Part shown: piece by piece, positions 1 to 64,000 of the stretch
How the letters are laid out: each line of letters starts with the position of its first letter
Position numbering within the stretch: position 1 is the first letter of the stretch
From: Burkholderiales bacterium PBB6
Lineage (GTDB): Bacteria; Pseudomonadota; Gammaproteobacteria; Burkholderiales; Burkholderiaceae_C
DNA: 64,000 nucleotides
Direction: 5' to 3'
Assembly (NCBI GenBank): GCA_002255925.1
Contig: NKIH01000002.1
Location: 248,001 to 312,000, forward strand
The notes under the pieces: generated by a model
Told to the model about the DNA's origin: nothing
Database searches by the model: none
Seen by the model: only the letters and a program-made list of their open reading frames with translations
Translations under genes and position numbers: made by a program

Positions 1-1026
1 CACGGTGCGGTTGATGTCGTGCACGATGGCCTTGTCGCTGCCGTCGGCGTTGCCGCCCACATAGCCGCAGACCACGTCGGTCATCGCCAGCATCGGGTCG
101 GGCAGGTTCAGCGGTTCGCGGAACTCGAAACTGAAGTCGGCCGCGGTGAGCACCGGGGCCAGCTTTTCCATGCGCTCCAGCGCCTTGACGCGGCTCTGCG
201 CCTGCTTGGCCTTGCTGGCCTTGGCCTTGAAGCGGTCGATGAACTTCTGCAAGTGCGCCACGCGCTCCTGCTGCTTGTTGAACGCTGCCGTCTGCTGCGA
301 CATGCGCTCGGCGCGCATCTCTTCGAAGGTGGTGTAGTTGCCGCCGTAGCGCGTCAACTTGGCTTCTTCCAGGTGCAGGGTGACAGTGGTGATGGCGTCC
401 AGGAATTCGCGGTCGTGGCTGATCATCAGCAAGGTGCCCGCGTAACGCTTGAGCCAGCCTTCCAGCCACACCAGCGCGTCCAGGTCCAAGTGGTTGGTCG
501 GCTCGTCGAGCAGCATCAAATCAGACGGGCACATCAGCGCGCGGGCCAGTTGCAGGCGCATGCGCCAGCCGCCCGAGAAGCTGTTCACCGGCGCGTCGAG
601 CTGGTCGGTCCGGAAGCCCAGGCCCATCAGCAAGGTCTGCGCACGGGCGCGGGCGTCAAACGCACCGGCCTCTTCCAGCTGCATGTAGGCGTGGGCCATG
701 GCCTCACCGTCATCGGCGGCTTCAGAAGCGCGCAGGGCAGCTTCGGCTTCCATCAATGGCAGGTCGCCCTGCAGCACGAATTCGGTGGCGGGGTCGTCGG
801 TTTCGGGCATGTGCTGGGCCACTTCGCCCATGCGCCAGCGCGCCGGGATCTCGAAGTCGCCAGCATCGGCGCCCAGCCGGCCGGCCAGCAAGGCGAAGAG
901 GCTGGATTTGCCCGCACCGTTGCGGCCCACCAGACCAATTTTTTCACCGGGATTCAGGGTGACGGACGCGTTGTCCAGCACCACTTTGACGCCGCGGCGC
1001 AGCGTCACATTGCGAAGAGTAATCAT
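1..1026 (-). CDS. ABC-F family ATPase, YheS-like (3' end outside window)
   Basis: Soluble ABC-F protein with no membrane domain. Family members act on ribosomes. Reading down from an ATG at 1026, about 341 residues are visible and the frame runs off the left edge. The first nucleotide-binding domain has Walker A GRNGAGKSS near residue 38, the signature FSGGWRMRL and Walker B LMLLDEPTNHLDLD. The Lys/Gln-rich inter-domain linker follows (RFKAKASKAKQAQSR), then the start of the second domain. The N-terminus and the linker fit the YheS subgroup. The stop of prmB lies 10 bases upstream, so this is probably the last visible gene of the dapC-to-prmB transcript. The exact cellular role is not shown by the sequence. 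Confidence 0.9.
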   Translation of the reverse strand, partial: MITLRNVTLRRGVKVVLDNASVTLNPGEKIGLVGRNGAGKSSLFALLAGRLGADAGDFEIPARWRMGEVAQHMPETDDPATEFVLQGDLPLMEAEAALRASEAADDGEAMAHAYMQLEEAGAFDARARAQTLLMGLGFRTDQLDAPVNSFSGGWRMRLQLARALMCPSDLMLLDEPTNHLDLDALVWLEGWLKRYAGTLLMISHDREFLDAITTVTLHLEEAKLTRYGGNYTTFEEMRAERMSQQTAAFNKQQERVAHLQKFIDRFKAKASKAKQAQSRVKALERMEKLAPVLTAADFSFEFREPLNLPDPMLAMTDVVCGYVGGNADGSDKAIVHDINRTV

Positions 1027-1036
1027 CAGAAATCCG

Positions 1037-1936
1037 TCAGAAGGAGCTGCTGGCCAACCAGGCGTTCAGGGCGTCGCGGGCGATCAGAAGCACCTGATCG
1101 TCACCCGCGCTGGTGGGCAGCCACACCACATCGAGGCCAGGGAAGGCGGCCTCGAAAAATTCACGTTCATGGCCGATCTCCAGCACCAGCACCGCATGCT
1201 CGCGCATGAAGGCCGGTGCTTGCTTGAGCATCGGGCGAATGAAATCCATGCCGTCACTGCCGCCGGCGAAGTTGCCACTGAGTGCCAGTTCAGGCTCGGC
1301 CTTGAACTCCGGTGGCAGCTCGGCCATCGAGGTGGCGTTCACGTAGGGCGGGTTGCAGAGGATCAGGTCGAACTGCCGGCCGGCCACGGCCGAGAGACCG
1401 TCGCCGTGGCACAGCTGCACACGCCCTTGCAGCGCGTGGCGCGTCACGTTCAGTTTTGCCACGGCCAGCGCATCGGCGCTCAGGTCAGCGCCGGTGACGG
1501 CCACATCCGGCCAGGCCATGGCGCTCAGCACGGCCAGGCTGCCGTTGCCGGTGCACAGGTCCAGCACCTGGGTGGTGTGCGGGCCCAGCCAGGTGTCGAT
1601 GGTGCCTTCCGCCAGGCATTCGGCAATCAGCGAGCGCGGCACGATCACGCGCTCATCGACCGTGAAGGGCACGCCCTGCAGCCAGGCTTCGCCCGTCAGG
1701 TACGCGGCGGGCCGGCGGCTGCTGATGCGCTCTGACACCAGCGCTTCGGCGCGCTGCAGGTCGGCAGCGGGCACATCCAGCTCGGCCACGTCGTCGATGG
1801 CGTCCAGTGGATGTCCGAGCGCCCACAGCACCAGCCAGGCGGCTTCGTCAAAAGCGTTGAGGGTGCCGTGCCCAAACGAAACGCCCGCCTCGGTCAGGCG
1901 GGCGCTGCTGCGCTCGATGAGTTCAATGACCGTCAT
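1037..1936 (-). CDS. prmB: 50S ribosomal protein L3 N5-glutamine methyltransferase
   Basis: SAM-dependent enzyme of the HemK/PrmB family that methylates a glutamine side chain of ribosomal protein L3. The 299-residue product has an N-terminal helical substrate domain, the SAM-binding segment [13 protein letters not shown] and the catalytic NPPY motif ([10 protein letters not shown]). The start at 1936 gives [10 protein letters not shown] and overlaps the dapE stop by four bases (ATGA), which indicates translational coupling. A much longer frame runs upstream through dapE but has no support. PrmB rather than PrmC is favoured by the N-terminal domain and the R-P-A-A-Y-L-T-G segment; PrmC (release-factor methylase) is the only real alternative. 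Confidence 0.9.
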
Positions 1937-3078
1937 GCGAGGAGTTGTTCCAGGGTGCGTCGGTAGATGTTCTTCAACGGTTCGATGGCACTGACGGCCA
2001 CGTGTTCGTCGATCTTGTGGATGGTGGCGTTGACCGGGCCGAACTCGACCACCTGCGCACAGGCCTTGGCGATGAAGCGTCCGTCCGACGTGCCACCCGT
2101 GGTCGACAACTGGGTCGTCAGGCCAGTCTCGGCCTGGATGGCGGCTTGCACCGCATTCACCAGCGTGCCCACCGGCGTCAGGAAGGGCTCGCCGCCCAGC
2201 GTCCAGTCGATGCGCCACTGCAGTTGATGGCGATCCAGCACACGGGCCACGCGGGTCTTCAGTTCCGCCGGCTTCGACGCCGTGGAGAAGCGAAAGTTGA
2301 AGTCCACCACCAGCTCGCCCGGGATGACATTGGTCGCGCCCGTGCCGGCGTGGATGTTCGACATCTGCCAGGTGGTGGGCGGGAAGTACTCGTTGCCTTG
2401 ATCCCAGGTTTCAGCGGCCAGCTCCGCCATGGCCGGTGCGGCCAGATGGATGGGGTTGCGGGCCAGCTGCGGATAGGCCACATGGCCCTGCACACCGGTG
2501 ATCGTGAGCTTGCCCGAGAGCGAGCCGCGCCGCCCGTTCTTGATCATGTCGCCGAGGTGGTCGACCGAGGTGGGCTCGCCGACGATGCAGCAATCCAGCG
2601 CTTCGCCGCGGGCCTGCAAGGCCTGCACCACCTTCACGGTGCCGTCCACCGACGGGCCTTCTTCGTCGCTGGTCAACAGGAACGCGACGCGGCCGGCGTG
2701 GTCAGGGTGGGCCAGCACGAATTCTTCAGCCGCCACCACCATGGCCGCCACCGACGTCTTCATGTCGGCCGCACCACGACCGAACAGCTTGCCGTCGCGG
2801 TAGCTGGGCACGAAGGGGTCGCTGGCCCATTGCGCGAGCGGGCCGGTGGGCACCACATCGGTGTGGCCTGCAAACACCATCGTCGGGCCCGGGCGGCTGC
2901 CGGTGTGCACCGCCCACAGGTTGCTGACCCGGAAGGTGTCCGGCCCGAAAGGCATGTGCTCAATGGCGAAGCCGCGGGCCGCCAGGCGGTCGGCAATCAG
3001 GGCCTGGCAGCCGCGGTCGTCGGGGGTGACCGACGGGCGGGCGATCAGGTCTTCGAGCAGGCGAATCGTTTCAGACAT
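1933..3078 (-). CDS. dapE: succinyl-diaminopimelate desuccinylase
   Basis: Zinc-dependent M20-family hydrolase that cleaves N-succinyl-LL-diaminopimelate, the third step of the succinylase branch of lysine and meso-DAP synthesis. The length of 381 residues is normal for DapE. Metal ligands are visible: the GHTDVVP motif (His72, Asp74), RGAADMK (Asp105) and the catalytic SDEEGP (Glu139/140). The dimerisation domain lies around residues 180-295, and a late His in the C-terminal [10 protein letters not shown] segment completes the site. It sits 39 bases after the PilU-like gene and overlaps prmB by four bases. dapD and dapC lie upstream on the same strand. Confidence 0.96.
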
Positions 3079-3117
3079 GCGGGCAATTCAACGGACAGGG
3101 GCGGTATGCCAGCAAGT

Positions 3118-4308
3118 TCAGCGCGTGCGGGCGCTGATGATGGGGTTGGGGCGGGGCGATTCCGGCATCACGTCGAGCGTGATTTCGGTGAACGACGGGC
3201 TGTCGGGCTCCGGCTTCGGCGGGGTCACGCGCGACATCGGCGCGGTGTCGTTCTGCAGGCGCCACAGCAGGTTGGTCGGCGAGTCGGCATGGGTCAGACC
3301 TTCTTCGCGGGTGACCAGGCCTTCGTTGATCATCCGGGCGATTTCATGCTCGAAGGTCTGCGAGCCTTCGGCCAGCGAGCGCTCCATGGCTTCACGCACG
3401 CTGGAGAAGTCACCGCTCTCGATCATCTCGGACACCAGCTTGGTGTTTAGCAGCACCTCCACCGCCGGGATGCGGCCGCCGGCGTTGGCACGCAGCAGGC
3501 GCTGCGACACGACGGCCTTCAGCGCGGCAGACAAGTCGGCCAACAGGGCAGGGCGGGCTTCCGGCGTGTAGAAGGACAGGATCCGGCCGAGCGCGTGGTA
3601 GCTGTTGTTGGCGTGCAGCGTGGCGAGCACCAGGTGGCCCGACAGCGCATACGAGATCGTCTGCGTCATGGTTTCACGATCGCGGATTTCGCCGATCATG
3701 ATGCAGTCAGGCGCCTGGCGAAGCGCGTTGCGCAGGCCCACATGCAGGCTGGCGGTGTCCCGGCCAACTTCACGCTGGTTGACGATCGAGCGCTTGTTGG
3801 TGAACAGGAATTCGATCGGGTCTTCGATGGTCAGGATATGGCCGGACACATGCTGGTTGCGCCACTCCAGCATCGACGCCATCGTGGTGCTCTTGCCGGT
3901 GCCGGTGGCGCCCACCATCAAGATCAGGCCGCGCTTCTCCAGCACCATCGTCGCCAGGCCCGCAGGCAGCTGGAGCGAGTCGATGCTCGGGATGCGCACC
4001 GGGATGCAGCGGATGACCGCAGCCACCGTGTTGCGCTGCTTGAACGCCGACAAGCGGAAGCTGCCAACCTTGGGCACGCCCAGGCCGATGTTCAGCTCGC
4101 CCTTCTGGTCCAGCTCTTCCAGCTGCAGGGGCGTGAGCACCTCGCTCAACATGGCCCGCGGCTCGGCCGGCGACAGCACGTGGTCGGTCACCGGCACGAG
4201 CTGGCCGTTGATCTTCAGCTGTGCCTGTGCATTGGCCGAGAGGTACAGGTCGGACGCGGCCTTGTCGGCCATCAGCCGAAGCAGGCGTTCCATGTTGATC
4301 GTGGTCAT
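3118..4308 (-). CDS. PilT/PilU-family type IV pilus retraction ATPase
   Basis: Hexameric secretion-type ATPase of the kind that powers pilus retraction at the inner membrane. The 396 residues include an N-terminal PAS-like region, Walker A GATGTGKS (about 133-140), an Asp box (ILTIEDPIEF), a Walker B region (CIMIGEIRDRETM) and a His box (LATLHANNSYHAL). An extra Pro-rich tail of about 40 residues follows the core. Sequence style and length suit PilU better than PilT. It lies inside the dap gene run, 62 bases after dapD and 39 bases before dapE, with no other pilus gene nearby. The role is inferred from the family only. Confidence 0.88.
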   Translation of the reverse strand: MTTINMERLLRLMADKAASDLYLSANAQAQLKINGQLVPVTDHVLSPAEPRAMLSEVLTPLQLEELDQKGELNIGLGVPKVGSFRLSAFKQRNTVAAVIRCIPVRIPSIDSLQLPAGLATMVLEKRGLILMVGATGTGKSTTMASMLEWRNQHVSGHILTIEDPIEFLFTNKRSIVNQREVGRDTASLHVGLRNALRQAPDCIMIGEIRDRETMTQTISYALSGHLVLATLHANNSYHALGRILSFYTPEARPALLADLSAALKAVVSQRLLRANAGGRIPAVEVLLNTKLVSEMIESGDFSSVREAMERSLAEGSQTFEHEIARMINEGLVTREEGLTHADSPTNLLWRLQNDTAPMSRVTPPKPEPDSPSFTEITLDVMPESPRPNPIISARTR

Positions 4309-4333
4309 GCGTTCACTCCCGGGCAGCTAGGGG

Positions 4334-4360
4334 GCCGGCGCCAGGGGTGGCGGCGCCGGC
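4334..4360 (-). repeat. GC-rich hairpin between dapD and PilU-like gene
   Basis: Perfect 9-base inverted repeat (GCCGGCGCC / GGCGCCGGC) with a 9-base loop in the 62-base gap between dapD and the PilT/PilU gene. No U-run follows on the minus strand, so it is not a standard intrinsic terminator. It could protect the dapD mRNA 3' end or damp read-through. Confidence 0.5.
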
Positions 4361-4370
4361 GTTCAGCACA

Positions 4371-5201
4371 TCAGTCGCGCAGCAGCTCGTTGATGCTGGT
4401 CTTCGAACGCGTCTGTGCATCGACGCGCTTCACGATGATGGCGGCGTACATGCTGTAGGCCTGGCCATTGGCCGCGGTCTTGGGCAGGTTACCGCTGACG
4501 ACCACCGAGCCGCTCGGCACGCGGCCGTAGCTGATCTCGCCGGTTTCGCGGTTGAAGATCGGGGTGCTCTGGCCGAGGTACACGCCCATGCCCAGCACCG
4601 AGTTCTCTTCAACGATCACGCCTTCGACCACTTCCGAGCGGGCGCCGATGAAGCAGTTGTCTTCGATGATGGTCGGGTTGGCCTGCAGCGGCTCCAGCAC
4701 GCCGCCGATGCCCACGCCACCGCTCAGGTGCACATGCTTGCCGATCTGGGCGCAAGAGCCGACGGTGGCCCAGGTGTCGACCATCGTGCCTTCGTCGACA
4801 TAGGCGCCGATGTTCACGTAAGAGGGCATCAGCACCACGCCCTTGGCGATGTAGCTGCCGCGGCGGGCCACGGCGGGCGGCACCACGCGAACGCCTGCGG
4901 CGGCCACGTCGGCTTCATTCATGTGCGAGAACTTGGTGTCGACCTTGTCGAAGAAGGTCAGGTCGCCCGAGCGCATCACCTTGTTGTCGTTCAGGCGGAA
5001 GCTCAGCAGCACGGCCTTCTTGATCCACTGGTGCACGGTCCACTGGCCCACGGCTTCGCGGCTGGCCACGCGCAGACGGCCGGCGTTCAGGTCGGCGATC
5101 ACACTGTTGACCGCGTCGCGCACTTCACCGTGGGTGCTGGCGTTGATGGTGGTGCGCTGCTCCCAGGCGGCGTCGATGAGGGTTTGCAGTTGTTGGGTCA
5201 T
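4371..5201 (-). CDS. dapD: tetrahydrodipicolinate N-succinyltransferase
   Basis: Transfers succinyl from succinyl-CoA to tetrahydrodipicolinate, the first step of the succinylase lysine pathway. The 276-residue length matches DapD exactly. The middle third shows the imperfect hexapeptide repeats of a left-handed beta helix (for example [20 protein letters not shown] and [18 protein letters not shown]). The start gives [10 protein letters not shown] behind a purine-rich site. It lies 44 bases downstream of dapC on the same strand, so dapC-dapD are likely one transcript that continues into the PilU-like gene, dapE and prmB. Confidence 0.97.
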
Positions 5202-5245
5202 GGTGATCTCTGGCGGGTCAAATCAGGTGGAAAAGGGGTGTGCGC

Positions 5246-6451
5246 TCAACGGGCGCCGGGCTGGTAGCCGCGCGTGAAGTCGACGATGCGCTGGGCCGCT
5301 TCGCGGCATTCGGCCTGTTGGGCCACCAGCGCCATGCGGATGCGCCCGGCACCGGGGTTGATGCCATGGGCGGAGCGGGCCAGCAAGCTGCCCGGCAACA
5401 CAGCCACATTGTATTGAGCGAGCAGTTTCAGGGCGAAGTCGACGTCATCGCCGCCGGGCACACCGGCCCAGAGGTAGAAGCCGGCGTCCGGCAGCTGCAC
5501 ATCCAGCACCTCGGCCAGCAGCGGCGTGACGGCCGCGAACTTGGCGCGGTACTCGGCGCGGTTGGCCACCACATGGGCCTCGTCGTTCCAGGCGGCGATG
5601 CTGGCCAGCTGGATCGTCTTGCTCATGGCGCTGCCGTGGTAGGTGCGGTAGAGCAGAAAGGCCTTCATCACGGCGGCGTCGCCAGCCACGAAGCCCGAGC
5701 GCATACCCGGCACATTGCTGCGCTTGGACAGGCTGGAGAGCATCACGAGGTTCTTGAAGTCGTCGCGGCCCAGGGCCTCGGCGGCCTGCAGCGCGCCCAG
5801 CGGCGCTTCTTCGCGGAAATAGATTTCCGAGTAGCACTCGTCGCTGGCGATCACGAAGCCGTGGCGGTCAGACAGCTCGAACAGCGTCTGCCATTCCGAC
5901 AGCGGCATCACGGCGCCCGTGGGGTTGCCCGGCGAGCAGGCGAACACCAGGCGCGTGCGGGCCCAGGTGGCCTCGTCGATCTGCCCCCAGTCGCAGGCGA
6001 AGTTGCGGGCCGGGTCGCTGTTGGCGAACACCGGCGTGGCGCCGCCCAGCAGGGCCGCACCTTCGTAGATCTGATAGAACGGATTCGGGCAGACCACCAC
6101 GGCCTGGGTGTCTGCCGGGTCGAGCACGGCCTGCGCCAGCGAGAACAAGGCTTCGCGCGAGCCGTTCACCGGCAGGATCTGCGTCTTCGCGTCGAGCGCC
6201 ACGTCGTAGCGGCGCTGCAGCCAGGCCGCGATGGATTCGCGCAGCGCGGGTTCACCGGCGGTGGCGGGGTAGTTCGAGAGGCCTGACAAGCCGTTGCACA
6301 GCGCTTCTTCCACCAGGGTCGGCGCCGGATGACGCGGCTCGCCAATGCCCAGGCTGATCGGCGTCAGGGCCGGGTTCGGCACCACGTCGCGGGTCAACTC
6401 ACGCAGGCGTTCAAACGGATAGGGGTGCAGCTTGCCGAGCAGGGGATTCAT
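5246..6451 (-). CDS. dapC: succinyldiaminopimelate transaminase
   Basis: PLP-dependent class I/II aminotransferase converting N-succinyl-2-amino-6-ketopimelate to succinyl-LL-DAP. It has 401 residues starting MNPLLGKLHPYPF, typical of the proteobacterial DapC group. The aspartate that pairs with the pyridine nitrogen is in ASDECYSEIYF. The Schiff-base lysine is in LSSLSKRSNVPGMRSGF. The assignment to DapC rather than another aminotransferase is strengthened by dapD and dapE directly downstream. It is the first gene of the minus-strand dap run; the SET-domain gene is 127 bases upstream. Confidence 0.94.
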   Translation of the reverse strand: MNPLLGKLHPYPFERLRELTRDVVPNPALTPISLGIGEPRHPAPTLVEEALCNGLSGLSNYPATAGEPALRESIAAWLQRRYDVALDAKTQILPVNGSREALFSLAQAVLDPADTQAVVVCPNPFYQIYEGAALLGGATPVFANSDPARNFACDWGQIDEATWARTRLVFACSPGNPTGAVMPLSEWQTLFELSDRHGFVIASDECYSEIYFREEAPLGALQAAEALGRDDFKNLVMLSSLSKRSNVPGMRSGFVAGDAAVMKAFLLYRTYHGSAMSKTIQLASIAAWNDEAHVVANRAEYRAKFAAVTPLLAEVLDVQLPDAGFYLWAGVPGGDDVDFALKLLAQYNVAVLPGSLLARSAHGINPGAGRIRMALVAQQAECREAAQRIVDFTRGYQPGAR

Positions 6452-6578
6452 GCGCTGGATTATCGGGTGTGGGGCCTCAGGGGCGCTGGGGGCGGTGCGG
6501 TGTGTTGCGACTGCTCACAAGCGCGGCTTCAAGGGGCTGAGCGGCGCGTCAGACGAGCCCGCGCCGGGTGGTGTGGCT

Positions 6579-7007
6579 TCACAGTTTGCCGACGCAGCCG
6601 GGTGCGCCGCATTGGCAAGCCAGCCTGCCTTCATGGTGGGTTTCACCGTAGTTCACGGTGATTTCCTCTTCAGGTTCGATGGCGCGCAGCGAGTAGAACT
6701 CGATGCGGCCTTCCTGGATCCGCAGCTCGCCGTTGGGCTGGCAGCTGTGGTTGGTGAAGCGCATCGGGTCGGTGGATTTCGCCAGATCGATGGCCTTCTT
6801 GGACGAGACCTCCACGATCATGATGCGCTCCAGCGTGGCCGCCCGACGCCGGGCTTCCGCGATGGTGATGCTCTCGCCGCGCACCTCGCCGATCTTCTGC
6901 CAGCGGGGCACGGGCTCCAGGGCGAAGACGCCAAAGCCGTCGATCGGGCTGCGTCGCACAGCCACATCGAACTTCTGGTAACTCGGCCGGACGTACAGCG
7001 CCCCCAT
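6579..7007 (-). CDS. small SET-domain protein-lysine methyltransferase
   Basis: The 142-residue protein is almost entirely a SET domain. It shows the N-terminal substrate and SAM strand (SPIDGFGVFA), the pseudoknot motifs FTNHSCQPN and ITVNYGE, and a post-SET-like zinc cluster CQCGAPGC at the C-terminus. SET enzymes move a methyl group from SAM to lysine. The target of this bacterial protein cannot be read from the sequence. It lies 8 bases after the queF stop on the same strand and is probably co-transcribed with it. Confidence 0.85.
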   Translation of the reverse strand: MGALYVRPSYQKFDVAVRRSPIDGFGVFALEPVPRWQKIGEVRGESITIAEARRRAATLERIMIVEVSSKKAIDLAKSTDPMRFTNHSCQPNGELRIQEGRIEFYSLRAIEPEEEITVNYGETHHEGRLACQCGAPGCVGKL

Positions 7008-7015
7008 GTCGCTGG

Positions 7016-7540
7016 TCAGCGCAGGCCGCTGGCGAACGGCAGTTGCGGTGCAGGCACCACGCTGTCGCCCTTCCAGCCCTTCTTGCGGTGCTCGGCGATC
7101 ACGTTGGTGTAAATGCCGCCGCGCACGTACCAGCGCGCGGTGATGCGGGCATACCGCGGGCGGGTGACTTCGACGATCTTGCTCAGGATGTCGTTGGTCA
7201 CCTTCTCGTGGAAGGCGCCCTCGTCACGGAAGCTCCACATGTACATCTTCAGGCTCTTCAGCTCGACGCAGAACTCGTCGGCAACCATGTCGATGGTGAA
7301 GTGCGCGAAGTCAGGCTGGCCGGTCAGCGGGCAATGGCAGGTGAACTCCGGGATCTGGAACTGGATCACGTAATCACGGTCGGGCGACGGGTTGGGGAAC
7401 GCGTGCAGTTCCTTGCTCGGCGCGCTCGGCGGGTTCACCGGCATGTCGCGCTGCTTGGGCGCCAGCTTGGCGGGCGCCTTCTTGGCAGCGGCAGTGGTCG
7501 TCTTGGTGACAGTCTTGGGGGCGGCAGGAGTGCGGGCCAT
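7016..7540 (-). CDS. queF: NADPH-dependent preQ0 reductase
   Basis: Reduces the nitrile 7-cyano-7-deazaguanine (preQ0) to the amine preQ1 in queuosine synthesis. The short, unimodular form (174 residues) belongs to the YkvM-type QueF group. The catalytic cysteine and NADPH-binding motif are in [12 protein letters not shown], and the substrate-binding glutamate lies in [11 protein letters not shown]. The chosen ATG at 7540 starts [10 protein letters not shown] and adds a Lys/Ala-rich tail of about 30 residues before the fold; a longer frame upstream looks unsupported. The gene is divergent from smc, with 227 bases between the starts. Confidence 0.93.
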
Positions 7541-7630
7541 GGCTGAAATTGGATTTCGCGCAACCTGGACGGGTTGCGGCGGGGTCGATGGGGCGAACAG
7601 GCTGCTGCACCAGCCCGACGACGAAGCGGC

Positions 7631-7644
7631 CGATGATATCATCG
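7631..7644. promoter_or_regulatory. 14-bp perfect palindrome in queF/smc divergent region
   Basis: CGATGATATCATCG is a perfect 14-base palindrome in the 227-base divergent spacer. Its core TGATATCA contains a -10-like TATCAT on both strands. It may be a shared operator or a pair of overlapping -10 elements for queF and smc. This is inference from symmetry and position; an AT-rich stretch (TAAATAACCAAATAAAT) follows at about 7672-7688 toward smc. Confidence 0.35.
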
Positions 7645-7767
7645 CGCACGATCGGGCCCCTGTCTGGGGGTCTAAATAACCAAATAAATCAACGACTTAG
7701 GACGGCTCCAGGGCCCGTTCGCGGGGCTTTGCCCGGCGCCCGGTTCCCGCGTGACCGGCCTTGTTCC

Positions 7768-10700
7768 ATGCGGCTCAACCAGATCAAGCTTTCCGGCTTC
7801 AAGTCCTTCGCTGAGCCCACCACCTTCCAGCTGCCCGGGCAGCGCGTGGGCGTGGTGGGGCCGAATGGCTGCGGCAAGTCCAACATCATGGACGCCGTGC
7901 GCTGGGTGCTGGGCGAGTCCAAGGCCAGTGAGCTGCGTGGCGAGTCCATGCAGGACGTCATCTTCAATGGCTCCGGCAACCGCAAGCCGGCCAGTCGCGC
8001 CAGCGTCGAACTGGTGTTCAGCAATGAAGACGGCCGTGCCGGTGGATCGTGGAACCAGTACGCCGAGATCGCCGTCAAGCGCGTGCTGACGCGTGACGGC
8101 ACGAGCAGCTACTTCATCAACAACCAGCCAGTGCGTCGCCGTGACGTGCAGGACGTGTTCCTCGGCACCGGCCTGGGCCCTCGCGCCTACGCCATCATCG
8201 GCCAGGGCACGATCAGCCGCATCATCGAATCGAAGCCGGAAGAGCTGCGTCTGTTTCTGGAAGAAGCGGCGGGTGTGTCGAAGTACAAGGAGCGGCGCCG
8301 GGAAACCGAGCTGCGCCTGCGCGACACGCGCGAGAACCTCACCCGGGTCGAAGACATCCTGCGTGAGCTGAACGCCAACCTGGAAAAGCTGGAACGCCAG
8401 GCCGAGGTGGCCAGCCAGTACCGCAACCTGCAGGCCAGCGGCACCTTGAAGCTGCACCAGCTGTGGTTCCTCAAGCACCGCGACGCCACCACCGAGGAAG
8501 AGCGGGTTCGTCTGGCGACCCTCGAAGCCACCAATGCGCTGGAAGGCCGGCTGGCCGAGCTGCGCCATGTGGAGGCCGAGCTTGAAACCGTGCGCCAGGC
8601 GCACTACGAGGCGTCTGACGCGCTGCACCTGCGCCAGGGCGACCTGGCCCAGGCCTCGCTGGAAGTGAGCCGCCTGGAAGAGCGCATCCGCTACGTGGTG
8701 GAAGGCCGGCAGCGCGCCGAAGCGCGCCTCGCCGAGCTGAAAACGCAGAGCGAGCAATGGGCTGAGCGGCAGTTTGGTGCCGAGGCCGAGCTCGAGACCA
8801 TCGCCGAGCAGATGGCCGCGGCCGAAGAGCAGGCCGAGATCCTGGCGGCCCAGGCGGAAGAAGAAGCCGGCGCCGGGCCGCAGCACGAAGACGCCGTGCG
8901 CGCCGCGCAGGCCACGGCCAATGCGCAGCGCACGCTGGTGGCGCAGGTGCAGCAGCAGATCCAGGTGTTGGCGGCCGAGAGCCGCAACATCGAGGAGCAG
9001 ACCCGCGCCCTGCGCACCCGGCGTGAACGTCTGGCGGCCGAGCGGCAGAACCTGAGCGCGCCGGACACGGAGCGCCTCGAATCGCTGCGCGAAGAAAGTG
9101 CCATGGCGGACGAGGCGAATGCCGAGGCCGAAGCGCGCCTGCAAGACCTGGGCGAAGAAGTGCCGCAGCTGGATGAGCAGCGCCGCACCCAGCAAGACAC
9201 CGTCAACCGCGAATCTGCCCGCCAAGCCGACCTGACCGCGCGCCTGGACGCCCTGCGCGCGCTGCAGGAAAAGGTGCAGACCGAAGGCAAGCTCAAGCCG
9301 TGGCTGGCAAAGCACGGCCTCGATGGCCTGCAGGGCCTGTGGACCAAGATCCACATCGAGGCGGGTTGGGAAGTGGCGCTGGAGTCAGCGCTGCGTGAGC
9401 GCATGAACGCGCTGGCCGTGGGCCGCCTGGACATCGTGCGGGCCTTTGCGGCGGATGCGCCGCCTGCCAAGCTGGCGTTTTATTCGCCACCCGGCGCGGC
9501 CACGCCCAGCACGCACCACACGCTGGCGCGACTGTCTGATTTGCTGCGCATCACCGACGGCGGGCTGAATGCCTTGCTCGGTGATTGGCTCGAAGGCGTC
9601 TACACGGCAGCCAATCTCGAAGCAGCCCTGGCGCAGCGCGCGCAGCTGGCGCACGGCGAGGTCATCATGACTCCCGAAGGCCATGCAGTCTCCCAGTTCG
9701 CCGTCAGCTTCTATGCGCCGGATTCCGAGCAGGCCGGCATGCTGGCCCGTGCGCAAGATATCGAGCGTCTCGGTCGCGAATCCAAGGCCCAGGCGCTGCT
9801 GACCGACGAGGCCCGCACGGCGCTGGTGCGTCTGGAAGCGGCCTATACCGAAGCCTCCCAGCGTTTGGCCGTGGCCCGGCGCGAGGCTGGCGATGCCCAA
9901 ACCCGCGCCCACCAGTTGCAGGTGCAGTTGCTGCAGCTGAGCCAGCAGGCGCAAGCCGCCGCCAGCCGCCGCGGGCAGCTTGAAGACGAACTGGCTGAAA
10001 TCGACGGCCAGATGGAAGAGCTGGCCGAGCGCCGCATGACGGGTGAAGCCCGTTTTGAAGAGCTCGACCTGCAGCTGGCCGACACCCAGGAGCGCCACGC
10101 CGATCTGGAAGAGGGCGTCATCCAGGCCGAGCGCAAGCTGGCCGGTGCCCGCGAGCAGCTGCGCGCGCTGGAACGCCAGGCCCAGGAATCGCAATTCCAG
10201 GCGCGTGCGCTGGCCGCCCGTCGTGGTGAGTTGCAGCGCGCCATTGAAACCGCGTCGCAGCAGGTGCGCGCCAATGCGCAGGTGGGCGAGCAGCTGCAGC
10301 TGGAGCTCGGCACCTTCAACGACCAGGCCGCGCAGGCGGGCCTGCAAGATGCGCTGGCGCTGAAGGTGGAGAAGGAACAGGCCTTGGCCGCCACCCGCAG
10401 CCACTACGACGGCCTGAGCGCGCAATTGCGGGCAGCGGATGAGCAACGGCTGGGTTTCGAGCGCAGCCTCGAGCCCCTGCGTGAGCGCATCACCAAGCTG
10501 CAACTCGAACAACAAGCCGCCACCCTGGGCGGCGCGCAATACCTGGAGCAGCTCACCGCGGCCGAGGTTGACCTCGAAGCGCTGGGCAAGAGCATCGAAG
10601 AAGGCAGCGTCAAGCTCTGGGGTCTGCAGGGTGAGATCGACCGCATCAACCGCGAGATTGCCGCACTCGGCGCCGTGAACCTGGCTGCGCTGGACGAGCT

Positions 10701-11283
10701 GACCTCGGCCCGTGAGCGCAAGATCTTCCTCGATGCCCAGAACGCCGACCTGACCGACGCCATCAACACGCTGGAAGGTGCGATCCACAAGATCGACCTG
10801 GAAACCCGCGACCTGCTGATGACCACGTTCAACCAGGTCAACGAAGGCTTTGGCCGGATGTTCCCGACGCTGTTCGGCGGCGGGCAGGCCCGCTTGACCA
10901 TGGTGGGCGACGAGGTGCTGGATGCCGGCGTGCAGGTGATGGCGCAGCCGCCGGGCAAGAAGAACTCGACCATCCACCTGCTCTCGGGCGGCGAAAAGGC
11001 GCTGACCGCCATCGCCCTGGTGTTCGCGATCTTCCTGCTGAACCCGGCGCCGTTCTGTTTGCTGGACGAGGTGGACGCGCCGCTGGACGACGCGAACACC
11101 GAGCGCTACGCGAACCTCGTGGCCGAGATGTCCAAGGGCACACAGTTCCTGTTCATCTCTCACAACAAGATCGCCATGGAAATGGCCCAGCAGCTGATCG
11201 GCGTGACCATGCAGGAACAGGGTGTCTCGCGCATCGTGGCCGTCGACATGGAAGCCGCGGTCGGCATGGTGGAGGGCGGTTGA
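7768..11283 (+). CDS. smc: chromosome segregation protein SMC
   Basis: Structural-maintenance-of-chromosomes ATPase that compacts and segregates the nucleoid with its ScpAB partners. The 1171 residues match bacterial SMC. The N-terminal head carries Walker A GPNGCGKS (residues 31-38). Long Glu/Ala/Arg-rich coiled coils flank a hinge at about 510-640. The C-terminal head has the signature LSGGEKALTAIA (about 1072) and Walker B CLLDEVDAPLDD (about 1098). The start MRLNQIKLSGFKSF is the conserved SMC N-terminus; upstream in-frame codons are not conserved. zipA and ligA follow, an order usual in beta- and gammaproteobacteria. Confidence 0.97.
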   Translation: MRLNQIKLSGFKSFAEPTTFQLPGQRVGVVGPNGCGKSNIMDAVRWVLGESKASELRGESMQDVIFNGSGNRKPASRASVELVFSNEDGRAGGSWNQYAEIAVKRVLTRDGTSSYFINNQPVRRRDVQDVFLGTGLGPRAYAIIGQGTISRIIESKPEELRLFLEEAAGVSKYKERRRETELRLRDTRENLTRVEDILRELNANLEKLERQAEVASQYRNLQASGTLKLHQLWFLKHRDATTEEERVRLATLEATNALEGRLAELRHVEAELETVRQAHYEASDALHLRQGDLAQASLEVSRLEERIRYVVEGRQRAEARLAELKTQSEQWAERQFGAEAELETIAEQMAAAEEQAEILAAQAEEEAGAGPQHEDAVRAAQATANAQRTLVAQVQQQIQVLAAESRNIEEQTRALRTRRERLAAERQNLSAPDTERLESLREESAMADEANAEAEARLQDLGEEVPQLDEQRRTQQDTVNRESARQADLTARLDALRALQEKVQTEGKLKPWLAKHGLDGLQGLWTKIHIEAGWEVALESALRERMNALAVGRLDIVRAFAADAPPAKLAFYSPPGAATPSTHHTLARLSDLLRITDGGLNALLGDWLEGVYTAANLEAALAQRAQLAHGEVIMTPEGHAVSQFAVSFYAPDSEQAGMLARAQDIERLGRESKAQALLTDEARTALVRLEAAYTEASQRLAVARREAGDAQTRAHQLQVQLLQLSQQAQAAASRRGQLEDELAEIDGQMEELAERRMTGEARFEELDLQLADTQERHADLEEGVIQAERKLAGAREQLRALERQAQESQFQARALAARRGELQRAIETASQQVRANAQVGEQLQLELGTFNDQAAQAGLQDALALKVEKEQALAATRSHYDGLSAQLRAADEQRLGFERSLEPLRERITKLQLEQQAATLGGAQYLEQLTAAEVDLEALGKSIEEGSVKLWGLQGEIDRINREIAALGAVNLAALDELTSARERKIFLDAQNADLTDAINTLEGAIHKIDLETRDLLMTTFNQVNEGFGRMFPTLFGGGQARLTMVGDEVLDAGVQVMAQPPGKKNSTIHLLSGGEKALTAIALVFAIFLLNPAPFCLLDEVDAPLDDANTERYANLVAEMSKGTQFLFISHNKIAMEMAQQLIGVTMQEQGVSRIVAVDMEAAVGMVEGG

Positions 11284-11341
11284 GCGCGCCAAGTGGCGCG
11301 GCAACGGCTCCAACAGGAATTCAAGGAATGGGACGCTCTCG

Positions 11342-12394
11342 ATGACGTTGACGGTGGCATTGGCGATGCTGGCAGGCGTGGTGCTGCTGGTGGTGGTGGT
11401 GCATGGCGCCTGGACGTCGCGCCGGGCGGCGCCACGTCAGGCGCAGGTTGAATCGGGCGCAACGGGTGGTCGGGTCGAGCCCGTGCTGGGTGGAGACGCT
11501 GGCCCGTCGGATGTGGCCGAAGCGGTGGCTGCGGCCGCCGAGTTGCCCCGCCACCCCGCCGCGGTGCGCAGGTCCGCCCGCATTGATGCGTTGATCGACG
11601 CCATCACCACGCTGTCGATTGACGCGCCGGTCAGTGGCGAGCTGGCCCTGCAGCACCTGCCGCCCAGCCGCCGTGCAGGTGGCAAGCCGTTCCACATCGA
11701 AGGCCTCAACACCGACAGCGGCGAGTGGGAAGTGCCGCGAGCCGGGCAGCGCTACGGCGAGTTCCAGGCCGGCCTGCAGATGGCCAACCGGCTGGGCGCG
11801 CTGAACGAAATCGAATACTCGGAATTTGTCCAGAAGATCCAGGCCTTTGCCGATGCGCTGGGCGCGGCGCCTGACTTCCCCGACATGCTCGACATCGTCG
11901 CGCGGGCCCGGGAACTGGACGGCTTCGCCAGCCAGCACGACGCGCAGCTCACCTCGTTGCTGCGCGCCAACTCCATCGCCTGGAGCGTGGGCTACCTGCA
12001 GCAATGCGCCGGCCGCCATGGCTTTGTGCCGGGCGCCGTGCCGGGCCGCCTGGTGCTGACCTCGAACGAGGAAGGCGCGCCGCCGATGCTGGTGCTGGCC
12101 TTTGACCACCAGGCCGCGTTGGCCGACGACCCCGGCCATGCCGCGCTGCGCGAATTGACGCTGAGTCTGGACGTGCCGCAGACGCCGGAATCGGCCGAGC
12201 CGTTCGCCGCATGGCAGGAATGCGCCCGTCGCCTGGCGGATGACCTCGACGCAACGCTGGTGGACGACCAGGGCCAGCCCATCACGCTGCATGCCTTTGC
12301 GGCCATCGGCCAGGAGTTGCAGCGCCTCTACCGCGCACTGGAATCGCGCGATCTGACAGCGGGCAGCCTGGCGGCGCGCCGCCTGTTCAGCTGA
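11342..12394 (+). CDS. zipA: cell division protein ZipA
   Basis: Inner-membrane division protein that anchors FtsZ. Residues 1-20 form a single N-terminal membrane anchor (MTLTVALAMLAGVVLLVVVV), followed by a short basic stretch and an Ala/Gly/Pro-rich linker. The C-terminal part, from about residue 105, is the ZipA FtsZ-binding domain, with a compact alpha/beta pattern around MLVLAFDHQAAL and LHAFAAIGQELQRLY. Position between smc and ligA supports the call, because ZipA sequences diverge strongly. The start at 11342 is chosen because it places the anchor at the very N-terminus. Confidence 0.85.
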   Translation: MTLTVALAMLAGVVLLVVVVHGAWTSRRAAPRQAQVESGATGGRVEPVLGGDAGPSDVAEAVAAAAELPRHPAAVRRSARIDALIDAITTLSIDAPVSGELALQHLPPSRRAGGKPFHIEGLNTDSGEWEVPRAGQRYGEFQAGLQMANRLGALNEIEYSEFVQKIQAFADALGAAPDFPDMLDIVARARELDGFASQHDAQLTSLLRANSIAWSVGYLQQCAGRHGFVPGAVPGRLVLTSNEEGAPPMLVLAFDHQAALADDPGHAALRELTLSLDVPQTPESAEPFAAWQECARRLADDLDATLVDDQGQPITLHAFAAIGQELQRLYRALESRDLTAGSLAARRLFS

Positions 12395-12407
12395 AGGCGG
12401 TGCGGGC

Positions 12408-13715
12408 GTGGAACTGGGCACCAGCTTGCTGTTGATTGCCGCGCTGATCGCGACGGCGGCCTTTTTCTCGGCCGCCGAAATCTCGATGGCGGCCGCCCGG
12501 CGCCTCAAACTCACGCAACTGGCGGATGAGGGCGACGCCCGCGCGGCCCAGGTGCTGGCCGTGCAGGACGCACCGGGCCACTATTTCACCGTTGTGCAGA
12601 TCGGCCTGAACATGGTCGCCATCCTGGGCGGCATCGTGGGTGAAGGCGCACTGACGCCGTTCTTTGCGCAGGCACTCGGCTGGGTGATGACACCCGAGCG
12701 CGCCCAGACCTTCGGCTTTGCCTCTTCGTTCCTGACCATCACGGCCCTGTTCATCGTGCTGGCTGATCTGGTGCCGCGCCGACTGGGCATGAATGACCCG
12801 GAACGGCTGGCCATGCTCACGGTCGGGCCGATGCTCTGGCTCACCGCCTTGCTCAAGCCACTGGTGTGGCTCTTCAACGGCCTGACCGATGCGCTGTCGA
12901 AGTTGCTGGGCCTGCCCGCGCAGCGCGATGACCGCATCACCCACCACGATATTCTTGCCTTGACCGAGGCCGGTGCGCAGGCTGGCGTGGTGGCCTCGGC
13001 CGAGCAGCAGGTCATCGAGAACGTCTTCGAGCTTGATACCCGCAAGGTTGAAAGTGCGATGACCACGCGTGAGCGGGTGGTGTACCTCCTGCTTGACGAC
13101 GACGAAGCCCTGATTCGCACCCGCGTGGCGCAAGACCCGCATTCCACCTACCTGGTGTGTGATGGCGGTATCGATCAGGTGCTGGGTTATGTGGACGCGA
13201 CCGATCTGTTCCAGCGCTTCCTGCGTGAAGAGCCGCTGACGCTGCGTGACACCTCGGGCGGGCAGCTCATCCACAAGGTGCTGATCGTGCCCGACCGGCT
13301 GACGCTGGCCGAGATGCTGACCCAGTTCCGCCAGGCCCATGAAGACTTTGCAGTCATCGTCAACGAATACAGCCTGGTGGTGGGTGTCATCACGCTGAAC
13401 GACGTGATGAGCACGGTGATGGGCAGCATGGTGGCCTCGCACGACGAAGAGCAGATCGTGCGCCGCGATGACGGCTCGTGGCTGGCCGACGGCATCACGC
13501 CGATCCCCGACCTGCAACGTGCGCTCGGCATCGACACCTGGCCGCAAGCCGGCCAGTACGACACGCTTGCCGGCTTCCTCATGGTGATGCTGCGCCGCAT
13601 CCCTAAGCGCACCGACGTGGTGATGCTGGAGGGCTGGCGCTTCGAGGTGGTGGACGTGGACAGCCACCGGGTCGACCAGGTGATGATCGTGCGCGTGCCA
13701 GAGGCGGCCGCCTGA
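12408..13715 (+). CDS. CNNM/CorC-type membrane protein, PaeA (YtfL)-like
   Basis: Integral membrane protein of the HlyC/CorC (DUF21-CBS) family, 435 residues. An N-terminal DUF21 domain with about four membrane segments (to about 150) is followed by a CBS pair (MTTRERVVYLLLDDDE through VVGVITLNDVMSTVMG) and a C-terminal CorC/HlyC domain (LAGFLMVMLRRIPKRTD). It follows E. coli YtfL/PaeA closely along its whole length; that protein is linked to cadaverine and putrescine export. Polyamine export here is transfer by homology. The start is GTG, 13 bases after the zipA stop. Confidence 0.85.
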   Translation: MELGTSLLLIAALIATAAFFSAAEISMAAARRLKLTQLADEGDARAAQVLAVQDAPGHYFTVVQIGLNMVAILGGIVGEGALTPFFAQALGWVMTPERAQTFGFASSFLTITALFIVLADLVPRRLGMNDPERLAMLTVGPMLWLTALLKPLVWLFNGLTDALSKLLGLPAQRDDRITHHDILALTEAGAQAGVVASAEQQVIENVFELDTRKVESAMTTRERVVYLLLDDDEALIRTRVAQDPHSTYLVCDGGIDQVLGYVDATDLFQRFLREEPLTLRDTSGGQLIHKVLIVPDRLTLAEMLTQFRQAHEDFAVIVNEYSLVVGVITLNDVMSTVMGSMVASHDEEQIVRRDDGSWLADGITPIPDLQRALGIDTWPQAGQYDTLAGFLMVMLRRIPKRTDVVMLEGWRFEVVDVDSHRVDQVMIVRVPEAAA

Positions 13716-13769
13716 CGTCTTTCCCGGGCGTCTGTGCGCACCTCGGCCTGCTTCGGGCGTCAAGGTGCT

Positions 13770-13845
13770 TCGACCTAGGGGGGGCGCTGGCCAAATGGGC
13801 CTAAATTGGCCCCAAACCCCGCCAGAACCCACCCCCTAGGTTCGA
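13770..13845. repeat. long-range inverted repeat upstream of secreted protein gene
   Basis: TCGACCTAGGGGG at 13770-13782 is mirrored by CCCCCTAGGTTCGA at 13832-13845, with one bulged base. Inside lies a second inverted repeat, GGGCC TAAATT GGCCC, at about 13797-13812. The element fills much of the 240-base gap between the PaeA-like gene and the small secreted-protein gene. No clear U-run follows. It could be a cruciform or an mRNA 5' structure; nothing else recognisable is in the gap. Confidence 0.5.
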
Positions 13846-13955
13846 CTTGAGTGCTTACAAATCAACACCGAGCGCAACAGAATCAATTCACACCGCCAGC
13901 TTCCATGAGAAGTGAAAGAGCGGTGGGTCTGTCAACAAGCACACGGAGTTTAGGC

Positions 13956-17138
<3,183 letters not shown>

Positions 17139-17237
17139 GGCGGCTATTTTGCCGGTGTGGTGAATGGCGCTTGGCCGGTGTGCAGCTGGCCGCCTCGGTC
17201 GCCGAATCACCGCGACAGCCAGCCCAGGAGCAAAGAC

Positions 17238-17801
17238 ATGCCCGTACGCGAAATTCTGAAGATGGGCGATGCCCGCCTGTTGCAGGTGGCCCAGCCAGTG
17301 ACCGAGTTCGACACCGCAGCGCTGCACGCGCTGGTGGACGATCTGCAAGACACCATGATCGCCGCCAATGGTGCGGGCCTGGCTGCGCCTCAGATCGGTG
17401 TGGATCTGCAGGTGGTGCTGTTCGGGTTCGATCGCAACGACCGATACCCCGATGCCCCTGCCGTGCCGCGCACCGTGCTGATCAACCCGGTGATCACGCC
17501 CTTGCCACCTGAAGGGGCCGACGAGGACCAAGCTGCGCGCATGGATGACGGCTGGGAGGGCTGCCTGTCGGTGCCCGGGCTGCGTGGCGTGGTGCCGCGC
17601 TTCGCCCGCATCCACTACACCGGGGTCGATCAGTTCGGGCAGGTGATCGACCGCATCGCCGAGGGCTTCCATGCGCGGGTGGTGCAGCACGAGTGCGATC
17701 ACCTCATCGGGCGGCTGTATCCGACCCGCATGAAGGACCTCCGGCAACTGGGCTTCACCAGCGTGCTCTTCCCTGACCTCGACCCGAACTCCGACGATTG
17801 A
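17238..17801 (+). CDS. def: peptide deformylase
   Basis: Fe/Zn hydrolase removing the formyl group from nascent N-termini. The three family motifs are present in order: [10 protein letters not shown] (about 46-55), EGCLSVPG and [12 protein letters not shown], which supply the metal-binding Cys and two His and the catalytic Glu. The 187-residue length is within range. The start [11 protein letters not shown] is conserved and has AGGAG upstream at 17225-17229; an in-frame extension upstream is not conserved in character. It is divergent from the exported EF-Tu-like gene and is followed by a FecR-type gene. Confidence 0.96.
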
Positions 17802-17871
17802 ACACCACTGGTTGCAGCCGCCGGTCAGCCAAACCTTGGGCTGGCGCGTTGTGCATCCAGGAGACTCACCC

Positions 17872-19929
17872 ATGACCTTCGCATTACCTGTTGTTGCCGG
17901 CCTGATGTCCAGGGCCATTGGGCGTTGGCATGGGGGCCTCTTGCTGTTGCTGGCCGCCTTGCTGGGCCTCAGTGCGCCCGCGCGTGCTGAAGATGATCCA
18001 CCCGGCCGGGTAGGGCGTGTGGCCGAGTTGCGCGGCACCGCCTGGGTGCAGGAGCCGGGCAGCCGCGAATGGGACGAGTTGCTGCGCAACCGCCCCGTGA
18101 CCACCGGCGACCGCCTGCGCTCTGACCGCAATGGCCGCGTGGAAGTGCGCATTGGCTCGTCCACCGTGCGCCTGGATGAAAACTCCGAGCTGGAGGTGAT
18201 GCGCCTGGACGATGAGCGCATTGACCTGCTGCTGCACACCGGCAGTGCCGCACTGCGGGTGCGCCAGCCCGAGGTGGTGTTCGAGACCTCGCTGCGCACG
18301 CAGGATGGCAGCTTCCAGCCACGCAGCCCCGGCCACTACCGGGTTGACCGGCTGGGCCGCGGCACCTTCGTGAACGTGCTGTCGGGCGAATTGCAGTTTG
18401 ACGGCCGCGACAGCGCCTTGCCGCTGAAGGCAGGCCAACGGGCCGAGCTGTGGACGGCGCCCGAAGACGGCGCCACGCATTACACCTGGGTGGGTTTGCC
18501 CGCCGATGAGTTTGACCGCTGGGTGCGCGCCGATGACGCGCGCGACGACCAGCGGATGGCCCAGCAGCGCCGCTATGTCTCGCCCGAGATGACCGGCATG
18601 GAAGACCTGGACGGACAGGGCCGCTGGGAGACGCACCCGGAATACGGCCCGGTGTGGTCGCCAGCCCAGGTCGCCGTGGGTTGGGCCCCGTATCGCTATG
18701 GCCATTGGGCCTGGGTGCGCCCGTGGGGCTGGACCTGGATCGACGATGCGCCCTGGGGCTTTGCGCCGTTCCACTACGGCCGCTGGGTGTTCTGGAGCAA
18801 CCGCTGGTGCTGGACCCCGGGCCGCTACGTGCACCGCCCGGTGTATGCCCCGGCGCTGGTGGGCTGGGTGGGCTCGCCCGGTGTGAGCGTGTCGGTGTCG
18901 ATCGGCAACCGTCCGGGTGGCAATATCGGCTGGGTGCCGCTGGGCCCGCGGGAGGTTTATCACCCGCACTACCGTGTATCGCCACGCTATGAGAACAACC
19001 TGAACGGCTACCCGGGCACCGTGCCGCGCTACCGGCCTGACCCCGGACAGCCGGTGCAGTACGTGAATCGCGGTGCGCCCGGTGGCGTGACGGTGGTGGG
19101 GGCGGACACCCTCGGCCAGCGCCGCACCATCATGCCGGTGCCCGTGCCGCGCTCGAATGAGCGCGAAGAGTGGCGCAGCGTGGTGCCGCCGCAGCCAATC
19201 GGTGGCGTAGATCGTGGTGGTGATCGTGGCGGACGTGAGCCGGGTCCTCGGCCGGTGACGCCGGGCTTCCAGGGTGGTGGTGCCGGGCAGATGCCGTCGC
19301 AGCCCGGCATGCAGCCGGGCATGCAGCCGGGCATGCAACCCGGCGTGCCGGCGACATCGCCAGCCGCAGCCGCCGCAGCGGCCGCGCAGCAAGCGCCCTG
19401 GTCACGGGGCGCCGGTGAGCAGCGTGATGACCGCTTCGAGCGCGGTGATCGGGTGGAGCGTGGCAACTCGGGCCGGCCGGTGCAGGTGATGCCGGCGGCA
19501 CAGCCGCAGGTGCAGTCACAGCCGCAATTCCCGTCGCAACCGCAGGCGCAACCGCAGCCTCAACCGCAAGCGCCGGTGCAAGCTGCCCCGACCGCCCCCT
19601 GGCGTGGTCGCGACGGTTTTGGTGATGGCTCGGCCGCGCCACGGCCAGAACGCCCGAACCCCGAGCGCGGCTTTCCGGATCGCCAGGTGCAGCCGGTGCG
19701 TCCTGCCATGCCCTCGGCTCAAATGCCGTCGCAGATGCCCTCACCAGCGGCCCAGCCGCAGGCCCAGATGCCCGTGCCTCAGGCCCGCCCGGTGGTGCCG
19801 TCCTTCCCCATGCCCAACCGCGATCGTGCAGAGCGGGGCGATGCGCCTGAGCGCGGCGACAAGGGCGAACGCAAGGACAACCAGCGCGGCCCGACCAACC
19901 GCCGCGAGAACGGCGATCGCGGCAACTGA
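17872..19929 (+). CDS. secreted FecR/DUF6600 protein with low-complexity tail
   Basis: 685 residues with three parts. Residues 1-41 are an export signal (hydrophobic LLLLLAALLGLSAPARA). Residues about 45-220 form a FecR-type beta domain (RLRSDRNGRVEVRIGSSTVRL), here without the usual anti-sigma helix or any sigma gene nearby. Residues about 235-350 are a Trp/Tyr-rich DUF6600 block (YRYGHWAWVRPWGWTW, PFHYGRWVFW). The last 270 or so residues are disordered, rich in Pro, Gln, Arg and Asp, with MQPG repeats. The ATG at 17872 has AGGAGA nine bases before it. Likely periplasmic or surface; the role is unknown. Confidence 0.82.
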   Translation: MTFALPVVAGLMSRAIGRWHGGLLLLLAALLGLSAPARAEDDPPGRVGRVAELRGTAWVQEPGSREWDELLRNRPVTTGDRLRSDRNGRVEVRIGSSTVRLDENSELEVMRLDDERIDLLLHTGSAALRVRQPEVVFETSLRTQDGSFQPRSPGHYRVDRLGRGTFVNVLSGELQFDGRDSALPLKAGQRAELWTAPEDGATHYTWVGLPADEFDRWVRADDARDDQRMAQQRRYVSPEMTGMEDLDGQGRWETHPEYGPVWSPAQVAVGWAPYRYGHWAWVRPWGWTWIDDAPWGFAPFHYGRWVFWSNRWCWTPGRYVHRPVYAPALVGWVGSPGVSVSVSIGNRPGGNIGWVPLGPREVYHPHYRVSPRYENNLNGYPGTVPRYRPDPGQPVQYVNRGAPGGVTVVGADTLGQRRTIMPVPVPRSNEREEWRSVVPPQPIGGVDRGGDRGGREPGPRPVTPGFQGGGAGQMPSQPGMQPGMQPGMQPGVPATSPAAAAAAAAQQAPWSRGAGEQRDDRFERGDRVERGNSGRPVQVMPAAQPQVQSQPQFPSQPQAQPQPQPQAPVQAAPTAPWRGRDGFGDGSAAPRPERPNPERGFPDRQVQPVRPAMPSAQMPSQMPSPAAQPQAQMPVPQARPVVPSFPMPNRDRAERGDAPERGDKGERKDNQRGPTNRRENGDRGN
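19300..19347 (+). repeat. 4 x 12-bp in-frame tandem repeat (QPGM)
   Basis: Four tandem 12-base units close to CAGCCGGGCATG encode Gln-Pro-Gly-Met/Val in the disordered tail of the FecR/DUF6600 protein. Being a multiple of three, copy changes would keep the frame. Confidence 0.85.
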
Positions 19930-19944
19930 GCTGGTAGCCCGTGC

Positions 19945-20631
19945 TCAGCGCAACAAGGGCTGCAGCGCGGGCCAGATATTGGCCAGGATCAGCGGATGCG
20001 CCTCGGCCTTGGGGTGAATGCGGTCCGCCTGGAACCAGCGCTCGGCATCGGCCTGGTCGGCGATGCCCTTGAGCATGAACGGCACCAGTGCTGCGCCCTC
20101 GGCCTTGGCCACCTGGGCGAAGGACGCGCTGAATTCCTCGGTGTAGCTGCGGCCGTAGTTCGGCGGCACCTGCATGCCCACCAGCAGCACCTTGGCCCCG
20201 GCGGCCTTGGCGGCCTGGCTCATCGCGCGCAGGTTGTCGCGCGTGCTTTGCAGCGGCATGCCGCGCAGGGCGTCGTTGCCACCCAGCTCGATCACCACCA
20301 CGGTCGGTTTGTGTTGCGTCAGCAGCGGTGCCAAGCGGGCCCGTCCGCCCGACGTGGTGTCGCCGCTGATGCTGGCATTCACCACCTCGACACCCGGGCG
20401 TTCCTTGCGCAGCCGCTCCGCCAGCAAGGCGGCCCAGCCCGTGCCACGTGCCAGCCCGTATTCGGCCGACAGGCTGTCGCCCACGATCAGCACCCGTGTG
20501 CTTGTGGGGGCTGCTGTCGCGGCTGCGGGCGTGAGCGCTGCCAGCGCGCTACAGTGCCAGGCAAGGCAGGGCAGTGCGCCCTGCAGCAACAACTGCCGGC
20601 GGGTGCGCGGCGCAAGGTCCTTCAAGCTCAT
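19945..20631 (-). CDS. tesA: GDSL arylesterase / acyl-CoA thioesterase I, TesA-type
   Basis: SGNH hydrolase exported to the periplasm. The 228 residues have a leader with twin arginines near the start (TRRQLLLQGALPC) and a hydrophobic stretch. The SGNH blocks follow: VLIVGDSLSAEYGL with the nucleophile Ser, the oxyanion Gly in SISGDTTSGG, ELGGNDALRG with Asn, and the catalytic pair in DRIHPKAEAH. Family members hydrolyse thioesters and aryl esters. The start is taken at 20631 (MSLKDLAP), which overlaps the ATG of divergent ybbA by two bases; this tesA/ybbA pairing is conserved in proteobacteria. Confidence 0.9.
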   Translation of the reverse strand: MSLKDLAPRTRRQLLLQGALPCLAWHCSALAALTPAAATAAPTSTRVLIVGDSLSAEYGLARGTGWAALLAERLRKERPGVEVVNASISGDTTSGGRARLAPLLTQHKPTVVVIELGGNDALRGMPLQSTRDNLRAMSQAAKAAGAKVLLVGMQVPPNYGRSYTEEFSASFAQVAKAEGAALVPFMLKGIADQADAERWFQADRIHPKAEAHPLILANIWPALQPLLR

Positions 20632-21301
20632 GTCTGATCCCATCATCGCCGTTGAACACGTCAGCAAATCGGTGACCGACGCGACCGGCACCCTGACGAT
20701 TCTCCACGACATTGATTTCTCCCTGCAGGCGCAGGAGTCTGCCGCCATCGTCGGTGCCTCAGGCTCCGGCAAAAGCACCTTGCTGGCGCTGATGGCCGGC
20801 CTGGATGTGCCCACCACCGGCACGGTGCGCCTGGACGGTGTTGACCTCTTCGCGCTGGACGAAGACGCCCGCGCCGCGGTGCGGGCGCAGAAGCTCGGCT
20901 TCGTGTTCCAGAGCTTCCAACTGCTGGCCAACCGCACGGCGCTCGAGAACGTCATGCTGCCGCTGGAGTTGGCCGGGGTGCGCGATGCGCGCAACCTCGC
21001 CACCGAGATGCTGCGCCGCGTGGGGCTGGGTGAGCGCCTGCGCCACTATCCGCGCCTGCTGTCGGGTGGTGAGCAGCAACGGGTGGCGCTGGCGCGCGCG
21101 TTTGTCGTGCGGCCCAAGGTGCTGCTGGCCGATGAGCCCACCGGCAGCCTCGATCACGCCACTGGCGACACCGTGATGGCCCTGATGTTCGAGCTCAACC
21201 GCGAAGCCGGCACCACGCTGGTCATGGTGACCCACGATCCGGCCATTGCCGCTCGCTGTGACCGGCAACTGCGCATCGAGGCCGGTCGCCTGGTGGTTTG
21301 A
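20630..21301 (+). CDS. ybbA: ABC transporter ATP-binding protein YbbA-type
   Basis: A LolD/MacB-like ATPase of 223 residues. It has Walker A GASGSGKS (about 42-49), Q-loop FVFQSFQLL, signature LSGGEQQRVALARA, Walker B VLLADEPTGSLD and the switch His in VMVTHD. The usual partner permease (YbbP type) is not next to it: the gene is followed by a terminator. The start ATG at 20630 overlaps the tesA start on the other strand, so each promoter must lie inside the neighbouring gene. Confidence 0.88.
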   Translation: MSDPIIAVEHVSKSVTDATGTLTILHDIDFSLQAQESAAIVGASGSGKSTLLALMAGLDVPTTGTVRLDGVDLFALDEDARAAVRAQKLGFVFQSFQLLANRTALENVMLPLELAGVRDARNLATEMLRRVGLGERLRHYPRLLSGGEQQRVALARAFVVRPKVLLADEPTGSLDHATGDTVMALMFELNREAGTTLVMVTHDPAIAARCDRQLRIEAGRLVV

Positions 21302-21311
21302 CGACGGCCAA

Positions 21312-21339
21312 AAAAAAGCGCCCCGCGGGGCGCTTTTTT
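21312..21339. terminator. bidirectional terminator between ybbA and parvulin gene
   Basis: The 28-base perfect palindrome (A6, GCGCCCCGCGGGGCGC, T6) gives a GC stem with A and U tracts on both sides. It serves convergent ybbA (plus) and the parvulin gene (minus). Confidence 0.95.
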
Positions 21340-21360
21340 CATCAGCCCGAAGGCCGGTGA

Positions 21361-22152
21361 TCACTGGAACTTGTAGTCGGTCTTGGCGCTGTTCTTCAGG
21401 GATTCCTGGAACTGCTGGACCTTGGCCTGGCCAATACGCTGCATCAGCTGGGCCTTCACCTCTTCGAACGGAGGGAACTGGGCTTCGCGGGTGTCTTCCA
21501 GCTTGATGATGTGGAAGCCGAACTGGGTCTTCACCGGCTCGGAGGTGACTTCACCCTTCTTCAGCGCGGCCATGGCCTTGCCGAATTCCGGCACGTAGGC
21601 GTCAGGCTTGGCGAAGTCGAGGTCGCCGCCGTTTTCAGCAGAGCCCGGGTCCTTCGAATGCTTCTTGGCCAGGTCGTCGAACTTGGCGCCAGCCTTCAGC
21701 TCGGCGATCAGCTTCTTGGCTTCGTCTTCCTTCTCGACCAGGATGTGGCGAGCGCGGAACTCGGTGCCGGTGGCGCCAGCCTTGACCTTGTCGTACTCGG
21801 CGCGGGCGTCAGCTTCGGTGGCCGGGTTCTTCTTCTGGAAGTCGTTGAACAGCTCGCGGATCAGCACGGTCTGGCGCAGCAGTTCGATCTGGGCCTTGTA
21901 GTCGGCCGAGGCGGCGATGCCGCGCTTTTCGGCTTCCTGGGCGAAGATCTCGCGCAGCACGACTTCTTCGCGGGCGCGGGCTTCCATTTCAGGCGACACC
22001 GGCTGGCCGGCACGGGTGGCCTGCTGCAGCAGCATCGACACGCGCGACTTCGGCACGGCCTTGCCGTTGACGATGGCGACGTTCTGGGCCGAAGCGGCCA
22101 GCGGCAGGATCGCGGCCACGACGGCCAGCAGGACAGTGGACTTGAGTTTCAT
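21361..22152 (-). CDS. periplasmic parvulin-type peptidyl-prolyl isomerase
   Basis: A PpiC/SurA-like folding catalyst of 263 residues. The Sec signal MKLKSTVLLAVVAAILPLAASA (about 22 residues) is followed by an N-terminal helical chaperone region (about 25-130). One rotamase domain then starts at FRARHILVEKEDEAKKL and runs through FGKAMAALKKGEVT to TQFGFHIIKLED. The single PPIase domain fits the PpiC/PrsA-like group rather than SurA, which has two. It is the last gene of the selO-msrB-yciB-bolA strand run, 106 bases after bolA. Confidence 0.92.
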   Translation of the reverse strand: MKLKSTVLLAVVAAILPLAASAQNVAIVNGKAVPKSRVSMLLQQATRAGQPVSPEMEARAREEVVLREIFAQEAEKRGIAASADYKAQIELLRQTVLIRELFNDFQKKNPATEADARAEYDKVKAGATGTEFRARHILVEKEDEAKKLIAELKAGAKFDDLAKKHSKDPGSAENGGDLDFAKPDAYVPEFGKAMAALKKGEVTSEPVKTQFGFHIIKLEDTREAQFPPFEEVKAQLMQRIGQAKVQQFQESLKNSAKTDYKFQ

Positions 22153-22258
22153 GCGTGAAGCGTCAGGGAAAGATGATCGTAGGAGAAGCCGGCCGCAATT
22201 CGGGCATCCGGGGCGGGCGCCTGGGGCAGGCGTGTCATGAAGGACCGGGAAACCGGGT

Positions 22259-22534
22259 TCAAGTTCCGTCAGGGGTGCGGGCGTCGATGGCCAGCGCGTG
22301 AATGCCCAGGGGGATCAATTCGCGCAAGGCATCATACACAAGCCGATGGCGGGTAATTCGTGAGCTGCCGGCGAAGCGGGCACTGACGATATGTACCGAC
22401 AGGTGGCTGCCTTCACGCGCGCCGGCATGGCCTGCATGGGCGGCACTGTCGTCACGCACTTCGAGGTGGGTGGGGGCCAGGGCGCTGCGCAGGGCGGCGT
22501 CCACAGCCGAGGCGGTCACGAAGGGCGTGTTCAT
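22259..22534 (-). CDS. BolA/IbaG family protein
   Basis: A 91-residue BolA-fold protein. Family members bind monothiol glutaredoxins and share an Fe-S cluster, and some act on transcription. It has the class-II KH-like pattern with LEVRDDSAAHAGHAG, SHLSVHIVSARFAG and the conserved RHRLVYDALRELI helix. The HAGH histidines could be cluster ligands. Its start overlaps the yciB stop by four bases (ATGA). Confidence 0.92.
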   Translation of the reverse strand: MNTPFVTASAVDAALRSALAPTHLEVRDDSAAHAGHAGAREGSHLSVHIVSARFAGSSRITRHRLVYDALRELIPLGIHALAIDARTPDGT

Positions 22535-23181
22535 GCGGCAGGCGGTGGTGGCTCATCGGCCACGGGCTCTTCGGGCAGATGGCGGTTGATGTAGAGGCCC
22601 TGGGCCAGCATGAACACGAACATCATCGCGGTCACACCGAACACCTTGAAGTTAACCCAGGTGGACAGCTCGAAGGTGTAGGCCACCCAGAGGTTGATCA
22701 GACCGAGCAGGCCAAAAAAGGCCACCCAGGAGAAGTTCAGGCGCTGCCACACCGAATCGGGCAGTTGCAACTGCTCGCCCAGCATCTGCTTGAGCAGGTT
22801 GCGGCGGAAAAACGCCTGGCTGCCCCAGAAGGCCAGGCCCAGCGCCCAGTACAGGCCGCTCGGCTTCCACTTGATGAAGGTCGGGTTGTGCAACCACACC
22901 GTCAGCCCGCCCAGCACCGTGACCAGCACCAGGCTGACCCACAGCATCATGTCGACCTTGCGGCCGCGCAGCTTCAGGAAGACCACCTGCGCCACCGTGG
23001 CGAGGATGACCACGAGGGTGGCCAGCAGCACCGGGGCCTCATCAGGCCCGACCTTGCCACCCGAGACGATCGCCCCGAAATGGGCGGTCGCGAATTCGCT
23101 CGCCCACTCCTTGTGACCTTCCGCGTACTTGAAGGTGCCGAAGAACAGCAGGATGGGCAGGAAGTCGAGCAGCAGTTTCAT
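22531..23181 (-). CDS. yciB: septation protein A family (YciB) inner-membrane protein
   Basis: A 216-residue protein starting [22 protein letters not shown], a conserved YciB N-terminus. About five hydrophobic segments alternate with short loops, and the [19 protein letters not shown] and LNLWVAYTF-like stretches are typical. The family is linked to cell envelope and division integrity. The C-terminus is a short acidic Pro-rich tail. It overlaps msrB by four bases upstream and bolA by four bases downstream, so the three are translationally coupled. Confidence 0.93.
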
Positions 23182-23609
23182 GGGTTTTGGTCGTCCGGCG
23201 CGAAGTGTATCGCTGCCGAATTGATGCAGAACCGCTCACCGGTCGGCTCGGGGCCGTCATCGAACACATGACCGAGGTGGGAGCCGCATTTGGCGCACCG
23301 AACTTCGACCCGCAGCATGCCGTGGCTGCGGTCCTCGATGCGCTCGATGCGGCCGTCATCAACCGCCTGCCAGTAGCTCGGCCAGCCGCAGCCGGCGTCG
23401 AACTTGCTGTCGGCGCTGAACAACACGGTCTGGCAGCCCACGCAGCGGTAGTGGCCGTTGCTGTCCCAATGGTCCCAGTACTGGCCGGTGAAGGCGCGCT
23501 CGGTCGCGGCCTGGCGGGCGATCGCGTACTGGGTCGGGTTGAGTTGCTCGCGCCACTCGGCGTCGGTCTTCTGCACGGGGTAGCGCGGATCGTCGTGGTC
23601 GTGACTCAT
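23178..23609 (-). CDS. msrB: peptide-methionine (R)-S-oxide reductase
   Basis: Repairs methionine-R-sulfoxide in proteins. The 143 residues contain the zinc-binding pairs CVGC and CAKC, the substrate motif GCGWPSYW and the catalytic cysteine in [11 protein letters not shown]. No signal peptide is present, so it is cytoplasmic. It overlaps selO by four bases and yciB by four bases. The direct coupling to selO, whose product AMPylates redox proteins in E. coli, suggests a shared oxidative-stress role (inference). Confidence 0.96.
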
Positions 23610-25135
23610 GAGGAGCAGCTCACTTCAAGTTGTTGTGCCCAATCGGGCGGAAAGCCGGCGTCGGCGTCGTGTTCGGGTTGTTCGTCGAATGGGCGCGACA
23701 GCACGAGCATCAGGCGCTGCACTTCGCTGAAGTCGCCGGCCTCGGCGCGGTCAATCGCCTGCTGGGCCAGGTGATTGCGCAGGATGTATTTCGGGTTCGC
23801 GGCGCGCATGGCGGCTTGCCGTTCGGTGTCGCTGACGGGCGTCAGGGCGATGCGGTCGCGCCAGCGTTCAAGCCAGGCGTCGAAGGCGTCGCGGTCGAGG
23901 AACAGGTCGCGAAGGCGTGGAGGGGGCTGCGACTCTGACGCTGTGCCCGGCACGTCGCACAGCCAGCGCATCGCGATGGTGTAGTCCGCGCGGTTCGCGG
24001 CCAGCAGGCGCAGCCAATCGTCCACCAGCGCACCGTCGGTGTCGTGGCTGCCGCTCAAGCCCAGCTTGGCGCACATCAAGGCCATCATGTCGTTGCTGAA
24101 CTGGCTGCTGAAGGGCTCCAGCGCGGCGCGGATGGCGGCCACGTCGTCATCGTTGCCCTGGCCGTCACCCACCAGCGGCACCAGCGCCTGGGCCAGCGCA
24201 TGCAGGTTCCACCAGGCCACCTGCGGCTGCCGCGCGAAGGCATAGCGGCCCTGCTCGTCAGAGTGGTTGCAGATGTGCTGCGGGTCGAACACATCGAGAA
24301 AGCCGAACGGCCCGTAATCGATCGTCAGGCCGAGGATGGACATGTTGTCGGTGTTCATCACGCCGTGGCAAAACCCGAGTGACTGCCAATGCGCCAGCAT
24401 CGTGGCGGTGCGGCGAGTCACGGCTTCGAGCAGGGCCAGCACGGGCTGCGGCGCCGCTGCGCACTCCGGGTAATGGTGCTTGATGACGAAGTCGGCGAGC
24501 TGTCGCAGCTCGGCCGTTCGGCCCGGCTGACTGAAGTGCTCGAAATGGCCGAAGCGGATGAAGCTGGGCGCAACCCGAGTGACCACGGCGGCGGTTTCCA
24601 CACGTTCGCGGCGCACGGGCAGGGCAGAGCCGGTCAGGCACAGCGCGCGGCTGGTGGGGGCGCCCAGGTGGTGCATGGCTTCCGAACACAGGAACTCGCG
24701 GATCGACGAGCGCAGCACGGCGCGGCCATCGCCCCCGCGCGAGTATGGGGTGCGCCCCGCGCCCTTGAGTTGCACTTCCATCGGGCCGGAAGGGCTGTCG
24801 ATTTCGCCCAGCAGCAGCGCGCGGCCATCACCCAGCTGCCCCGCCCAGTGGCCAAACTGGTGGCCGCTGTAAACACTGGCCAGCGGCTGCATGCCGGGCC
24901 AGGGTTGGTTGCCGCTCAGCACGGGCAGCGCGTCGTGTTGCTGCCACCAGTCTTGCGGCCAGCCAAGGAGTTCGGCGCAGCTGTCACTGCGCGCCACCCA
25001 ATGCGGGTCGGGCAGGCCGGCGCCGGGCAGTTCTGTGAAAAACGCCGGGCCGAGCGTGGCGAATCGGTTGGGCCAGGCCCGGTCCTTCGGATGGGCCGGG
25101 GCGGCAGTGGCAGGCGTTGCAGACAATGCGGACAT
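23606..25135 (-). CDS. selO: protein adenylyltransferase SelO
   Basis: A pseudokinase-fold enzyme that transfers AMP from ATP to protein hydroxyls. The 509 residues start [13 protein letters not shown], then [13 protein letters not shown]. The family blocks are visible: [39 protein letters not shown] and the active-site [13 protein letters not shown]. The C-terminus ends V-S-C-S-S; the Cys sits where vertebrate SelO has selenocysteine. The ATG at 25135 is preferred over an in-frame extension to 25183 because the latter adds an unconserved Arg-rich stretch. It heads the selO-msrB-yciB-bolA run. Confidence 0.94.
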
Positions 25136-25261
25136 GCCACGAGTGTAGGCAAGGGCTGTGTCACGCGGGCGACGCAGGGACATTAGGGCAACACCGGCCT
25201 GCTTGGCGGCGGCGCGCCCCTATGATCAATGGCAACACCTTCACGATCACAGGAGACACAC

Positions 25262-26911
25262 ATGAGCGCCTTGATGGGCCAGATGATGCAGATGCCGCTG
25301 CTCATTTCTTCGCTGGTGCAGCACGCTGCCCGCCACTCGGGCGACACGGAGATCGTGTCCAAGCGCGTGGAAGGCGACATCCACCGCACCACCTGGGCGG
25401 GCGTCGAGCGTCGCTCGCGCCAGCTGGCGCAGGCCTTTGATCGCCTCGGCTGCGCAGCCGGTGACCGCATCGGCACGCTGGCCTGGAACGGCTACCGCCA
25501 CCTCGAGATCTATTACGGCGCCTCCGGTTCGGGCCGGGTCTGCCACACCATCAACCCGCGTCTGTTCCCCGAGCAGATCGTCTGGATCGCCAACGACGCG
25601 GCCGACACGGTGCTGATGTTCGATCTGAACTTCCTGCCGCTGATCGAGAAGATCGCCCCGGAGCTCAAGACGGTGAAGCATTTCGTGCTGATGACCGACC
25701 GGGCCCACATGCCGGCCGCCAGCACGCTGCCCAACCTGCTGTGCTACGAAGAGCTGGTGGATGCGGAGAACGGCGACTACCGCTGGCCGCAGTTCGACGA
25801 GAACACCGCGTCGAGCATCTGCTACACCTCGGGCACGACGGGCCACCCGAAGGGCGCGGTCTACAGCCACCGCTCCAGCCTGCTGCATGCCTACGCATCG
25901 GCCTTGCCGGATGCGATGAACTGCTCGACCCGCGACGTGATCCTGCCCGTGGTGCCGATGTTCCACGTCAACGCCTGGGGCCTGCCGTATTCGGCGGCGC
26001 TGGTGGGCTGCAAGCTGGTGTTCCCCGGGCCGCACCTGGACGGCAAGTCGCTGTTCGAGCTGTTCGAGAACGAGAAGGTGACCTTCTCCGCCGGCGTGCC
26101 CACCGTGTGGCTGGGTCTGCTGACCTACATGAAGGCCAACCAGCTCAAGTTCAGCTCGTTCAAGCGCACCGTGATCGGCGGTGCTGCGTGCCCGCCAGCC
26201 ATGATGAAGACCCTGCAGGACGACTTCGGCGTCGAGGTCATCCATGCCTGGGGCATGACCGAGCTCTCGCCGCTGGGCACGCTGTCGAAGCTGATGTCCA
26301 AGCACGACACGCTCGACAAGGACGCCCAGCAGCGCTTGCTGGAAAAGCAGGGCCGCGTCATTTACGGCATCGACATGGCCATCACCGACGACGACGGCCA
26401 TGCCTTGCCCTGGGACGGCCAGGCCACCGGCAACCTGGTGGTCAAGGGCGGTTGGGTCATCAGCAGCTATTTCGGCCGCGCTGAATCACCGCTGATCAGC
26501 GTCGACGGCGACCCGGGCTGGTTCCCCACCGGCGACGTGGCCAGCATCGACGCTGACGGCTTCATGCAGATCACCGACCGCAGCAAGGACGTGATCAAGT
26601 CGGGCGGCGAATGGATCAGCTCGATCGACCTCGAGAACATCGCCATGGCCCACCCGGCCGTGCATGAGGCCGCGGCCATCGCCTGCAAGCACCCGAAGTG
26701 GGACGAGCGGCCGATGCTGGTGGTGGTGCTCAAGCCGGGCGCCAGTGCCACGCGTGAAGACATTCTCGGTTTCTTCGACGGGCGCATTGCCAAATGGCAG
26801 ATTCCGGATGACGTGGTGTTCACCGCCGACATTCCGCACACCGCCACCGGCAAGATCCAGAAGCTGAAGCTGCGGGAGCAGTTCAAGGATCACCAGCTGC
26901 CGGCTGCCTGA
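25262..26911 (+). CDS. fatty-acid/acyl-CoA ligase (AMP-binding)
   Basis: A 549-residue ANL-superfamily enzyme that activates a carboxylic acid to an acyl-CoA through an acyl-AMP. Visible motifs are the P-loop [16 protein letters not shown] (about 190), GWGMTE-like [11 protein letters not shown], the hinge [29 protein letters not shown] split into its usual blocks, and the catalytic lysine in [15 protein letters not shown]. The N-terminus [17 protein letters not shown] matches medium/long-chain ligases, sometimes named methylthiopropionyl-CoA ligases. The ATG at 25262 follows AGGAGA. A terminator separates it from the Liv-type transporter downstream. Confidence 0.92.
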
Positions 26912-26922
26912 GCTCGCGCCCG

Positions 26923-26957
26923 AAGGCCCCATTGATGCCGTGCATCTTGGGGCCTTT
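26923..26957 (+). terminator. stem-loop terminator after acyl-CoA ligase
   Basis: AAGGCCCC pairs with GGGGCCTT and an inner GATGC/GCATC stem extends the hairpin around a 3-base loop. The U-tract is short (TTTGT), so efficiency may be moderate. Confidence 0.7.
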
Positions 26958-27070
26958 GTCTCACTGGCGACAAGGATTGCAGGTATTCCCTCAAACCGGG
27001 GAGCAATCCAATCCGCTACCGTTGGCTTCGGTCGGTTTCACCGCCTCGATATTCCAACAGGAGACAAACG

Positions 27071-28309
27071 ATGACTTTCACGCGCAAGTTCTCTTCCCTG
27101 ACGATCGGCGCCATGCTGGCCCTGTCGGCTGGTGCGGCCTTCGCCCAGAAGGGCGAGACGGTCAAGATCGCCTGGATCGACCCGTTGACCGGCCTGATGG
27201 CGCCGGTGGGCCAGAACCAGGTCAAGAGCTTCCAGTTCCTGGCTGAGCAGTTCAGCAAGAACAACCCGGCCGGCGTGAAGTTCGAGATCATCCCGATCGA
27301 CAACAAGCTGAGCCCGGCTGAAACCCTGAACGCGCTGAAGTCGGCGATTGACCAGGGTGTTCGTTACGTCACGCAGGGCAATGGTTCGGGCGCGGCAGCC
27401 GCGCTGATCGACGCCGTGGCCAAGCACAACGAGCGCAACCCGGGCAAGGAGGTGCTGTACCTCAACCACTCGGCCGTGGACCCCGACCTGACCAACAGCA
27501 AGTGCAACTACTGGCACTTCCGTCTGGACGCTGACACGTCGATGAAGATGGAAGCCCTGACGACCTTCATGAAGGACCAGAAGGACATCCAGAAGGTCTA
27601 CCTGCTGAACCAGAACTACGCGCACGGCCAGCAAGTCGCCAAGTTCGCGAAGGAAAACCTGGCCCGCAAGCGCCCGGATGTGCAGATCGTCGGTGAAGAC
27701 CTGCACCCGCTGGCCCAGGTGCGTGACTTCGCACCGTACATTGCCAAGATCAAGGCGGCAGGTGCCGACTCGGTCATCACTGGCAACTGGGGCTCTGACC
27801 TGACGCTGCTGATCAAGGCGGCGAACGACGCCGGCCTGAACGTCAAGTTCTACACCTACTACGCCGGCGTGAGCGGCACCCCGACCGCCATGGGCGCGGC
27901 AGCGGCCGGCCGTGTTTACCAGGTGGCCTACAACCACTCGAACATGACGGGTGTGGCGCGCAAGGTGGCTGACGACTACAAGGCCAAGTTCAACGACGAC
28001 TGGTACACCGGCTCGACGTATCACATCTACGCGATGCTGGGCGAGGCGATGGCCAAGGCCAAGTCGACCGACCCGGTGAAGGTGGCTGCAGCCCTGGAAG
28101 GCCTGCGCGTGAAGAGCTTCAACGGCGAAGTTGAAATGCGCAAGACCGACCACCAGATGCAGCAGCCGCTGTACATCTCGGTCTGGCAGAAGACCGACGC
28201 GAAGAACAAGTACAGCGTCGAGAACACCGGCTACACCTTCGCGGAAGTGAAGGCCTACGACTCGTATGTGTCGAGCACGCCGACGTCCTGCCAGATGAAG
28301 CGGCCGTGA
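27071..28309 (+). CDS. Liv-type ABC transporter substrate-binding protein
   Basis: Periplasmic receptor of the branched-chain amino acid (type I, Leu/Ile/Val-binding) family, 412 residues. The signal peptide ends at AFA before QKGETVKIAWIDPLTG, with a twin-lobed fold beyond. The blocks IIPIDNKLSPAETLNALKSAI, VLYLNHSAVDPDLTNSKC and KVYLLNQNYAHGQQ are those of the LivK/HAA family. Two permeases and two ATPases follow. The genes on both sides act on acyl-CoAs, so the ligand may be a carboxylic acid rather than an amino acid (inference). GGAGA precedes the ATG. Confidence 0.93.
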   Translation: MTFTRKFSSLTIGAMLALSAGAAFAQKGETVKIAWIDPLTGLMAPVGQNQVKSFQFLAEQFSKNNPAGVKFEIIPIDNKLSPAETLNALKSAIDQGVRYVTQGNGSGAAAALIDAVAKHNERNPGKEVLYLNHSAVDPDLTNSKCNYWHFRLDADTSMKMEALTTFMKDQKDIQKVYLLNQNYAHGQQVAKFAKENLARKRPDVQIVGEDLHPLAQVRDFAPYIAKIKAAGADSVITGNWGSDLTLLIKAANDAGLNVKFYTYYAGVSGTPTAMGAAAAGRVYQVAYNHSNMTGVARKVADDYKAKFNDDWYTGSTYHIYAMLGEAMAKAKSTDPVKVAAALEGLRVKSFNGEVEMRKTDHQMQQPLYISVWQKTDAKNKYSVENTGYTFAEVKAYDSYVSSTPTSCQMKRP

Positions 28310-28353
28310 GTGGCGCGGGCGGGCCCTTGACGGCCTGCCTGTCTGTACCCACG

Positions 28354-28389
28354 GGGCCCGCCGGAGCTCCCTCCGAAGGGCCCTTTTTT
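28354..28389 (+). terminator. strong terminator inside the transporter operon
   Basis: GGGCCC...GGGCCC encloses an inner CGGAG-CTCC-CTCCG hairpin and is followed by TTTTTT. It lies between the binding-protein gene and the first permease gene, only 20 bases before the latter. Partial termination here would keep the binding protein in excess over the membrane parts. Confidence 0.88.
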
Positions 28390-28409
28390 CATTCAAGCCA
28401 GACACGCCT

Positions 28410-29441
28410 GTGGACCAGATCCTGATCAACCTTCTGAACGGCCTCAGCTCCGGCTTGCTGCTGTTCATGCTCAGCTCCGGGCTGACGCTGATTTTCAGCA
28501 TGATGGGCGTGCTGAATTTCGCCCACGCCAGCTTCTACATGATCGGCGCCTACATCGCGTATGCGCTGACCGGCGTGATCGGCTTCACCGCCGCGCTGTT
28601 CGTGGCGCCCTTGGCGGTCGGCGCGCTCGGTGCCCTGTTCGAACGCACGGCGCTGCGCCGCGTGCACAAATATGGCCACGTGCCTGAGTTGCTGATCACC
28701 TTCGGCCTGTCGTATGTGGTGCTCGAAGTCGTGCAACTGGTGTGGGGCCGCACCCCTTTGAATTTCACGCCGCCGGAATGGCTGCAGGGCTCCGCCTTCA
28801 CGGTGGTTCAGTCGGCGCGCGACGGCTTGTCGATCGTCGCCGGCATGGCGCCGCCCGAGATGTGCCAGGTGGCCGGCGAGGCAGCGGCGCAATGCTCGCG
28901 CTTTCCGATGACCCGGGCCTTCATGATGGTGGTGGCGCTGGGCATGCTGGTGGCTTTGTGGCTGCTGCTGACCCGCACCCGCATCGGCTTGGTCATCCAG
29001 GCCGCGCTGACCCACCCCGACATGGCCGAGGCGCTGGGCCACAACGTACCGCGTGTCTTCATGCTGGTGTTTGGCAGCGGCTGCGCACTGGCTGGCCTGG
29101 CCGGCGTGATCGGCGGCATCACCTTCGTGACTGAGCCCGCCATGGCCGCAGTGGTGGGCTCCATCATCTTCGTGGTGGTGGTGGTGGGCGGCATGGGCTC
29201 ACTGGCGGGTGCCTTTGTCGGCTCCATCGTCATCGGCCTGCTGCAGACGCTGCCGCTGACCGTTGATGCCTCGCTCGCTGACCTGATCAACCGGTTTGGC
29301 GGGCATGTGGCGGAGGGCACGCCCGGCTGGCCCGTGCTGCGCATCACGCTGGCGCAGGCGGCCCCGATCCTGCCTTACCTGCTGCTGGTGCTGATCCTCA
29401 TCTTCCGGCCCAAGGGCTTGCTGGGCACGCGGGAGGAATGA
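28410..29441 (+). CDS. Liv-type ABC transporter permease, LivH family
   Basis: A 343-residue inner-membrane permease with about eight hydrophobic segments. The start is GTG (MDQILINLLNGLSSGLLLFM). Family blocks are SGLTLIFSMMGVLNFAHASFYMIGAY and the cytoplasmic EAA-like region ALTHPDMAEALGHNVPRVF that contacts the ATPases. Residues about 118-168 form a longer extracytoplasmic loop than usual and carry two cysteines (EMCQ and AQCSR). It is followed four bases later by the LivM-type gene. Confidence 0.92.
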   Translation: MDQILINLLNGLSSGLLLFMLSSGLTLIFSMMGVLNFAHASFYMIGAYIAYALTGVIGFTAALFVAPLAVGALGALFERTALRRVHKYGHVPELLITFGLSYVVLEVVQLVWGRTPLNFTPPEWLQGSAFTVVQSARDGLSIVAGMAPPEMCQVAGEAAAQCSRFPMTRAFMMVVALGMLVALWLLLTRTRIGLVIQAALTHPDMAEALGHNVPRVFMLVFGSGCALAGLAGVIGGITFVTEPAMAAVVGSIIFVVVVVGGMGSLAGAFVGSIVIGLLQTLPLTVDASLADLINRFGGHVAEGTPGWPVLRITLAQAAPILPYLLLVLILIFRPKGLLGTREE

Positions 29442-29445
29442 ACCC

Positions 29446-30762
29446 ATGAAATCAATGCGACACACGCGAGAGACCCGCCCCAACTTCCACTTCAAGCCGT
29501 GGAACGTGGGCCGCTTCCTGATCTGGGGCCTGTTTGCCCTGGTGCTGCTGGTGGCGCCGCTGCTCTGGACCAGCAGCTTTGCGCAGACCATGCTCTGCCA
29601 GATCGGCATCGCCATCATTGCCTGCCTGGCCTACAACATGTTGCTGGGGCAGGGCGGCATGCTGAGCTTCGGCCACGCGGTGTACAGCGGGCTGGGTGGC
29701 TTTCTAGCGATCCACACGCTGAACCTCGCGTCTTCCGGCGCGCTGTCCATTCCCGTCAGCCTGGTGCCTGTGGCCGGTGGCGTGGGCGGCTTGCTGTTTG
29801 CGGCGCTGCTGGGCTATGTGACGACCAAGAAGTCGGGCACCACCTTCGCCATGATCACGCTGGGCATCGGTGAGCTGGTGTGGTCGATGTCGCTGATGCT
29901 GCCGGAGTTCTTCGGTGGTGAGGGCGGCATTTCGGGCAACCGCGTGTTTGGCGACAAGGTGCTCGGCATCAGCTTCGGCCCGCAGATCCAGGTGTACTAC
30001 CTGATCGCGATCTACTGCTTCATCAGCACTGTTGCGATGTATGCGCTGACGCGCACCCCGCTCGGCCGCATGCTGAATGCCGTGCGCGACAACCCGGAGC
30101 GGGTCGAGTTCATCGGCTACTCCACCCAGCATGTGCGCTACTTCGCCTTCATGCTGTCGGGCTTCTTCGCTGGCATTGCCGGCGGCTTGAGCGCCCTGAA
30201 CTTCGAGATCGTCACCGCCGAGGTGGTGGGGGCTGCGCGCTCGGGCGCCTACTTGCTGTTCGTCTTCCTCGGCGGCGCCACCTTCTTCTTTGGCCCGATC
30301 ATCGGCGCCGTGCTGATGGTGGTGGCGCTGGTGCTGCTGTCCGAGCTGACCAAGGCCTGGCTGTTGTACCTGGGCCTGATCTTCCTGTTCATGGTGATGT
30401 TCGCGCCCGGCGGTTTCGCCAGCCTGATCATGATGAACCTGCGGGTGGCCATGTTCGGCAAGTTGCGCAAGCTCTGGACGGCTTACCTGGCGCTGGGCGG
30501 CTCGGGCCTGGTGGCCCTGCTGGGCGGCTCCGCGATGATCGAAATGCTCTATCACCTGCAGCTCAACGCAGCCTTGGGGCCTGAGATGAGCTACCTCGGC
30601 GCCACGCTGAATGCACAAGGTGCTGACAGCTGGACCGGTGCTGCCCTGGTGCTGCTCACGGGCGTGGGCATGTTCGAGCTGTCACGACGGCACTTCGCCC
30701 ATGAATGGGGTGATGTGCAGGAAGAGATTGAAAAAGAAATCAAGCGCCGGGAGACCCTGTGA
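29446..30762 (+). CDS. Liv-type ABC transporter permease, LivM family, extended
   Basis: The second permease, 438 residues. The core shows ACLAYNMLLGQGGMLSFGHA, a long hydrophobic region and the cytoplasmic coupling segment RMLNAVRDNPERVEFIGYST. A usual LivM would end near FAPGGFASLI (about residue 325). Here about 110 more residues follow, with two further hydrophobic stretches (LALGGSGLVALLGGSAMIEML and WTGAALVLLTGVGMF) and a charged tail ending EEIEKEIKRRETL. Its stop overlaps the LivG GTG start. Confidence 0.92.
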   Translation: MKSMRHTRETRPNFHFKPWNVGRFLIWGLFALVLLVAPLLWTSSFAQTMLCQIGIAIIACLAYNMLLGQGGMLSFGHAVYSGLGGFLAIHTLNLASSGALSIPVSLVPVAGGVGGLLFAALLGYVTTKKSGTTFAMITLGIGELVWSMSLMLPEFFGGEGGISGNRVFGDKVLGISFGPQIQVYYLIAIYCFISTVAMYALTRTPLGRMLNAVRDNPERVEFIGYSTQHVRYFAFMLSGFFAGIAGGLSALNFEIVTAEVVGAARSGAYLLFVFLGGATFFFGPIIGAVLMVVALVLLSELTKAWLLYLGLIFLFMVMFAPGGFASLIMMNLRVAMFGKLRKLWTAYLALGGSGLVALLGGSAMIEMLYHLQLNAALGPEMSYLGATLNAQGADSWTGAALVLLTGVGMFELSRRHFAHEWGDVQEEIEKEIKRRETL

Positions 30763-31556
30763 CCATGACTTCGTCTTCACCCTACGCGCTCGAATTGCTG
30801 GGCGCCCACAAGTCATTCGGCAAGACACAGATCATTCGGGGGGCCCAGCTGCAGGTCAAACCCGGTGAGCGCGTGGCCATCATCGGCCCCAACGGCGCCG
30901 GCAAGTCCACGCTGTTCAACCTGATCTCCGGCCGCTTCGGTCTGAGCAGCGGCGAGATCCGCCTGCACGGCGAGCGCATCGACGGCCTCAAGCCGTATGA
31001 GATCAACCGCCGCGGCCTGTCGCGCAGCTTCCAGGTCAGCAACCTGTTCACCCGCCTGTCGGTGTTCGAGAACCTGCGCTGCGCCGTGCTGTGGTCGATG
31101 GGCCAGAAGTACGCCTTCTGGCGTTTTCTGGCCGACCAGCACGAGGTGAATGACCGCGCCGAGCAGGTGCTGGAAATGATCCGCCTGGACAAGCGCCGCG
31201 ACCAGTTGGCGATGAACCTGACCTACGCCGAACAACGTGCGCTGGAAATCGGCATCACCATCGCCGGTGGCTCCAGCGTCATCCTGCTCGACGAGCCCAC
31301 CGCCGGCATGAGCAAGAGCGAAACCAAGCGCTTCATCCAGCTCATCCGCGAGGTGACCGAGGGCAAGACCCTGCTGACCGTGGAGCACGACATGGGCGTC
31401 GTGTTTGGTCTGGCTGACCGCATCGCGGTGCTGGTGTATGGCGAGGTGATCGCCTTTGACACACCGGAGGCCGTGCGCGCCAACCCGCGTGTGCAGGAGG
31501 CCTATCTGGGCTCCGTGCTGGCCGACACCCAGGCGGCCGAAGGAGCGCACGCATGA
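30759..31556 (+). CDS. Liv-type ABC transporter ATPase, LivG family
   Basis: A 265-residue ATPase with Walker A GPNGAGKST (about 45-53), a LivG-type signature region TYAEQRALEIGITIA, Walker B VILLDEPTAGMS and switch LTVEHDMGVVFGLADRI. The canonical LSGGQ is replaced by LTYAEQRALE, a common LivG variation. The GTG at 30759 overlaps the LivM stop; an ATG two codons later (30765) is an equally possible start behind GGGAGA. It ends in a four-base overlap with the LivF-type gene. Confidence 0.93.
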   Translation: MTMTSSSPYALELLGAHKSFGKTQIIRGAQLQVKPGERVAIIGPNGAGKSTLFNLISGRFGLSSGEIRLHGERIDGLKPYEINRRGLSRSFQVSNLFTRLSVFENLRCAVLWSMGQKYAFWRFLADQHEVNDRAEQVLEMIRLDKRRDQLAMNLTYAEQRALEIGITIAGGSSVILLDEPTAGMSKSETKRFIQLIREVTEGKTLLTVEHDMGVVFGLADRIAVLVYGEVIAFDTPEAVRANPRVQEAYLGSVLADTQAAEGAHA

Positions 31557-32260
31557 GCACCGAATTGCTGAAACTGGCCAATGTGCATGCCTACTACGGC
31601 AAGAGCCATGTGCTGCACGGTGTGTCGATGAGTGTGGGCGAGGGCGAGATCGTCAGCCTGCTGGGCCGCAACGGCTCGGGCCGCTCCACCACGGTGAAGG
31701 CCATCATGGGCCTGGTCGACGCCACCGGATCGGTGAGCTTCAAGGGCCAGGAGCTGGTGGGCCGCAAGGCCTTCGAGATTGCCCATCGCGGCGTGGGCTA
31801 TGTGCCCGAGAACCGCGACATCTTCCCCAAGCTGACGGTGCACCAGAACCTGCTGCTGGGGCAGAAGAGCGGGGCGCGCAAGGGCCGCTGGGATTTCGAC
31901 GACATGTACACCATGTTCCCGCGCCTGAAAGAGCGCCAGCACACCGAGGCCGGCGTGCTGTCGGGCGGCGAGCAACAAATGTTGACGCTGTGCCGCACCT
32001 TGATGGGCGACCCGGATCTGATCATGATCGACGAGCCCACCGAAGGCCTGGCGCCGAAGATCGTCGAGCTGGTCGGCGAGTACCTGCGTGAGCTCAAGCG
32101 CCGCGGCATTTCGGTGCTGCTGGTGGAGCAGAAACTGACGATCGCGCTCGAAGTGTCGGAGCGCTGCCTGGTGATGGGCCACGGCCGCATCGTGTTTGAA
32201 GGCACGCCCACCGCACTGCGGGCGGACGCCTATGTGCGCAAGGAATGGCTGGAGGTCTGA
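31553..32260 (+). CDS. Liv-type ABC transporter ATPase, LivF family, Walker A Lys replaced by Arg
   Basis: A 235-residue ATPase. It has signature LSGGEQQMLTLCRTL, Walker B LIMIDEPTEGLAP and switch LLVEQKLTIALE. The Walker A reads GRNGSGRST (about residues 39-47): the codon at the invariant lysine position is CGC (Arg), where LivF proteins normally have GKST. LivG in the same operon keeps its lysine, so the transporter may hydrolyse ATP mainly at one site, or the Arg may be tolerated. The start overlaps the LivG stop by four bases. Confidence 0.93.
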   Translation: MSTELLKLANVHAYYGKSHVLHGVSMSVGEGEIVSLLGRNGSGRSTTVKAIMGLVDATGSVSFKGQELVGRKAFEIAHRGVGYVPENRDIFPKLTVHQNLLLGQKSGARKGRWDFDDMYTMFPRLKERQHTEAGVLSGGEQQMLTLCRTLMGDPDLIMIDEPTEGLAPKIVELVGEYLRELKRRGISVLLVEQKLTIALEVSERCLVMGHGRIVFEGTPTALRADAYVRKEWLEV

Positions 32261-32287
32261 GGCCTTTTCCGGCAAGCTGGTTTGTGA

Positions 32288-32321
32288 GGGGCGTGCCGTT
32301 GGTCGGCCGCCCCATTTTTTT
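32288..32321 (+). terminator. terminator after the Liv-type operon
   Basis: GGGGCG-T-GCCG-TTGGT-CGGC-CGCCCC followed by ATTTTTTT: a two-part GC stem with a strong U-tract, 27 bases after the LivF-type stop. Confidence 0.93.
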
Positions 32322-32402
32322 CAGCATCAAGTGCAGCAGTACCGTGTTTTCCCTGACCCTGTGTTGTCGCCGCTGAGACATCAATCGCCGGGGAAAGCTT
32401 TC

Positions 32403-32421
32403 TAGAATCGAACGGTCGTTC
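32403..32421 (+). promoter_or_regulatory. putative promoter -10 with TetR-type operator
   Basis: TAGAAT at 32403-32408 resembles a -10 box. Directly after it GAACG-GT-CGTTC (32410-32421) is an inverted repeat, with further A/T symmetry outside. Sites of the AACG-NN-CGTT type are typical for TetR-family regulators of fatty-acid genes. It lies 38 bases before the hydratase/dehydrogenase gene. No TetR gene is in this window. Confidence 0.5.
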
Positions 32422-32458
32422 TTTTTTGAACCCCGCCTCACCCAAAGGACATCCCAAC

Positions 32459-34552
32459 ATGAGTGCCAGCTACGAGACCCGCGGCCCGGTGGCCGTCATC
32501 ACGCTGAACAACCCGCCCGTCAATGGTCTGGGGCATGCCACCCGCCTGGCCGTGGCCCAGGGCGTGGCGCAGGCGCAGGCTGACGCCGCGGTTCAGGCGA
32601 TCATCATCACCGGTGCCGGCAAGGCCTTTTCCGGCGGCGCTGACATCCGTGAGTTTGGCTCGCCCAAGGCGCTGGCCGAGCCCAACCTGCTGTCGCTGAT
32701 CCGCCTGCTGGAGCTTTGCACCAAGCCCGTGATCGCCGCCGTGCACAGCGTGGCCATGGGTGGTGGCCTGGAGCTGGCGCTGGGCTGCCATTACCGCGTG
32801 GCTCTGCCGGGTGCGCAGATTGCGTTGCCGGAAGTGAAGATCGGCTTGCTGCCGGGCGCAGGTGGCACGCAGCGCCTGCCGCGCGTGCTGGGCGTTGAGA
32901 CCGCGCTGAACATGATCGTCAGCGGGGACGCCGTGAAGAGCGAGGTGCTGGCCGGCCTGCCGGGCCAGAAGCTGTTCGACCGCATGATCGACGGCGACCT
33001 GATGGAAGGCGCCATCGCCTTCGCGCTGGAGGTGGCAGCTGTGCGTCCGCTGCCGCTGGTGCGCGACATGAAGGCCCGCCACACCAACGCCGACGGCTAC
33101 TTCCAGTTCGCCCGCAACACCGTGAAGGCGATGGCCCGCAACTTCCCCGCGCCAGCGAAGTGCGTGGACGCCGTGGAAGCGTCGGTCAAGAAGTCGTTCG
33201 ACGACGGCATGGCGGTGGAGCGCGAGTTGTTCCTCGCCCTGATGACCACGCCAGAGTGCAAGGCCCTGCGCCATGCCTTCTTCGCCGAGCGCGCCGCCAG
33301 CAAGATCGGCGATGTGCCGGACGACACGCCGGTGCGCCCCATCAACAAGGTGGCCGTGATCGGCGCCGGCACGATGGGTGGCGGCATCGCCATGAACTTC
33401 CTGAACGCCGGCACGCCCGTGGTGATGCTGGAGATGAAGCAGGAAGCGCTGGACCGCGGCGTGGCCACGATCCGCAAGAACTACGAATCCCAGGTCAAGA
33501 AGGGCAAGCTGAAGGCGGACAAGTACGAACAGCGCATGGCCCTGCTGACCACCACGCTGAGCTACGACACCATCGGCGACGCTGATCTGGTGATCGAAGC
33601 CGTGTTCGAGGACATCGGCGTGAAGCAGGCCGTGTTCACCGAACTCGACCGCGTGATGAAGCCGGGTGCCATCCTGGCCTCCAACACCTCCACGCTCGAC
33701 GTGAACAAGATCGCCTCGTTCACCAAGCGCCCGCAGGACGTGGTGGGCATGCACTTCTTCAGCCCTGCCAATGTGATGAAGCTGCTTGAAGTGGTGCGCG
33801 GCGCGGCCACGGCCAAGGACGTGCTGGCCACGGTGATGCAACTGGGCAAGAAGATCAAGAAGACCTGCGTGGTCTCGGGCGTGTGCGACGGCTTCATCGG
33901 CAACCGCATGATCGAGCAGTACAGCCGCCAGGCCGGATTCCTGCTGGAAGAAGGCTGCACGCCGGCACAGGTCGACAAGGCGGTCGAGAAGTTCGGCTTC
34001 GCGATGGGCCCGTTCCGCATGGGTGACCTGGCCGGCAATGACGTGGGCTGGTACATCCGCAAGCGCCGCTATGTGGAAAAGCCGGATCTGCGTTACAGCA
34101 AGACCGCGGACCTGCTCTGCGAGATGGGCCGCTTCGGACAGAAGACGCAGGCTGGCTGGTACGACTACGCCGTCGGCAAGCGCGACGCCATTCCTTCGCC
34201 GGTGGTCGACCAGATGATTGCCGACTACCGCAAGGAAGTGGGCATCACGCCGCGCAAGATCAGCGACGACGAGATCGTGCACCGCCTGGTCTACGCGCTG
34301 GTGAATGAAGCCGCGCGTCTGCTGGAAGAGGGCATCGCCCAGCGCGCCTCCGACGTCGACATGGTGTACCTGACGGGCTACGGCTTCCCGCTGCACCGCG
34401 GCGGCCCGATGTGCTACGCCGACACCGTGGGCCTCTACAACGTGGTGCAGACCATGCATCGTTTTGCGGCCAACCCGCATGACGACGCCGAGTTCTGGCA
34501 GCCCGCGCCCCTGCTGGCCAAGCTGGTCGCCGAAGGCAAGTCCTTCAGCTGA
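32459..34552 (+). CDS. bifunctional enoyl-CoA hydratase / 3-hydroxyacyl-CoA dehydrogenase
   Basis: A FadB/FadJ-type fusion of 697 residues catalysing the second and third beta-oxidation steps. The N-terminal crotonase domain (about 1-190) has the oxyanion and catalytic blocks [20 protein letters not shown] and [17 protein letters not shown] with both catalytic Glu. The C-terminal NAD domain starts at [17 protein letters not shown] (about 297) and includes the catalytic-His block [26 protein letters not shown] precedes the ATG. The thiolase gene 37 bases downstream should complete the cycle. Confidence 0.94.
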
Positions 34553-34589
34553 TCGCCGCACCTCGCAACACCCGAATCCAGGAATAGTC

Positions 34590-35765
34590 ATGACCAACGC
34601 CGTCATTGTTTCGACCGCACGCACGCCTCTGGCCAAGAGCTGGAAGGGCGCCTTCAACATGACCCACGGCGCCACGCTGGGTGGCCACGCCGTCAAGGCC
34701 GCCGTCGAGCGCGCCGGGATTGACCCGGCCGTCATCGAAGACGTGCTGATGGGCTGCGCCACGCCGGAAGGCGCGACCGGCGCCAACATCGCCCGCCAGG
34801 TGGCCCTGCGCGCCGGCTTGCCGGTCACGGCCAGCGGCGTCACGGTGAACCGCTTCTGCTCCAGCGGCCTGCAAACCATCGCGATGGCTGCCCAGCGCAT
34901 CATCGCCGGCGAGGGCGACGCCTATGTCGCCGGTGGCGTGGAAAGCATCTCCTGCGTGCAGCAGGAAATGAACACCCACATGCTGCAGGAGAACTGGCTG
35001 AAGGCCAACAAGCCGGAGATCTACTGGTCGATGCTGCAGACCGCAGAGAACGTGGCCAAGCGCTACAACATCTCGAAGGACCGCATGGACGAGTACGGCG
35101 CTGCCAGCCAGCAGAAGGCCTGCGCGGCCCAGGCGGCCGGCCTGTTCGACGCCGAGATGGTGCCGATCACCGTGACGGCCGGTGTGGCCGACAAGGTGCT
35201 GGGCCTGCGCACCAAGGAAGTCACCGTGACGGCCGACGAAGGCCTGCGTGAAGGCACCACGGTGGAAGCCGTGCGCGGCATCCGCACGGCCATGCCGGGT
35301 GGTGTGGTGAGCGCCGGCAACGCCAGCCAGTTCAGCGATGGCGGCGGCGCCTGCGTGCTGGTCAGCGACACCTATGCGCAGCAGAAGGGCCTGACTCCGC
35401 TGGGCCGTTTCCTGGGTTTTGCCGTGGCGGGTTGCGAGCCTGATGAAATGGGCATCGGCCCGGTGTTCGCCGTGCCCAAGGTGCTCAAGCGCCTGGGCCT
35501 GACGGTGGACGACATCGACCTGTGGGAGCTGAACGAAGCGTTCGCCGTGCAGGTGCTGTACTGCGCCGACACGCTGGGCATTCCGATGGATCGCCTGAAC
35601 GTGAACGGCGGCGCGATCGCCGTGGGCCACCCCTACGGCGTGTCGGGCCAGCGCCTGACCGGCCATGCGCTGATCGAAGGCAAGCGCCGCGGCGCCAAGC
35701 GCGTCTGCGTGACGATGTGCATCGGTGGCGGCATGGGCGCTGCGGGCGTCTTCGAAGTGCTGTGA
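34590..35765 (+). CDS. acetyl-CoA acyltransferase (thiolase)
   Basis: A 391-residue class II thiolase cleaving 3-ketoacyl-CoA with CoA, or condensing acetyl-CoA. The nucleophilic Cys is in [12 protein letters not shown] (about 88), the His in LNEAFAVQ and [15 protein letters not shown], and the second Cys in [16 protein letters not shown]. It follows the hydratase/dehydrogenase fusion closely, so it is probably the degradative FadA-type partner rather than a PHB biosynthetic enzyme. There is no signal or targeting sequence. Confidence 0.93.
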
Positions 35766-35797
35766 CACCCGACTGAGCCGCCTGAAGGAGCGCCGCC

Positions 35798-36223
35798 ATG
35801 CAGATCGATCTCGATACCTTGCGGCACTTCTTCTCGCTGGCGCCATTCCTGGTTGACCTGGGCGTGGAGGCCGTGGGTGTGGCACCGGGGGAGGTTCAAA
35901 GCCGCCTGGTGCTGCAGCCGCGGCATTTGCAGCACACCGGACAGGCCCATGCCGGCGTGCTGGCCACGCTGGCCGACCACAGCATGGGTGCAGCGGCGCA
36001 AACCATGGCGCCGGAAGGCCTTTGGGTGGTGACGGCCGAGCTCAAGACCAGCCTGCTGCGTCCGGCCCGCGGGCCGGAGCTGATCTGCGAAGCCGTGGTG
36101 CTCAAGCCCGGCCGCAGCTTGAGCTTCACCGAGGCCATGGTCTGGTCGGTGGACGCCGCCGGGCAGCGCACCTTGGTGATGAAGGCGTCGGCCACGATGG
36201 CCATGGTGCCGCAGTCGACCTGA
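35798..36223 (+). CDS. PaaI-family hotdog thioesterase
   Basis: A 141-residue hotdog-fold protein. The conserved block HAGVLATLADHSMGAAAQT carries the catalytic Asp on the central helix, and ELKTSLLRPARG is the typical following strand. Such enzymes hydrolyse acyl-CoA intermediates and free CoA. Its place between thiolase and acyl-CoA dehydrogenase genes suggests relief of stalled acyl-CoAs in the same pathway. GGAG sits upstream of the ATG. Confidence 0.88.
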   Translation: MQIDLDTLRHFFSLAPFLVDLGVEAVGVAPGEVQSRLVLQPRHLQHTGQAHAGVLATLADHSMGAAAQTMAPEGLWVVTAELKTSLLRPARGPELICEAVVLKPGRSLSFTEAMVWSVDAAGQRTLVMKASATMAMVPQST

Positions 36224-36309
36224 ACGTCAGATAGCCGTCCTCGGGCGCGTGGCCGGAAACGCTGCCGCCGCCCTGTTCGAACATTCACATTTGCACGAAA
36301 GCGGTTGCC

Positions 36310-38172
36310 ATGCGCCCGATCGTTGACTTCCTCCTGAATGACTGGCTGAACGTGGCCTCGCTCACCGAGCGTGCCCGTTTTGCCGATCACGGCGCCGAGA
36401 CCTTTGCCCAGGTGCTGGACACCTGCGAACGCATCGCCCGCGAGAAATACGCCCCGTTCAACCGGCTGGTGGACACCCAGGAGCCGCACTTCGACGGCGA
36501 GAAGGTGACGCTGCCGCAGGCCACGCACGACGCGTGGAAGGCCTATGCCGAATCCGGCATGCTGAGCGCCGCCCAGGACTACGACATCGGCGGCATGCAA
36601 CTGCCGTATGTGGTCGAGGCGGCGGCGAATGGCTTTTTCGGCAAGGCCTCGGTGAGCATCGGCGCGGGCATGCTGACCACCGGCAATGCGAACCTGCTGA
36701 TGGCCCACGGCTCGCCGCTGCAGCAACAGGTGTTTGCGCTGAACGAGTTCAGCGGCCGCTTCTCGGGCACGATGTGTCTGTCGGAGCCGCAGGCCGGCTC
36801 CAGCCTGTCGGATGTGGCCACCCGCGCCACGCCGGACGGCGCTGGCTTCGAGCGAGACCCGCTCGGGGCGCGCTTCCGTCTGGTCGGCAACAAGATGTGG
36901 ATCTCGGCCGGCGAGCATGAGCTCACGGAGAACATCATCCACCTCGTGCTGGCGAAGATTCCGGGTGAAGACGGCAAGCTGGTGCCAGGCGTCAAGGGCA
37001 TTTCCCTGTTCATCGTGCCCAAGCACATGGTGGGCACCGACGGCGCGCTGACAGGCGAACGCAACGACGTGGTGCTGGCCGGCCTGAACCACAAATGCGG
37101 CTGGCGCGGCACCACCAACACGCTGCTGAACTTCGGCGAAGGCAAGTTCAAGCCGCAAGGGCGGGGCGGCGCCATTGGCTACCTGGTGGGTGAGCCGGGC
37201 CAGGGCCTGAAGTACATGTTCCACATGATGAACGAGGCGCGCATCGGCGTCGGCATCGCGGCCACCATGCTGGGCATGGCGGGCTATGAAGCGTCGCTGG
37301 CCTATGCCCGCCAGCGCCCGCAGGGCCGGCCGATTGCCGGTGCCGGTGCGCAGGCAGAGAGTGGACCGAAGGTGACCAAGGACGCAGCGCGTCCGCAGGT
37401 GCCGATCATCGAGCACGCCGACGTGAAGCGCATGCTGCTGGCGCAGAAGTCGTATTGCGAAGGCGCGCTGGCGCTGGAGCTGTATTGCGCCCGACTGGTG
37501 GATGAAGCCCACACCGGCACGACGGAGGCCGCCGCCGAGGCAAGCCTGCTGCTGGAAGTGCTGACGCCGATCGCCAAGAGCTGGCCGAGCGAGTGGTGCC
37601 TGGAGGCCAACAGCCTGGCCATCCAGGTGCATGGCGGCTACGGCTACACCCGAGACTTCCCGGTCGAGCAGTACTGGCGCGACAACCGCCTGAACATGAT
37701 CCACGAGGGCACCCACGGCATCCAGGCACTTGACCTGCTGGGCCGCAAGGTGGTGATGCAGGGCGGCGCCGGCCTGAAGCTGCTGGCCGGCCGCATGAGC
37801 GACACCATCACCCGCGCCGGTCAGGTGGACGGCCTGGCCGCCATGGCCAACGGGCTGGCCGCCGCGGTGCAGCAACTGGGCGCCGCGACCAAATCGGCCT
37901 GGGCCACGGGCAACCCGGAAGAAGCGCTGGCAAACGCCACGCCCTACCTGCAGGCCTTTGGTCATGTGGTGCTGAGCTGGATCTGGCTGGAGCTGGCGCT
38001 GGTGGCCAAGGCCTCGCAGCCGGTCACCGATGAGCACGCGGCCCGCAACGCCGGCCTGCTGGCCGCGGCCCGGTATTTCCATGTTTATGAGCTGCCCAAG
38101 ATTGGCGCCTGGTTGAACGTGGTGGCGGCGCGCGAGCCCGTCTGCCGCGAGATGCAAGACGCCTGGTTCTGA
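36310..38172 (+). CDS. acyl-CoA dehydrogenase, long form
   Basis: An FAD enzyme for the first beta-oxidation step, 620 residues, longer than the 380-residue classic form. It belongs to the group with an extra C-terminal domain (like DmdC and related AcdB-type enzymes). Motifs are MCLSEPQAGSSLSDVATRA for FAD binding, NKMWISAGEHE, NEARIGVGIAATMLG, and IQVHGGYGYTRDFPVEQYWRDNRL near residue 440. About 150 helical residues follow the core. The start MRPIVDFLLNDWLNV is conserved. 86 bases separate it from the thioesterase gene. Confidence 0.93.
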   Translation: MRPIVDFLLNDWLNVASLTERARFADHGAETFAQVLDTCERIAREKYAPFNRLVDTQEPHFDGEKVTLPQATHDAWKAYAESGMLSAAQDYDIGGMQLPYVVEAAANGFFGKASVSIGAGMLTTGNANLLMAHGSPLQQQVFALNEFSGRFSGTMCLSEPQAGSSLSDVATRATPDGAGFERDPLGARFRLVGNKMWISAGEHELTENIIHLVLAKIPGEDGKLVPGVKGISLFIVPKHMVGTDGALTGERNDVVLAGLNHKCGWRGTTNTLLNFGEGKFKPQGRGGAIGYLVGEPGQGLKYMFHMMNEARIGVGIAATMLGMAGYEASLAYARQRPQGRPIAGAGAQAESGPKVTKDAARPQVPIIEHADVKRMLLAQKSYCEGALALELYCARLVDEAHTGTTEAAAEASLLLEVLTPIAKSWPSEWCLEANSLAIQVHGGYGYTRDFPVEQYWRDNRLNMIHEGTHGIQALDLLGRKVVMQGGAGLKLLAGRMSDTITRAGQVDGLAAMANGLAAAVQQLGAATKSAWATGNPEEALANATPYLQAFGHVVLSWIWLELALVAKASQPVTDEHAARNAGLLAAARYFHVYELPKIGAWLNVVAAREPVCREMQDAWF

Positions 38173-38193
38173 ATTCACGAGGAGACACACCCG

Positions 38194-38985
38194 ATGAGCA
38201 CCCCCATTTCCACCCTGATGAACCTGTCTGGCCGCACCGCACTGGTGACCGGCGGCTCCCGCGGCCTCGGCCTGCAGATCGCCGAGAGCCTGGGCGAAGC
38301 CGGCGCGAAGATCATGCTGAGCTCACGCAAGGCCGCTGACCTGGAAGAGGCCGTGGCCGCACTGCAGGCCAAGGGCATTGATGCCCGCTGGGTGGCGGGC
38401 GACGCCAGCAATCCGGCTGACGCCGAGCGCATCGTGAACGACACGATGGAGCGCTTGGGCCACATCGACATCCTGGTGAACAACGCCGGCGCCACCTGGG
38501 GCGCACCGGCCGAAGATCACCCGCTGGAGGCCTGGGACAAGGTGATGAACCTGAACATCCGCAGCCTGTTCGTGATCAGTCAGCTGGTGGCCAAGGCCAG
38601 CATGATTCCGCGGGGTCGTGGTCGCATCATCAATGTGGCGTCCATCGCCGGCCTGGGCGGCAACCCCACCGAGATGAAGACCATCGCCTACAACACCAGC
38701 AAGGGCGCGGTGGTGAACTTCACCCGCGCGCTGGCAGGCGAGTGGGGCGCGCACGGCATTACCGTGAATGCGCTGGCGCCGGGCTTCTTCCCGAGCAAGA
38801 TGACCAAGGGCCTGCTGGCCGCGCTGGGCGAAGACAAGATGGCCGCCAAGGCGCCGCTGCGTCGCATCGGCGATGACGACGACCTGAAGGGCGCCGCGCT
38901 GCTGTTTGCCTCCGATGCGGGCAAACACATCACCGGCCAGATTCTTGCCGTGGATGGCGGTGTCAGCGCCATCCATGCCGGATGA
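38194..38985 (+). CDS. SDR-family oxidoreductase
   Basis: A short-chain dehydrogenase/reductase of 263 residues. The NAD(P) glycine motif is TGGSRGLGLQIAE (about 20-31), NNAG follows, and the catalytic Ser and Y-x-x-x-K are in VASIAGLGG and YNTSKGAVVNFTRAL. The C-terminus is VDGGVSAIHAG. It resembles RhlG/3-oxoacyl reductase-like members; the substrate is unknown. It lies 21 bases after the acyl-CoA dehydrogenase with AGGAGA before the ATG, and is likely in the same transcript. Confidence 0.9.
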   Translation: MSTPISTLMNLSGRTALVTGGSRGLGLQIAESLGEAGAKIMLSSRKAADLEEAVAALQAKGIDARWVAGDASNPADAERIVNDTMERLGHIDILVNNAGATWGAPAEDHPLEAWDKVMNLNIRSLFVISQLVAKASMIPRGRGRIINVASIAGLGGNPTEMKTIAYNTSKGAVVNFTRALAGEWGAHGITVNALAPGFFPSKMTKGLLAALGEDKMAAKAPLRRIGDDDDLKGAALLFASDAGKHITGQILAVDGGVSAIHAG

Positions 38986-38992
38986 TGGCGGG

Positions 38993-39469
38993 ATGAATCA
39001 AGCCCCACCCACACTCACTTTCCCGGTGCGCATCCCCTTCGTCGAACAGCTGGGCCTGGAGCTGCATGCCTGCGGCCAAGGCGCCAGTGAGTTGCGCGTT
39101 GATCTGACCGAGGCCCATCTGAATTCCTGGGAAGTGGCCCACGGCGGCGTGCTGATGACGATGCTCGACGTGGCCATGGCCATGGCGGCGCGCAGCGAGG
39201 ACCTGAGTGGTCCGGGCTGCGCCACCATCGAGATGAAGACCAGCTTCCTGCGGCCCGGTGAAGGCGAATTGCGGGCCCTGGGCCAACTGTTGCACCGCAC
39301 CGCCACGATGGCCTTCTGCGAGGCCCGCGTGGTGAACAGCGACGGCGCGCTGGTGGCCCATGCCACCGGCACCTTCAAGTACCTGCGTGCGCTGCCCGCC
39401 AAGGGCCGCACGCTCAAACCTTTGCAACGTGCAGACGGCCTCTCGGGGCCTGCTGCCGACCAACCCTGA
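38993..39469 (+). CDS. second PaaI-family thioesterase
   Basis: 158 residues with a hotdog fold. The catalytic helix block is WEVAHGGVLMTMLDVAMAMAARS and the following strand EMKTSFLRPGEGEL. It starts 7 bases after the SDR stop (ATG at 38993); a longer in-frame reading overlaps the SDR and is not supported. It is only loosely similar to the thioesterase at 35798, so the two are probably paralogs with different acyl preference. Confidence 0.88.
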   Translation: MNQAPPTLTFPVRIPFVEQLGLELHACGQGASELRVDLTEAHLNSWEVAHGGVLMTMLDVAMAMAARSEDLSGPGCATIEMKTSFLRPGEGELRALGQLLHRTATMAFCEARVVNSDGALVAHATGTFKYLRALPAKGRTLKPLQRADGLSGPAADQP

Positions 39470-39485
39470 AACGGAAATCGACATC

Positions 39486-40505
39486 ATGACCACCCTCAAT
39501 CGTCAAATTCATCTGGTGTCCCGCCCGGCCGGTGAGCCCAGCGCTGACAACTTCAAGCTCGTCGAAGTGCTGGTCGAGGCCCTGGCGGAGGGCGAAGTGC
39601 TTGTGCGCAACCACTACCTGAGCCTGGACCCGTACATGCGCGGCCGCATGAACGAGAGCAAGAGCTACGCCCAGCCGCAGCCGCTGAACGACGTGATGAT
39701 CGGTGGCACGGTGGGCGAGGTGGTGGCCTCCCGCAACGAGCATTTCAAGGAAGGCGACAAGGTGGTGGGCATGGGCGGCTGGCAGGAATACCAGCGCGTG
39801 AATGCCAACCAGCGCGGCGTGCTGCAGAAGGTCGATACGACCCACATCCCGCTGTCGGCTTACCTGGGCGCCGTCGGCATGCCCGGCGTGACGGGCTGGT
39901 ACGGCCTGGTCAAGATCATCAACCCGAAGGCCGGCGAAACCGTGGTGGTGAGTGCCGCCAGCGGCGCCGTGGGTGGTGCGGTGGGCCAGCTGGCCAAGGC
40001 CCGCGGCTGCCGCGTGGTGGGCATTGCCGGCGGCCCGGCCAAGTGCGAGGCCGTGGTGAAGGAGCTGGGCTTTGATGCCTGCATCGACTACAAGGCCCAC
40101 AACGACGTGCGCTCGCTGTCCAAGGCACTGAAGGAAGCCTGCCCGGACGGCATCGACGGCTACTTCGAGAACGTTGGCGGCATGATCCTCGACGCCGTGA
40201 TGCTGCGCGCCAATGCCTTCAGCCGCATCGCTTTCTGCGGGATGATTTCCGGCTACAACGGCGAGCCAATCCCGATGACCAACCCGTCGCTCATCCTCGT
40301 CAACCGCATGAAGCTCGAAGGCTTCATCGTCAGCGAGCACATGGAAGTGTGGCCCGAGGCGCTGAAGGAGCTGGGCGGCATGGTGGCCACCGGCAAGTTC
40401 AAGTACCGCGAAACCGTGGCCGACGGCATTGCCGCCGCCCCCGAAGCCTTCCTCGGCCTGCTGAAGGGCCGGAACTTCGGCAAGCAGCTGGTCAAGCTGA
40501 TCTGA
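39486..40505 (+). CDS. NADP-dependent medium-chain reductase (zinc-free MDR)
   Basis: 339 residues of the leukotriene-B4-dehydrogenase/CurA-like group. The conserved N-terminal block is LSLDPYMRGRMNESKSY, the NADP motif is VVSAASGAVGGAVGQLAKARG (about 150-165), and FENVGGMILDAVM follows. No zinc-ligand set is visible. Such enzymes reduce activated C=C bonds of enones. The stop overlaps the start of the GNAT gene in TGATG. It probably belongs to the same transcript as the beta-oxidation genes. Confidence 0.92.
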   Translation: MTTLNRQIHLVSRPAGEPSADNFKLVEVLVEALAEGEVLVRNHYLSLDPYMRGRMNESKSYAQPQPLNDVMIGGTVGEVVASRNEHFKEGDKVVGMGGWQEYQRVNANQRGVLQKVDTTHIPLSAYLGAVGMPGVTGWYGLVKIINPKAGETVVVSAASGAVGGAVGQLAKARGCRVVGIAGGPAKCEAVVKELGFDACIDYKAHNDVRSLSKALKEACPDGIDGYFENVGGMILDAVMLRANAFSRIAFCGMISGYNGEPIPMTNPSLILVNRMKLEGFIVSEHMEVWPEALKELGGMVATGKFKYRETVADGIAAAPEAFLGLLKGRNFGKQLVKLI

Positions 40506-41008
40506 TGAGCATGGCGCCTGTCTCGCCGCCGGCCATCCGCTGGAGCTGGGTGCGCTTTGAAGACCTGGGCCTGCAGGGCCTGTACGACGCGCTGCAACTG
40601 CGCGCCCGGGTGTTCATCCTCGAGCAGGGGCCCTACCTGGACCCCGATGGGCTCGACCAGCACAGCTGGCACCTGCTTGGCCGCCTGGCGCAGCCCCATC
40701 AAGGGCTGCCAGCCGGCGAGCTGGTGCTGTACCTGCGGGCGGTAGACCCCGGGCACAAGTACGACGAGCCGTCGCTGGGTCGCGTCGTGAGCCACCCGGC
40801 GGTGCGCGGCAGCGGCCTCGGCCGTGCGCTGGTGCAGGAGGGTGTGGCCAGCTGCGACCGCACCTGGCCGGGCCAGGCCAACCACATCAGTGCGCAGGCC
40901 CACCTCGCGAAGTTCTACGGCGAGTTCGGCTACCAGCCGTGTTCCGAGGTTTACCTCGAGGACAACATTCCCCACCTGTCGATGCTGAGGCCACCATGCC
41001 TGATCTGA
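40505..41008 (+). CDS. GNAT acetyltransferase, ElaA family
   Basis: 167 residues with the ElaA pattern: LYDALQLRARVFILEQGPYLDPDGLDQ at the N-terminus, then the acetyl-CoA loop VSHPAVRGSGLGRALVQEG and the final strand FYGEFGYQPCSEVYLEDNIPHL, each only partly quoted here by key blocks. The acceptor substrate is unknown. It starts within the stop of the MDR gene and overlaps the next gene by 13 bases, so coupling is tight. Confidence 0.88.
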   Translation: MSMAPVSPPAIRWSWVRFEDLGLQGLYDALQLRARVFILEQGPYLDPDGLDQHSWHLLGRLAQPHQGLPAGELVLYLRAVDPGHKYDEPSLGRVVSHPAVRGSGLGRALVQEGVASCDRTWPGQANHISAQAHLAKFYGEFGYQPCSEVYLEDNIPHLSMLRPPCLI

Positions 41009-41961
41009 CCCCCGAGGCCGATGGCTTCGTGCTGCACCACTACGCCGGCTCGCCGTTTTCGCAGAAGATCCGCTGGCTGATGGGCTGGCACGGCCTGCAC
41101 TGGCACAGCGTCAACGTGCCGGCCATCATGCCCAAGCCCGACGTCGTGGCGCTGACCGGCGGCTACCGCAAGACGCCGTTCCTGCAGCGCGGCGCAGACA
41201 TCTGGTGTGACTCTGCGTTGATGGCCAAGGTGCTTGACGCGCACGGTCGGGCAGATGCCACGCTGTTCCCCGCAGCCACCCGTGGACAGGCTGAAACGCT
41301 GGCGCAGTGGGCCGACAGCAGCCTGTTCTGGTGCGCCATTCCCTATGCCATGCAGCCTGCCGGCATTGGCGCGCTGCTGGGCAACCCGCCGCCCGAGGTG
41401 CTGAAGGCCTTCGCTGCTGACCGGGCGGCCTTCACGCCCGACATGCGCCGGCCCACCGTGGCCGACGCGGGTGCCGCGCTGCGCACTTACCTGGCGCGGC
41501 TGGAACAAATGCTGAGCGCCAACCCCGGCGGCTTCCTGCAGGGCAGCCAGCCCTGCATCGCTGATCTGAGCGCGGCGCAGAGCGTGTGGTTCGTGCGCCG
41601 GGCCGGCTCGCCGGTGGCTGATGTGCTGCAGCCGTTCACGCTTGTTGCCGCGTGGTTCGACCGCGTGGCGGCCTTCGGTGAAGGCCAGGCATCGCGGCTG
41701 TCGTCAGCTGACGCGATTGCGCAGGCCCACGCCGCTGCGCAGGCAGGTCGCCATGTGCCGGTGCGAGTGGCCTCGGGCCAAGGCCTGGAGGCTGGTGCTG
41801 CGGTGCAGGTGTGCGCCACCGATTACGGCCGCGACGTGATCAGCGGTGAGCTGGTGGGCCTGACCGATGACGAGATCGTGCTGGCGCGCGAGGACGAGCG
41901 CGCAGGCCGTGTGCATGTGCATTTCCCCCGGCTGGGCTTCGATGTGCGTGCCGCACGCTGA
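40996..41961 (+). CDS. glutathione S-transferase family protein with extra C-terminal domain
   Basis: 321 residues. The N-terminal thioredoxin-like GST domain has HHYAGSPFSQKIRWLMG with the active Ser or nearby residues, and RKTPFLQRGADIWCDSALM for glutathione contact. The helical GST domain extends to about 235. A beta-rich tail of roughly 75 residues follows (VPVRVASGQGLEAGAAVQV to the end), which common GSTs lack. The substrate is unknown. It overlaps the ElaA-like gene by 13 bases. Confidence 0.82.
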   Translation: MPDLTPEADGFVLHHYAGSPFSQKIRWLMGWHGLHWHSVNVPAIMPKPDVVALTGGYRKTPFLQRGADIWCDSALMAKVLDAHGRADATLFPAATRGQAETLAQWADSSLFWCAIPYAMQPAGIGALLGNPPPEVLKAFAADRAAFTPDMRRPTVADAGAALRTYLARLEQMLSANPGGFLQGSQPCIADLSAAQSVWFVRRAGSPVADVLQPFTLVAAWFDRVAAFGEGQASRLSSADAIAQAHAAAQAGRHVPVRVASGQGLEAGAAVQVCATDYGRDVISGELVGLTDDEIVLAREDERAGRVHVHFPRLGFDVRAAR

Positions 41962-41992
41962 TGCCCACCCATTCCAAGAGCAAGGAGACACC

Positions 41993-42895
41993 ATGAAAAG
42001 CTTCAAGGGCCGCACCGCGGTCATCACCGGCGCGGCGTCCGGCTTCGGCCTCGAGGCCTCGCGCATTGCCGCCCGCGAGGGCATGAACGTGGTCATGGCT
42101 GACGTGCAGCAGAGCGCGCTGGATGCCGCGGCCGCCGAGATCACCGCACTGGGTGCGCAGGTGCTGCCGTTCCAGCTGGATGTGTCGAAGGCCGATCAGG
42201 TGGAGGCGCTGGCCATTGCCACGCGCAACACCTTCGGGGTGCCGCATTTCGTGTTCAACAACGCCGGTGTGGGCGCGGGTGGTCTGATCTGGGAACACAC
42301 GCAGAAGGACTGGGAATGGGTCATCGGCGTCAACCTGATGGGCGTGGCCCACGGCGTGCGTCTGTTCACGCCGATGATGCTGGAAGCGGCTGCCGCAGAC
42401 CCTGACTACGAGGGCCACATCGTCAACACCGCCTCGATGGCCGGCATGCTGAACGCGCCGAACATGGGCGTCTACAACGTCACCAAGCACGCGGTGGTGT
42501 CCCTGAGCGAAACGCTGTATCAAGACCTGGCGCTGGTGACCGACCAGGTCTCCGCCAGCGTGCTGTGCCCGTTCTTCGTGCCCACCGGCATCCACCAGAG
42601 CCACCGCAACCGGCCGGATGACATGCGCGAGAAGGTGCGCCCGACGCGCAGCCAGCTGATCGCGCAGGCGATGAGCGACAAGGCCGTCACCAGCGGCAAG
42701 ATCAGCGCGGCCGAGGTGATGGGCTTCGTGTTTGACGCCATGCGTGAGCGCCGCTTCTACGTGTTCAGCCACCCGCACGCGCTGGGCGGCGTGCAGACCC
42801 GTCTGGAAGACGTGATGCAGCTGCGCAACCCGACCGACCCGTTCAAGGACCGCCCGGAGCTGGGTGATCAGTTGCGCGCGCAACTTCGGGCCTGA
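41993..42895 (+). CDS. SDR-family NAD(P)-dependent oxidoreductase
   Basis: 300 residues with TGAASGFGLEASRIAAREG (cofactor), NNAGVG, a catalytic Ser in VNTASMAGML and Y-x-x-x-K in YNVTKHAVVSLSETL. The long C-terminal part (FVPTGIHQSHRNRPDD onward) is typical of the classical SDR group often found near fatty-acid genes. The substrate is unknown. AAGGAGA precedes the ATG. It is the last gene of the catabolic block, before a strong hairpin. Confidence 0.9.
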   Translation: MKSFKGRTAVITGAASGFGLEASRIAAREGMNVVMADVQQSALDAAAAEITALGAQVLPFQLDVSKADQVEALAIATRNTFGVPHFVFNNAGVGAGGLIWEHTQKDWEWVIGVNLMGVAHGVRLFTPMMLEAAAADPDYEGHIVNTASMAGMLNAPNMGVYNVTKHAVVSLSETLYQDLALVTDQVSASVLCPFFVPTGIHQSHRNRPDDMREKVRPTRSQLIAQAMSDKAVTSGKISAAEVMGFVFDAMRERRFYVFSHPHALGGVQTRLEDVMQLRNPTDPFKDRPELGDQLRAQLRA

Positions 42896-42974
42896 TCTCG
42901 GGCGTTGTTTCGGGTTGGATGGCGGGCCTGACGCCTTTGTTGCGGCTCAGCCCGCGCTCCGGCCCGATTTCACG

Positions 42975-43006
42975 GCGGCCCGCCCGGTGCAATCCGGGCG
43001 GGCCGC
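42975..43006 (+). repeat. 13-bp perfect hairpin before tex
   Basis: GCGGCCCGCCCGG and its exact complement CCGGGCGGGCCGC enclose the loop TGCAAT in the 159-base gap between the SDR gene and tex. It is very stable but lacks a U-run, so it may block 3' decay or cause pausing rather than act as a classical terminator. Confidence 0.65.
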
Positions 43007-43054
43007 TGCGTTCTGGCAAACTCGCGCGCTCACCGCACACCTGAGCGACAAGTT

Positions 43055-45403
43055 TTGGAAAAGATCCTGCTGCAAATTGCCGCCGAACTGAAGGTTCGGC
43101 CGGCCCAAGTGACTGCCGCCGTGAACCTGCTGGATGGCGGCGCCACCGTGCCCTTCATCGCTCGTTACCGCAAGGAGGCCACCGACGGCCTCGACGACAT
43201 CCAGCTGCGTGAGCTTGAAAGCCGCCTGGGCTACCTGCGTGAGCTGGAAGACCGCCGCGCGGCCGTGCTCAAGAGCATTGATGAGCAAGGCAAGCTGACG
43301 CCCGAGCTGCGTCAGGCCATCGAGCTGGTGCCCACCAAGCAGGAGCTGGAAGACCTCTACCTGCCGTACAAGCCCAAGCGCCGCACCAAGGGCATGATCG
43401 CCCGCGAAGCCGGCCTGGAGCCGCTGGCCGACAAGCTGTTTGCCGACCCGCTGCTGGAGCCTGCTGCCGAAGCCGCGGCCTTCATCAACGCCGAGCTGGG
43501 CTTTGCCGATGCCTTCGCCGTGCTCGACGGCGTGCGCGACCTGCTGAGCGAGCGCTGGGCTGAAGACGCCGCGCTGGTCAAGACGCTGCGCGAATGGCTG
43601 TGGGCCGAGGGCCTGTTCAAGTCGAAGGTGATGGACGGCAAGGACGTCAACAACCCCGACGTGGCCAAGTTCCGCGATTATTTCGACTACGACGAACCGA
43701 TCCGCACCGTGCCCTCGCACCGGGCGCTGGCGGTGTTCCGTGGCCGCACCCAGGAATTCCTCGACGCCAAGCTGGTGCTGCCCGAAGAGGTGGTGCCGGG
43801 CCAGCCGACGCTGGCCGAAGGCCGCATCGCCACCCATCTGGGCTGGCGACATGGCAAGCGTGCGGGCGACGAGCTGATCCGCAAGACCATCGCCTGGACC
43901 TGGAAGGTCAAGCTGGCGCTGAGCCTGGAGCGCGATCTGTTCAGCCGCCTGCGCGAAGAGGCCGAGAAGGTCGCGATCAAGGTGTTCAGCGAAAACCTGC
44001 GCGACCTGCTGCTGGCCGCGCCGGCCGGCAAGCGCGTGGTGATGGGCCTGGACCCGGGCATTCGTACCGGCGTGAAGGTGGCGGTGGTGAGCGACACCGG
44101 CAAGGTGCTGGACACCCACACCGTGTACCCGCACGAGCCGCGCAAGGACTGGGAAGGCTCCATCCATGCGCTGGGCCGCCTGTGCGCCACGCATGGCGTG
44201 AACCTGATCGCCATCGGCAACGGCACGGCCAGCCGTGAAACCGACAAGCTGGCGGCCGACCTGATCAAGCGCATCCAGCAGTTGGCGCCTGACACGCACA
44301 TCGAGAAGGTCGTGGTCAGCGAAGCCGGCGCTTCGGTGTACTCGGCCTCCGAGTTCGCCTCGAAAGAGCTGCCGGACCTGGACGTGAGCCTGCGCGGTGC
44401 GGTGTCGATTGCCCGCCGCCTGCAAGACCCGCTGGCCGAGCTGGTGAAGATCGACCCGAAGAGCATCGGCGTGGGCCAGTACCAGCACGATGTGAACCAG
44501 AGCGAACTCGCCCGCACGCTGGACACCGTGGTGGAAGACTGCGTGAACTCGGTGGGCGTGGACCTGAACACCGCCTCGGCGCCGCTGCTGGCGCAGGTGT
44601 CGGGTTTGTCGTCGGCCGTGGCCAACAGCATCGTGCGCTGGCGTGAGGCCAATGGCCGCTTCCTGAATCGCAAGCAGCTGCTTGATGTGGCGGGCCTGGG
44701 TGCCAAGACCTTCGAGCAATCGGCCGGTTTCCTGCGCATTCGCGACGGCGACAACCCGCTGGATCTGTCGGGCGTGCACCCGGAAACCTACCCGGTGGTG
44801 GCCAAGATCGTCACCGCCGCTGGCCGGCCGGTGCATGAGCTGATCGGCAACTCGGATGTGCTGCGCAAGCTGCGCCCCGAGCTGCTGGCCGATGAGCGCT
44901 TTGGCGCCATCACCGTCAAAGACATCCTGGCCGAGCTGGAAAAGCCGGGCCGTGATCCGCGGCCGGACTTCAAGGTGGCGCGCTTCAACGACGGCGTCGA
45001 AGACATCAAGGACCTGACCGAAGGCATGGTGCTGGAAGGCACGGTGTCCAACGTGGCCCAGTTCGGCGCCTTCGTCGACCTGGGCGTGCACCAGGACGGC
45101 TTGGTGCATGTGAGCCAGCTCTCCAACAAGTTCGTCACCGATGCCCGCGAGGTCGTGAAGACCGGCGACATCGTCAAGGTGCGCGTGCTGGAGGTGGATC
45201 TGTCGCGCAAGCGCATTTCGCTGACCATGAAGCTCGATGCCGCGCCGGTGCCCAAGGGCGGCGCGCGGGGCGATAACAGCTACCGCCCACCCGCACGCGG
45301 TGAGCGCGGTGCCGGTGGCTACAGCGCGGGTGGCGCCAGCAACCGTGGCCAGGCTGACTCGCCCAGCGCCATGGCGGCCGCCTTCGCCAAGCTCAAGCGC
45401 TGA
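43055..45403 (+). CDS. tex: Tex-family S1 RNA-binding transcription accessory protein
   Basis: 782 residues with the Tex order: an N-terminal helical domain ([18 protein letters not shown]), a YqgF/RNase-H-like domain ([18 protein letters not shown], about 328-450), helix-hairpin-helix motifs (about 500-560, [15 protein letters not shown]) and a C-terminal S1 domain ([20 protein letters not shown], about 660-730). A basic Gly-rich tail follows. The start is TTG at 43055, giving [12 protein letters not shown], the conserved N-terminus; no ATG fits. Tex acts on nucleic acids in transcription and stress tolerance. Confidence 0.95.
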
Positions 45404-45420
45404 TCAGGGGCGGGCCAGCC

Positions 45421-46503
45421 ATGCGCGCGCCGCTCAAGGCCCTGCGGGTGCTGGCCGGGCCCATCGCCCGCGCCCACCTGCGTGAACGCGGCCTGCGCCC
45501 CGATGACGTGCGGGTCATCCCGGCGGCAGCCGGTGGCCCGAAGGGCTTGATCCTCAACCCGCTCGACCGCTTCCTGTTTGGCCAGTGGTTGCCGCGCGGC
45601 AACCACGAGGTGCACCTGATCGGCGCCTCCATCGGCAGCTGGCGCATGGCCGCCGCGTGTGCGGCCGATGCCGACCAGTCGCTGGCCGCGATGGCTGACG
45701 CCTACGTGCACCAGACCTACGACCACGCGCCCGGCCGTGCCCCGGAGGCGGCGCTCGTCAGCCGGGTGTTCCGCGAGACGCTGCAACAGCAGCTCGGCCA
45801 CCGTGCCGCTGAACTGCTGAGCCACCCGCGGCTGCGCCTGCATGTGGTGACCAGCCACGGCCGCGGGCTGCTGGGCCGGGAAGGGCGGCTGCGCACGCCG
45901 CTGGGCTACGGCCTGGCGTTTGCCGGCAACCTGCTGACCCGCGCCTCGCTGGGCCTGAGCCTGGAGCGCGTGGTGTTTTCCGACCCGCGCTCACCATTGC
46001 CGCTGCCGCTGGATGACTTCCGGAGCCTGCAGCGACCGCTGGATGCCCGCAACCTCGTCGACAGCGTGCTGGCGAGCTGCTCCATCCCGTTCTGGTTGAA
46101 GGCGGTGCACGACATCCCGGGCGGGCCAGCTGGCGCTTACTGGGACGGCGGCATCACCGACTACCACCTGCACTGGCCGTACCAGCGCATGACGCACGGC
46201 CTGGCCCTGTACCCGCATTTCCAGCACACGCTGGTGCCCGGCTGGCTCGACAAGGCCCTGTCGTGGCGGCACGGCAGCACGTCGGCGCTCGACCGCGTGG
46301 TGGTGCTGGCGCCGAAGTCAGAGTGGGTGGCTGGCCTGCCGGGTGCCAAGCTGCCTGACCGCGCCGACTTCCAGCAATACGGCGATGATGTGCCGGCCCG
46401 CATCCGGGCCTGGCAGGCGGCGATCGCGCAGAGCCAGCGCCTGGCCGACGAGTTCGCGCAGCTGGTTGAAAGCGGGCAGGGCATCGATGCCGAGCCGCTC
46501 TGA
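45421..46503 (+). CDS. patatin-like phospholipase family protein
   Basis: A 360-residue patatin-fold protein. The glycine-rich oxyanion loop reads AAAGGPKG (about 36-43), the nucleophile elbow GASIGSW (about 68-74) holds the Ser, and the dyad Asp is in WDGGITDYH (about 241). The order and spacing fit a catalytic Ser-Asp dyad, so an active lipid acyl hydrolase is plausible. No signal peptide is clear. It starts 17 bases after tex with GGGGCGGG upstream. The substrate is unknown. Confidence 0.87.
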   Translation: MRAPLKALRVLAGPIARAHLRERGLRPDDVRVIPAAAGGPKGLILNPLDRFLFGQWLPRGNHEVHLIGASIGSWRMAAACAADADQSLAAMADAYVHQTYDHAPGRAPEAALVSRVFRETLQQQLGHRAAELLSHPRLRLHVVTSHGRGLLGREGRLRTPLGYGLAFAGNLLTRASLGLSLERVVFSDPRSPLPLPLDDFRSLQRPLDARNLVDSVLASCSIPFWLKAVHDIPGGPAGAYWDGGITDYHLHWPYQRMTHGLALYPHFQHTLVPGWLDKALSWRHGSTSALDRVVVLAPKSEWVAGLPGAKLPDRADFQQYGDDVPARIRAWQAAIAQSQRLADEFAQLVESGQGIDAEPL

Positions 46504-46534
46504 CAGCGGCAAGCGCCAGCCCGGGCGATGCGGC

Positions 46535-46540
46535 TACAAT
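46535..46540 (+). promoter_or_regulatory. putative -10 box of the thrS operon
   Basis: TACAAT in the context GCGGCTACAATT, 31 bases after the patatin-like stop and 45 bases before the leader peptide. No good -35 box is seen at normal spacing. Transcription would begin near 46547. Confidence 0.5.
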
Positions 46541-46585
46541 TCCACCAACATCAACCGATCAAGAACGGGAAAGGCAGCACGGGTT

Positions 46586-46624
46586 ATGACACCGCGAACT
46601 TGGACCTTCGTCACTGAGGTTTAG
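46586..46624 (+). CDS. threonine-rich leader peptide of thrS (12 aa)
   Basis: ATG ACA CCG CGA ACT TGG ACC TTC GTC ACT GAG GTT TAG encodes MTPRTWTFVTEV. Four of twelve residues are threonine (codons ACA, ACT, ACC, ACT). It sits between a likely promoter and an intrinsic terminator, directly ahead of threonyl-tRNA synthetase. That is the arrangement of ribosome-mediated attenuation: slow Thr decoding would stall the ribosome and favour read-through. An AAAGG-like site lies about 12 bases upstream. The composition and location are seen directly; the control function is inferred. Confidence 0.75.
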   Translation: MTPRTWTFVTEV

Positions 46625-46629
46625 TCGGC

Positions 46630-46702
46630 CGCGGCTGGAATACACACGTCCCCTTCGTTCCTGTTCCCCAAGAAAGCGCGGCTGCCACAGCTGCGCTTTT
46701 TT
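46630..46702 (+). promoter_or_regulatory. thrS attenuator (terminator and possible antiterminator)
   Basis: Terminator: AAGCGCGGCTG (46674-46684), loop CCA, CAGCTGCGCTT (46688-46698), then a U-run to 46702. An exact second copy of the left arm core, CGCGGCTG, lies at 46630-46637, six bases after the leader stop. It could pair with CAGCTGCG of the right arm instead. A ribosome resting on the leader stop codon would cover this copy and let the terminator form; one stalled at a Thr codon would leave it free. Confidence 0.7.
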
Positions 46703-46720
46703 GTTTCTGGAGATTCCCAC

Positions 46721-48640
46721 ATGATCAAGATCACCTTGCCCGATGGCTCGCTGCGCGAGTTCCCCGCCCCTCTGACCGTCGCGGAAGTGGCCTCGTCCAT
46801 CGCGCCCAGCCTGGGCAAGGCTGCGCTGGGTGGCCGCATCGGGCGGGGTGAAACCTCCCGCGTGGTGGACACCAGCCACCTGATCGACAGCGATGAGTCG
46901 CTGGCCATCGTGACCGACAAGGACGCGGACGGCCTGGAGCTGATCCGCCACTCCACCGCCCACTTGCTGGCCTATGCGGTGAAGTCGCTGTTCCCGGAAG
47001 CCCAGGTCACCATCGGCCCGGTCATCGAGCACGGCTTCTATTACGACTTCGCCTACAAGCGTCCGTTCACGCCGGAAGACCTGGCGGCCATCGAGAAGAA
47101 GATGACCGAGCTGGCCAAGAAGGACGAGAAGGTGGTGCGCCGCGTGCTGCCGCGTGACGAAGCCGTGGCCCACTTCAAGCAGATGGGCGAGGCCTACAAG
47201 GCCGAGATCATCGGCAGCATCCCGGAAGGCCAGGATGTGTCGCTGTACAGCGAAGGCGCGTTTGAAGACCTGTGCCGCGGCCCGCACGTGCCCAGCACCG
47301 GCAAGCTCAAGCACTTCAAGTTGATGAAGGTGGCCGGCGCCTACTGGCGCGGCGACCACCGCAACGAGATGCTGCAGCGCATCTACGGCACCGCCTGGGC
47401 CAACAAGGAAGACCTGCAGCAGTACCTGACGATGCTGGAAGAGGCCGAGAAGCGCGACCACCGCCGCCTCGGCCGTGAGCTGGACCTGTTCCACATCGAC
47501 GAGCATTCGCCGGGCACGGTGTTCTGGCACCCGCGCGGCTGGACCGTGTGGCAGGGCGTGGAGCAGTACATGCGCCAGGTCTACCGCGACAACGGCTACC
47601 TTGAAGTCAAGGGCCCGCAGATCCTCGACCAGGGCCTGTGGGAGAAGACCGGCCACTGGGACAAGTACCGCGAAAACATGTTCGTGACCGAATCGGAAAA
47701 GCGCGACTACGCGCTCAAGCCGATGAACTGCCCCGGCCACATCCTGATCTTCAAGCAAGGCATCAAGAGCTACCGCGACCTGCCGCTGCGGTTCGGCGAG
47801 TTTGGCCAATGTCACCGCAATGAGCCGACCGGCGGCCTGCACGGCATCATGCGCGTGCGCGCCTTCACCCAGGACGACGGCCACATCTTCTGCACGGAAG
47901 AGCAGATCCAGTCCGAGGTGATCGCCTTCACGACCCTGCTGCAGAAGGTCTACAAGGATTTCGGCTTCACCGACATCATCTACAAGCTGTCGACCCGGCC
48001 GGAGAAGCGCATCGGCTCCGAGGAGAGCTGGGACCGTGCCGAGCAGGCGCTGGCGGAAGGCCTGCGCGCGTCGGGCTGCGACTTCGAGTACCTGCCGGGC
48101 GAGGGCGCCTTCTACGGCCCGAAGATCGAATACACGCTGAAGGATGCGCTGGGCCGCCCTTGGCAGTGCGGCACCATCCAGGTCGACCCGAACCTGCCGG
48201 AACGCCTGGACGCCGAGTACGTCGGCGAAGACGGCGCCCGCCATCGCCCCATCGTGCTGCACCGTGCCATCGTGGGCAGCCTGGAGCGTTTCATCGGCAT
48301 CCTGATCGAACAACACGCCGGTGCGCTGCCGATTTGGCTGGCTCCGCGGCAGGTGGTGGTGTCCTCGATCACCGATGCACAAGCCGATTACGTCACGGAT
48401 GTGGTGAAAGCTCTGCAAAAACAAGGGGTTAGGGCAGAGGCGGATTTGCGCAACGAGAAAATCACGTATAAAATCCGTGAGCATTCAATGCAGAAGGTCC
48501 CGTATATCCTTGTCGTTGGCGACAAGGAGAAGGCGAGCGGGGCCGTTGCGGTGCGCGCCCGAGGCAACCAGGATCTGGGCGTGATGTCACTTGCAGACTT
48601 CCAAGAGAAGCTCTCGAGCGACATTGCGAACAAGGTCTGA
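46721..48640 (+). CDS. thrS: threonine--tRNA ligase
   Basis: Class II synthetase charging tRNA-Thr, 639 residues. A TGS domain (about 1-62, [15 protein letters not shown]) is followed by the editing domain (about 63-225) with the SAD-type zinc/His region [14 protein letters not shown] and [13 protein letters not shown]. The catalytic core has motif 2 and zinc ligands [11 protein letters not shown] and [30 protein letters not shown] in part. The anticodon-binding domain lies at the C-terminus ([14 protein letters not shown]). GGAG lies 8 bases before the ATG. It heads the translation operon. Confidence 0.98.
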
Positions 48641-48723
48641 GTTACTGCCTCGGTTTTTTGCGTTCCATTGTTTTTGTGTTGGGTCTTCCTCTTGCCTGAA
48701 GACCTGTTTGAGGGGTTTGCACC

Positions 48724-49272
48724 ATCGCTACCTTTGCCGACCGTCGGATGCCCAATGTCGAGCGCAAGCATCGACTGAACCGCGAGATCACCGCCCTGAA
48801 CGTGCGCCTGAACGGCGTCGAGAACGAGCCCTTGGGCATCGTCAGCATTCAGGATGCCTTGCGCATGTCAGCCGAAGCCGACGTGGATCTGGTCGAAATT
48901 GCCGCCCAAGCGGATCCGCCGGTTTGCCGGCTGATGGACTACGGCAAGTTCAAGTACCAGGAGCAGAAGCGCGCTGCCGAGGCGAAGTCCAAGCAGAAGG
49001 TCATCGAAGTCAAGGAAGTCAAGTTCCGCCCGGGTACGGACGAAGGCGACTACCAGATCAAGATGCGCAATCTGCGTCGCTTCATCGCGGAAGACGGCGA
49101 CAAGGGCAAGGTCACGCTGCGCTTCCGGGGCCGCGAAATCACCCACCAGGACATCGGCATGCGTCTGCTTGAGCGGATCCGTGACGAGTTGTCTGACGTG
49201 GCACTGGTTGAGCACATGCCCAAGCTGGAAGGCCGTCAGATGATCATGGTGCTGGCCCCGAAGAAGAAGTAA
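48724..49272 (+). CDS. infC: translation initiation factor IF-3, probable ATC start
   Basis: Binds the 30S subunit and polices start-codon choice. The two domains are clear: N-terminal [23 protein letters not shown] and [20 protein letters not shown], then [20 protein letters not shown] and the ending [14 protein letters not shown] first in-frame ATG is at 48748, but it lacks a ribosome site. ATC at 48724 has GAGGGG eight bases upstream and gives 182 residues. Rare AUU/AUC starts are known for infC and allow IF-3 to repress itself. If the ATC is not used, the protein is 174 residues from 48748. Confidence 0.9.
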
Positions 49273-49291
49273 GCCAGTTCAAGCATTCACC

Positions 49292-49358
49292 CCGTGGCTC
49301 TCGGGCCACGGAGATGAAAAGGCCACTGCAGGCCATCAAGTGCAGCGCGCTCGCGCTG
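49292..49358 (+). promoter_or_regulatory. paired hairpins in the infC-rpmI leader
   Basis: CCGTGGC/GCCACGG (49292-49311) and CAGCGCG-CT-CGCGCTG (49343-49358) form two hairpins in the 120-base gap. E. coli L20 represses rpmI-rplT through structured RNA here, so an L20 operator is possible. The resemblance is positional only. AAAAGGAG follows just before rpmI. Confidence 0.4.
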
Positions 49359-49392
49359 CCGCCCAGCAGAGGTTCATTAAAAGGAGCATTAC

Positions 49393-49596
49393 ATGCCCAA
49401 GATGAAGACCAAGAGCAGCGCCAAGAAGCGCTTCCGTGTTCGCCCGGGTGGCACCGTCAAGCGCGGTCAAGCCTTCAAGCGTCACATCCTGACCAAGAAG
49501 ACCACCAAGAACAAGCGTCACCTGCGTGGCTCGGTGAATGTGCATGAGACCAACATGGGTCACATCGCACAAATGCTGCCGTTCGCCGGTCTGTAA
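49393..49596 (+). CDS. rpmI: 50S ribosomal protein L35
   Basis: 67 residues, strongly basic. The sequence [20 protein letters not shown] and the block [18 protein letters not shown] are those of bL35. The ATG follows AAAAGGAG. It sits between infC and rplT, the conserved order, with 27 bases to rplT. Confidence 0.98.
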
Positions 49597-49623
49597 TCCA
49601 CTTAGACAAAAAGGAGTTATCAC

Positions 49624-49980
49624 ATGCCTCGCGTCAAACGTGGTGTTACCGCCCGCGCTCGTCACAAGAAGATCCTGGCTCTGGCCAAGGGTTACCGCGG
49701 CCGCCGCAAGAATGTCTTCCGCATCGCCAAGCAGGCGGTGATGAAGGCAGGTCAATATGCCTACCGTGACCGTCGCGCCAAGAAGCGCGTGTTCCGTCAA
49801 CTGTGGATCGCCCGTATCAACGCTGGCGCCCGCAGCCTGGGCCTGACCTACAGCAAGTTCATGGCTGGTCTGAAGAAGGCCGCCATCGAGATCGACCGCA
49901 AGGTTCTGTCCGACATGGCCATCAACGATCCGGCAGCTTTTGCCAGCATCGTCGACAAGGTGAAGGCCCAACTCGCTTGA
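49624..49980 (+). CDS. rplT: 50S ribosomal protein L20
   Basis: 118 residues beginning [20 protein letters not shown], the conserved bL20 start, then [20 protein letters not shown] and the [19 protein letters not shown] block. L20 is needed early in 50S assembly and represses its own operon in E. coli. AAAAAGGAG precedes the ATG. A terminator-like hairpin stands between it and pheS. Confidence 0.98.
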
Positions 49981-50039
49981 TCTCCTTGAAGGCCAGGCAC
50001 TGACCGCTCGCGGAAGGTGCCAGGCCTGTCAGGCTCTCG

Positions 50040-50071
50040 AAGGCCGTCACCCTCTGGTGCGGCCTTTTTTG
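50040..50071 (+). terminator. terminator/attenuator between rplT and pheS
   Basis: AAGGCCG-T-CACC-CTCT-GGTG-CGGCCTT followed by TTTTT, 19 bases before pheS. An earlier hairpin (AGGCC-A-GGCAC with GTGCC-A-GGCCT, about 49989-50025) precedes it. The pair could set the ratio of ribosomal protein to PheRS mRNA. I found no Phe-rich leader peptide of the pheM kind in this gap. Confidence 0.85.
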
Positions 50072-50089
50072 TTTTCAGCACCGACTTTC

Positions 50090-51145
50090 ATGAACGATCT
50101 CGATCAACTGGTGGCCGCCGCCCAGGCCGACTTTGCCCGCGCCGCCACGCCAGCCGACCTTGAAAATGCCAAGGCACGCTACCTCGGCAAATCCGGTCAG
50201 GTGACCGATCTGCTCAAGGGCATGGCTGCGCTGTCGCCGGAAGAAAAGAAGACCCGCGGCGCCGAGATCAATCAGACCAAGCAGCGCGTTGAAGCGCTGC
50301 TGACCGAGCGCCGCGCCGCCCTGGCCGACGCCGAACTCCAGGCCCAGCTGAAGGCTGAAGCGCTGGACGTGACCCTGCCCGGTCGCAGCCGCAGCCAAGG
50401 CGGCCTGCACCCCGTGTCGCGCACCCTGGAGCGCATCGAAGCCATCTTCGGCTCGATGGGTTTTGATGTGGCGGACGGCCCCGAGATCGAGGAAGACTGG
50501 TTCAACTTCACGGCATTGAACACGCCCGCGGATCACCCGGCGCGCTCGATGCACGACACGTTCTACGTGGACACCAAGGCCCCGGACGGCTCTGGCCATT
50601 TGCTGCGCACCCACACCAGCCCGATGCAGGTGCGTTACGCGGTGCAGCACGTGAAAAAACACGCGGCTGCGCTGGCCGCCGGTGAGGCCATCCCAGAGAT
50701 CCGCGTCATTGCGCCGGGCCGCACTTACCGCGTGGACAGCGACGCCACGCACTCGCCGATGTTCCACCAGTGCGAAGGCCTGTGGATCGGCGAGAACGTC
50801 AGCTTCAAGGACCTGAAGGCGGTGTTCGCCGACTTCTTCCGCAACTTCTTCGAGACCGATGACCTGGACATCCGCTTCCGGCCGTCGTTCTTCCCGTTCA
50901 CCGAGCCGTCGGCCGAGGTGGACATCGCTTTTGCCAGTGGGCCGCTGAAGGGCCGCTGGCTGGAAGTGGCTGGCTCCGGCCAGGTGCATCCGAACGTCGT
51001 GCGCAACTTCGGCCTCGACCCGGAGCGCTACATCGGCTTTGCCTTCGGCATGGGCCCTGACCGCCTGACGATGCTGCGTTATGGCGTGAATGACCTGCGC
51101 TTGTTCTTTGATGGTGATCTGCGCTTCCTGAGCCAGTTCAAGTGA
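50090..51145 (+). CDS. pheS: phenylalanine--tRNA ligase alpha subunit
   Basis: The 351-residue catalytic alpha subunit of the (alpha-beta)2 class II enzyme. An N-terminal coiled coil (about 1-85) is followed by motif 1 around [19 protein letters not shown], motif 2 with [15 protein letters not shown], and motif 3 [18 protein letters not shown]. The ATG at 50090 ([12 protein letters not shown]) lies soon after the rplT terminator and lacks an obvious Shine-Dalgarno. pheT follows after 51 bases. Confidence 0.97.
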
Positions 51146-51196
51146 TCGCCGAGGCGATCCAGACACCCACCATTCGGAACACTTTCGGACTTCAAC

Positions 51197-53620
51197 ATGC
51201 AATTCCCTGAATCCTGGCTGCGCGAGTTCTGCAACCCTCCGCTGTCGACGGCCCAACTGGCCGACCTGCTGACCATGGCTGGCCTGGAAGTGGAGGAGAT
51301 GCGCCCGGTGGCGCCTGCCTTCACCCAGATCGTCGTGGCGGAAATCGTCGAGGCCGAGCAGCACCCGAATGCAGACCGCCTGCGCGTCTGCAAGGTTGAC
51401 GCCGGCCCCTTGAGCCAAGGCGGCCTGCTGCAGATCGTCTGCGGTGCACCGAACGCCCGTGTTGGCATCAAGGTGCCACTGGCGATGGTGGGCGCCGAGT
51501 TGCCCCCGGGCGACGATGGCCAGCCGTTCAAGATCAAGCTGGGCAAGCTGCGCGGCGTGGATAGCCAGGGCATGCTGTGCTCGGCGCGCGAGCTGAAGCT
51601 CAGCGAGGACCACGGCGGCCTGCTGGAGTTGCCGGCCGATGCGCCGCTGGGCACGTCGATCCGCGACTACCTGAACCTCGACGACACGCTGTTCACGCTG
51701 AAGCTCACGCCGAACCTGGCGCACTGCCTGAGCGTGAAGGGCATCGCCCGCGAGGTGTCGGCACTCACCGGCTCGCCCATGCTGCAGCCGGCCATTGCGG
51801 CCGTGGCTCAGCAGCATGGCGAAGTGCTGCCCGTGTCGATCCAGGACACCGACCTGTGCGGCCGTTTCAGCGGGCGTGTGGTGCGAGGCGTCAACCCCAA
51901 GGCGGTCACGCCTGCCTGGATGGTGGAGCGTCTGGCCCGTTGCGGCCAACGTGCGGTCAACCCGCTGGTGGACATTTCGAACTACGTGATGTTCGAGTTC
52001 GGCCGTCCTTCGCACATCTTCGACCTCGACAAGATCCACGGCGGCTTGCAGGTGCGCTGGGCGAAGGCCGGTGAAACGCTGAAGCTGCTGAATGGCAACA
52101 CGGTGTCGCTGGATGCCGAGGTGGGCGTGATCGCCGATGAGCAGGCGGTGGAATCGCTGGCCGGCATCATGGGCGGTGACGCCACGGCCGTGTCTGACGA
52201 CACCCGCAACATCTATGTTGAAGCGGCGTTCTGGTGGCCGCGTGCCGTGGCCGGCCGTTCGCGCCGCTACAACTTCTCGACCGACGCTGGCCACCGCTTC
52301 GAGCGTGGTGTGGATCCACAGAGCACGGTGGAGCACATCGAGCGCATCACCCAACTGGTGATCGACATCTGTGGCGGCGAAGCTGGTCCGATCGACGACC
52401 AGCAACCCGCGATGCCGGTGCGAACCCCCGTGGCCATGCGCATTGCACGCGCCGCCAAGGTCATCGGCATGCCGCTGATGCAAGCCGAATGCGAAGGCGT
52501 GTTCACCCGACTCGGTTTGCCCTTCGTGGCCACCGACGGTGTGCTGACGGTCACGCCACCGAGCTGGCGGTTTGACATCACGATCGAGGAAGACCTGATC
52601 GAGGAAGTGGCCCGCGTGCTGGGCTTTGCCCGCCTGCCCGCCACGCCGCCATTGGCCCCGGTCACCGCGCGCATTCGTCCGGAAGCACAGCGCAGCCGCT
52701 TCGCGGTGCGCCATGCCCTGGCCGCGCTCGATTACCAGGAAACCATCAACTTCAGCTTCGTCGAAGCCCGCTGGGAGCAAGAGCTTGCCGGCAACGCCGA
52801 CCCGATCAAGGTGCTGAACCCGATCGCCTCGCCTTTGGCCGTGATGCGTTCCAGCCTGCTGGGCAGCCTGGTGCAGGTGCTGAAGTACAACCTGGCCCGC
52901 AAGGCACCGCGCGTGCGCGTGTTCGAGATCGGCCGTGTCTTCTGGCGCGACGCTGCGATCAAGTCGAGCGACCACAGCGTGGAAGGCGTTTGCCAACCCA
53001 TGCGCGTGTCCGGTCTGGCCCATGGCTCGGCCGTGCCGCTGCAATGGTCGGCCGCCGACCGCGCCGTTGACTTCTTCGACGTGAAGGGCGACATCGAAGC
53101 GCTGTTGTCGCCGCGCAAGCCGGTCTTCGTGCCGGCTGAACATCCGGCCCTGCACCCGGGCCGCTGCGCAGCGGTGCAGCTCGACGGCGTGACGATTGGC
53201 CATGTGGGTGAGCTGCACCCGAAGTGGCGCCAGGGTTACGACCTGGCCCAGGCGCCGGTGCTGTTCGAGCTTGACCTGGATGTGGTGCAGCAGCAGCCCG
53301 TGCCGGAGGCGCAGTTGGTGTCGCGGCAGCAGTCGGTGCAGCGTGACCTCGCGCTGGTGGTGTCGGACCAGGTGGCGCACGATGCGCTGGTGGCCGCGCT
53401 CTCGGCAGATGCCGAAGGCCTGGTGCGCAGCGCCGTGCTGTTCGACATCTACAAGCCCAAGCAGGCCACCGCCGACCTCGCGGATGGCGAGCGCAGCCTG
53501 GCTGTGCGCCTGAGCCTGCTGGACGACGCCGCCACGCTGACCGACGACCGCATTGACGCGGCCGTGGCTGCCGCCGTGCAGCGCGTGCAGACGGCCTTTG
53601 GTGCGCGTCTGCGCGGGTAA
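51197..53620 (+). CDS. pheT: phenylalanine--tRNA ligase beta subunit
   Basis: An 807-residue beta subunit. It has an N-terminal tRNA-binding (EMAP/OB) domain ([20 protein letters not shown], about 45-150), B3/B4 editing domain (about 215-395 with [20 protein letters not shown] in part), B5 (about 405-480), a catalytic-like core, and a C-terminal ferredoxin-fold anticodon-binding domain ([13 protein letters not shown] to the end). Length and order are standard. ihfA begins 11 bases after its stop. Confidence 0.97.
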
Positions 53621-53631
53621 GGGGCGAGGTG

Positions 53632-54006
53632 ATGAGCAATGCCGTACCCGACAGCACGCCCGCGCCTGAGCGTCTGACGCTCACGTCGGTGGAGACACCG
53701 ACGCTGACCAAGGCCGAACTGGCCGAGTTGCTCTTCGAGCGGCTGGGCCTGAACAAGCGCGAATCCAAGGACATGGTCGAGGCCTTCTTCGACATCGTCA
53801 ACGACACGCTCGTGGCCGGTGAGGATGTGAAGCTGTCGGGGTTCGGCAATTTCGCGATCCGCCGCAAGGCCCCGCGCCCGGGCCGCAACCCGCGCACGGG
53901 CGAGTCGATTCCCATCAAGGCACGAAATGTGGTGACATTTCACGCCAGCCACAAACTGAAGGCTGTTGTTCAGGGTGATGCACCGCCGCCGGAGGAGTTC
54001 GAGTAA
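53632..54006 (+). CDS. ihfA: integration host factor subunit alpha
   Basis: A DNA-bending HU-family protein, 124 residues. An N-terminal extension of about 26 residues precedes the core [30 protein letters not shown]. The DNA-contact arm with the intercalating Pro is in [22 protein letters not shown]. The ATG at 53632 follows GGGGCGAGG; a GTG three bases earlier is an alternative. Position after pheT is the conserved one. A short acidic tail (APPPEEFE) ends it. Confidence 0.96.
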
Positions 54007-54053
54007 AGTTTCAAAGCTCTGCCTGAAGCTGCTGATTCGGAACACCAAACGCC

Positions 54054-54506
54054 ATGGATGAAGCGACCGCAAGCCTGCCGGCCATCCCGGCCAAGCGCTA
54101 CTTCACCATCGGTGAGGTCAGCGAGCTCTGTGGCGTCAAGCCGTATGTGCTGCGTTACTGGGAGCAGGAGTTCACCCAGCTTCGTCCGATGAAGCGCCGC
54201 GGCAATCGCCGCTACTACCAGCACCATGAGGTGCTGCTGATCCGCAAGATCCGCGGCTTGCTGTATGACCAGGGCTTCACGATCAGTGGTGCACGCAACC
54301 GGCTGGGTGATGCGGTTCAATACCGCGGCGCACAGGACGAGGTTGAGGCCGTTGCATTTGACGAGAGCGACGCGCCGGCACATGTCGATTTGAGTGACCC
54401 GGCTGTGGTGGGCACGCTGGCTGCGCTGTCACCGCTCCCACTGAACCCGAGCCCGGCGCAGGTGCGCACCGAATTGTTGGCAATTCGGGAGCTGCTCCTG
54501 AATTGA
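54054..54506 (+). CDS. MerR-family transcriptional regulator
   Basis: 150 residues. The N-terminal winged helix reads [25 protein letters not shown] with the wing [35 protein letters not shown]. The C-terminal part lacks a metal-binding cysteine set and is Asp/Pro/Leu-rich, so an effector cannot be named. The gene regularly follows ihfA in beta- and gammaproteobacteria. It ends 31 bases before the tRNA-Pro gene. Confidence 0.92.
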
Positions 54507-54520
54507 GGGTGTTTTCAGCA

Positions 54521-54526
54521 TACAAT
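54521..54526 (+). promoter_or_regulatory. putative -10 box of tRNA-Pro
   Basis: TACAAT 11 bases before the mature 5' end of tRNA-Pro. A -35 match is weak (CTGAAT at 54498-54503). Confidence 0.5.
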
Positions 54527-54536
54527 GCTTGCTTAG

Positions 54537-54614
<78 letters not shown>

Positions 54615-54630
54615 AAAACAAGAAAAGAGA

Positions 54631-54664
54631 AAACGGGTCACGCCGAAAGTCGTGACCCGTTTTT
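54631..54664. terminator. bidirectional terminator after tRNA-Pro
   Basis: AAACGGGTCACG and CGTGACCCGTTT form a 12-base stem around CCGAAAGT, with a U-tract on the plus strand and a U-rich tract on the minus strand. It ends tRNA-Pro transcription and, from the other side, directly follows the stop of the 94-residue gene. Confidence 0.94.
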
Positions 54665-54948
54665 CATTCTGGGGCGTGATCTTTCGCTGACGCGTCCTCG
54701 GGGGCATCCACCAGAAAGAAGCCTTCACGGCGCCACCCCTTGAGGGTCAGTGTCCGGCCGACCCAGGTGTGCAGCACCGCGTCGCGCAGCGGGTGCCCGC
54801 CCACGCGGCGCAGCAGCAACTTGCCGGCTCCTCCCATGTCGAGCAGCACCGCTTCGCGCTCGCTCTTGCTGCCGGCCGCAATGCGTTCAAGCACCACGCG
54901 GCCATGCACGGTTTGCGGGGCCTCAGCGGGCGTGCAGTCGTCGGACAT
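54664..54948 (-). CDS. small protein of unknown function coupled to the clan CD protease
   Basis: 94 residues starting [13 protein letters not shown] at an ATG that lies inside the end of the protease gene (26-base overlap in another frame), so translation is probably coupled. The product has a compact beta-rich middle ([36 protein letters not shown]) and a charged tail. I do not recognise the family. Its stop adjoins the terminator. A partner, substrate or inhibitor of the protease is possible but is inference only. Confidence 0.6.
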
Positions 54949-56458
54949 GAAGCAGTTCTCCGTCATCTTCGGTGGCCACGATGGCCACGATGCGCACCAC
55001 ACCGGCTGCGTTGGTGCCCTGCGGTACCGGGCCCTTGATCACGTGCACTTGCCGCGTCGACGGCTTGGTTTTTGCCGTCGGCTGCACGGCAAAGCTCATC
55101 CGTGTTTGCTGCGACGGCGCCAGGCCAGTTTCTTTGGCCATGGCGGCGAGGGTCTTGGCGACTGACGTGGAAGGTGCGGTGTCGATCGGCTCCAGCGCGG
55201 GCATCGCCTTCGCCAGGTGGCTGCCTTCCCGGATCAGCTTTTCGCGCCGCAGGCCGCGCACGCTTCGATCACGTGTCTTGGCAAACGCCTTCTTGAAGGC
55301 GTCCGTGCGCGTCAGGGCATGCCCGCTGGTCGACACCGGGTGCAGCGAGGGGTCGCCCAGCAGGTAGAACTGCATGAGCGTCTTCAAGTCGTACGGATCC
55401 AGGTGGGTGCGGGCCCCCGCAAACTTCTGGCGGGCCTCCAGCGCTGCGCGGCCGGTGGACGCGCCGCTCAACACCTGCTGAAGGAAGAACTGGCAGATCA
55501 AGTCGGCGGATGCATTGCCTTCGCTCGGGCCATAGGCGATGGTGCTGCTGCCAAAGAAAGCGCTGGCGCCGTCCAGCAGGTAGGCGAGGGCGATGCCGTG
55601 CTGGCCACCTGCATCCTTGGGGTCATAAAGCTGGGCGCCGTAGCAGCACTCGGCCGCCACCACCGTGCCGGCAGACACGCGGTCTCGCAGGCGCTTGGCA
55701 TCATGGGCGACGGGAAACTCTTCAACGCCCGGTGGCTGACCGAAATACTGCGACGAGGCATCAGCGCCGTGGCAGTTGATGAAGTGCACACGCGCTGACA
55801 ACTGCCCCTTGCTCCAGGCCGGCCCTTCAGGGGGCACGCTGTGCAGGGCGTCGGTGGTGCCGAGGATGTTTTTCAGGCTCAGTTCGGTCGAGCCTTGCCA
55901 GGCCTGCGCCGTGATGCTGAAGCCCGATTGATAGTCTTCCGGGGCACGCGGCTCGGCGCGGGCCGCTGCGGTGATCAACTGGGCCAGCAAGCTGCTGTCG
56001 GTGTTGCCGATGATGTCGGGCAGCCGGCCCACCACGCGGGTCGGGCCCAGAAAGCGATTGGGATTGGTGCTGTAGGCGGTGTCGCAGGCGTAGGGCAGGT
56101 CGGTGGGCACCACCTGATCGCCGTCGCCGTCCTTCTCGCTCCAGGCCGGGTTGCGCACCGGCATCATCGGAACAATGTCGGGGCCTCCGAGCAGCATCAC
56201 ATAGTGCGGGTCGTGCGCCTTGCAAAGCCGGTCGATGGCTTGCTTGCAAGCCTTGGCATCGGCCACGGCACCCACGGCCTGGCCTGCGCCAGTCATGTCG
56301 GCGGCCATGTCGAGATGAACCACGGCGGTGATCAGCCCGCGGCGCTTGTCGGCCGTGATCAGCGTGCGCAGCGCCTTGGTGATGCGCTGCACCCCGGCGG
56401 TGCCGTATTTCCTGGTGAGTGCGCCGTGGTGGGTCACCACCAGCTTGTCGATGCTCAT
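54923..56458 (-). CDS. gingipain/caspase-like (clan CD) cysteine protease, cytoplasmic
   Basis: 511 residues, MSIDKLVVTHHG, with no signal peptide. The order of motifs is that of clan CD peptidases near family C25. YVMLLGGPDIVPMMPV (about 86-101) is followed by TDLPYACDTAYS and VVGRLPD. Then comes a hydrophobic strand ending in His-Gly (VHFINCHG, His230), and another ending in the cysteine pair (TVVAAECCYG, Cys271/272). LKTLMQFYLLGDPSLHPV (about 358-375) closes the catalytic domain. The last 130 residues are basic then beta-rich and unassigned. Known C25 gingipains are secreted; this one looks cytosolic. The substrate is unknown. An H-NS-like gene lies 84 bases upstream. Confidence 0.78.
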   Translation of the reverse strand: MSIDKLVVTHHGALTRKYGTAGVQRITKALRTLITADKRRGLITAVVHLDMAADMTGAGQAVGAVADAKACKQAIDRLCKAHDPHYVMLLGGPDIVPMMPVRNPAWSEKDGDGDQVVPTDLPYACDTAYSTNPNRFLGPTRVVGRLPDIIGNTDSSLLAQLITAAARAEPRAPEDYQSGFSITAQAWQGSTELSLKNILGTTDALHSVPPEGPAWSKGQLSARVHFINCHGADASSQYFGQPPGVEEFPVAHDAKRLRDRVSAGTVVAAECCYGAQLYDPKDAGGQHGIALAYLLDGASAFFGSSTIAYGPSEGNASADLICQFFLQQVLSGASTGRAALEARQKFAGARTHLDPYDLKTLMQFYLLGDPSLHPVSTSGHALTRTDAFKKAFAKTRDRSVRGLRREKLIREGSHLAKAMPALEPIDTAPSTSVAKTLAAMAKETGLAPSQQTRMSFAVQPTAKTKPSTRQVHVIKGPVPQGTNAAGVVRIVAIVATEDDGELLHVRRLHAR

Positions 56459-56542
56459 CGAACCGTCCCTCTGAATGAAGGACTTGATTGTGATCAGGTC
56501 CGGTCGTTCAGGCCAGCTTGGCCGCTGCGGTGTATCCCACGT

Positions 56543-56896
56543 TCAACGGTCTGGCTCGGGCGGCTGTTGTGCGGTGGCCTGAAATTCGGGCTTGAGTTCA
56601 TCTACGCGCAGGCCTTCCTTCAGCAGCGCGTTGCGCAACCAGTCGGGGTGTGCGCCCTGACCATCCCAGGTCTCACCGCTGACCGGGTGTCGGTACTTCA
56701 CGGGCAAGGGCGTGGCGGGTGCGGAGGGCGACGCTGCGGGTGTGTCGCCGGCCAGATCGTCCAGCGTGATGCCCCAGTAGGACATCAGCGAAACAATGCG
56801 GGCTACCACCGCGGCCTTGCCTCGACGGTCAAGCATGACGGTACGGGGGTCGGCGTCGAAGTGCCAGGTGTCCTGGTCGTGCGGGTTGTCGCTCAT
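56543..56896 (-). CDS. H-NS-type nucleoid-associated protein, variant motif
   Basis: 117 residues from the ATG at 56896 (MSDNPHDQDTWHFD). The N-terminal helix RRGKAAVVARIVSLMSYWGITLDDL resembles H-NS-family oligomerisation ends. The C-terminal block KYRHPVSGETWDGQGAHPDW (about 67-86) is the H-NS DNA-binding domain, but the usual R/Q-G-R minor-groove motif reads Q-G-A. A TTG seven codons upstream is a less likely start. It is followed after 84 bases by the protease gene and may share its transcript or silence the locus. Confidence 0.75.
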   Translation of the reverse strand: MSDNPHDQDTWHFDADPRTVMLDRRGKAAVVARIVSLMSYWGITLDDLAGDTPAASPSAPATPLPVKYRHPVSGETWDGQGAHPDWLRNALLKEGLRVDELKPEFQATAQQPPEPDR

Positions 56897-56965
56897 CTCA
56901 CGCAAACATGGCGGCAATCAAGCCTGGCCTGGTGACATTTGAGCAGGCGCTCAAAAAGGCATGCT

Positions 56966-56998
56966 GGAAAACAAACAGGCCACTCGATGAGTGGCCTG
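56966..56998 (-). terminator. terminator after small cysteine-rich gene
   Basis: CAGGCCACT and AGTGGCCTG pair around a 5-base loop. On the minus strand the stem is followed by TTTGTTTT. It lies 13 bases after the stop of the small cysteine-rich frame, which supports minus-strand transcription there. Confidence 0.85.
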
Positions 56999-57011
56999 TG
57001 GGGGATCGGAA

Positions 57012-57272
57012 TCAGGATTGCGCCTGGTCCAGTTCCTTGCAAGAAGGGGCACAAACGGCCTGGGCTTTACCCAGCAGTTTGCGGGACTTCAACTGCGCGC
57101 GTGGCCGGTGCTTGCCGCACAGGAAACACGACATGGTCGCGGCGCCAAAGGCACCGGTTGCAGAGAAGGGGGAACCCGCCACTTTAGAGCGGTATCGCAA
57201 ACCACCTGCGTCGATGGTGGTCTTGGGATCGTCCTTGGCCAGAATGAGCTCCTCGGATACGCTAAGAATCAA
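57012..57272 (-). CDS. small cysteine-rich (zinc-ribbon-like) protein
   Basis: Up to 86 residues. The C-terminal 40 (MSCFLCGKHRPRAQLKSRKL then GKAQAVCAPSCKEL) carry two cysteine pairs, CFLC and CAPSC, in a basic context that could bind zinc and nucleic acid. The start is uncertain: a TTG at 57272 gives the longest frame, GAGGAG at 57249-57254 is well placed for a CTG at 57242, and an ATG at 57134 gives only the zinc part. The protein-like composition and the terminator just downstream argue that it is real. The function is unknown. Confidence 0.5.
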   Translation of the reverse strand: MILSVSEELILAKDDPKTTIDAGGLRYRSKVAGSPFSATGAFGAATMSCFLCGKHRPRAQLKSRKLLGKAQAVCAPSCKELDQAQS

Positions 57273-57536
57273 AAAACAGGCTGCCGGTCAACGAGGATCA
57301 CCCGTTCCACCAACAACCACCGATTATCGCTGATCAGCAGGTTTCGGGCCAGCGTACAGATACGCTTTGGCCTCGGGCAAAACCCCAAGATCACGCCAAC
57401 TTCCCGCGGCCACCGCCCCAAATTCGGGCGGATGCGCGTTTTGGTTGCGTTTTGGTGGCGCTCGGCGCACTGCACCGAATGCCTTGCACTGCGGATGCGC
57501 CCAACTCCAAAGGACGCCAGAGCGCACACCACCAAG
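57273..57536. other. 264-bp stretch without a convincing gene
   Basis: Between the small cysteine-rich gene and the tRNA-Asn terminator. Open frames here are short and lack conserved character. TTGACC on the minus strand at about 57286-57291 could be a -35 element for the small gene. Nothing else is recognised. Confidence 0.5.
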
Positions 57537-57569
57537 AAAAAAGCCGCTTCAGACATCTGAAGCGGCTTT
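57537..57569 (-). terminator. terminator of the tRNA-Asn pair
   Basis: AAAGCCGCTTCAGA and TCTGAAGCGGCTTT form a 14-base stem with a 2-base loop; on the minus strand it runs into TTTTTT. It lies 5 bases after the 3' CCA of the second tRNA-Asn. Confidence 0.93.
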
Positions 57570-57574
57570 GAGAG

Positions 57575-57650
57575 TGGCTCCTCGACCTGGGCTCGAACCA
57601 GGGACCTACGGATTAACAGTCCGGCGCTCTACCGACTGAGCTATCGAGGA
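57575..57650 (-). tRNA. tRNA-Asn (anticodon GTT), second copy
   Basis: 76 bases with encoded CCA. The acceptor arm is TCCTCGA/TCGAGGA. The anticodon loop CTGTTAA gives GTT. It is nearly identical to the upstream copy; differences lie in the acceptor stem and one D-loop base. Confidence 0.97.
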
Positions 57651-57702
57651 ATTGTCTGCTTATGTCGGCCAAGGCAAGCGGTGGCACCTTGGCGTCTTGA
57701 TC

Positions 57703-57778
57703 TGGCTCCCCGACCTGGGCTCGAACCAGGGACCTACGGATTAACAGTCCGGCGCTCTACCAACTGAGCTATCGGGGA
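57703..57778 (-). tRNA. tRNA-Asn (anticodon GTT), first copy
   Basis: 76 bases with encoded CCA. The acceptor arm is TCCCCGA/TCGGGGA and the anticodon loop CTGTTAA. It lies 52 bases upstream of the second copy on the same strand, likely one transcript from the promoter at 57792-57821. Confidence 0.97.
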
Positions 57779-57791
57779 AGTGAAGCCTCAG

Positions 57792-57821
57792 ATTATAGGC
57801 AGAAAATCATCACTTTCACAA
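57792..57821 (-). promoter_or_regulatory. promoter of the tRNA-Asn pair
   Basis: Minus-strand TATAAT (57797-57792) with TTGTGA (57821-57816) 18 bases upstream. The -10 lies 13 bases before the mature tRNA 5' end. The -35 overlaps the stop codon of the TonB receptor gene. Confidence 0.7.
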
Positions 57822-59984
57822 GTTGATCTGCAAACTTGTCCGAAAAGTTCTTCCGGCCAGCGGGTACAGGTAAACATGGCCGTACTGGTAAGGGCTTTCT
57901 TGCCAGGCGCGGCGGTTCGTCAGGTTGTCCACGCCCACGCGCCACAGCCAGTCGATGCCCTGCGCCTTGAAGGCATAACGGCTGGAAAGCCCGAGGGTGG
58001 TCCAGCCCGGGATGCTCACCGAGTTGTCCGGCAGCACGAAGCGGCTGCCTTCATGGCTGATCTGGGTCTGCACCGACAGGCCCGGCACGGCCGCCACCTG
58101 GTAGCCGATCTGCACACGCGCCACACGCTGGGCCACGTTCGCCGGCACCAGGTTGTTGCTGGCAGCAGTGCTGCTGTCTTCGGTGCGGGCCTTCAGCCAC
58201 ATCGCACTGCCGCGCACACTCCAGGCACCTTCGCGCAGGTCCACCGTGCCCTCCAGGCCCCGGTGACGCGCCTGGCCGTCGATGCTGTAGGTCGATCCGG
58301 TGTCGGCCACTTGCGGACGGCTGATGTCGAATCCGGTGACGGACCAGCCGAGCGTCTGGCTCTCATGCTTGAAGCCGGCTTCGAACTGACGGCTCTTGAG
58401 AGCAGGCAAGGGCTGTCCGGCGCTGTTGCCGTAGCCGCTGCGGTTCGGCGTCACGGTGCTTTCGATGCCCTGGCCCCAGCTCAGGTAGGCCATGTCTGCA
58501 GGCGTGGCCTGCCAGGTCACGGCCAGCCAAGGCGTGGTGAACGACTGGTCGTAATCCGTGGGGCGCGAACCATCGGTTCGAACGCTCTGGCGCTCCAGGC
58601 GCGTGTGGCGAACACCCGCCCACAAGCCCGCATCGCCCCACTGCATGCGGTCGAGCAACTGCAACTCGTTGCTGTGCTCGGTGCGGTTGGTGTTTTCGTC
58701 GGTCAGCTCGGGCGCCGGGCTGGTGGCAGCCGTGCCTTGCACGTTGCCGATGCCCGTCCAGTTGTAGGCCTGTCGACCCAGCCGAGACTCATAGCGGCTG
58801 TTCAACCACCCCAGGCTCAGGTGATGAGCCACCGCGCCGGTTTGCACGTCACCGTTCAGCTTTACCGAGAAAACGCGCGTGTTGCGGCGCTCGTTTTCGC
58901 TGCGGAAGTCGTACAGATCGTAGGTGCCGTCTGCGCAGTAGCTGCTGTAGTTGTCGACAGCGCTGCAGCCAAACGGGAAGGCCAGGCGGTCGTCCGTGGT
59001 CAGGCGCTGGGTCATGGCTTCACTGACCACCTGCCAGTTGCTGTCGAGCGTGTGCGTCCAGCGCAGGCTGGCCGTGCGGCCGTCGAACACCACGGGCAAG
59101 GACCAGCGCTGGTTGTTCAGGTTGGTGCGCGGATCCACCGTGCTCGCGTCTGGCAAGGTCGAGCCCAGCAAGCTGAAGCCGGGAATGCTGGGTTGCGATT
59201 GGCGGCTGATTTCCAGCTCGCCTTCCAGGCGGTCCCGCTGGCCGAGCTGGGTGGTGCCGGCGAGCGCCAACAGGTGGCGGCTGCCCTTGGCATCACGCAC
59301 CCAGGGGTCCAGCTGTTCAGCACTCAGGTTCAGGCGCACGCCGGTCTGGGTGGCCGTGTCGACCACGCGGTCGATGTCGGCCGCCAGCTTCATGCTGCCG
59401 GCCTCGGACAGGCCGACCAGGAACTGGCTCGTATTGCCGCCGCGCGGTCGCTTCACCACCAGGTTGACCAGACCGCCGGGCGCGCTGGTGCCGGCCTGCG
59501 CGCCACTGGTGCCCTTGAGCACCTCGACACGTTCCTTGTTATCGAGCGCCAGCGCCGTTTCACCGTTGATCGGCAGGCCGTCGCGGCGGTAGTTGAAGCG
59601 GTTGTCCAGCGCGTAGCCGCGCACCCGCATGGCGGCCCAGTAGCCGGGGGCGTTGTAGGCGTCGCCCAGGCTGGCGTCGAGGCGGGTGATCTCGCCCAGC
59701 GTGTCGATGCCGATATCGGCCAGGCCAGCGGCGTTGCTGCTGGTGGACTGGAAGGGCGAGCGGCCGGGCGAGACGTCGCCAAAGCCGCTCACGCTGACGG
59801 GCGCTGCGGTGGCGCGGCCCGTGACCTGCACGACATTGGCGCTGTCTTGCGCCCAGGCGGCCGGTGTGAGGGCCAGCGTGGCGGCCAGGGCCAGACCATG
59901 CCGGCGGAAATGCACACGGCGTGGCGTGGCAGACGTGGGGGCCGTATTGGCCAGAGCGGATGAAACAAGAAGGATCGATGCCAT
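57816..59984 (-). CDS. TonB-dependent outer-membrane receptor under TPP riboswitch control
   Basis: 722 residues from the ATG at 59984. A signal peptide ends at AWAQ (about residue 46). The plug domain follows (MRVRGYALDNRFNYRRDGLP, VEVLKGTSGAQAGTSAPGGLVNLVVKRP in part, about 120-210). The rest is a beta barrel ending in an outer-membrane-type strand (TFRTSLQINL). By sequence it resembles siderophore receptors such as FhuE/FpvA types. A TPP riboswitch in its 5' region instead predicts uptake of thiamine or a related compound. No other gene of an uptake system is adjacent. Confidence 0.9.
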   Translation of the reverse strand: MASILLVSSALANTAPTSATPRRVHFRRHGLALAATLALTPAAWAQDSANVVQVTGRATAAPVSVSGFGDVSPGRSPFQSTSSNAAGLADIGIDTLGEITRLDASLGDAYNAPGYWAAMRVRGYALDNRFNYRRDGLPINGETALALDNKERVEVLKGTSGAQAGTSAPGGLVNLVVKRPRGGNTSQFLVGLSEAGSMKLAADIDRVVDTATQTGVRLNLSAEQLDPWVRDAKGSRHLLALAGTTQLGQRDRLEGELEISRQSQPSIPGFSLLGSTLPDASTVDPRTNLNNQRWSLPVVFDGRTASLRWTHTLDSNWQVVSEAMTQRLTTDDRLAFPFGCSAVDNYSSYCADGTYDLYDFRSENERRNTRVFSVKLNGDVQTGAVAHHLSLGWLNSRYESRLGRQAYNWTGIGNVQGTAATSPAPELTDENTNRTEHSNELQLLDRMQWGDAGLWAGVRHTRLERQSVRTDGSRPTDYDQSFTTPWLAVTWQATPADMAYLSWGQGIESTVTPNRSGYGNSAGQPLPALKSRQFEAGFKHESQTLGWSVTGFDISRPQVADTGSTYSIDGQARHRGLEGTVDLREGAWSVRGSAMWLKARTEDSSTAASNNLVPANVAQRVARVQIGYQVAAVPGLSVQTQISHEGSRFVLPDNSVSIPGWTTLGLSSRYAFKAQGIDWLWRVGVDNLTNRRAWQESPYQYGHVYLYPLAGRTFRTSLQINL

Positions 59985-60078
59985 CGGAGACTTTCGTGAA
60001 CGGCGATGGCAGGGTGCATGGCCGTGATCACGTGACGCGAAAGCCGGCAGGAATGCCGACGGCACGATCTCAACGATG

Positions 60079-60163
60079 GCTGCTTCCCTGCGCGAGGATT
60101 ACCTCAATCAGGTTCGAAGGGACTTTCTCAGTCGTCACCAGAACTGGCGACAACACCCCTAGC
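60079..60163 (-). promoter_or_regulatory. TPP (THI-box) riboswitch
   Basis: On the minus strand the conserved blocks occur in order: AGGGGTG (from 60160), a variable hairpin, CTGAGA, AGTCCC, GAACCTGAT, GGTAATCC and AGGGAAGC (to 60082). These are the core elements of the thiamine pyrophosphate riboswitch. The receptor start is about 95 bases downstream. A hairpin at 60043-60060 lies in that stretch without a strong U-run, so whether control is on transcription or translation is open. Confidence 0.93.
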
Positions 60164-60201
60164 GGATTGCCACAGCGCCCGGAAGCGCTACAACAGCCAA
60201 C

Positions 60202-60232
60202 ATTATCAACGCGTTTGAATGCACAACGCGTT
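60202..60232 (-). promoter_or_regulatory. -10-like box and repeated AACGCGTT upstream of riboswitch
   Basis: The 8-base palindrome AACGCGTT occurs at 60208-60215 and 60225-60232, with a 17-base period. On the minus strand GATAAT (60207-60202) follows the first copy and may be the -10 of the riboswitch transcript. The repeats would then sit where a regulator binds. Confidence 0.4.
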
Positions 60233-60240
60233 GCGGCATG

Positions 60241-60266
60241 AAAAAGGCCCGCGGTGTGCGGGCCTT
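60241..60266 (-). terminator. terminator of fdxA
   Basis: AAGGCCCGC and GCGGGCCTT pair around 5 bases; on the minus strand TTTTT follows. It lies about 60 bases after the fdxA stop. Confidence 0.92.
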
Positions 60267-60326
60267 GGTGTGACATCAAAGTAGCGGTGTCACGGCGTTG
60301 AGGCTGCGCCATCACGGCGCATGGCT

Positions 60327-60650
60327 TCAGCGCTGCAGTTCGCCGAGCTTGTCCTTGCGGTCTTTCCACTCGTCAGCGTCAGGCAGTGCAGCCTTGCGCT
60401 TGGTGATGCTCGGCCAGAGCTTGGCCAGATCTGCATTGAGCTTGATGTACTGCTGCTGGTCGCCCGGCACGTCTTCTTCCGGCAGGATGGCATTCACCGG
60501 GCATTCCGGGATGCACACGGCGCAATCGATGCACTCGTCCGGATCAATGGTCAGGAAGTTCGGGCCTTCGCGGAAGCAATCGACGGGGCAGACGTCGACG
60601 CAGTCGGTGTACTTGCAGCGGATGCAGGCTTCGGTGACGACGTGGGTCAT
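60327..60650 (-). CDS. fdxA: 7Fe-ferredoxin FdxA
   Basis: 107 residues. [26 protein letters not shown] supplies the modified first cluster motif (CxxxxxxCxxxCP style for a [3Fe-4S] cluster). [12 protein letters not shown] supplies a [4Fe-4S] set. The C-terminal extension ([19 protein letters not shown]) is typical of the Azotobacter FdI-like FdxA group. It is a soluble electron carrier. The start at 60650 gives the conserved MTHVV N-terminus. It lies 105 bases after cobA, with its own terminator. Confidence 0.95.
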
Positions 60651-60755
60651 GGGGGCGGGCAGTGGTTGGTGATTGATGTGCGCCCCGCAGGGAACGCAGT
60701 CCGTTGCAGCATGCTGCCTCAAAGGCGGCAGCCGGCGCACGGCGAATTGGTGATT

Positions 60756-61529
60756 TTAAGGCTTTGAGAGGCTGGACGAGGCAAGGCCTTGTGCAATCCC
60801 GGGTTCAGGCAGTTGCTGGGGGTGGCTGGCGACCTTGGTGGCGCCAACGCCCACCGTGACGACTGCCGGCCGGCCGGCATGCAGCACGCAGGCGGCAGCC
60901 AGGTCTTTCACGGCATGGTCGCTGACCAGCTGATCAGGCCAGCCCGCGCGCGACACCACGCAGGCCGGTGTGTCGGCAGGCCAGCCAGCATCCAGCAATT
61001 GCCGGGACAAGCTGGCCAGCTGGCGTCCGGCCATGTAGAACACTTCGGTGTCGGCACGGCGGCTGGCGCGCAGTTCGCGCTGCTCGGTCATGGCGGTAGA
61101 GAGCGCCACGCTGCGGCCCTGTCCACGGCGGGTGAGCGGGCGGGCCGTGGCGGCGGCTGCAGCCAGCGCAGCCGTCACGCCGGGCACCACGTCGAAGGGG
61201 ATGCCTTCGGCGTCCAGGGCCAGCAGTTCTTCTTCCAGGCGGCCGAACACGCTCGGATCACCGCCCTTGAGGCGAACCACGCGGGCGCCCGTGCGCGCAA
61301 ACTGCACCAGCAAGGCATTGATGCGCTGCTGGGCGGTGGCATGGTGGGTGAAGCCGCGCTTGCCCACATCCACCCAATTAGCGTCCGGTGCCAGGTCGCG
61401 GAAGGCAGGGTCGGTCAGGGCGTCGAACAAGACCACCTCGGCGCTGGCCAGCACCCGCGCACCGCGCACGGTGATCAGGTCGGCCGCACCGGGGCCGGCG
61501 CCGACGAAGTGGACATGACCGCTGGGCAT
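60756..61529 (-). CDS. cobA: uroporphyrinogen-III C-methyltransferase
   Basis: A SAM-dependent enzyme making precorrin-2, the first step toward siroheme. The 257 residues show VHFVGAGPGAADLITVRGAR at the N-terminus and VRLKGGDPSVFGRLEEEL with VVPGVTAALAAAA. It is the stand-alone SUMT form, without the CysG dehydrogenase/chelatase domain, so those steps need another gene. It lies 13 bases after cysH. Siroheme is the cofactor of CysI encoded upstream in the same run, which fits a joint transcript. Confidence 0.94.
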   Translation of the reverse strand: MPSGHVHFVGAGPGAADLITVRGARVLASAEVVLFDALTDPAFRDLAPDANWVDVGKRGFTHHATAQQRINALLVQFARTGARVVRLKGGDPSVFGRLEEELLALDAEGIPFDVVPGVTAALAAAAATARPLTRRGQGRSVALSTAMTEQRELRASRRADTEVFYMAGRQLASLSRQLLDAGWPADTPACVVSRAGWPDQLVSDHAVKDLAAACVLHAGRPAVVTVGVGATKVASHPQQLPEPGIAQGLASSSLSKP

Positions 61530-61542
61530 GTTGCTGGCTGCT

Positions 61543-62361
61543 TCAGGCCGACACCGCGGCGCTGTCCTGCTTCACGTGCAGGCCGCATTCCTTGGCGTTT
61601 TCGTCTTCCCACCACCAGCGACCGGCGCGGAACTCTTCGCCCACGGCGATGGCGCGGGTGCAGGGGGCGCAGCCGATGCTGGGCATGAACTGGTCATGCA
61701 GCGCGTTGTAAGGCACCTGGTGCGTCTCGATGTAGTGCCAGACGTCGTTCCATGTCCAGTCGACCAGCGGGTTGAACTTGGCGCGACCGTTGGCTTCCAC
61801 TTCCCGGTCGGGCATCGCACCGCGGTTGTTCGACTGTTCCCGGCGCAGGCCGGTGACCCAGGCGGTACGCTTGGCCAGCATGCGGCCCAGCGGCTCCAGC
61901 TTGCGCACCTGGCAGCAGGCCTTGCGCAGCTCGATGCTCTGGTACATCGCCTTCTCGCCGTTCTGGCGCACGAAGTGCACGACGCTTTCCTCGACCGGGC
62001 TGTAGAGCTCCACCGTCAGGCCATAACGCGCCTCGATCTTCGGGATCAGGGCCAGCGTTTCCGGGTTCAGCGCGCCGGTTTGCAGCGTGCCGATGGCGAT
62101 GGGCAATTGGTGCCGTGCGATCAGGTCGGTCAGCACCATGTCTTCGGCGCCCAGGCTGTTGGCCAGGACGACGCTGCCAGGGTGCTCGCTGGCCGCCTGC
62201 TTCAGCAGGGCCAGCGTGGCGGCCAGCCGCTCATCAAAGCCAGGCGTCAGGCGGGCGTACAGCGAGATGGCGCTGGACGTGGCGGGGCCGGCTTCAGGCA
62301 ACGTCGCCCAAGGCAGGGCCGACACTGCGCCGTCGTCGGCGTCAGAGGTGGTGGCGTTCAT
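61543..62361 (-). CDS. cysH: adenylyl-sulfate / phosphoadenylyl-sulfate reductase
   Basis: 272 residues that reduce activated sulfate to sulfite. NSLGAEDMVLTDLI is the nucleotide loop. The cysteine pairs KACCQVRK and GCAPCTRAI mark a [4Fe-4S] cluster, the sign of the APS-reducing form. ECGLH near the C-terminus holds the catalytic Cys. The enzyme therefore probably uses APS directly. It overlaps the DUF934 gene by four bases and precedes cobA. Confidence 0.94.
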   Translation of the reverse strand: MNATTSDADDGAVSALPWATLPEAGPATSSAISLYARLTPGFDERLAATLALLKQAASEHPGSVVLANSLGAEDMVLTDLIARHQLPIAIGTLQTGALNPETLALIPKIEARYGLTVELYSPVEESVVHFVRQNGEKAMYQSIELRKACCQVRKLEPLGRMLAKRTAWVTGLRREQSNNRGAMPDREVEANGRAKFNPLVDWTWNDVWHYIETHQVPYNALHDQFMPSIGCAPCTRAIAVGEEFRAGRWWWEDENAKECGLHVKQDSAAVSA

Positions 62362-62846
62362 GAGCCGGCCCGCGCGAAGAGCGGACGCGCCTCGCGCACG
62401 TCGCCCTGGTAGAAGTCGGTCACCAGCGACAGCGCGCGGCGTGCGCTGGCTTCGTTCTGGTCGTGGCGCAGCTGCACGGCGTCCACGCCGGTGCGTGCCA
62501 GCAGCGGCAGCATGTCGACCAGCACGTCACCGATGGCGCGCACTTCGCCGGTGTAGCGCAGGCGCGAACGCAGCACGCGGGCCTGGCTGTAGCCGCGGCC
62601 GTCGACCCACTTCGGGAATTGCACGGCGATCAGGGCCAGGCGCGGCAGGTCAGCCGCCAGCTCTTCCACGTCGAGCGTGTTCGGGATCACGACGCCGGCG
62701 GGCACGTCGGCCGGCCAGGTGTCGCGCACGGCATGCCACTGCTCGAGCGTCAGCAGGCGGTTCGGGCCGGCCTTCGGGTGCGGATCAGGGCCGTCTTCGC
62801 CACCAACGCGGTGCCAGGAATCGGTGTGGGAGGAAATGAACTTCAT
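62358..62846 (-). CDS. DUF934 protein of the sulfite reductase operon
   Basis: 162 residues (MKFISSHTDSWHRVGGEDG). The DUF934 pattern is seen in GVVIPNTLDVEELAADLPRLALIAVQFPKW and GRGYSQARVLRSRLRY, with VQLRHDQNEASARRAL toward the end. The family always travels with cysI and cysH in proteobacteria and is thought to support sulfite reduction; the exact role is unsettled. It starts 8 bases after cysI and overlaps cysH by four bases. Confidence 0.9.
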   Translation of the reverse strand: MKFISSHTDSWHRVGGEDGPDPHPKAGPNRLLTLEQWHAVRDTWPADVPAGVVIPNTLDVEELAADLPRLALIAVQFPKWVDGRGYSQARVLRSRLRYTGEVRAIGDVLVDMLPLLARTGVDAVQLRHDQNEASARRALSLVTDFYQGDVREARPLFARAGS

Positions 62847-62854
62847 GGCGGATC

Positions 62855-64000
62855 TCAAGCGTTGGCGGGCTGGGCGGTCTCATGGCGCACGGCATCGGCG
62901 GCAGAGCGCAGCGGTGCCACGCCAATGCGGCGCACGGTGTCGATGAAGCGCTCGCCAGCCTCGCGTTCACGGCGGAAGGTCTCGATCAGGGCTTCGATCA
63001 CGTCCGGCACTTCTTCGGCCGCGAAGGACGGGCCGATGACCTTGCCGGGCACGGCCGCGCCGCTGAGGGTCGAGCCATCAGAGCCGCCCACCGAGACCTG
63101 GTACCACTCGTCGCCATCCTTGTCGATGCCGAGGATGCCGATGTGGCCCGTGTGGTGGTGGCCGCAGCTGTTCATGCAGCCGCTGATGTGCAGGTCGATG
63201 TCGCCGAGGTCGTAGACCGCGTCGAGGTCGGTGAAGCGCTCGGTGATGCTGGCCGCCACCGGGATGGAGCGGGCATTCGCCAGCGAGCAGAAGTCACCGC
63301 CCGGGCAGGCGATCATGTCGGTCAGCAGGCCGATGTTCGGCGTGGCGAAACCGGCGTCCTTGGCGGCATGCCACACGGCCAGCAGGTCGGCTTCACGCAC
63401 CCAGGGCAGCAGCAGATTCTGGTCGTGCGTCACGCGCAGCTCGCCCAGCGAATAGCGGTCGGACAGCGTGGCGGCCAGCTCCATCTGCTCGGTGGTGGCG
63501 TCGCCCGGGGCGATGCCGGCGCGCTTGAGCGACAGGGTCACGGCGCGGTAGCCCGGCACCTTGTGGCCATGCACGTTGCGCTCGAGCCAGCGCAGGAAGG
63601 CGGCGGGGGCCGGGCCGGTGCGGTGCGGGTCGAAGCCGGCGGTGGCCGGGCGCACGCCGTGCGGCACGACGAAGTTGCGGGCCACGCGCTCCAGCTCGGA
63701 CACCGGGATGATGTGCTCGCGGCCGTCTGCGTCGCTGTCGATGATCTTGGCGAACTCGGTGTTCACCGCATCGATGAACTTCTGGCCTTCGGCCTTCACC
63801 AGGATCTTGATGCGGGCCTTGTAGGCGTTGTCGCGGCGGCCGTATCGGTTGTAGACGCGGACGATGGCTTCGAGGAAGACCAGGATCTGCTGCCACGGCA
63901 CGAAAGTGTTGATGACCGTGCCGATGACCGGCGTGCGACCCATGCCGCCACCCACCAGCACCTTGAAGCCCACTTCACCTGCGTCGTTCTTCAGCAGCTG
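62855..64000 (-). CDS. cysI: sulfite reductase hemoprotein subunit (5' end outside window)
   Basis: The C-terminal 381 residues of a siroheme nitrite/sulfite reductase; the frame is open at the right edge (QLLKNDAGEVGFKVLVGGG). The four cluster and siroheme ligands are present as CPGGDFC (C-x5-C) and GCMNSCGHHHTG (C-x3-C). It reduces sulfite to sulfide with six electrons. The placement next to DUF934, cysH and cobA makes assimilatory sulfite reductase, not nitrite reductase, the better call. Confidence 0.93.
   Translation of the reverse strand, partial: QLLKNDAGEVGFKVLVGGGMGRTPVIGTVINTFVPWQQILVFLEAIVRVYNRYGRRDNAYKARIKILVKAEGQKFIDAVNTEFAKIIDSDADGREHIIPVSELERVARNFVVPHGVRPATAGFDPHRTGPAPAAFLRWLERNVHGHKVPGYRAVTLSLKRAGIAPGDATTEQMELAATLSDRYSLGELRVTHDQNLLLPWVREADLLAVWHAAKDAGFATPNIGLLTDMIACPGGDFCSLANARSIPVAASITERFTDLDAVYDLGDIDLHISGCMNSCGHHHTGHIGILGIDKDGDEWYQVSVGGSDGSTLSGAAVPGKVIGPSFAAEEVPDVIEALIETFRREREAGERFIDTVRRIGVAPLRSAADAVRHETAQPANA

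What the first reader, a model, noticed from the sequence alone, without database searches (positions are those of the whole stretch)
46535..46720. Threonine leader peptide and attenuator in front of thrS
A 12-residue open frame (46586-46624) with four Thr codons is followed by an intrinsic terminator (46674-46702) and then thrS. The terminator's left-arm core CGCGGCTG is repeated exactly six bases after the leader stop, which gives a simple switch: a stalled ribosome leaves the repeat free to compete with the terminator, a finishing ribosome covers it. In E. coli thrS is instead controlled by ThrRS binding its own mRNA. The logic would place IF-3, L35, L20 and PheRS under Thr-tRNA charging as well.
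Basis: partly seen in the sequence, partly recalled or inferred. Interest (0 to 1): 0.75.

Follow-up and report, generated by a model that had tools for sequence, protein, structure and literature searches.

The report
Threonine-sensing switch before thrS
A short threonine-containing peptide gene and a transcription terminator in front of the threonyl-tRNA synthetase gene look like a classical switch that turns the gene up when threonine runs short, and like switches stand before thrS in many related bacteria, where E. coli uses a quite different control.

Summary
In detail: a 12-codon frame MTPRTWTFVTEV* (46586-46624), then a 13-bp terminator hairpin with a U-run, then thrS. It is not chance. 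Of 179 distinct thrS upstream regions, 126 carry a like leader (92 of 145 without the 34 found through the leader motif) and 125 of the 126 a terminator before thrS, in 20 of 35 families examined. Leader tails after the fixed Thr codon are 21.6% Thr, against 1.9% and 3.4% in the other frames. The repeat is real, but the better supported strand is the overlapping CGGCCGCG (46626-46633), which can pair with the terminator's left arm (antiterminator -21.3, terminator -20.3 kcal/mol) or, shifted, with CCGCG in the leader. Both pairings co-vary between lineages (0 and 1 of 5000 permutations as good). So this looks like a classical ribosome-mediated attenuator. An E. coli-like ThrRS operator motif, in 13 of 29 other gammaproteobacteria, was in 0 of 196 records here. 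Known kind; no description found in nine paper searches, but a likely prior paper (Lopatovskaya 2010) could not be read. No experimental data.

The parts
46535..46540 (+). -10-like element TACAAT of the presumed promoter; no good -35 seen
   Evidence: sequence; TANANT at like distance in 62 of 85 tRNA-less leader loci; no consensus promoter by the scan
46567..46574 (+). Shine-Dalgarno of the leader, GGGAAAGG
   Evidence: GAAAGGC at least 90% conserved in each column of 57 aligned relatives
46586..46624 (+). leader peptide ORF MTPRTWTFVTEV*
   Evidence: start and codons 2-4 nearly invariant in 57 relatives
46595..46600 (+). codon pair CGA-ACT (Arg-Thr); ACT is taken as the main sensing codon
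   Evidence: CGA-ACT in 99 of 122 distinct leaders, where the calling rule asked for CG(A/G)-AC(T/G) or two hand-made patterns; under a rule that asked only for the residues PRT, CGA-ACT in 55 of 64
46592..46596 (+). segment 1 (CCGCG), pairs with segment 2 as protector 1:2
   Evidence: folds; 1:2 co-variation, 1 of 5000 permutations as good
46626..46634 (+). segment 2 (CGGCCGCGG), pairs either with segment 1 or with segment 3
46677..46684 (+). segment 3 (CGCGGCTG), antiterminator partner of 46626-46633 and part of the terminator's left arm
   Evidence: antiterminator fold -21.3 kcal/mol with its inner hairpin; 2:3 co-variation, 0 of 5000 permutations as good
46672..46702 (+). intrinsic terminator (3:4, 13 bp, loop CCA) and U-run
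   Evidence: a terminator follows in 125 of 126 distinct leader loci
46721..48640 (+). thrS, threonyl-tRNA synthetase
   Evidence: TIGR00418, E 1.2e-219
48748..53620 (+). infC, rpmI, rplT, pheS, pheT, presumed operon downstream
   Evidence: NCBIfam matches

Best explanation
A classical ribosome-mediated transcription attenuator for thrS. RNA polymerase starts near 46547 and transcribes a 12-codon leader. With charged tRNA-Thr the ribosome runs to the stop codon and covers segment 2 (46626-46634), the terminator 3:4 forms and transcripts end near 46702. Without translation, segment 1 (CCGCG in codons 3-4) pairs with segment 2 and the terminator also forms. When charged tRNA-Thr is short the ribosome halts with ACT (codon 5, or ACA at codon 2) in the A site, covers segment 1 and leaves segment 2 free; segment 2 pairs with segment 3 before the terminator's right arm is made, and transcription runs on into thrS and probably the genes after it. 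Shown here by comparison: leader, Thr enrichment, terminator, co-variation of 1:2 and 2:3. Inferred: the start site, that the leader is translated, the ribosome positions, the direction and size of the response.
For: Leader in 126 of 179 distinct regions (92 of 145 without the 34 found or picked through the leader motif), terminator in 125 of the 126, in 20 of 35 families. Terminator score of 12 or more in 0 of 420 thrS-internal windows. Thr is 217 of 1003 tail residues against 1.9% and 3.4% in the other frames; under a leader rule that gives Thr no weight, 122 of 493. 2:3 and 1:2 pair better within a genome than between genomes (0 and 1 of 5000 permutations as good), 1:3 hardly (246 of 5000). 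Folding with a ribosome mask: left arm paired with segment 2 at 0.52 when stalled at Thr, 0.26 free, 0.18 at the stop; with shuffled post-stop sequence 0.48, 0.37, 0.33. The leader uses ACA and ACT, which are 0 and 2 of 90 Thr codons in thrS to pheT. All 30 loci fetched of 45 genomes hit by the motif model (one is the window itself) carry thrS beside the hit.
Against: No expression or 3'-end data. Leaders with one or two Thr exist (31 of 126; 5 of 16 in the own genus). 53 of 179 regions lack the leader; 38 of 58 leaderless records keep a terminator-like hairpin. The rule that called leaders asked for the Thr codon, and the choice among candidates gave Thr a small weight, so constancy of that codon is partly built in. 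The folding switch is clear (rise above 0.2) in 60 of 127 loci, against 147 of 635 controls. In the window the truncated RNA also lets the left arm pair with the region of segment 1 (0.72 free, 0.71 at the stop, 0.33 stalled), a pairing that the classical scheme does not need. Leader-only folding is not exceptional in the window (z -0.73; mean -1.53 over 35 loci, control -0.70). No good -35 was found.
Confidence: 0.85

Rival explanations
1. Feedback by ThrRS itself binding a tRNA-like element in the leader, as in E. coli.
For: The near-invariance of GTTATGACACCGCGAAC at nucleotide level in 57 relatives could reflect a protein site over the leader's start codon.
Against: The anticodon-like operator motif (GTA, then TCRCCACT, within 80 nt of thrS; read off and from recall of E. 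coli) is in 13 of 29 other gammaproteobacteria and in 0 of 138 leader and 0 of 58 leaderless records here. The first residues of the leader differ between families. A different ThrRS-bound element is not excluded.
Confidence: 0.07
2. A translation-rate sensor not specific for threonine: the slow CGA codon and ribosome loading on the leader set read-through.
For: CGA, a rare codon, stands before the Thr codon in 108 of 122 leaders and in 61 of 64 under the residue-only rule; some leaders have one or two Thr.
Against: Strong Thr enrichment in the tails; CGA is replaced by CTG or CCG in 10 of 122 leaders while ACT stays (these were found by hand-made patterns that hold ACT).
Confidence: 0.1
3. 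One reading: the exact repeat 46630-46637 takes the terminator's right arm.
For: The repeat is real.
Against: It is a shorter and more distant helix than the terminator (by eye), and pairing with the left arm co-varies between lineages. Right-arm pairing was not tested on its own.
Confidence: 0.05
4. A constitutive promoter-proximal terminator with a chance ORF.
For: Some relatives keep terminator and promoter-like -10 without a leader.
Against: Leader rule met in 124 of 196 regions against 54 of 980 shuffles; Thr enrichment.
Confidence: 0.02

Closest known systems
uORFC-8-2 motif before cysS of Rhodobacterales (PMC8632094; passages and section 24 read)
   Same: aminoacyl-tRNA synthetase gene, short uORF with fixed cognate codons, terminator with U-run
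   Different: cysteine and alphaproteobacteria; fixed codons usually at 14-15 there, the fixed Thr at position 4-8 (mostly 5) here
thrL before thrS in Streptomyces lividans TK24 (PMC8079986; passages read)
   Same: Thr-containing leader peptide proposed before thrS
   Different: leader MKRVRPFLETTPGFVPAR on a leaderless transcript, no uridine-rich stretch; not like this one in sequence
E. coli thrABC leader (recalled; a Thr leader family in Rfam is recalled too)
   Same: Thr codons and attenuator
   Different: controls biosynthesis, not thrS; eight ACC codons (passage of PMC1183508); no Rfam match here
E. coli thrS operator bound by ThrRS (recalled)
   Same: same gene, feedback on ThrRS supply
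   Different: translational, protein-bound tRNA mimic; its motif was not seen in the records here

Membership tests
Ribosome-mediated (classical) attenuator | short ORF with cognate codons between promoter and terminator | tested here: met
   that it is translated is not shown
Ribosome-mediated (classical) attenuator | intrinsic terminator before the first gene | tested here: met
Ribosome-mediated (classical) attenuator | mutually exclusive 1:2, 2:3, 3:4 pairings | tested here: met
   but the switch in the folding model is clear in 60 of 127 loci only
Ribosome-mediated (classical) attenuator | read-through rises when the cognate amino acid is short | not testable with these tools
   no expression data
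E. coli-type ThrRS operator | anticodon-like arm just before thrS | tested here: not met
   motif in 0 of 196 records, in 13 of 29 other gammaproteobacteria
RNA families of Rfam 15 (Thr leader, T-box and others) | covariance model match | tested here: not met
   no match at E<=1 near the leader; one weak match elsewhere in 44000-53000

The most novel reading that the evidence does not exclude
A hard-wired codon-pair sensor. The rare pair CGA-ACU is found in leaders of 19 of the 20 leader families, also where the strand it pairs with seems to have changed (folds, by eye). A slow CGA step may hold the ribosome just before the ACU test codon so that the switch reads one tRNA-Thr isoacceptor with fixed timing. 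The attenuator may have arisen in betaproteobacteria from the terminator of the tRNA-Val(GAC) gene that precedes thrS in many beta- and other gammaproteobacteria, in place of the ThrRS-bound operator.
Probability: 0.2. Interest if true: 0.65.

Novelty: new member of a known kind. Interest (0 to 1): 0.5.

Why it matters
thrS feedback in E. coli is a textbook case of a synthetase repressing its own translation. Here a neighbouring order keeps the same gene and gene order but seems to have another control, ribosome-mediated attenuation tied to tRNA charging, placed ahead of the IF3, L35, L20 and PheRS genes. It gives a large natural set (126 loci) for studying how attenuators arise, change their pairing and are lost, and a clear codon-level test.

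Tried and rejected
Left arm with leader core (1:3) as the antiterminator: little co-variation (246 of 5000). The exact repeat as competitor for the right arm: set aside as the main switch, by argument and not by a separate test. Thr-richness as the defining feature: rejected, since 31 of 126 leaders have one or two Thr. A first leader rule (residues PRT near the start) gave 64 of 94 and missed other lineages. Thirteen calls by the wider rule were dropped because their codons were not CG(A/G)AC(T/G). L084 (terminator 166 nt after the leader call, probably chance) is in the counts but not. L098 and L103 were too short upstream. L018-L031 are weak hits to other synthetase-like proteins and were not used. 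Duplicated records were removed for the 179 count but are still in the 196 and 138 counts. Four one-mismatch motif hits lie on contigs other than the one with thrS (G173, G031, G181, G280) and are taken as chance. Of 45 genomes hit by the motif model I looked at the 30 loci returned; of 69 class-level genomes with thrS (of 75 searched) at the best-scoring 29 outside the order. After the self-check I added, the selection and circularity caveats, and lowered confidence from 0.87 to 0.85.

Full report
What is there. The leader core model finds one place in the window's genome. A -10-like TACAAT precedes the ORF by about 50 bases, at a distance that is conserved.

Relatives. thrS upstream regions came from 16 genomes of the genus, 80 loci of a named genome collection, motif and thrS searches in 300 genomes of the order and 60 fetched stretches. 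After removing duplicates there are 179 regions; 126 have a leader and 125 of these a terminator before thrS, the median gap from leader stop to terminator being 41 bases. This is not a prevalence: 34 of the 179 were found or picked through the leader motif; without them it is 92 of 145, and many of the fetched stretches were picked because they lacked the exact motif. In the named collection, searched by thrS alone, it is 51 of 77; in the genus 16 of 16. By family of the order-wide sample, 20 of 35 examined have it; 16 further families of that sample were not examined. Named examples are Acidovorax, Rhodoferax, Roseateles, Massilia and Noviherbaspirillum, and Ralstonia with a changed start MIQAPRTTT or MIRAPRTTT. 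The motif model hit 45 of 300 genomes; the 30 loci fetched, the window's among them, all have thrS next to the hit. The 17-base core with up to one mismatch hit 39 of 300, the reversed control pattern 3.

Leader. ATGACACCGCGAAC is nearly invariant at the nucleotide level in 57 aligned sequences, third positions included, although these were chosen by residues only. Across families the first residues change (MTPRT, MTPLT, MRPPT, MFRT, MSFRT, MPRT, MFKRT, MHART, MNILRT) and a Thr codon stays, ACT in 113 of 122 distinct leaders and ACG in 9; the calling rule asked for such a codon, so this constancy is partly built in. Tails are Thr-rich: 217 of 1003 residues, 96 of 122 tails with at least one Thr, and 122 of 493 under a rule that gives Thr no weight. 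In thrS-infC-rpmI-rplT-pheS-pheT of the window ACT is 2 and ACA 0 of 90 Thr codons, CGA 5 of 169 Arg codons; in thrS of 77 relatives ACT is 149 of 2192 and CGA 124 of 3112. So the leader uses codons that the genes avoid.

Switch. In the window 46626-46633 pairs with 46677-46684; with an inner hairpin this fold is -21.3 kcal/mol, the terminator alone -20.3. The same segment, shifted, pairs with CCGCG at 46592-46596. A ribosome with ACT5 in its A site would cover about 46581-46609 and hide segment 1; one at the stop would cover about 46605-46633 and hide segment 2 (footprint assumed, not measured). Examples of matched changes in 2:3: CGGCCGCG/CGCGGCTG here, GACCGCG/CGCGGTC in L041, CGCCGCGC/GCGCGGCG in L054, GTTCGCGC/GCGCGGAC in L032, CTAGTCG/CGGCTAG in L129, CGAGCC/GGCTCG in L239 (L041 by eye). 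On 52 representatives less than 68% alike, cognate 2:3 energies beat all 5000 permutations, 1:2 all but one, 1:3 4754 of 5000. Over 127 loci the 2:3 energy beat the shuffle mean in 115, 1:2 in 101, 1:3 in 84, while swaps with other genomes did as well in 39%, 37% and 53% of draws, since related loci share much of the sequence. Relatedness is reduced but not removed. Masked folding moves in the expected direction on average but not at every locus. Leader-only folding is moderately stable: mean z -1.53, below -1 in 19 of 35 loci, control -0.70.

Contrast. Of 29 thrS regions from gammaproteobacteria outside the order, the best-scoring of 69 with thrS, none meets the leader rule and 13 show the anticodon-like operator motif; no record of the order does, 0 of 196. 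The motif was written after seeing those regions. A tRNA-Val(GAC) gene lies upstream of thrS in 17 of the 29 and in 75 of 196 records here, so the terminator may once have been that tRNA's own; this is a guess.

Literature. Searches listed no account of a thrS leader attenuator in betaproteobacteria; only listings and passages were seen. Passages read: PMC2965389, PMC8632094, PMC4833913, PMC8079986, PMC1183508, PMC10272879. Lopatovskaya et al. [quoted passage not shown] Rfam has no match at the leader.

Downstream genes. infC, rpmI, rplT, pheS, pheT and ihfA follow on the same strand. Terminator-like hits in this stretch are near the chance level (9 against 7.0, sd 2.4, both strands). Internal promoters, known for infC in E. 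coli (recalled), were not testable beyond a consensus scan that found none, so common control by threonine is plausible but open.

Noticed in passing
L034, L036, L042, L056, L069, L070, L079, L085, last 120 bases before thrS: The leader is gone but a promoter-like TAAAAT (TAAAAA in L070) and a CGCGG..CCGCG terminator remain close together before thrS; how thrS is expressed there is unclear.
   Followed up: partly
window 48724-48726: infC may start at an ATC codon in frame, 24 bases before the first ATG and after GAGGGG, which would fit a non-canonical start as in E. coli infC (recalled).
   Followed up: no
window 48637-48653: Weak 5-bp hairpin followed by six T at the end of thrS, before infC; may be chance.
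   Followed up: no
e.g. L264, L271, L278, L284 (other gammaproteobacteria); L217, L226, L235 (this order), upstream of thrS: tRNA-Val(GAC) upstream of thrS on both sides of the beta/gamma divide (17 of 29 and 75 of 196 records), sometimes with a terminator after it.
   Followed up: partly
L250, about 130 bases before thrS: A variant leader MAFLKALTTNGRQGG (read by eye) without the Arg-Thr pair but with LTT, followed by a terminator-like hairpin; missed by the rule used for counts.
   Followed up: no
L075, about 150 bases before thrS: A decaying copy of the leader in a Polaromonas metagenome assembly: core partly present, start codon read as ATA.
   Followed up: no
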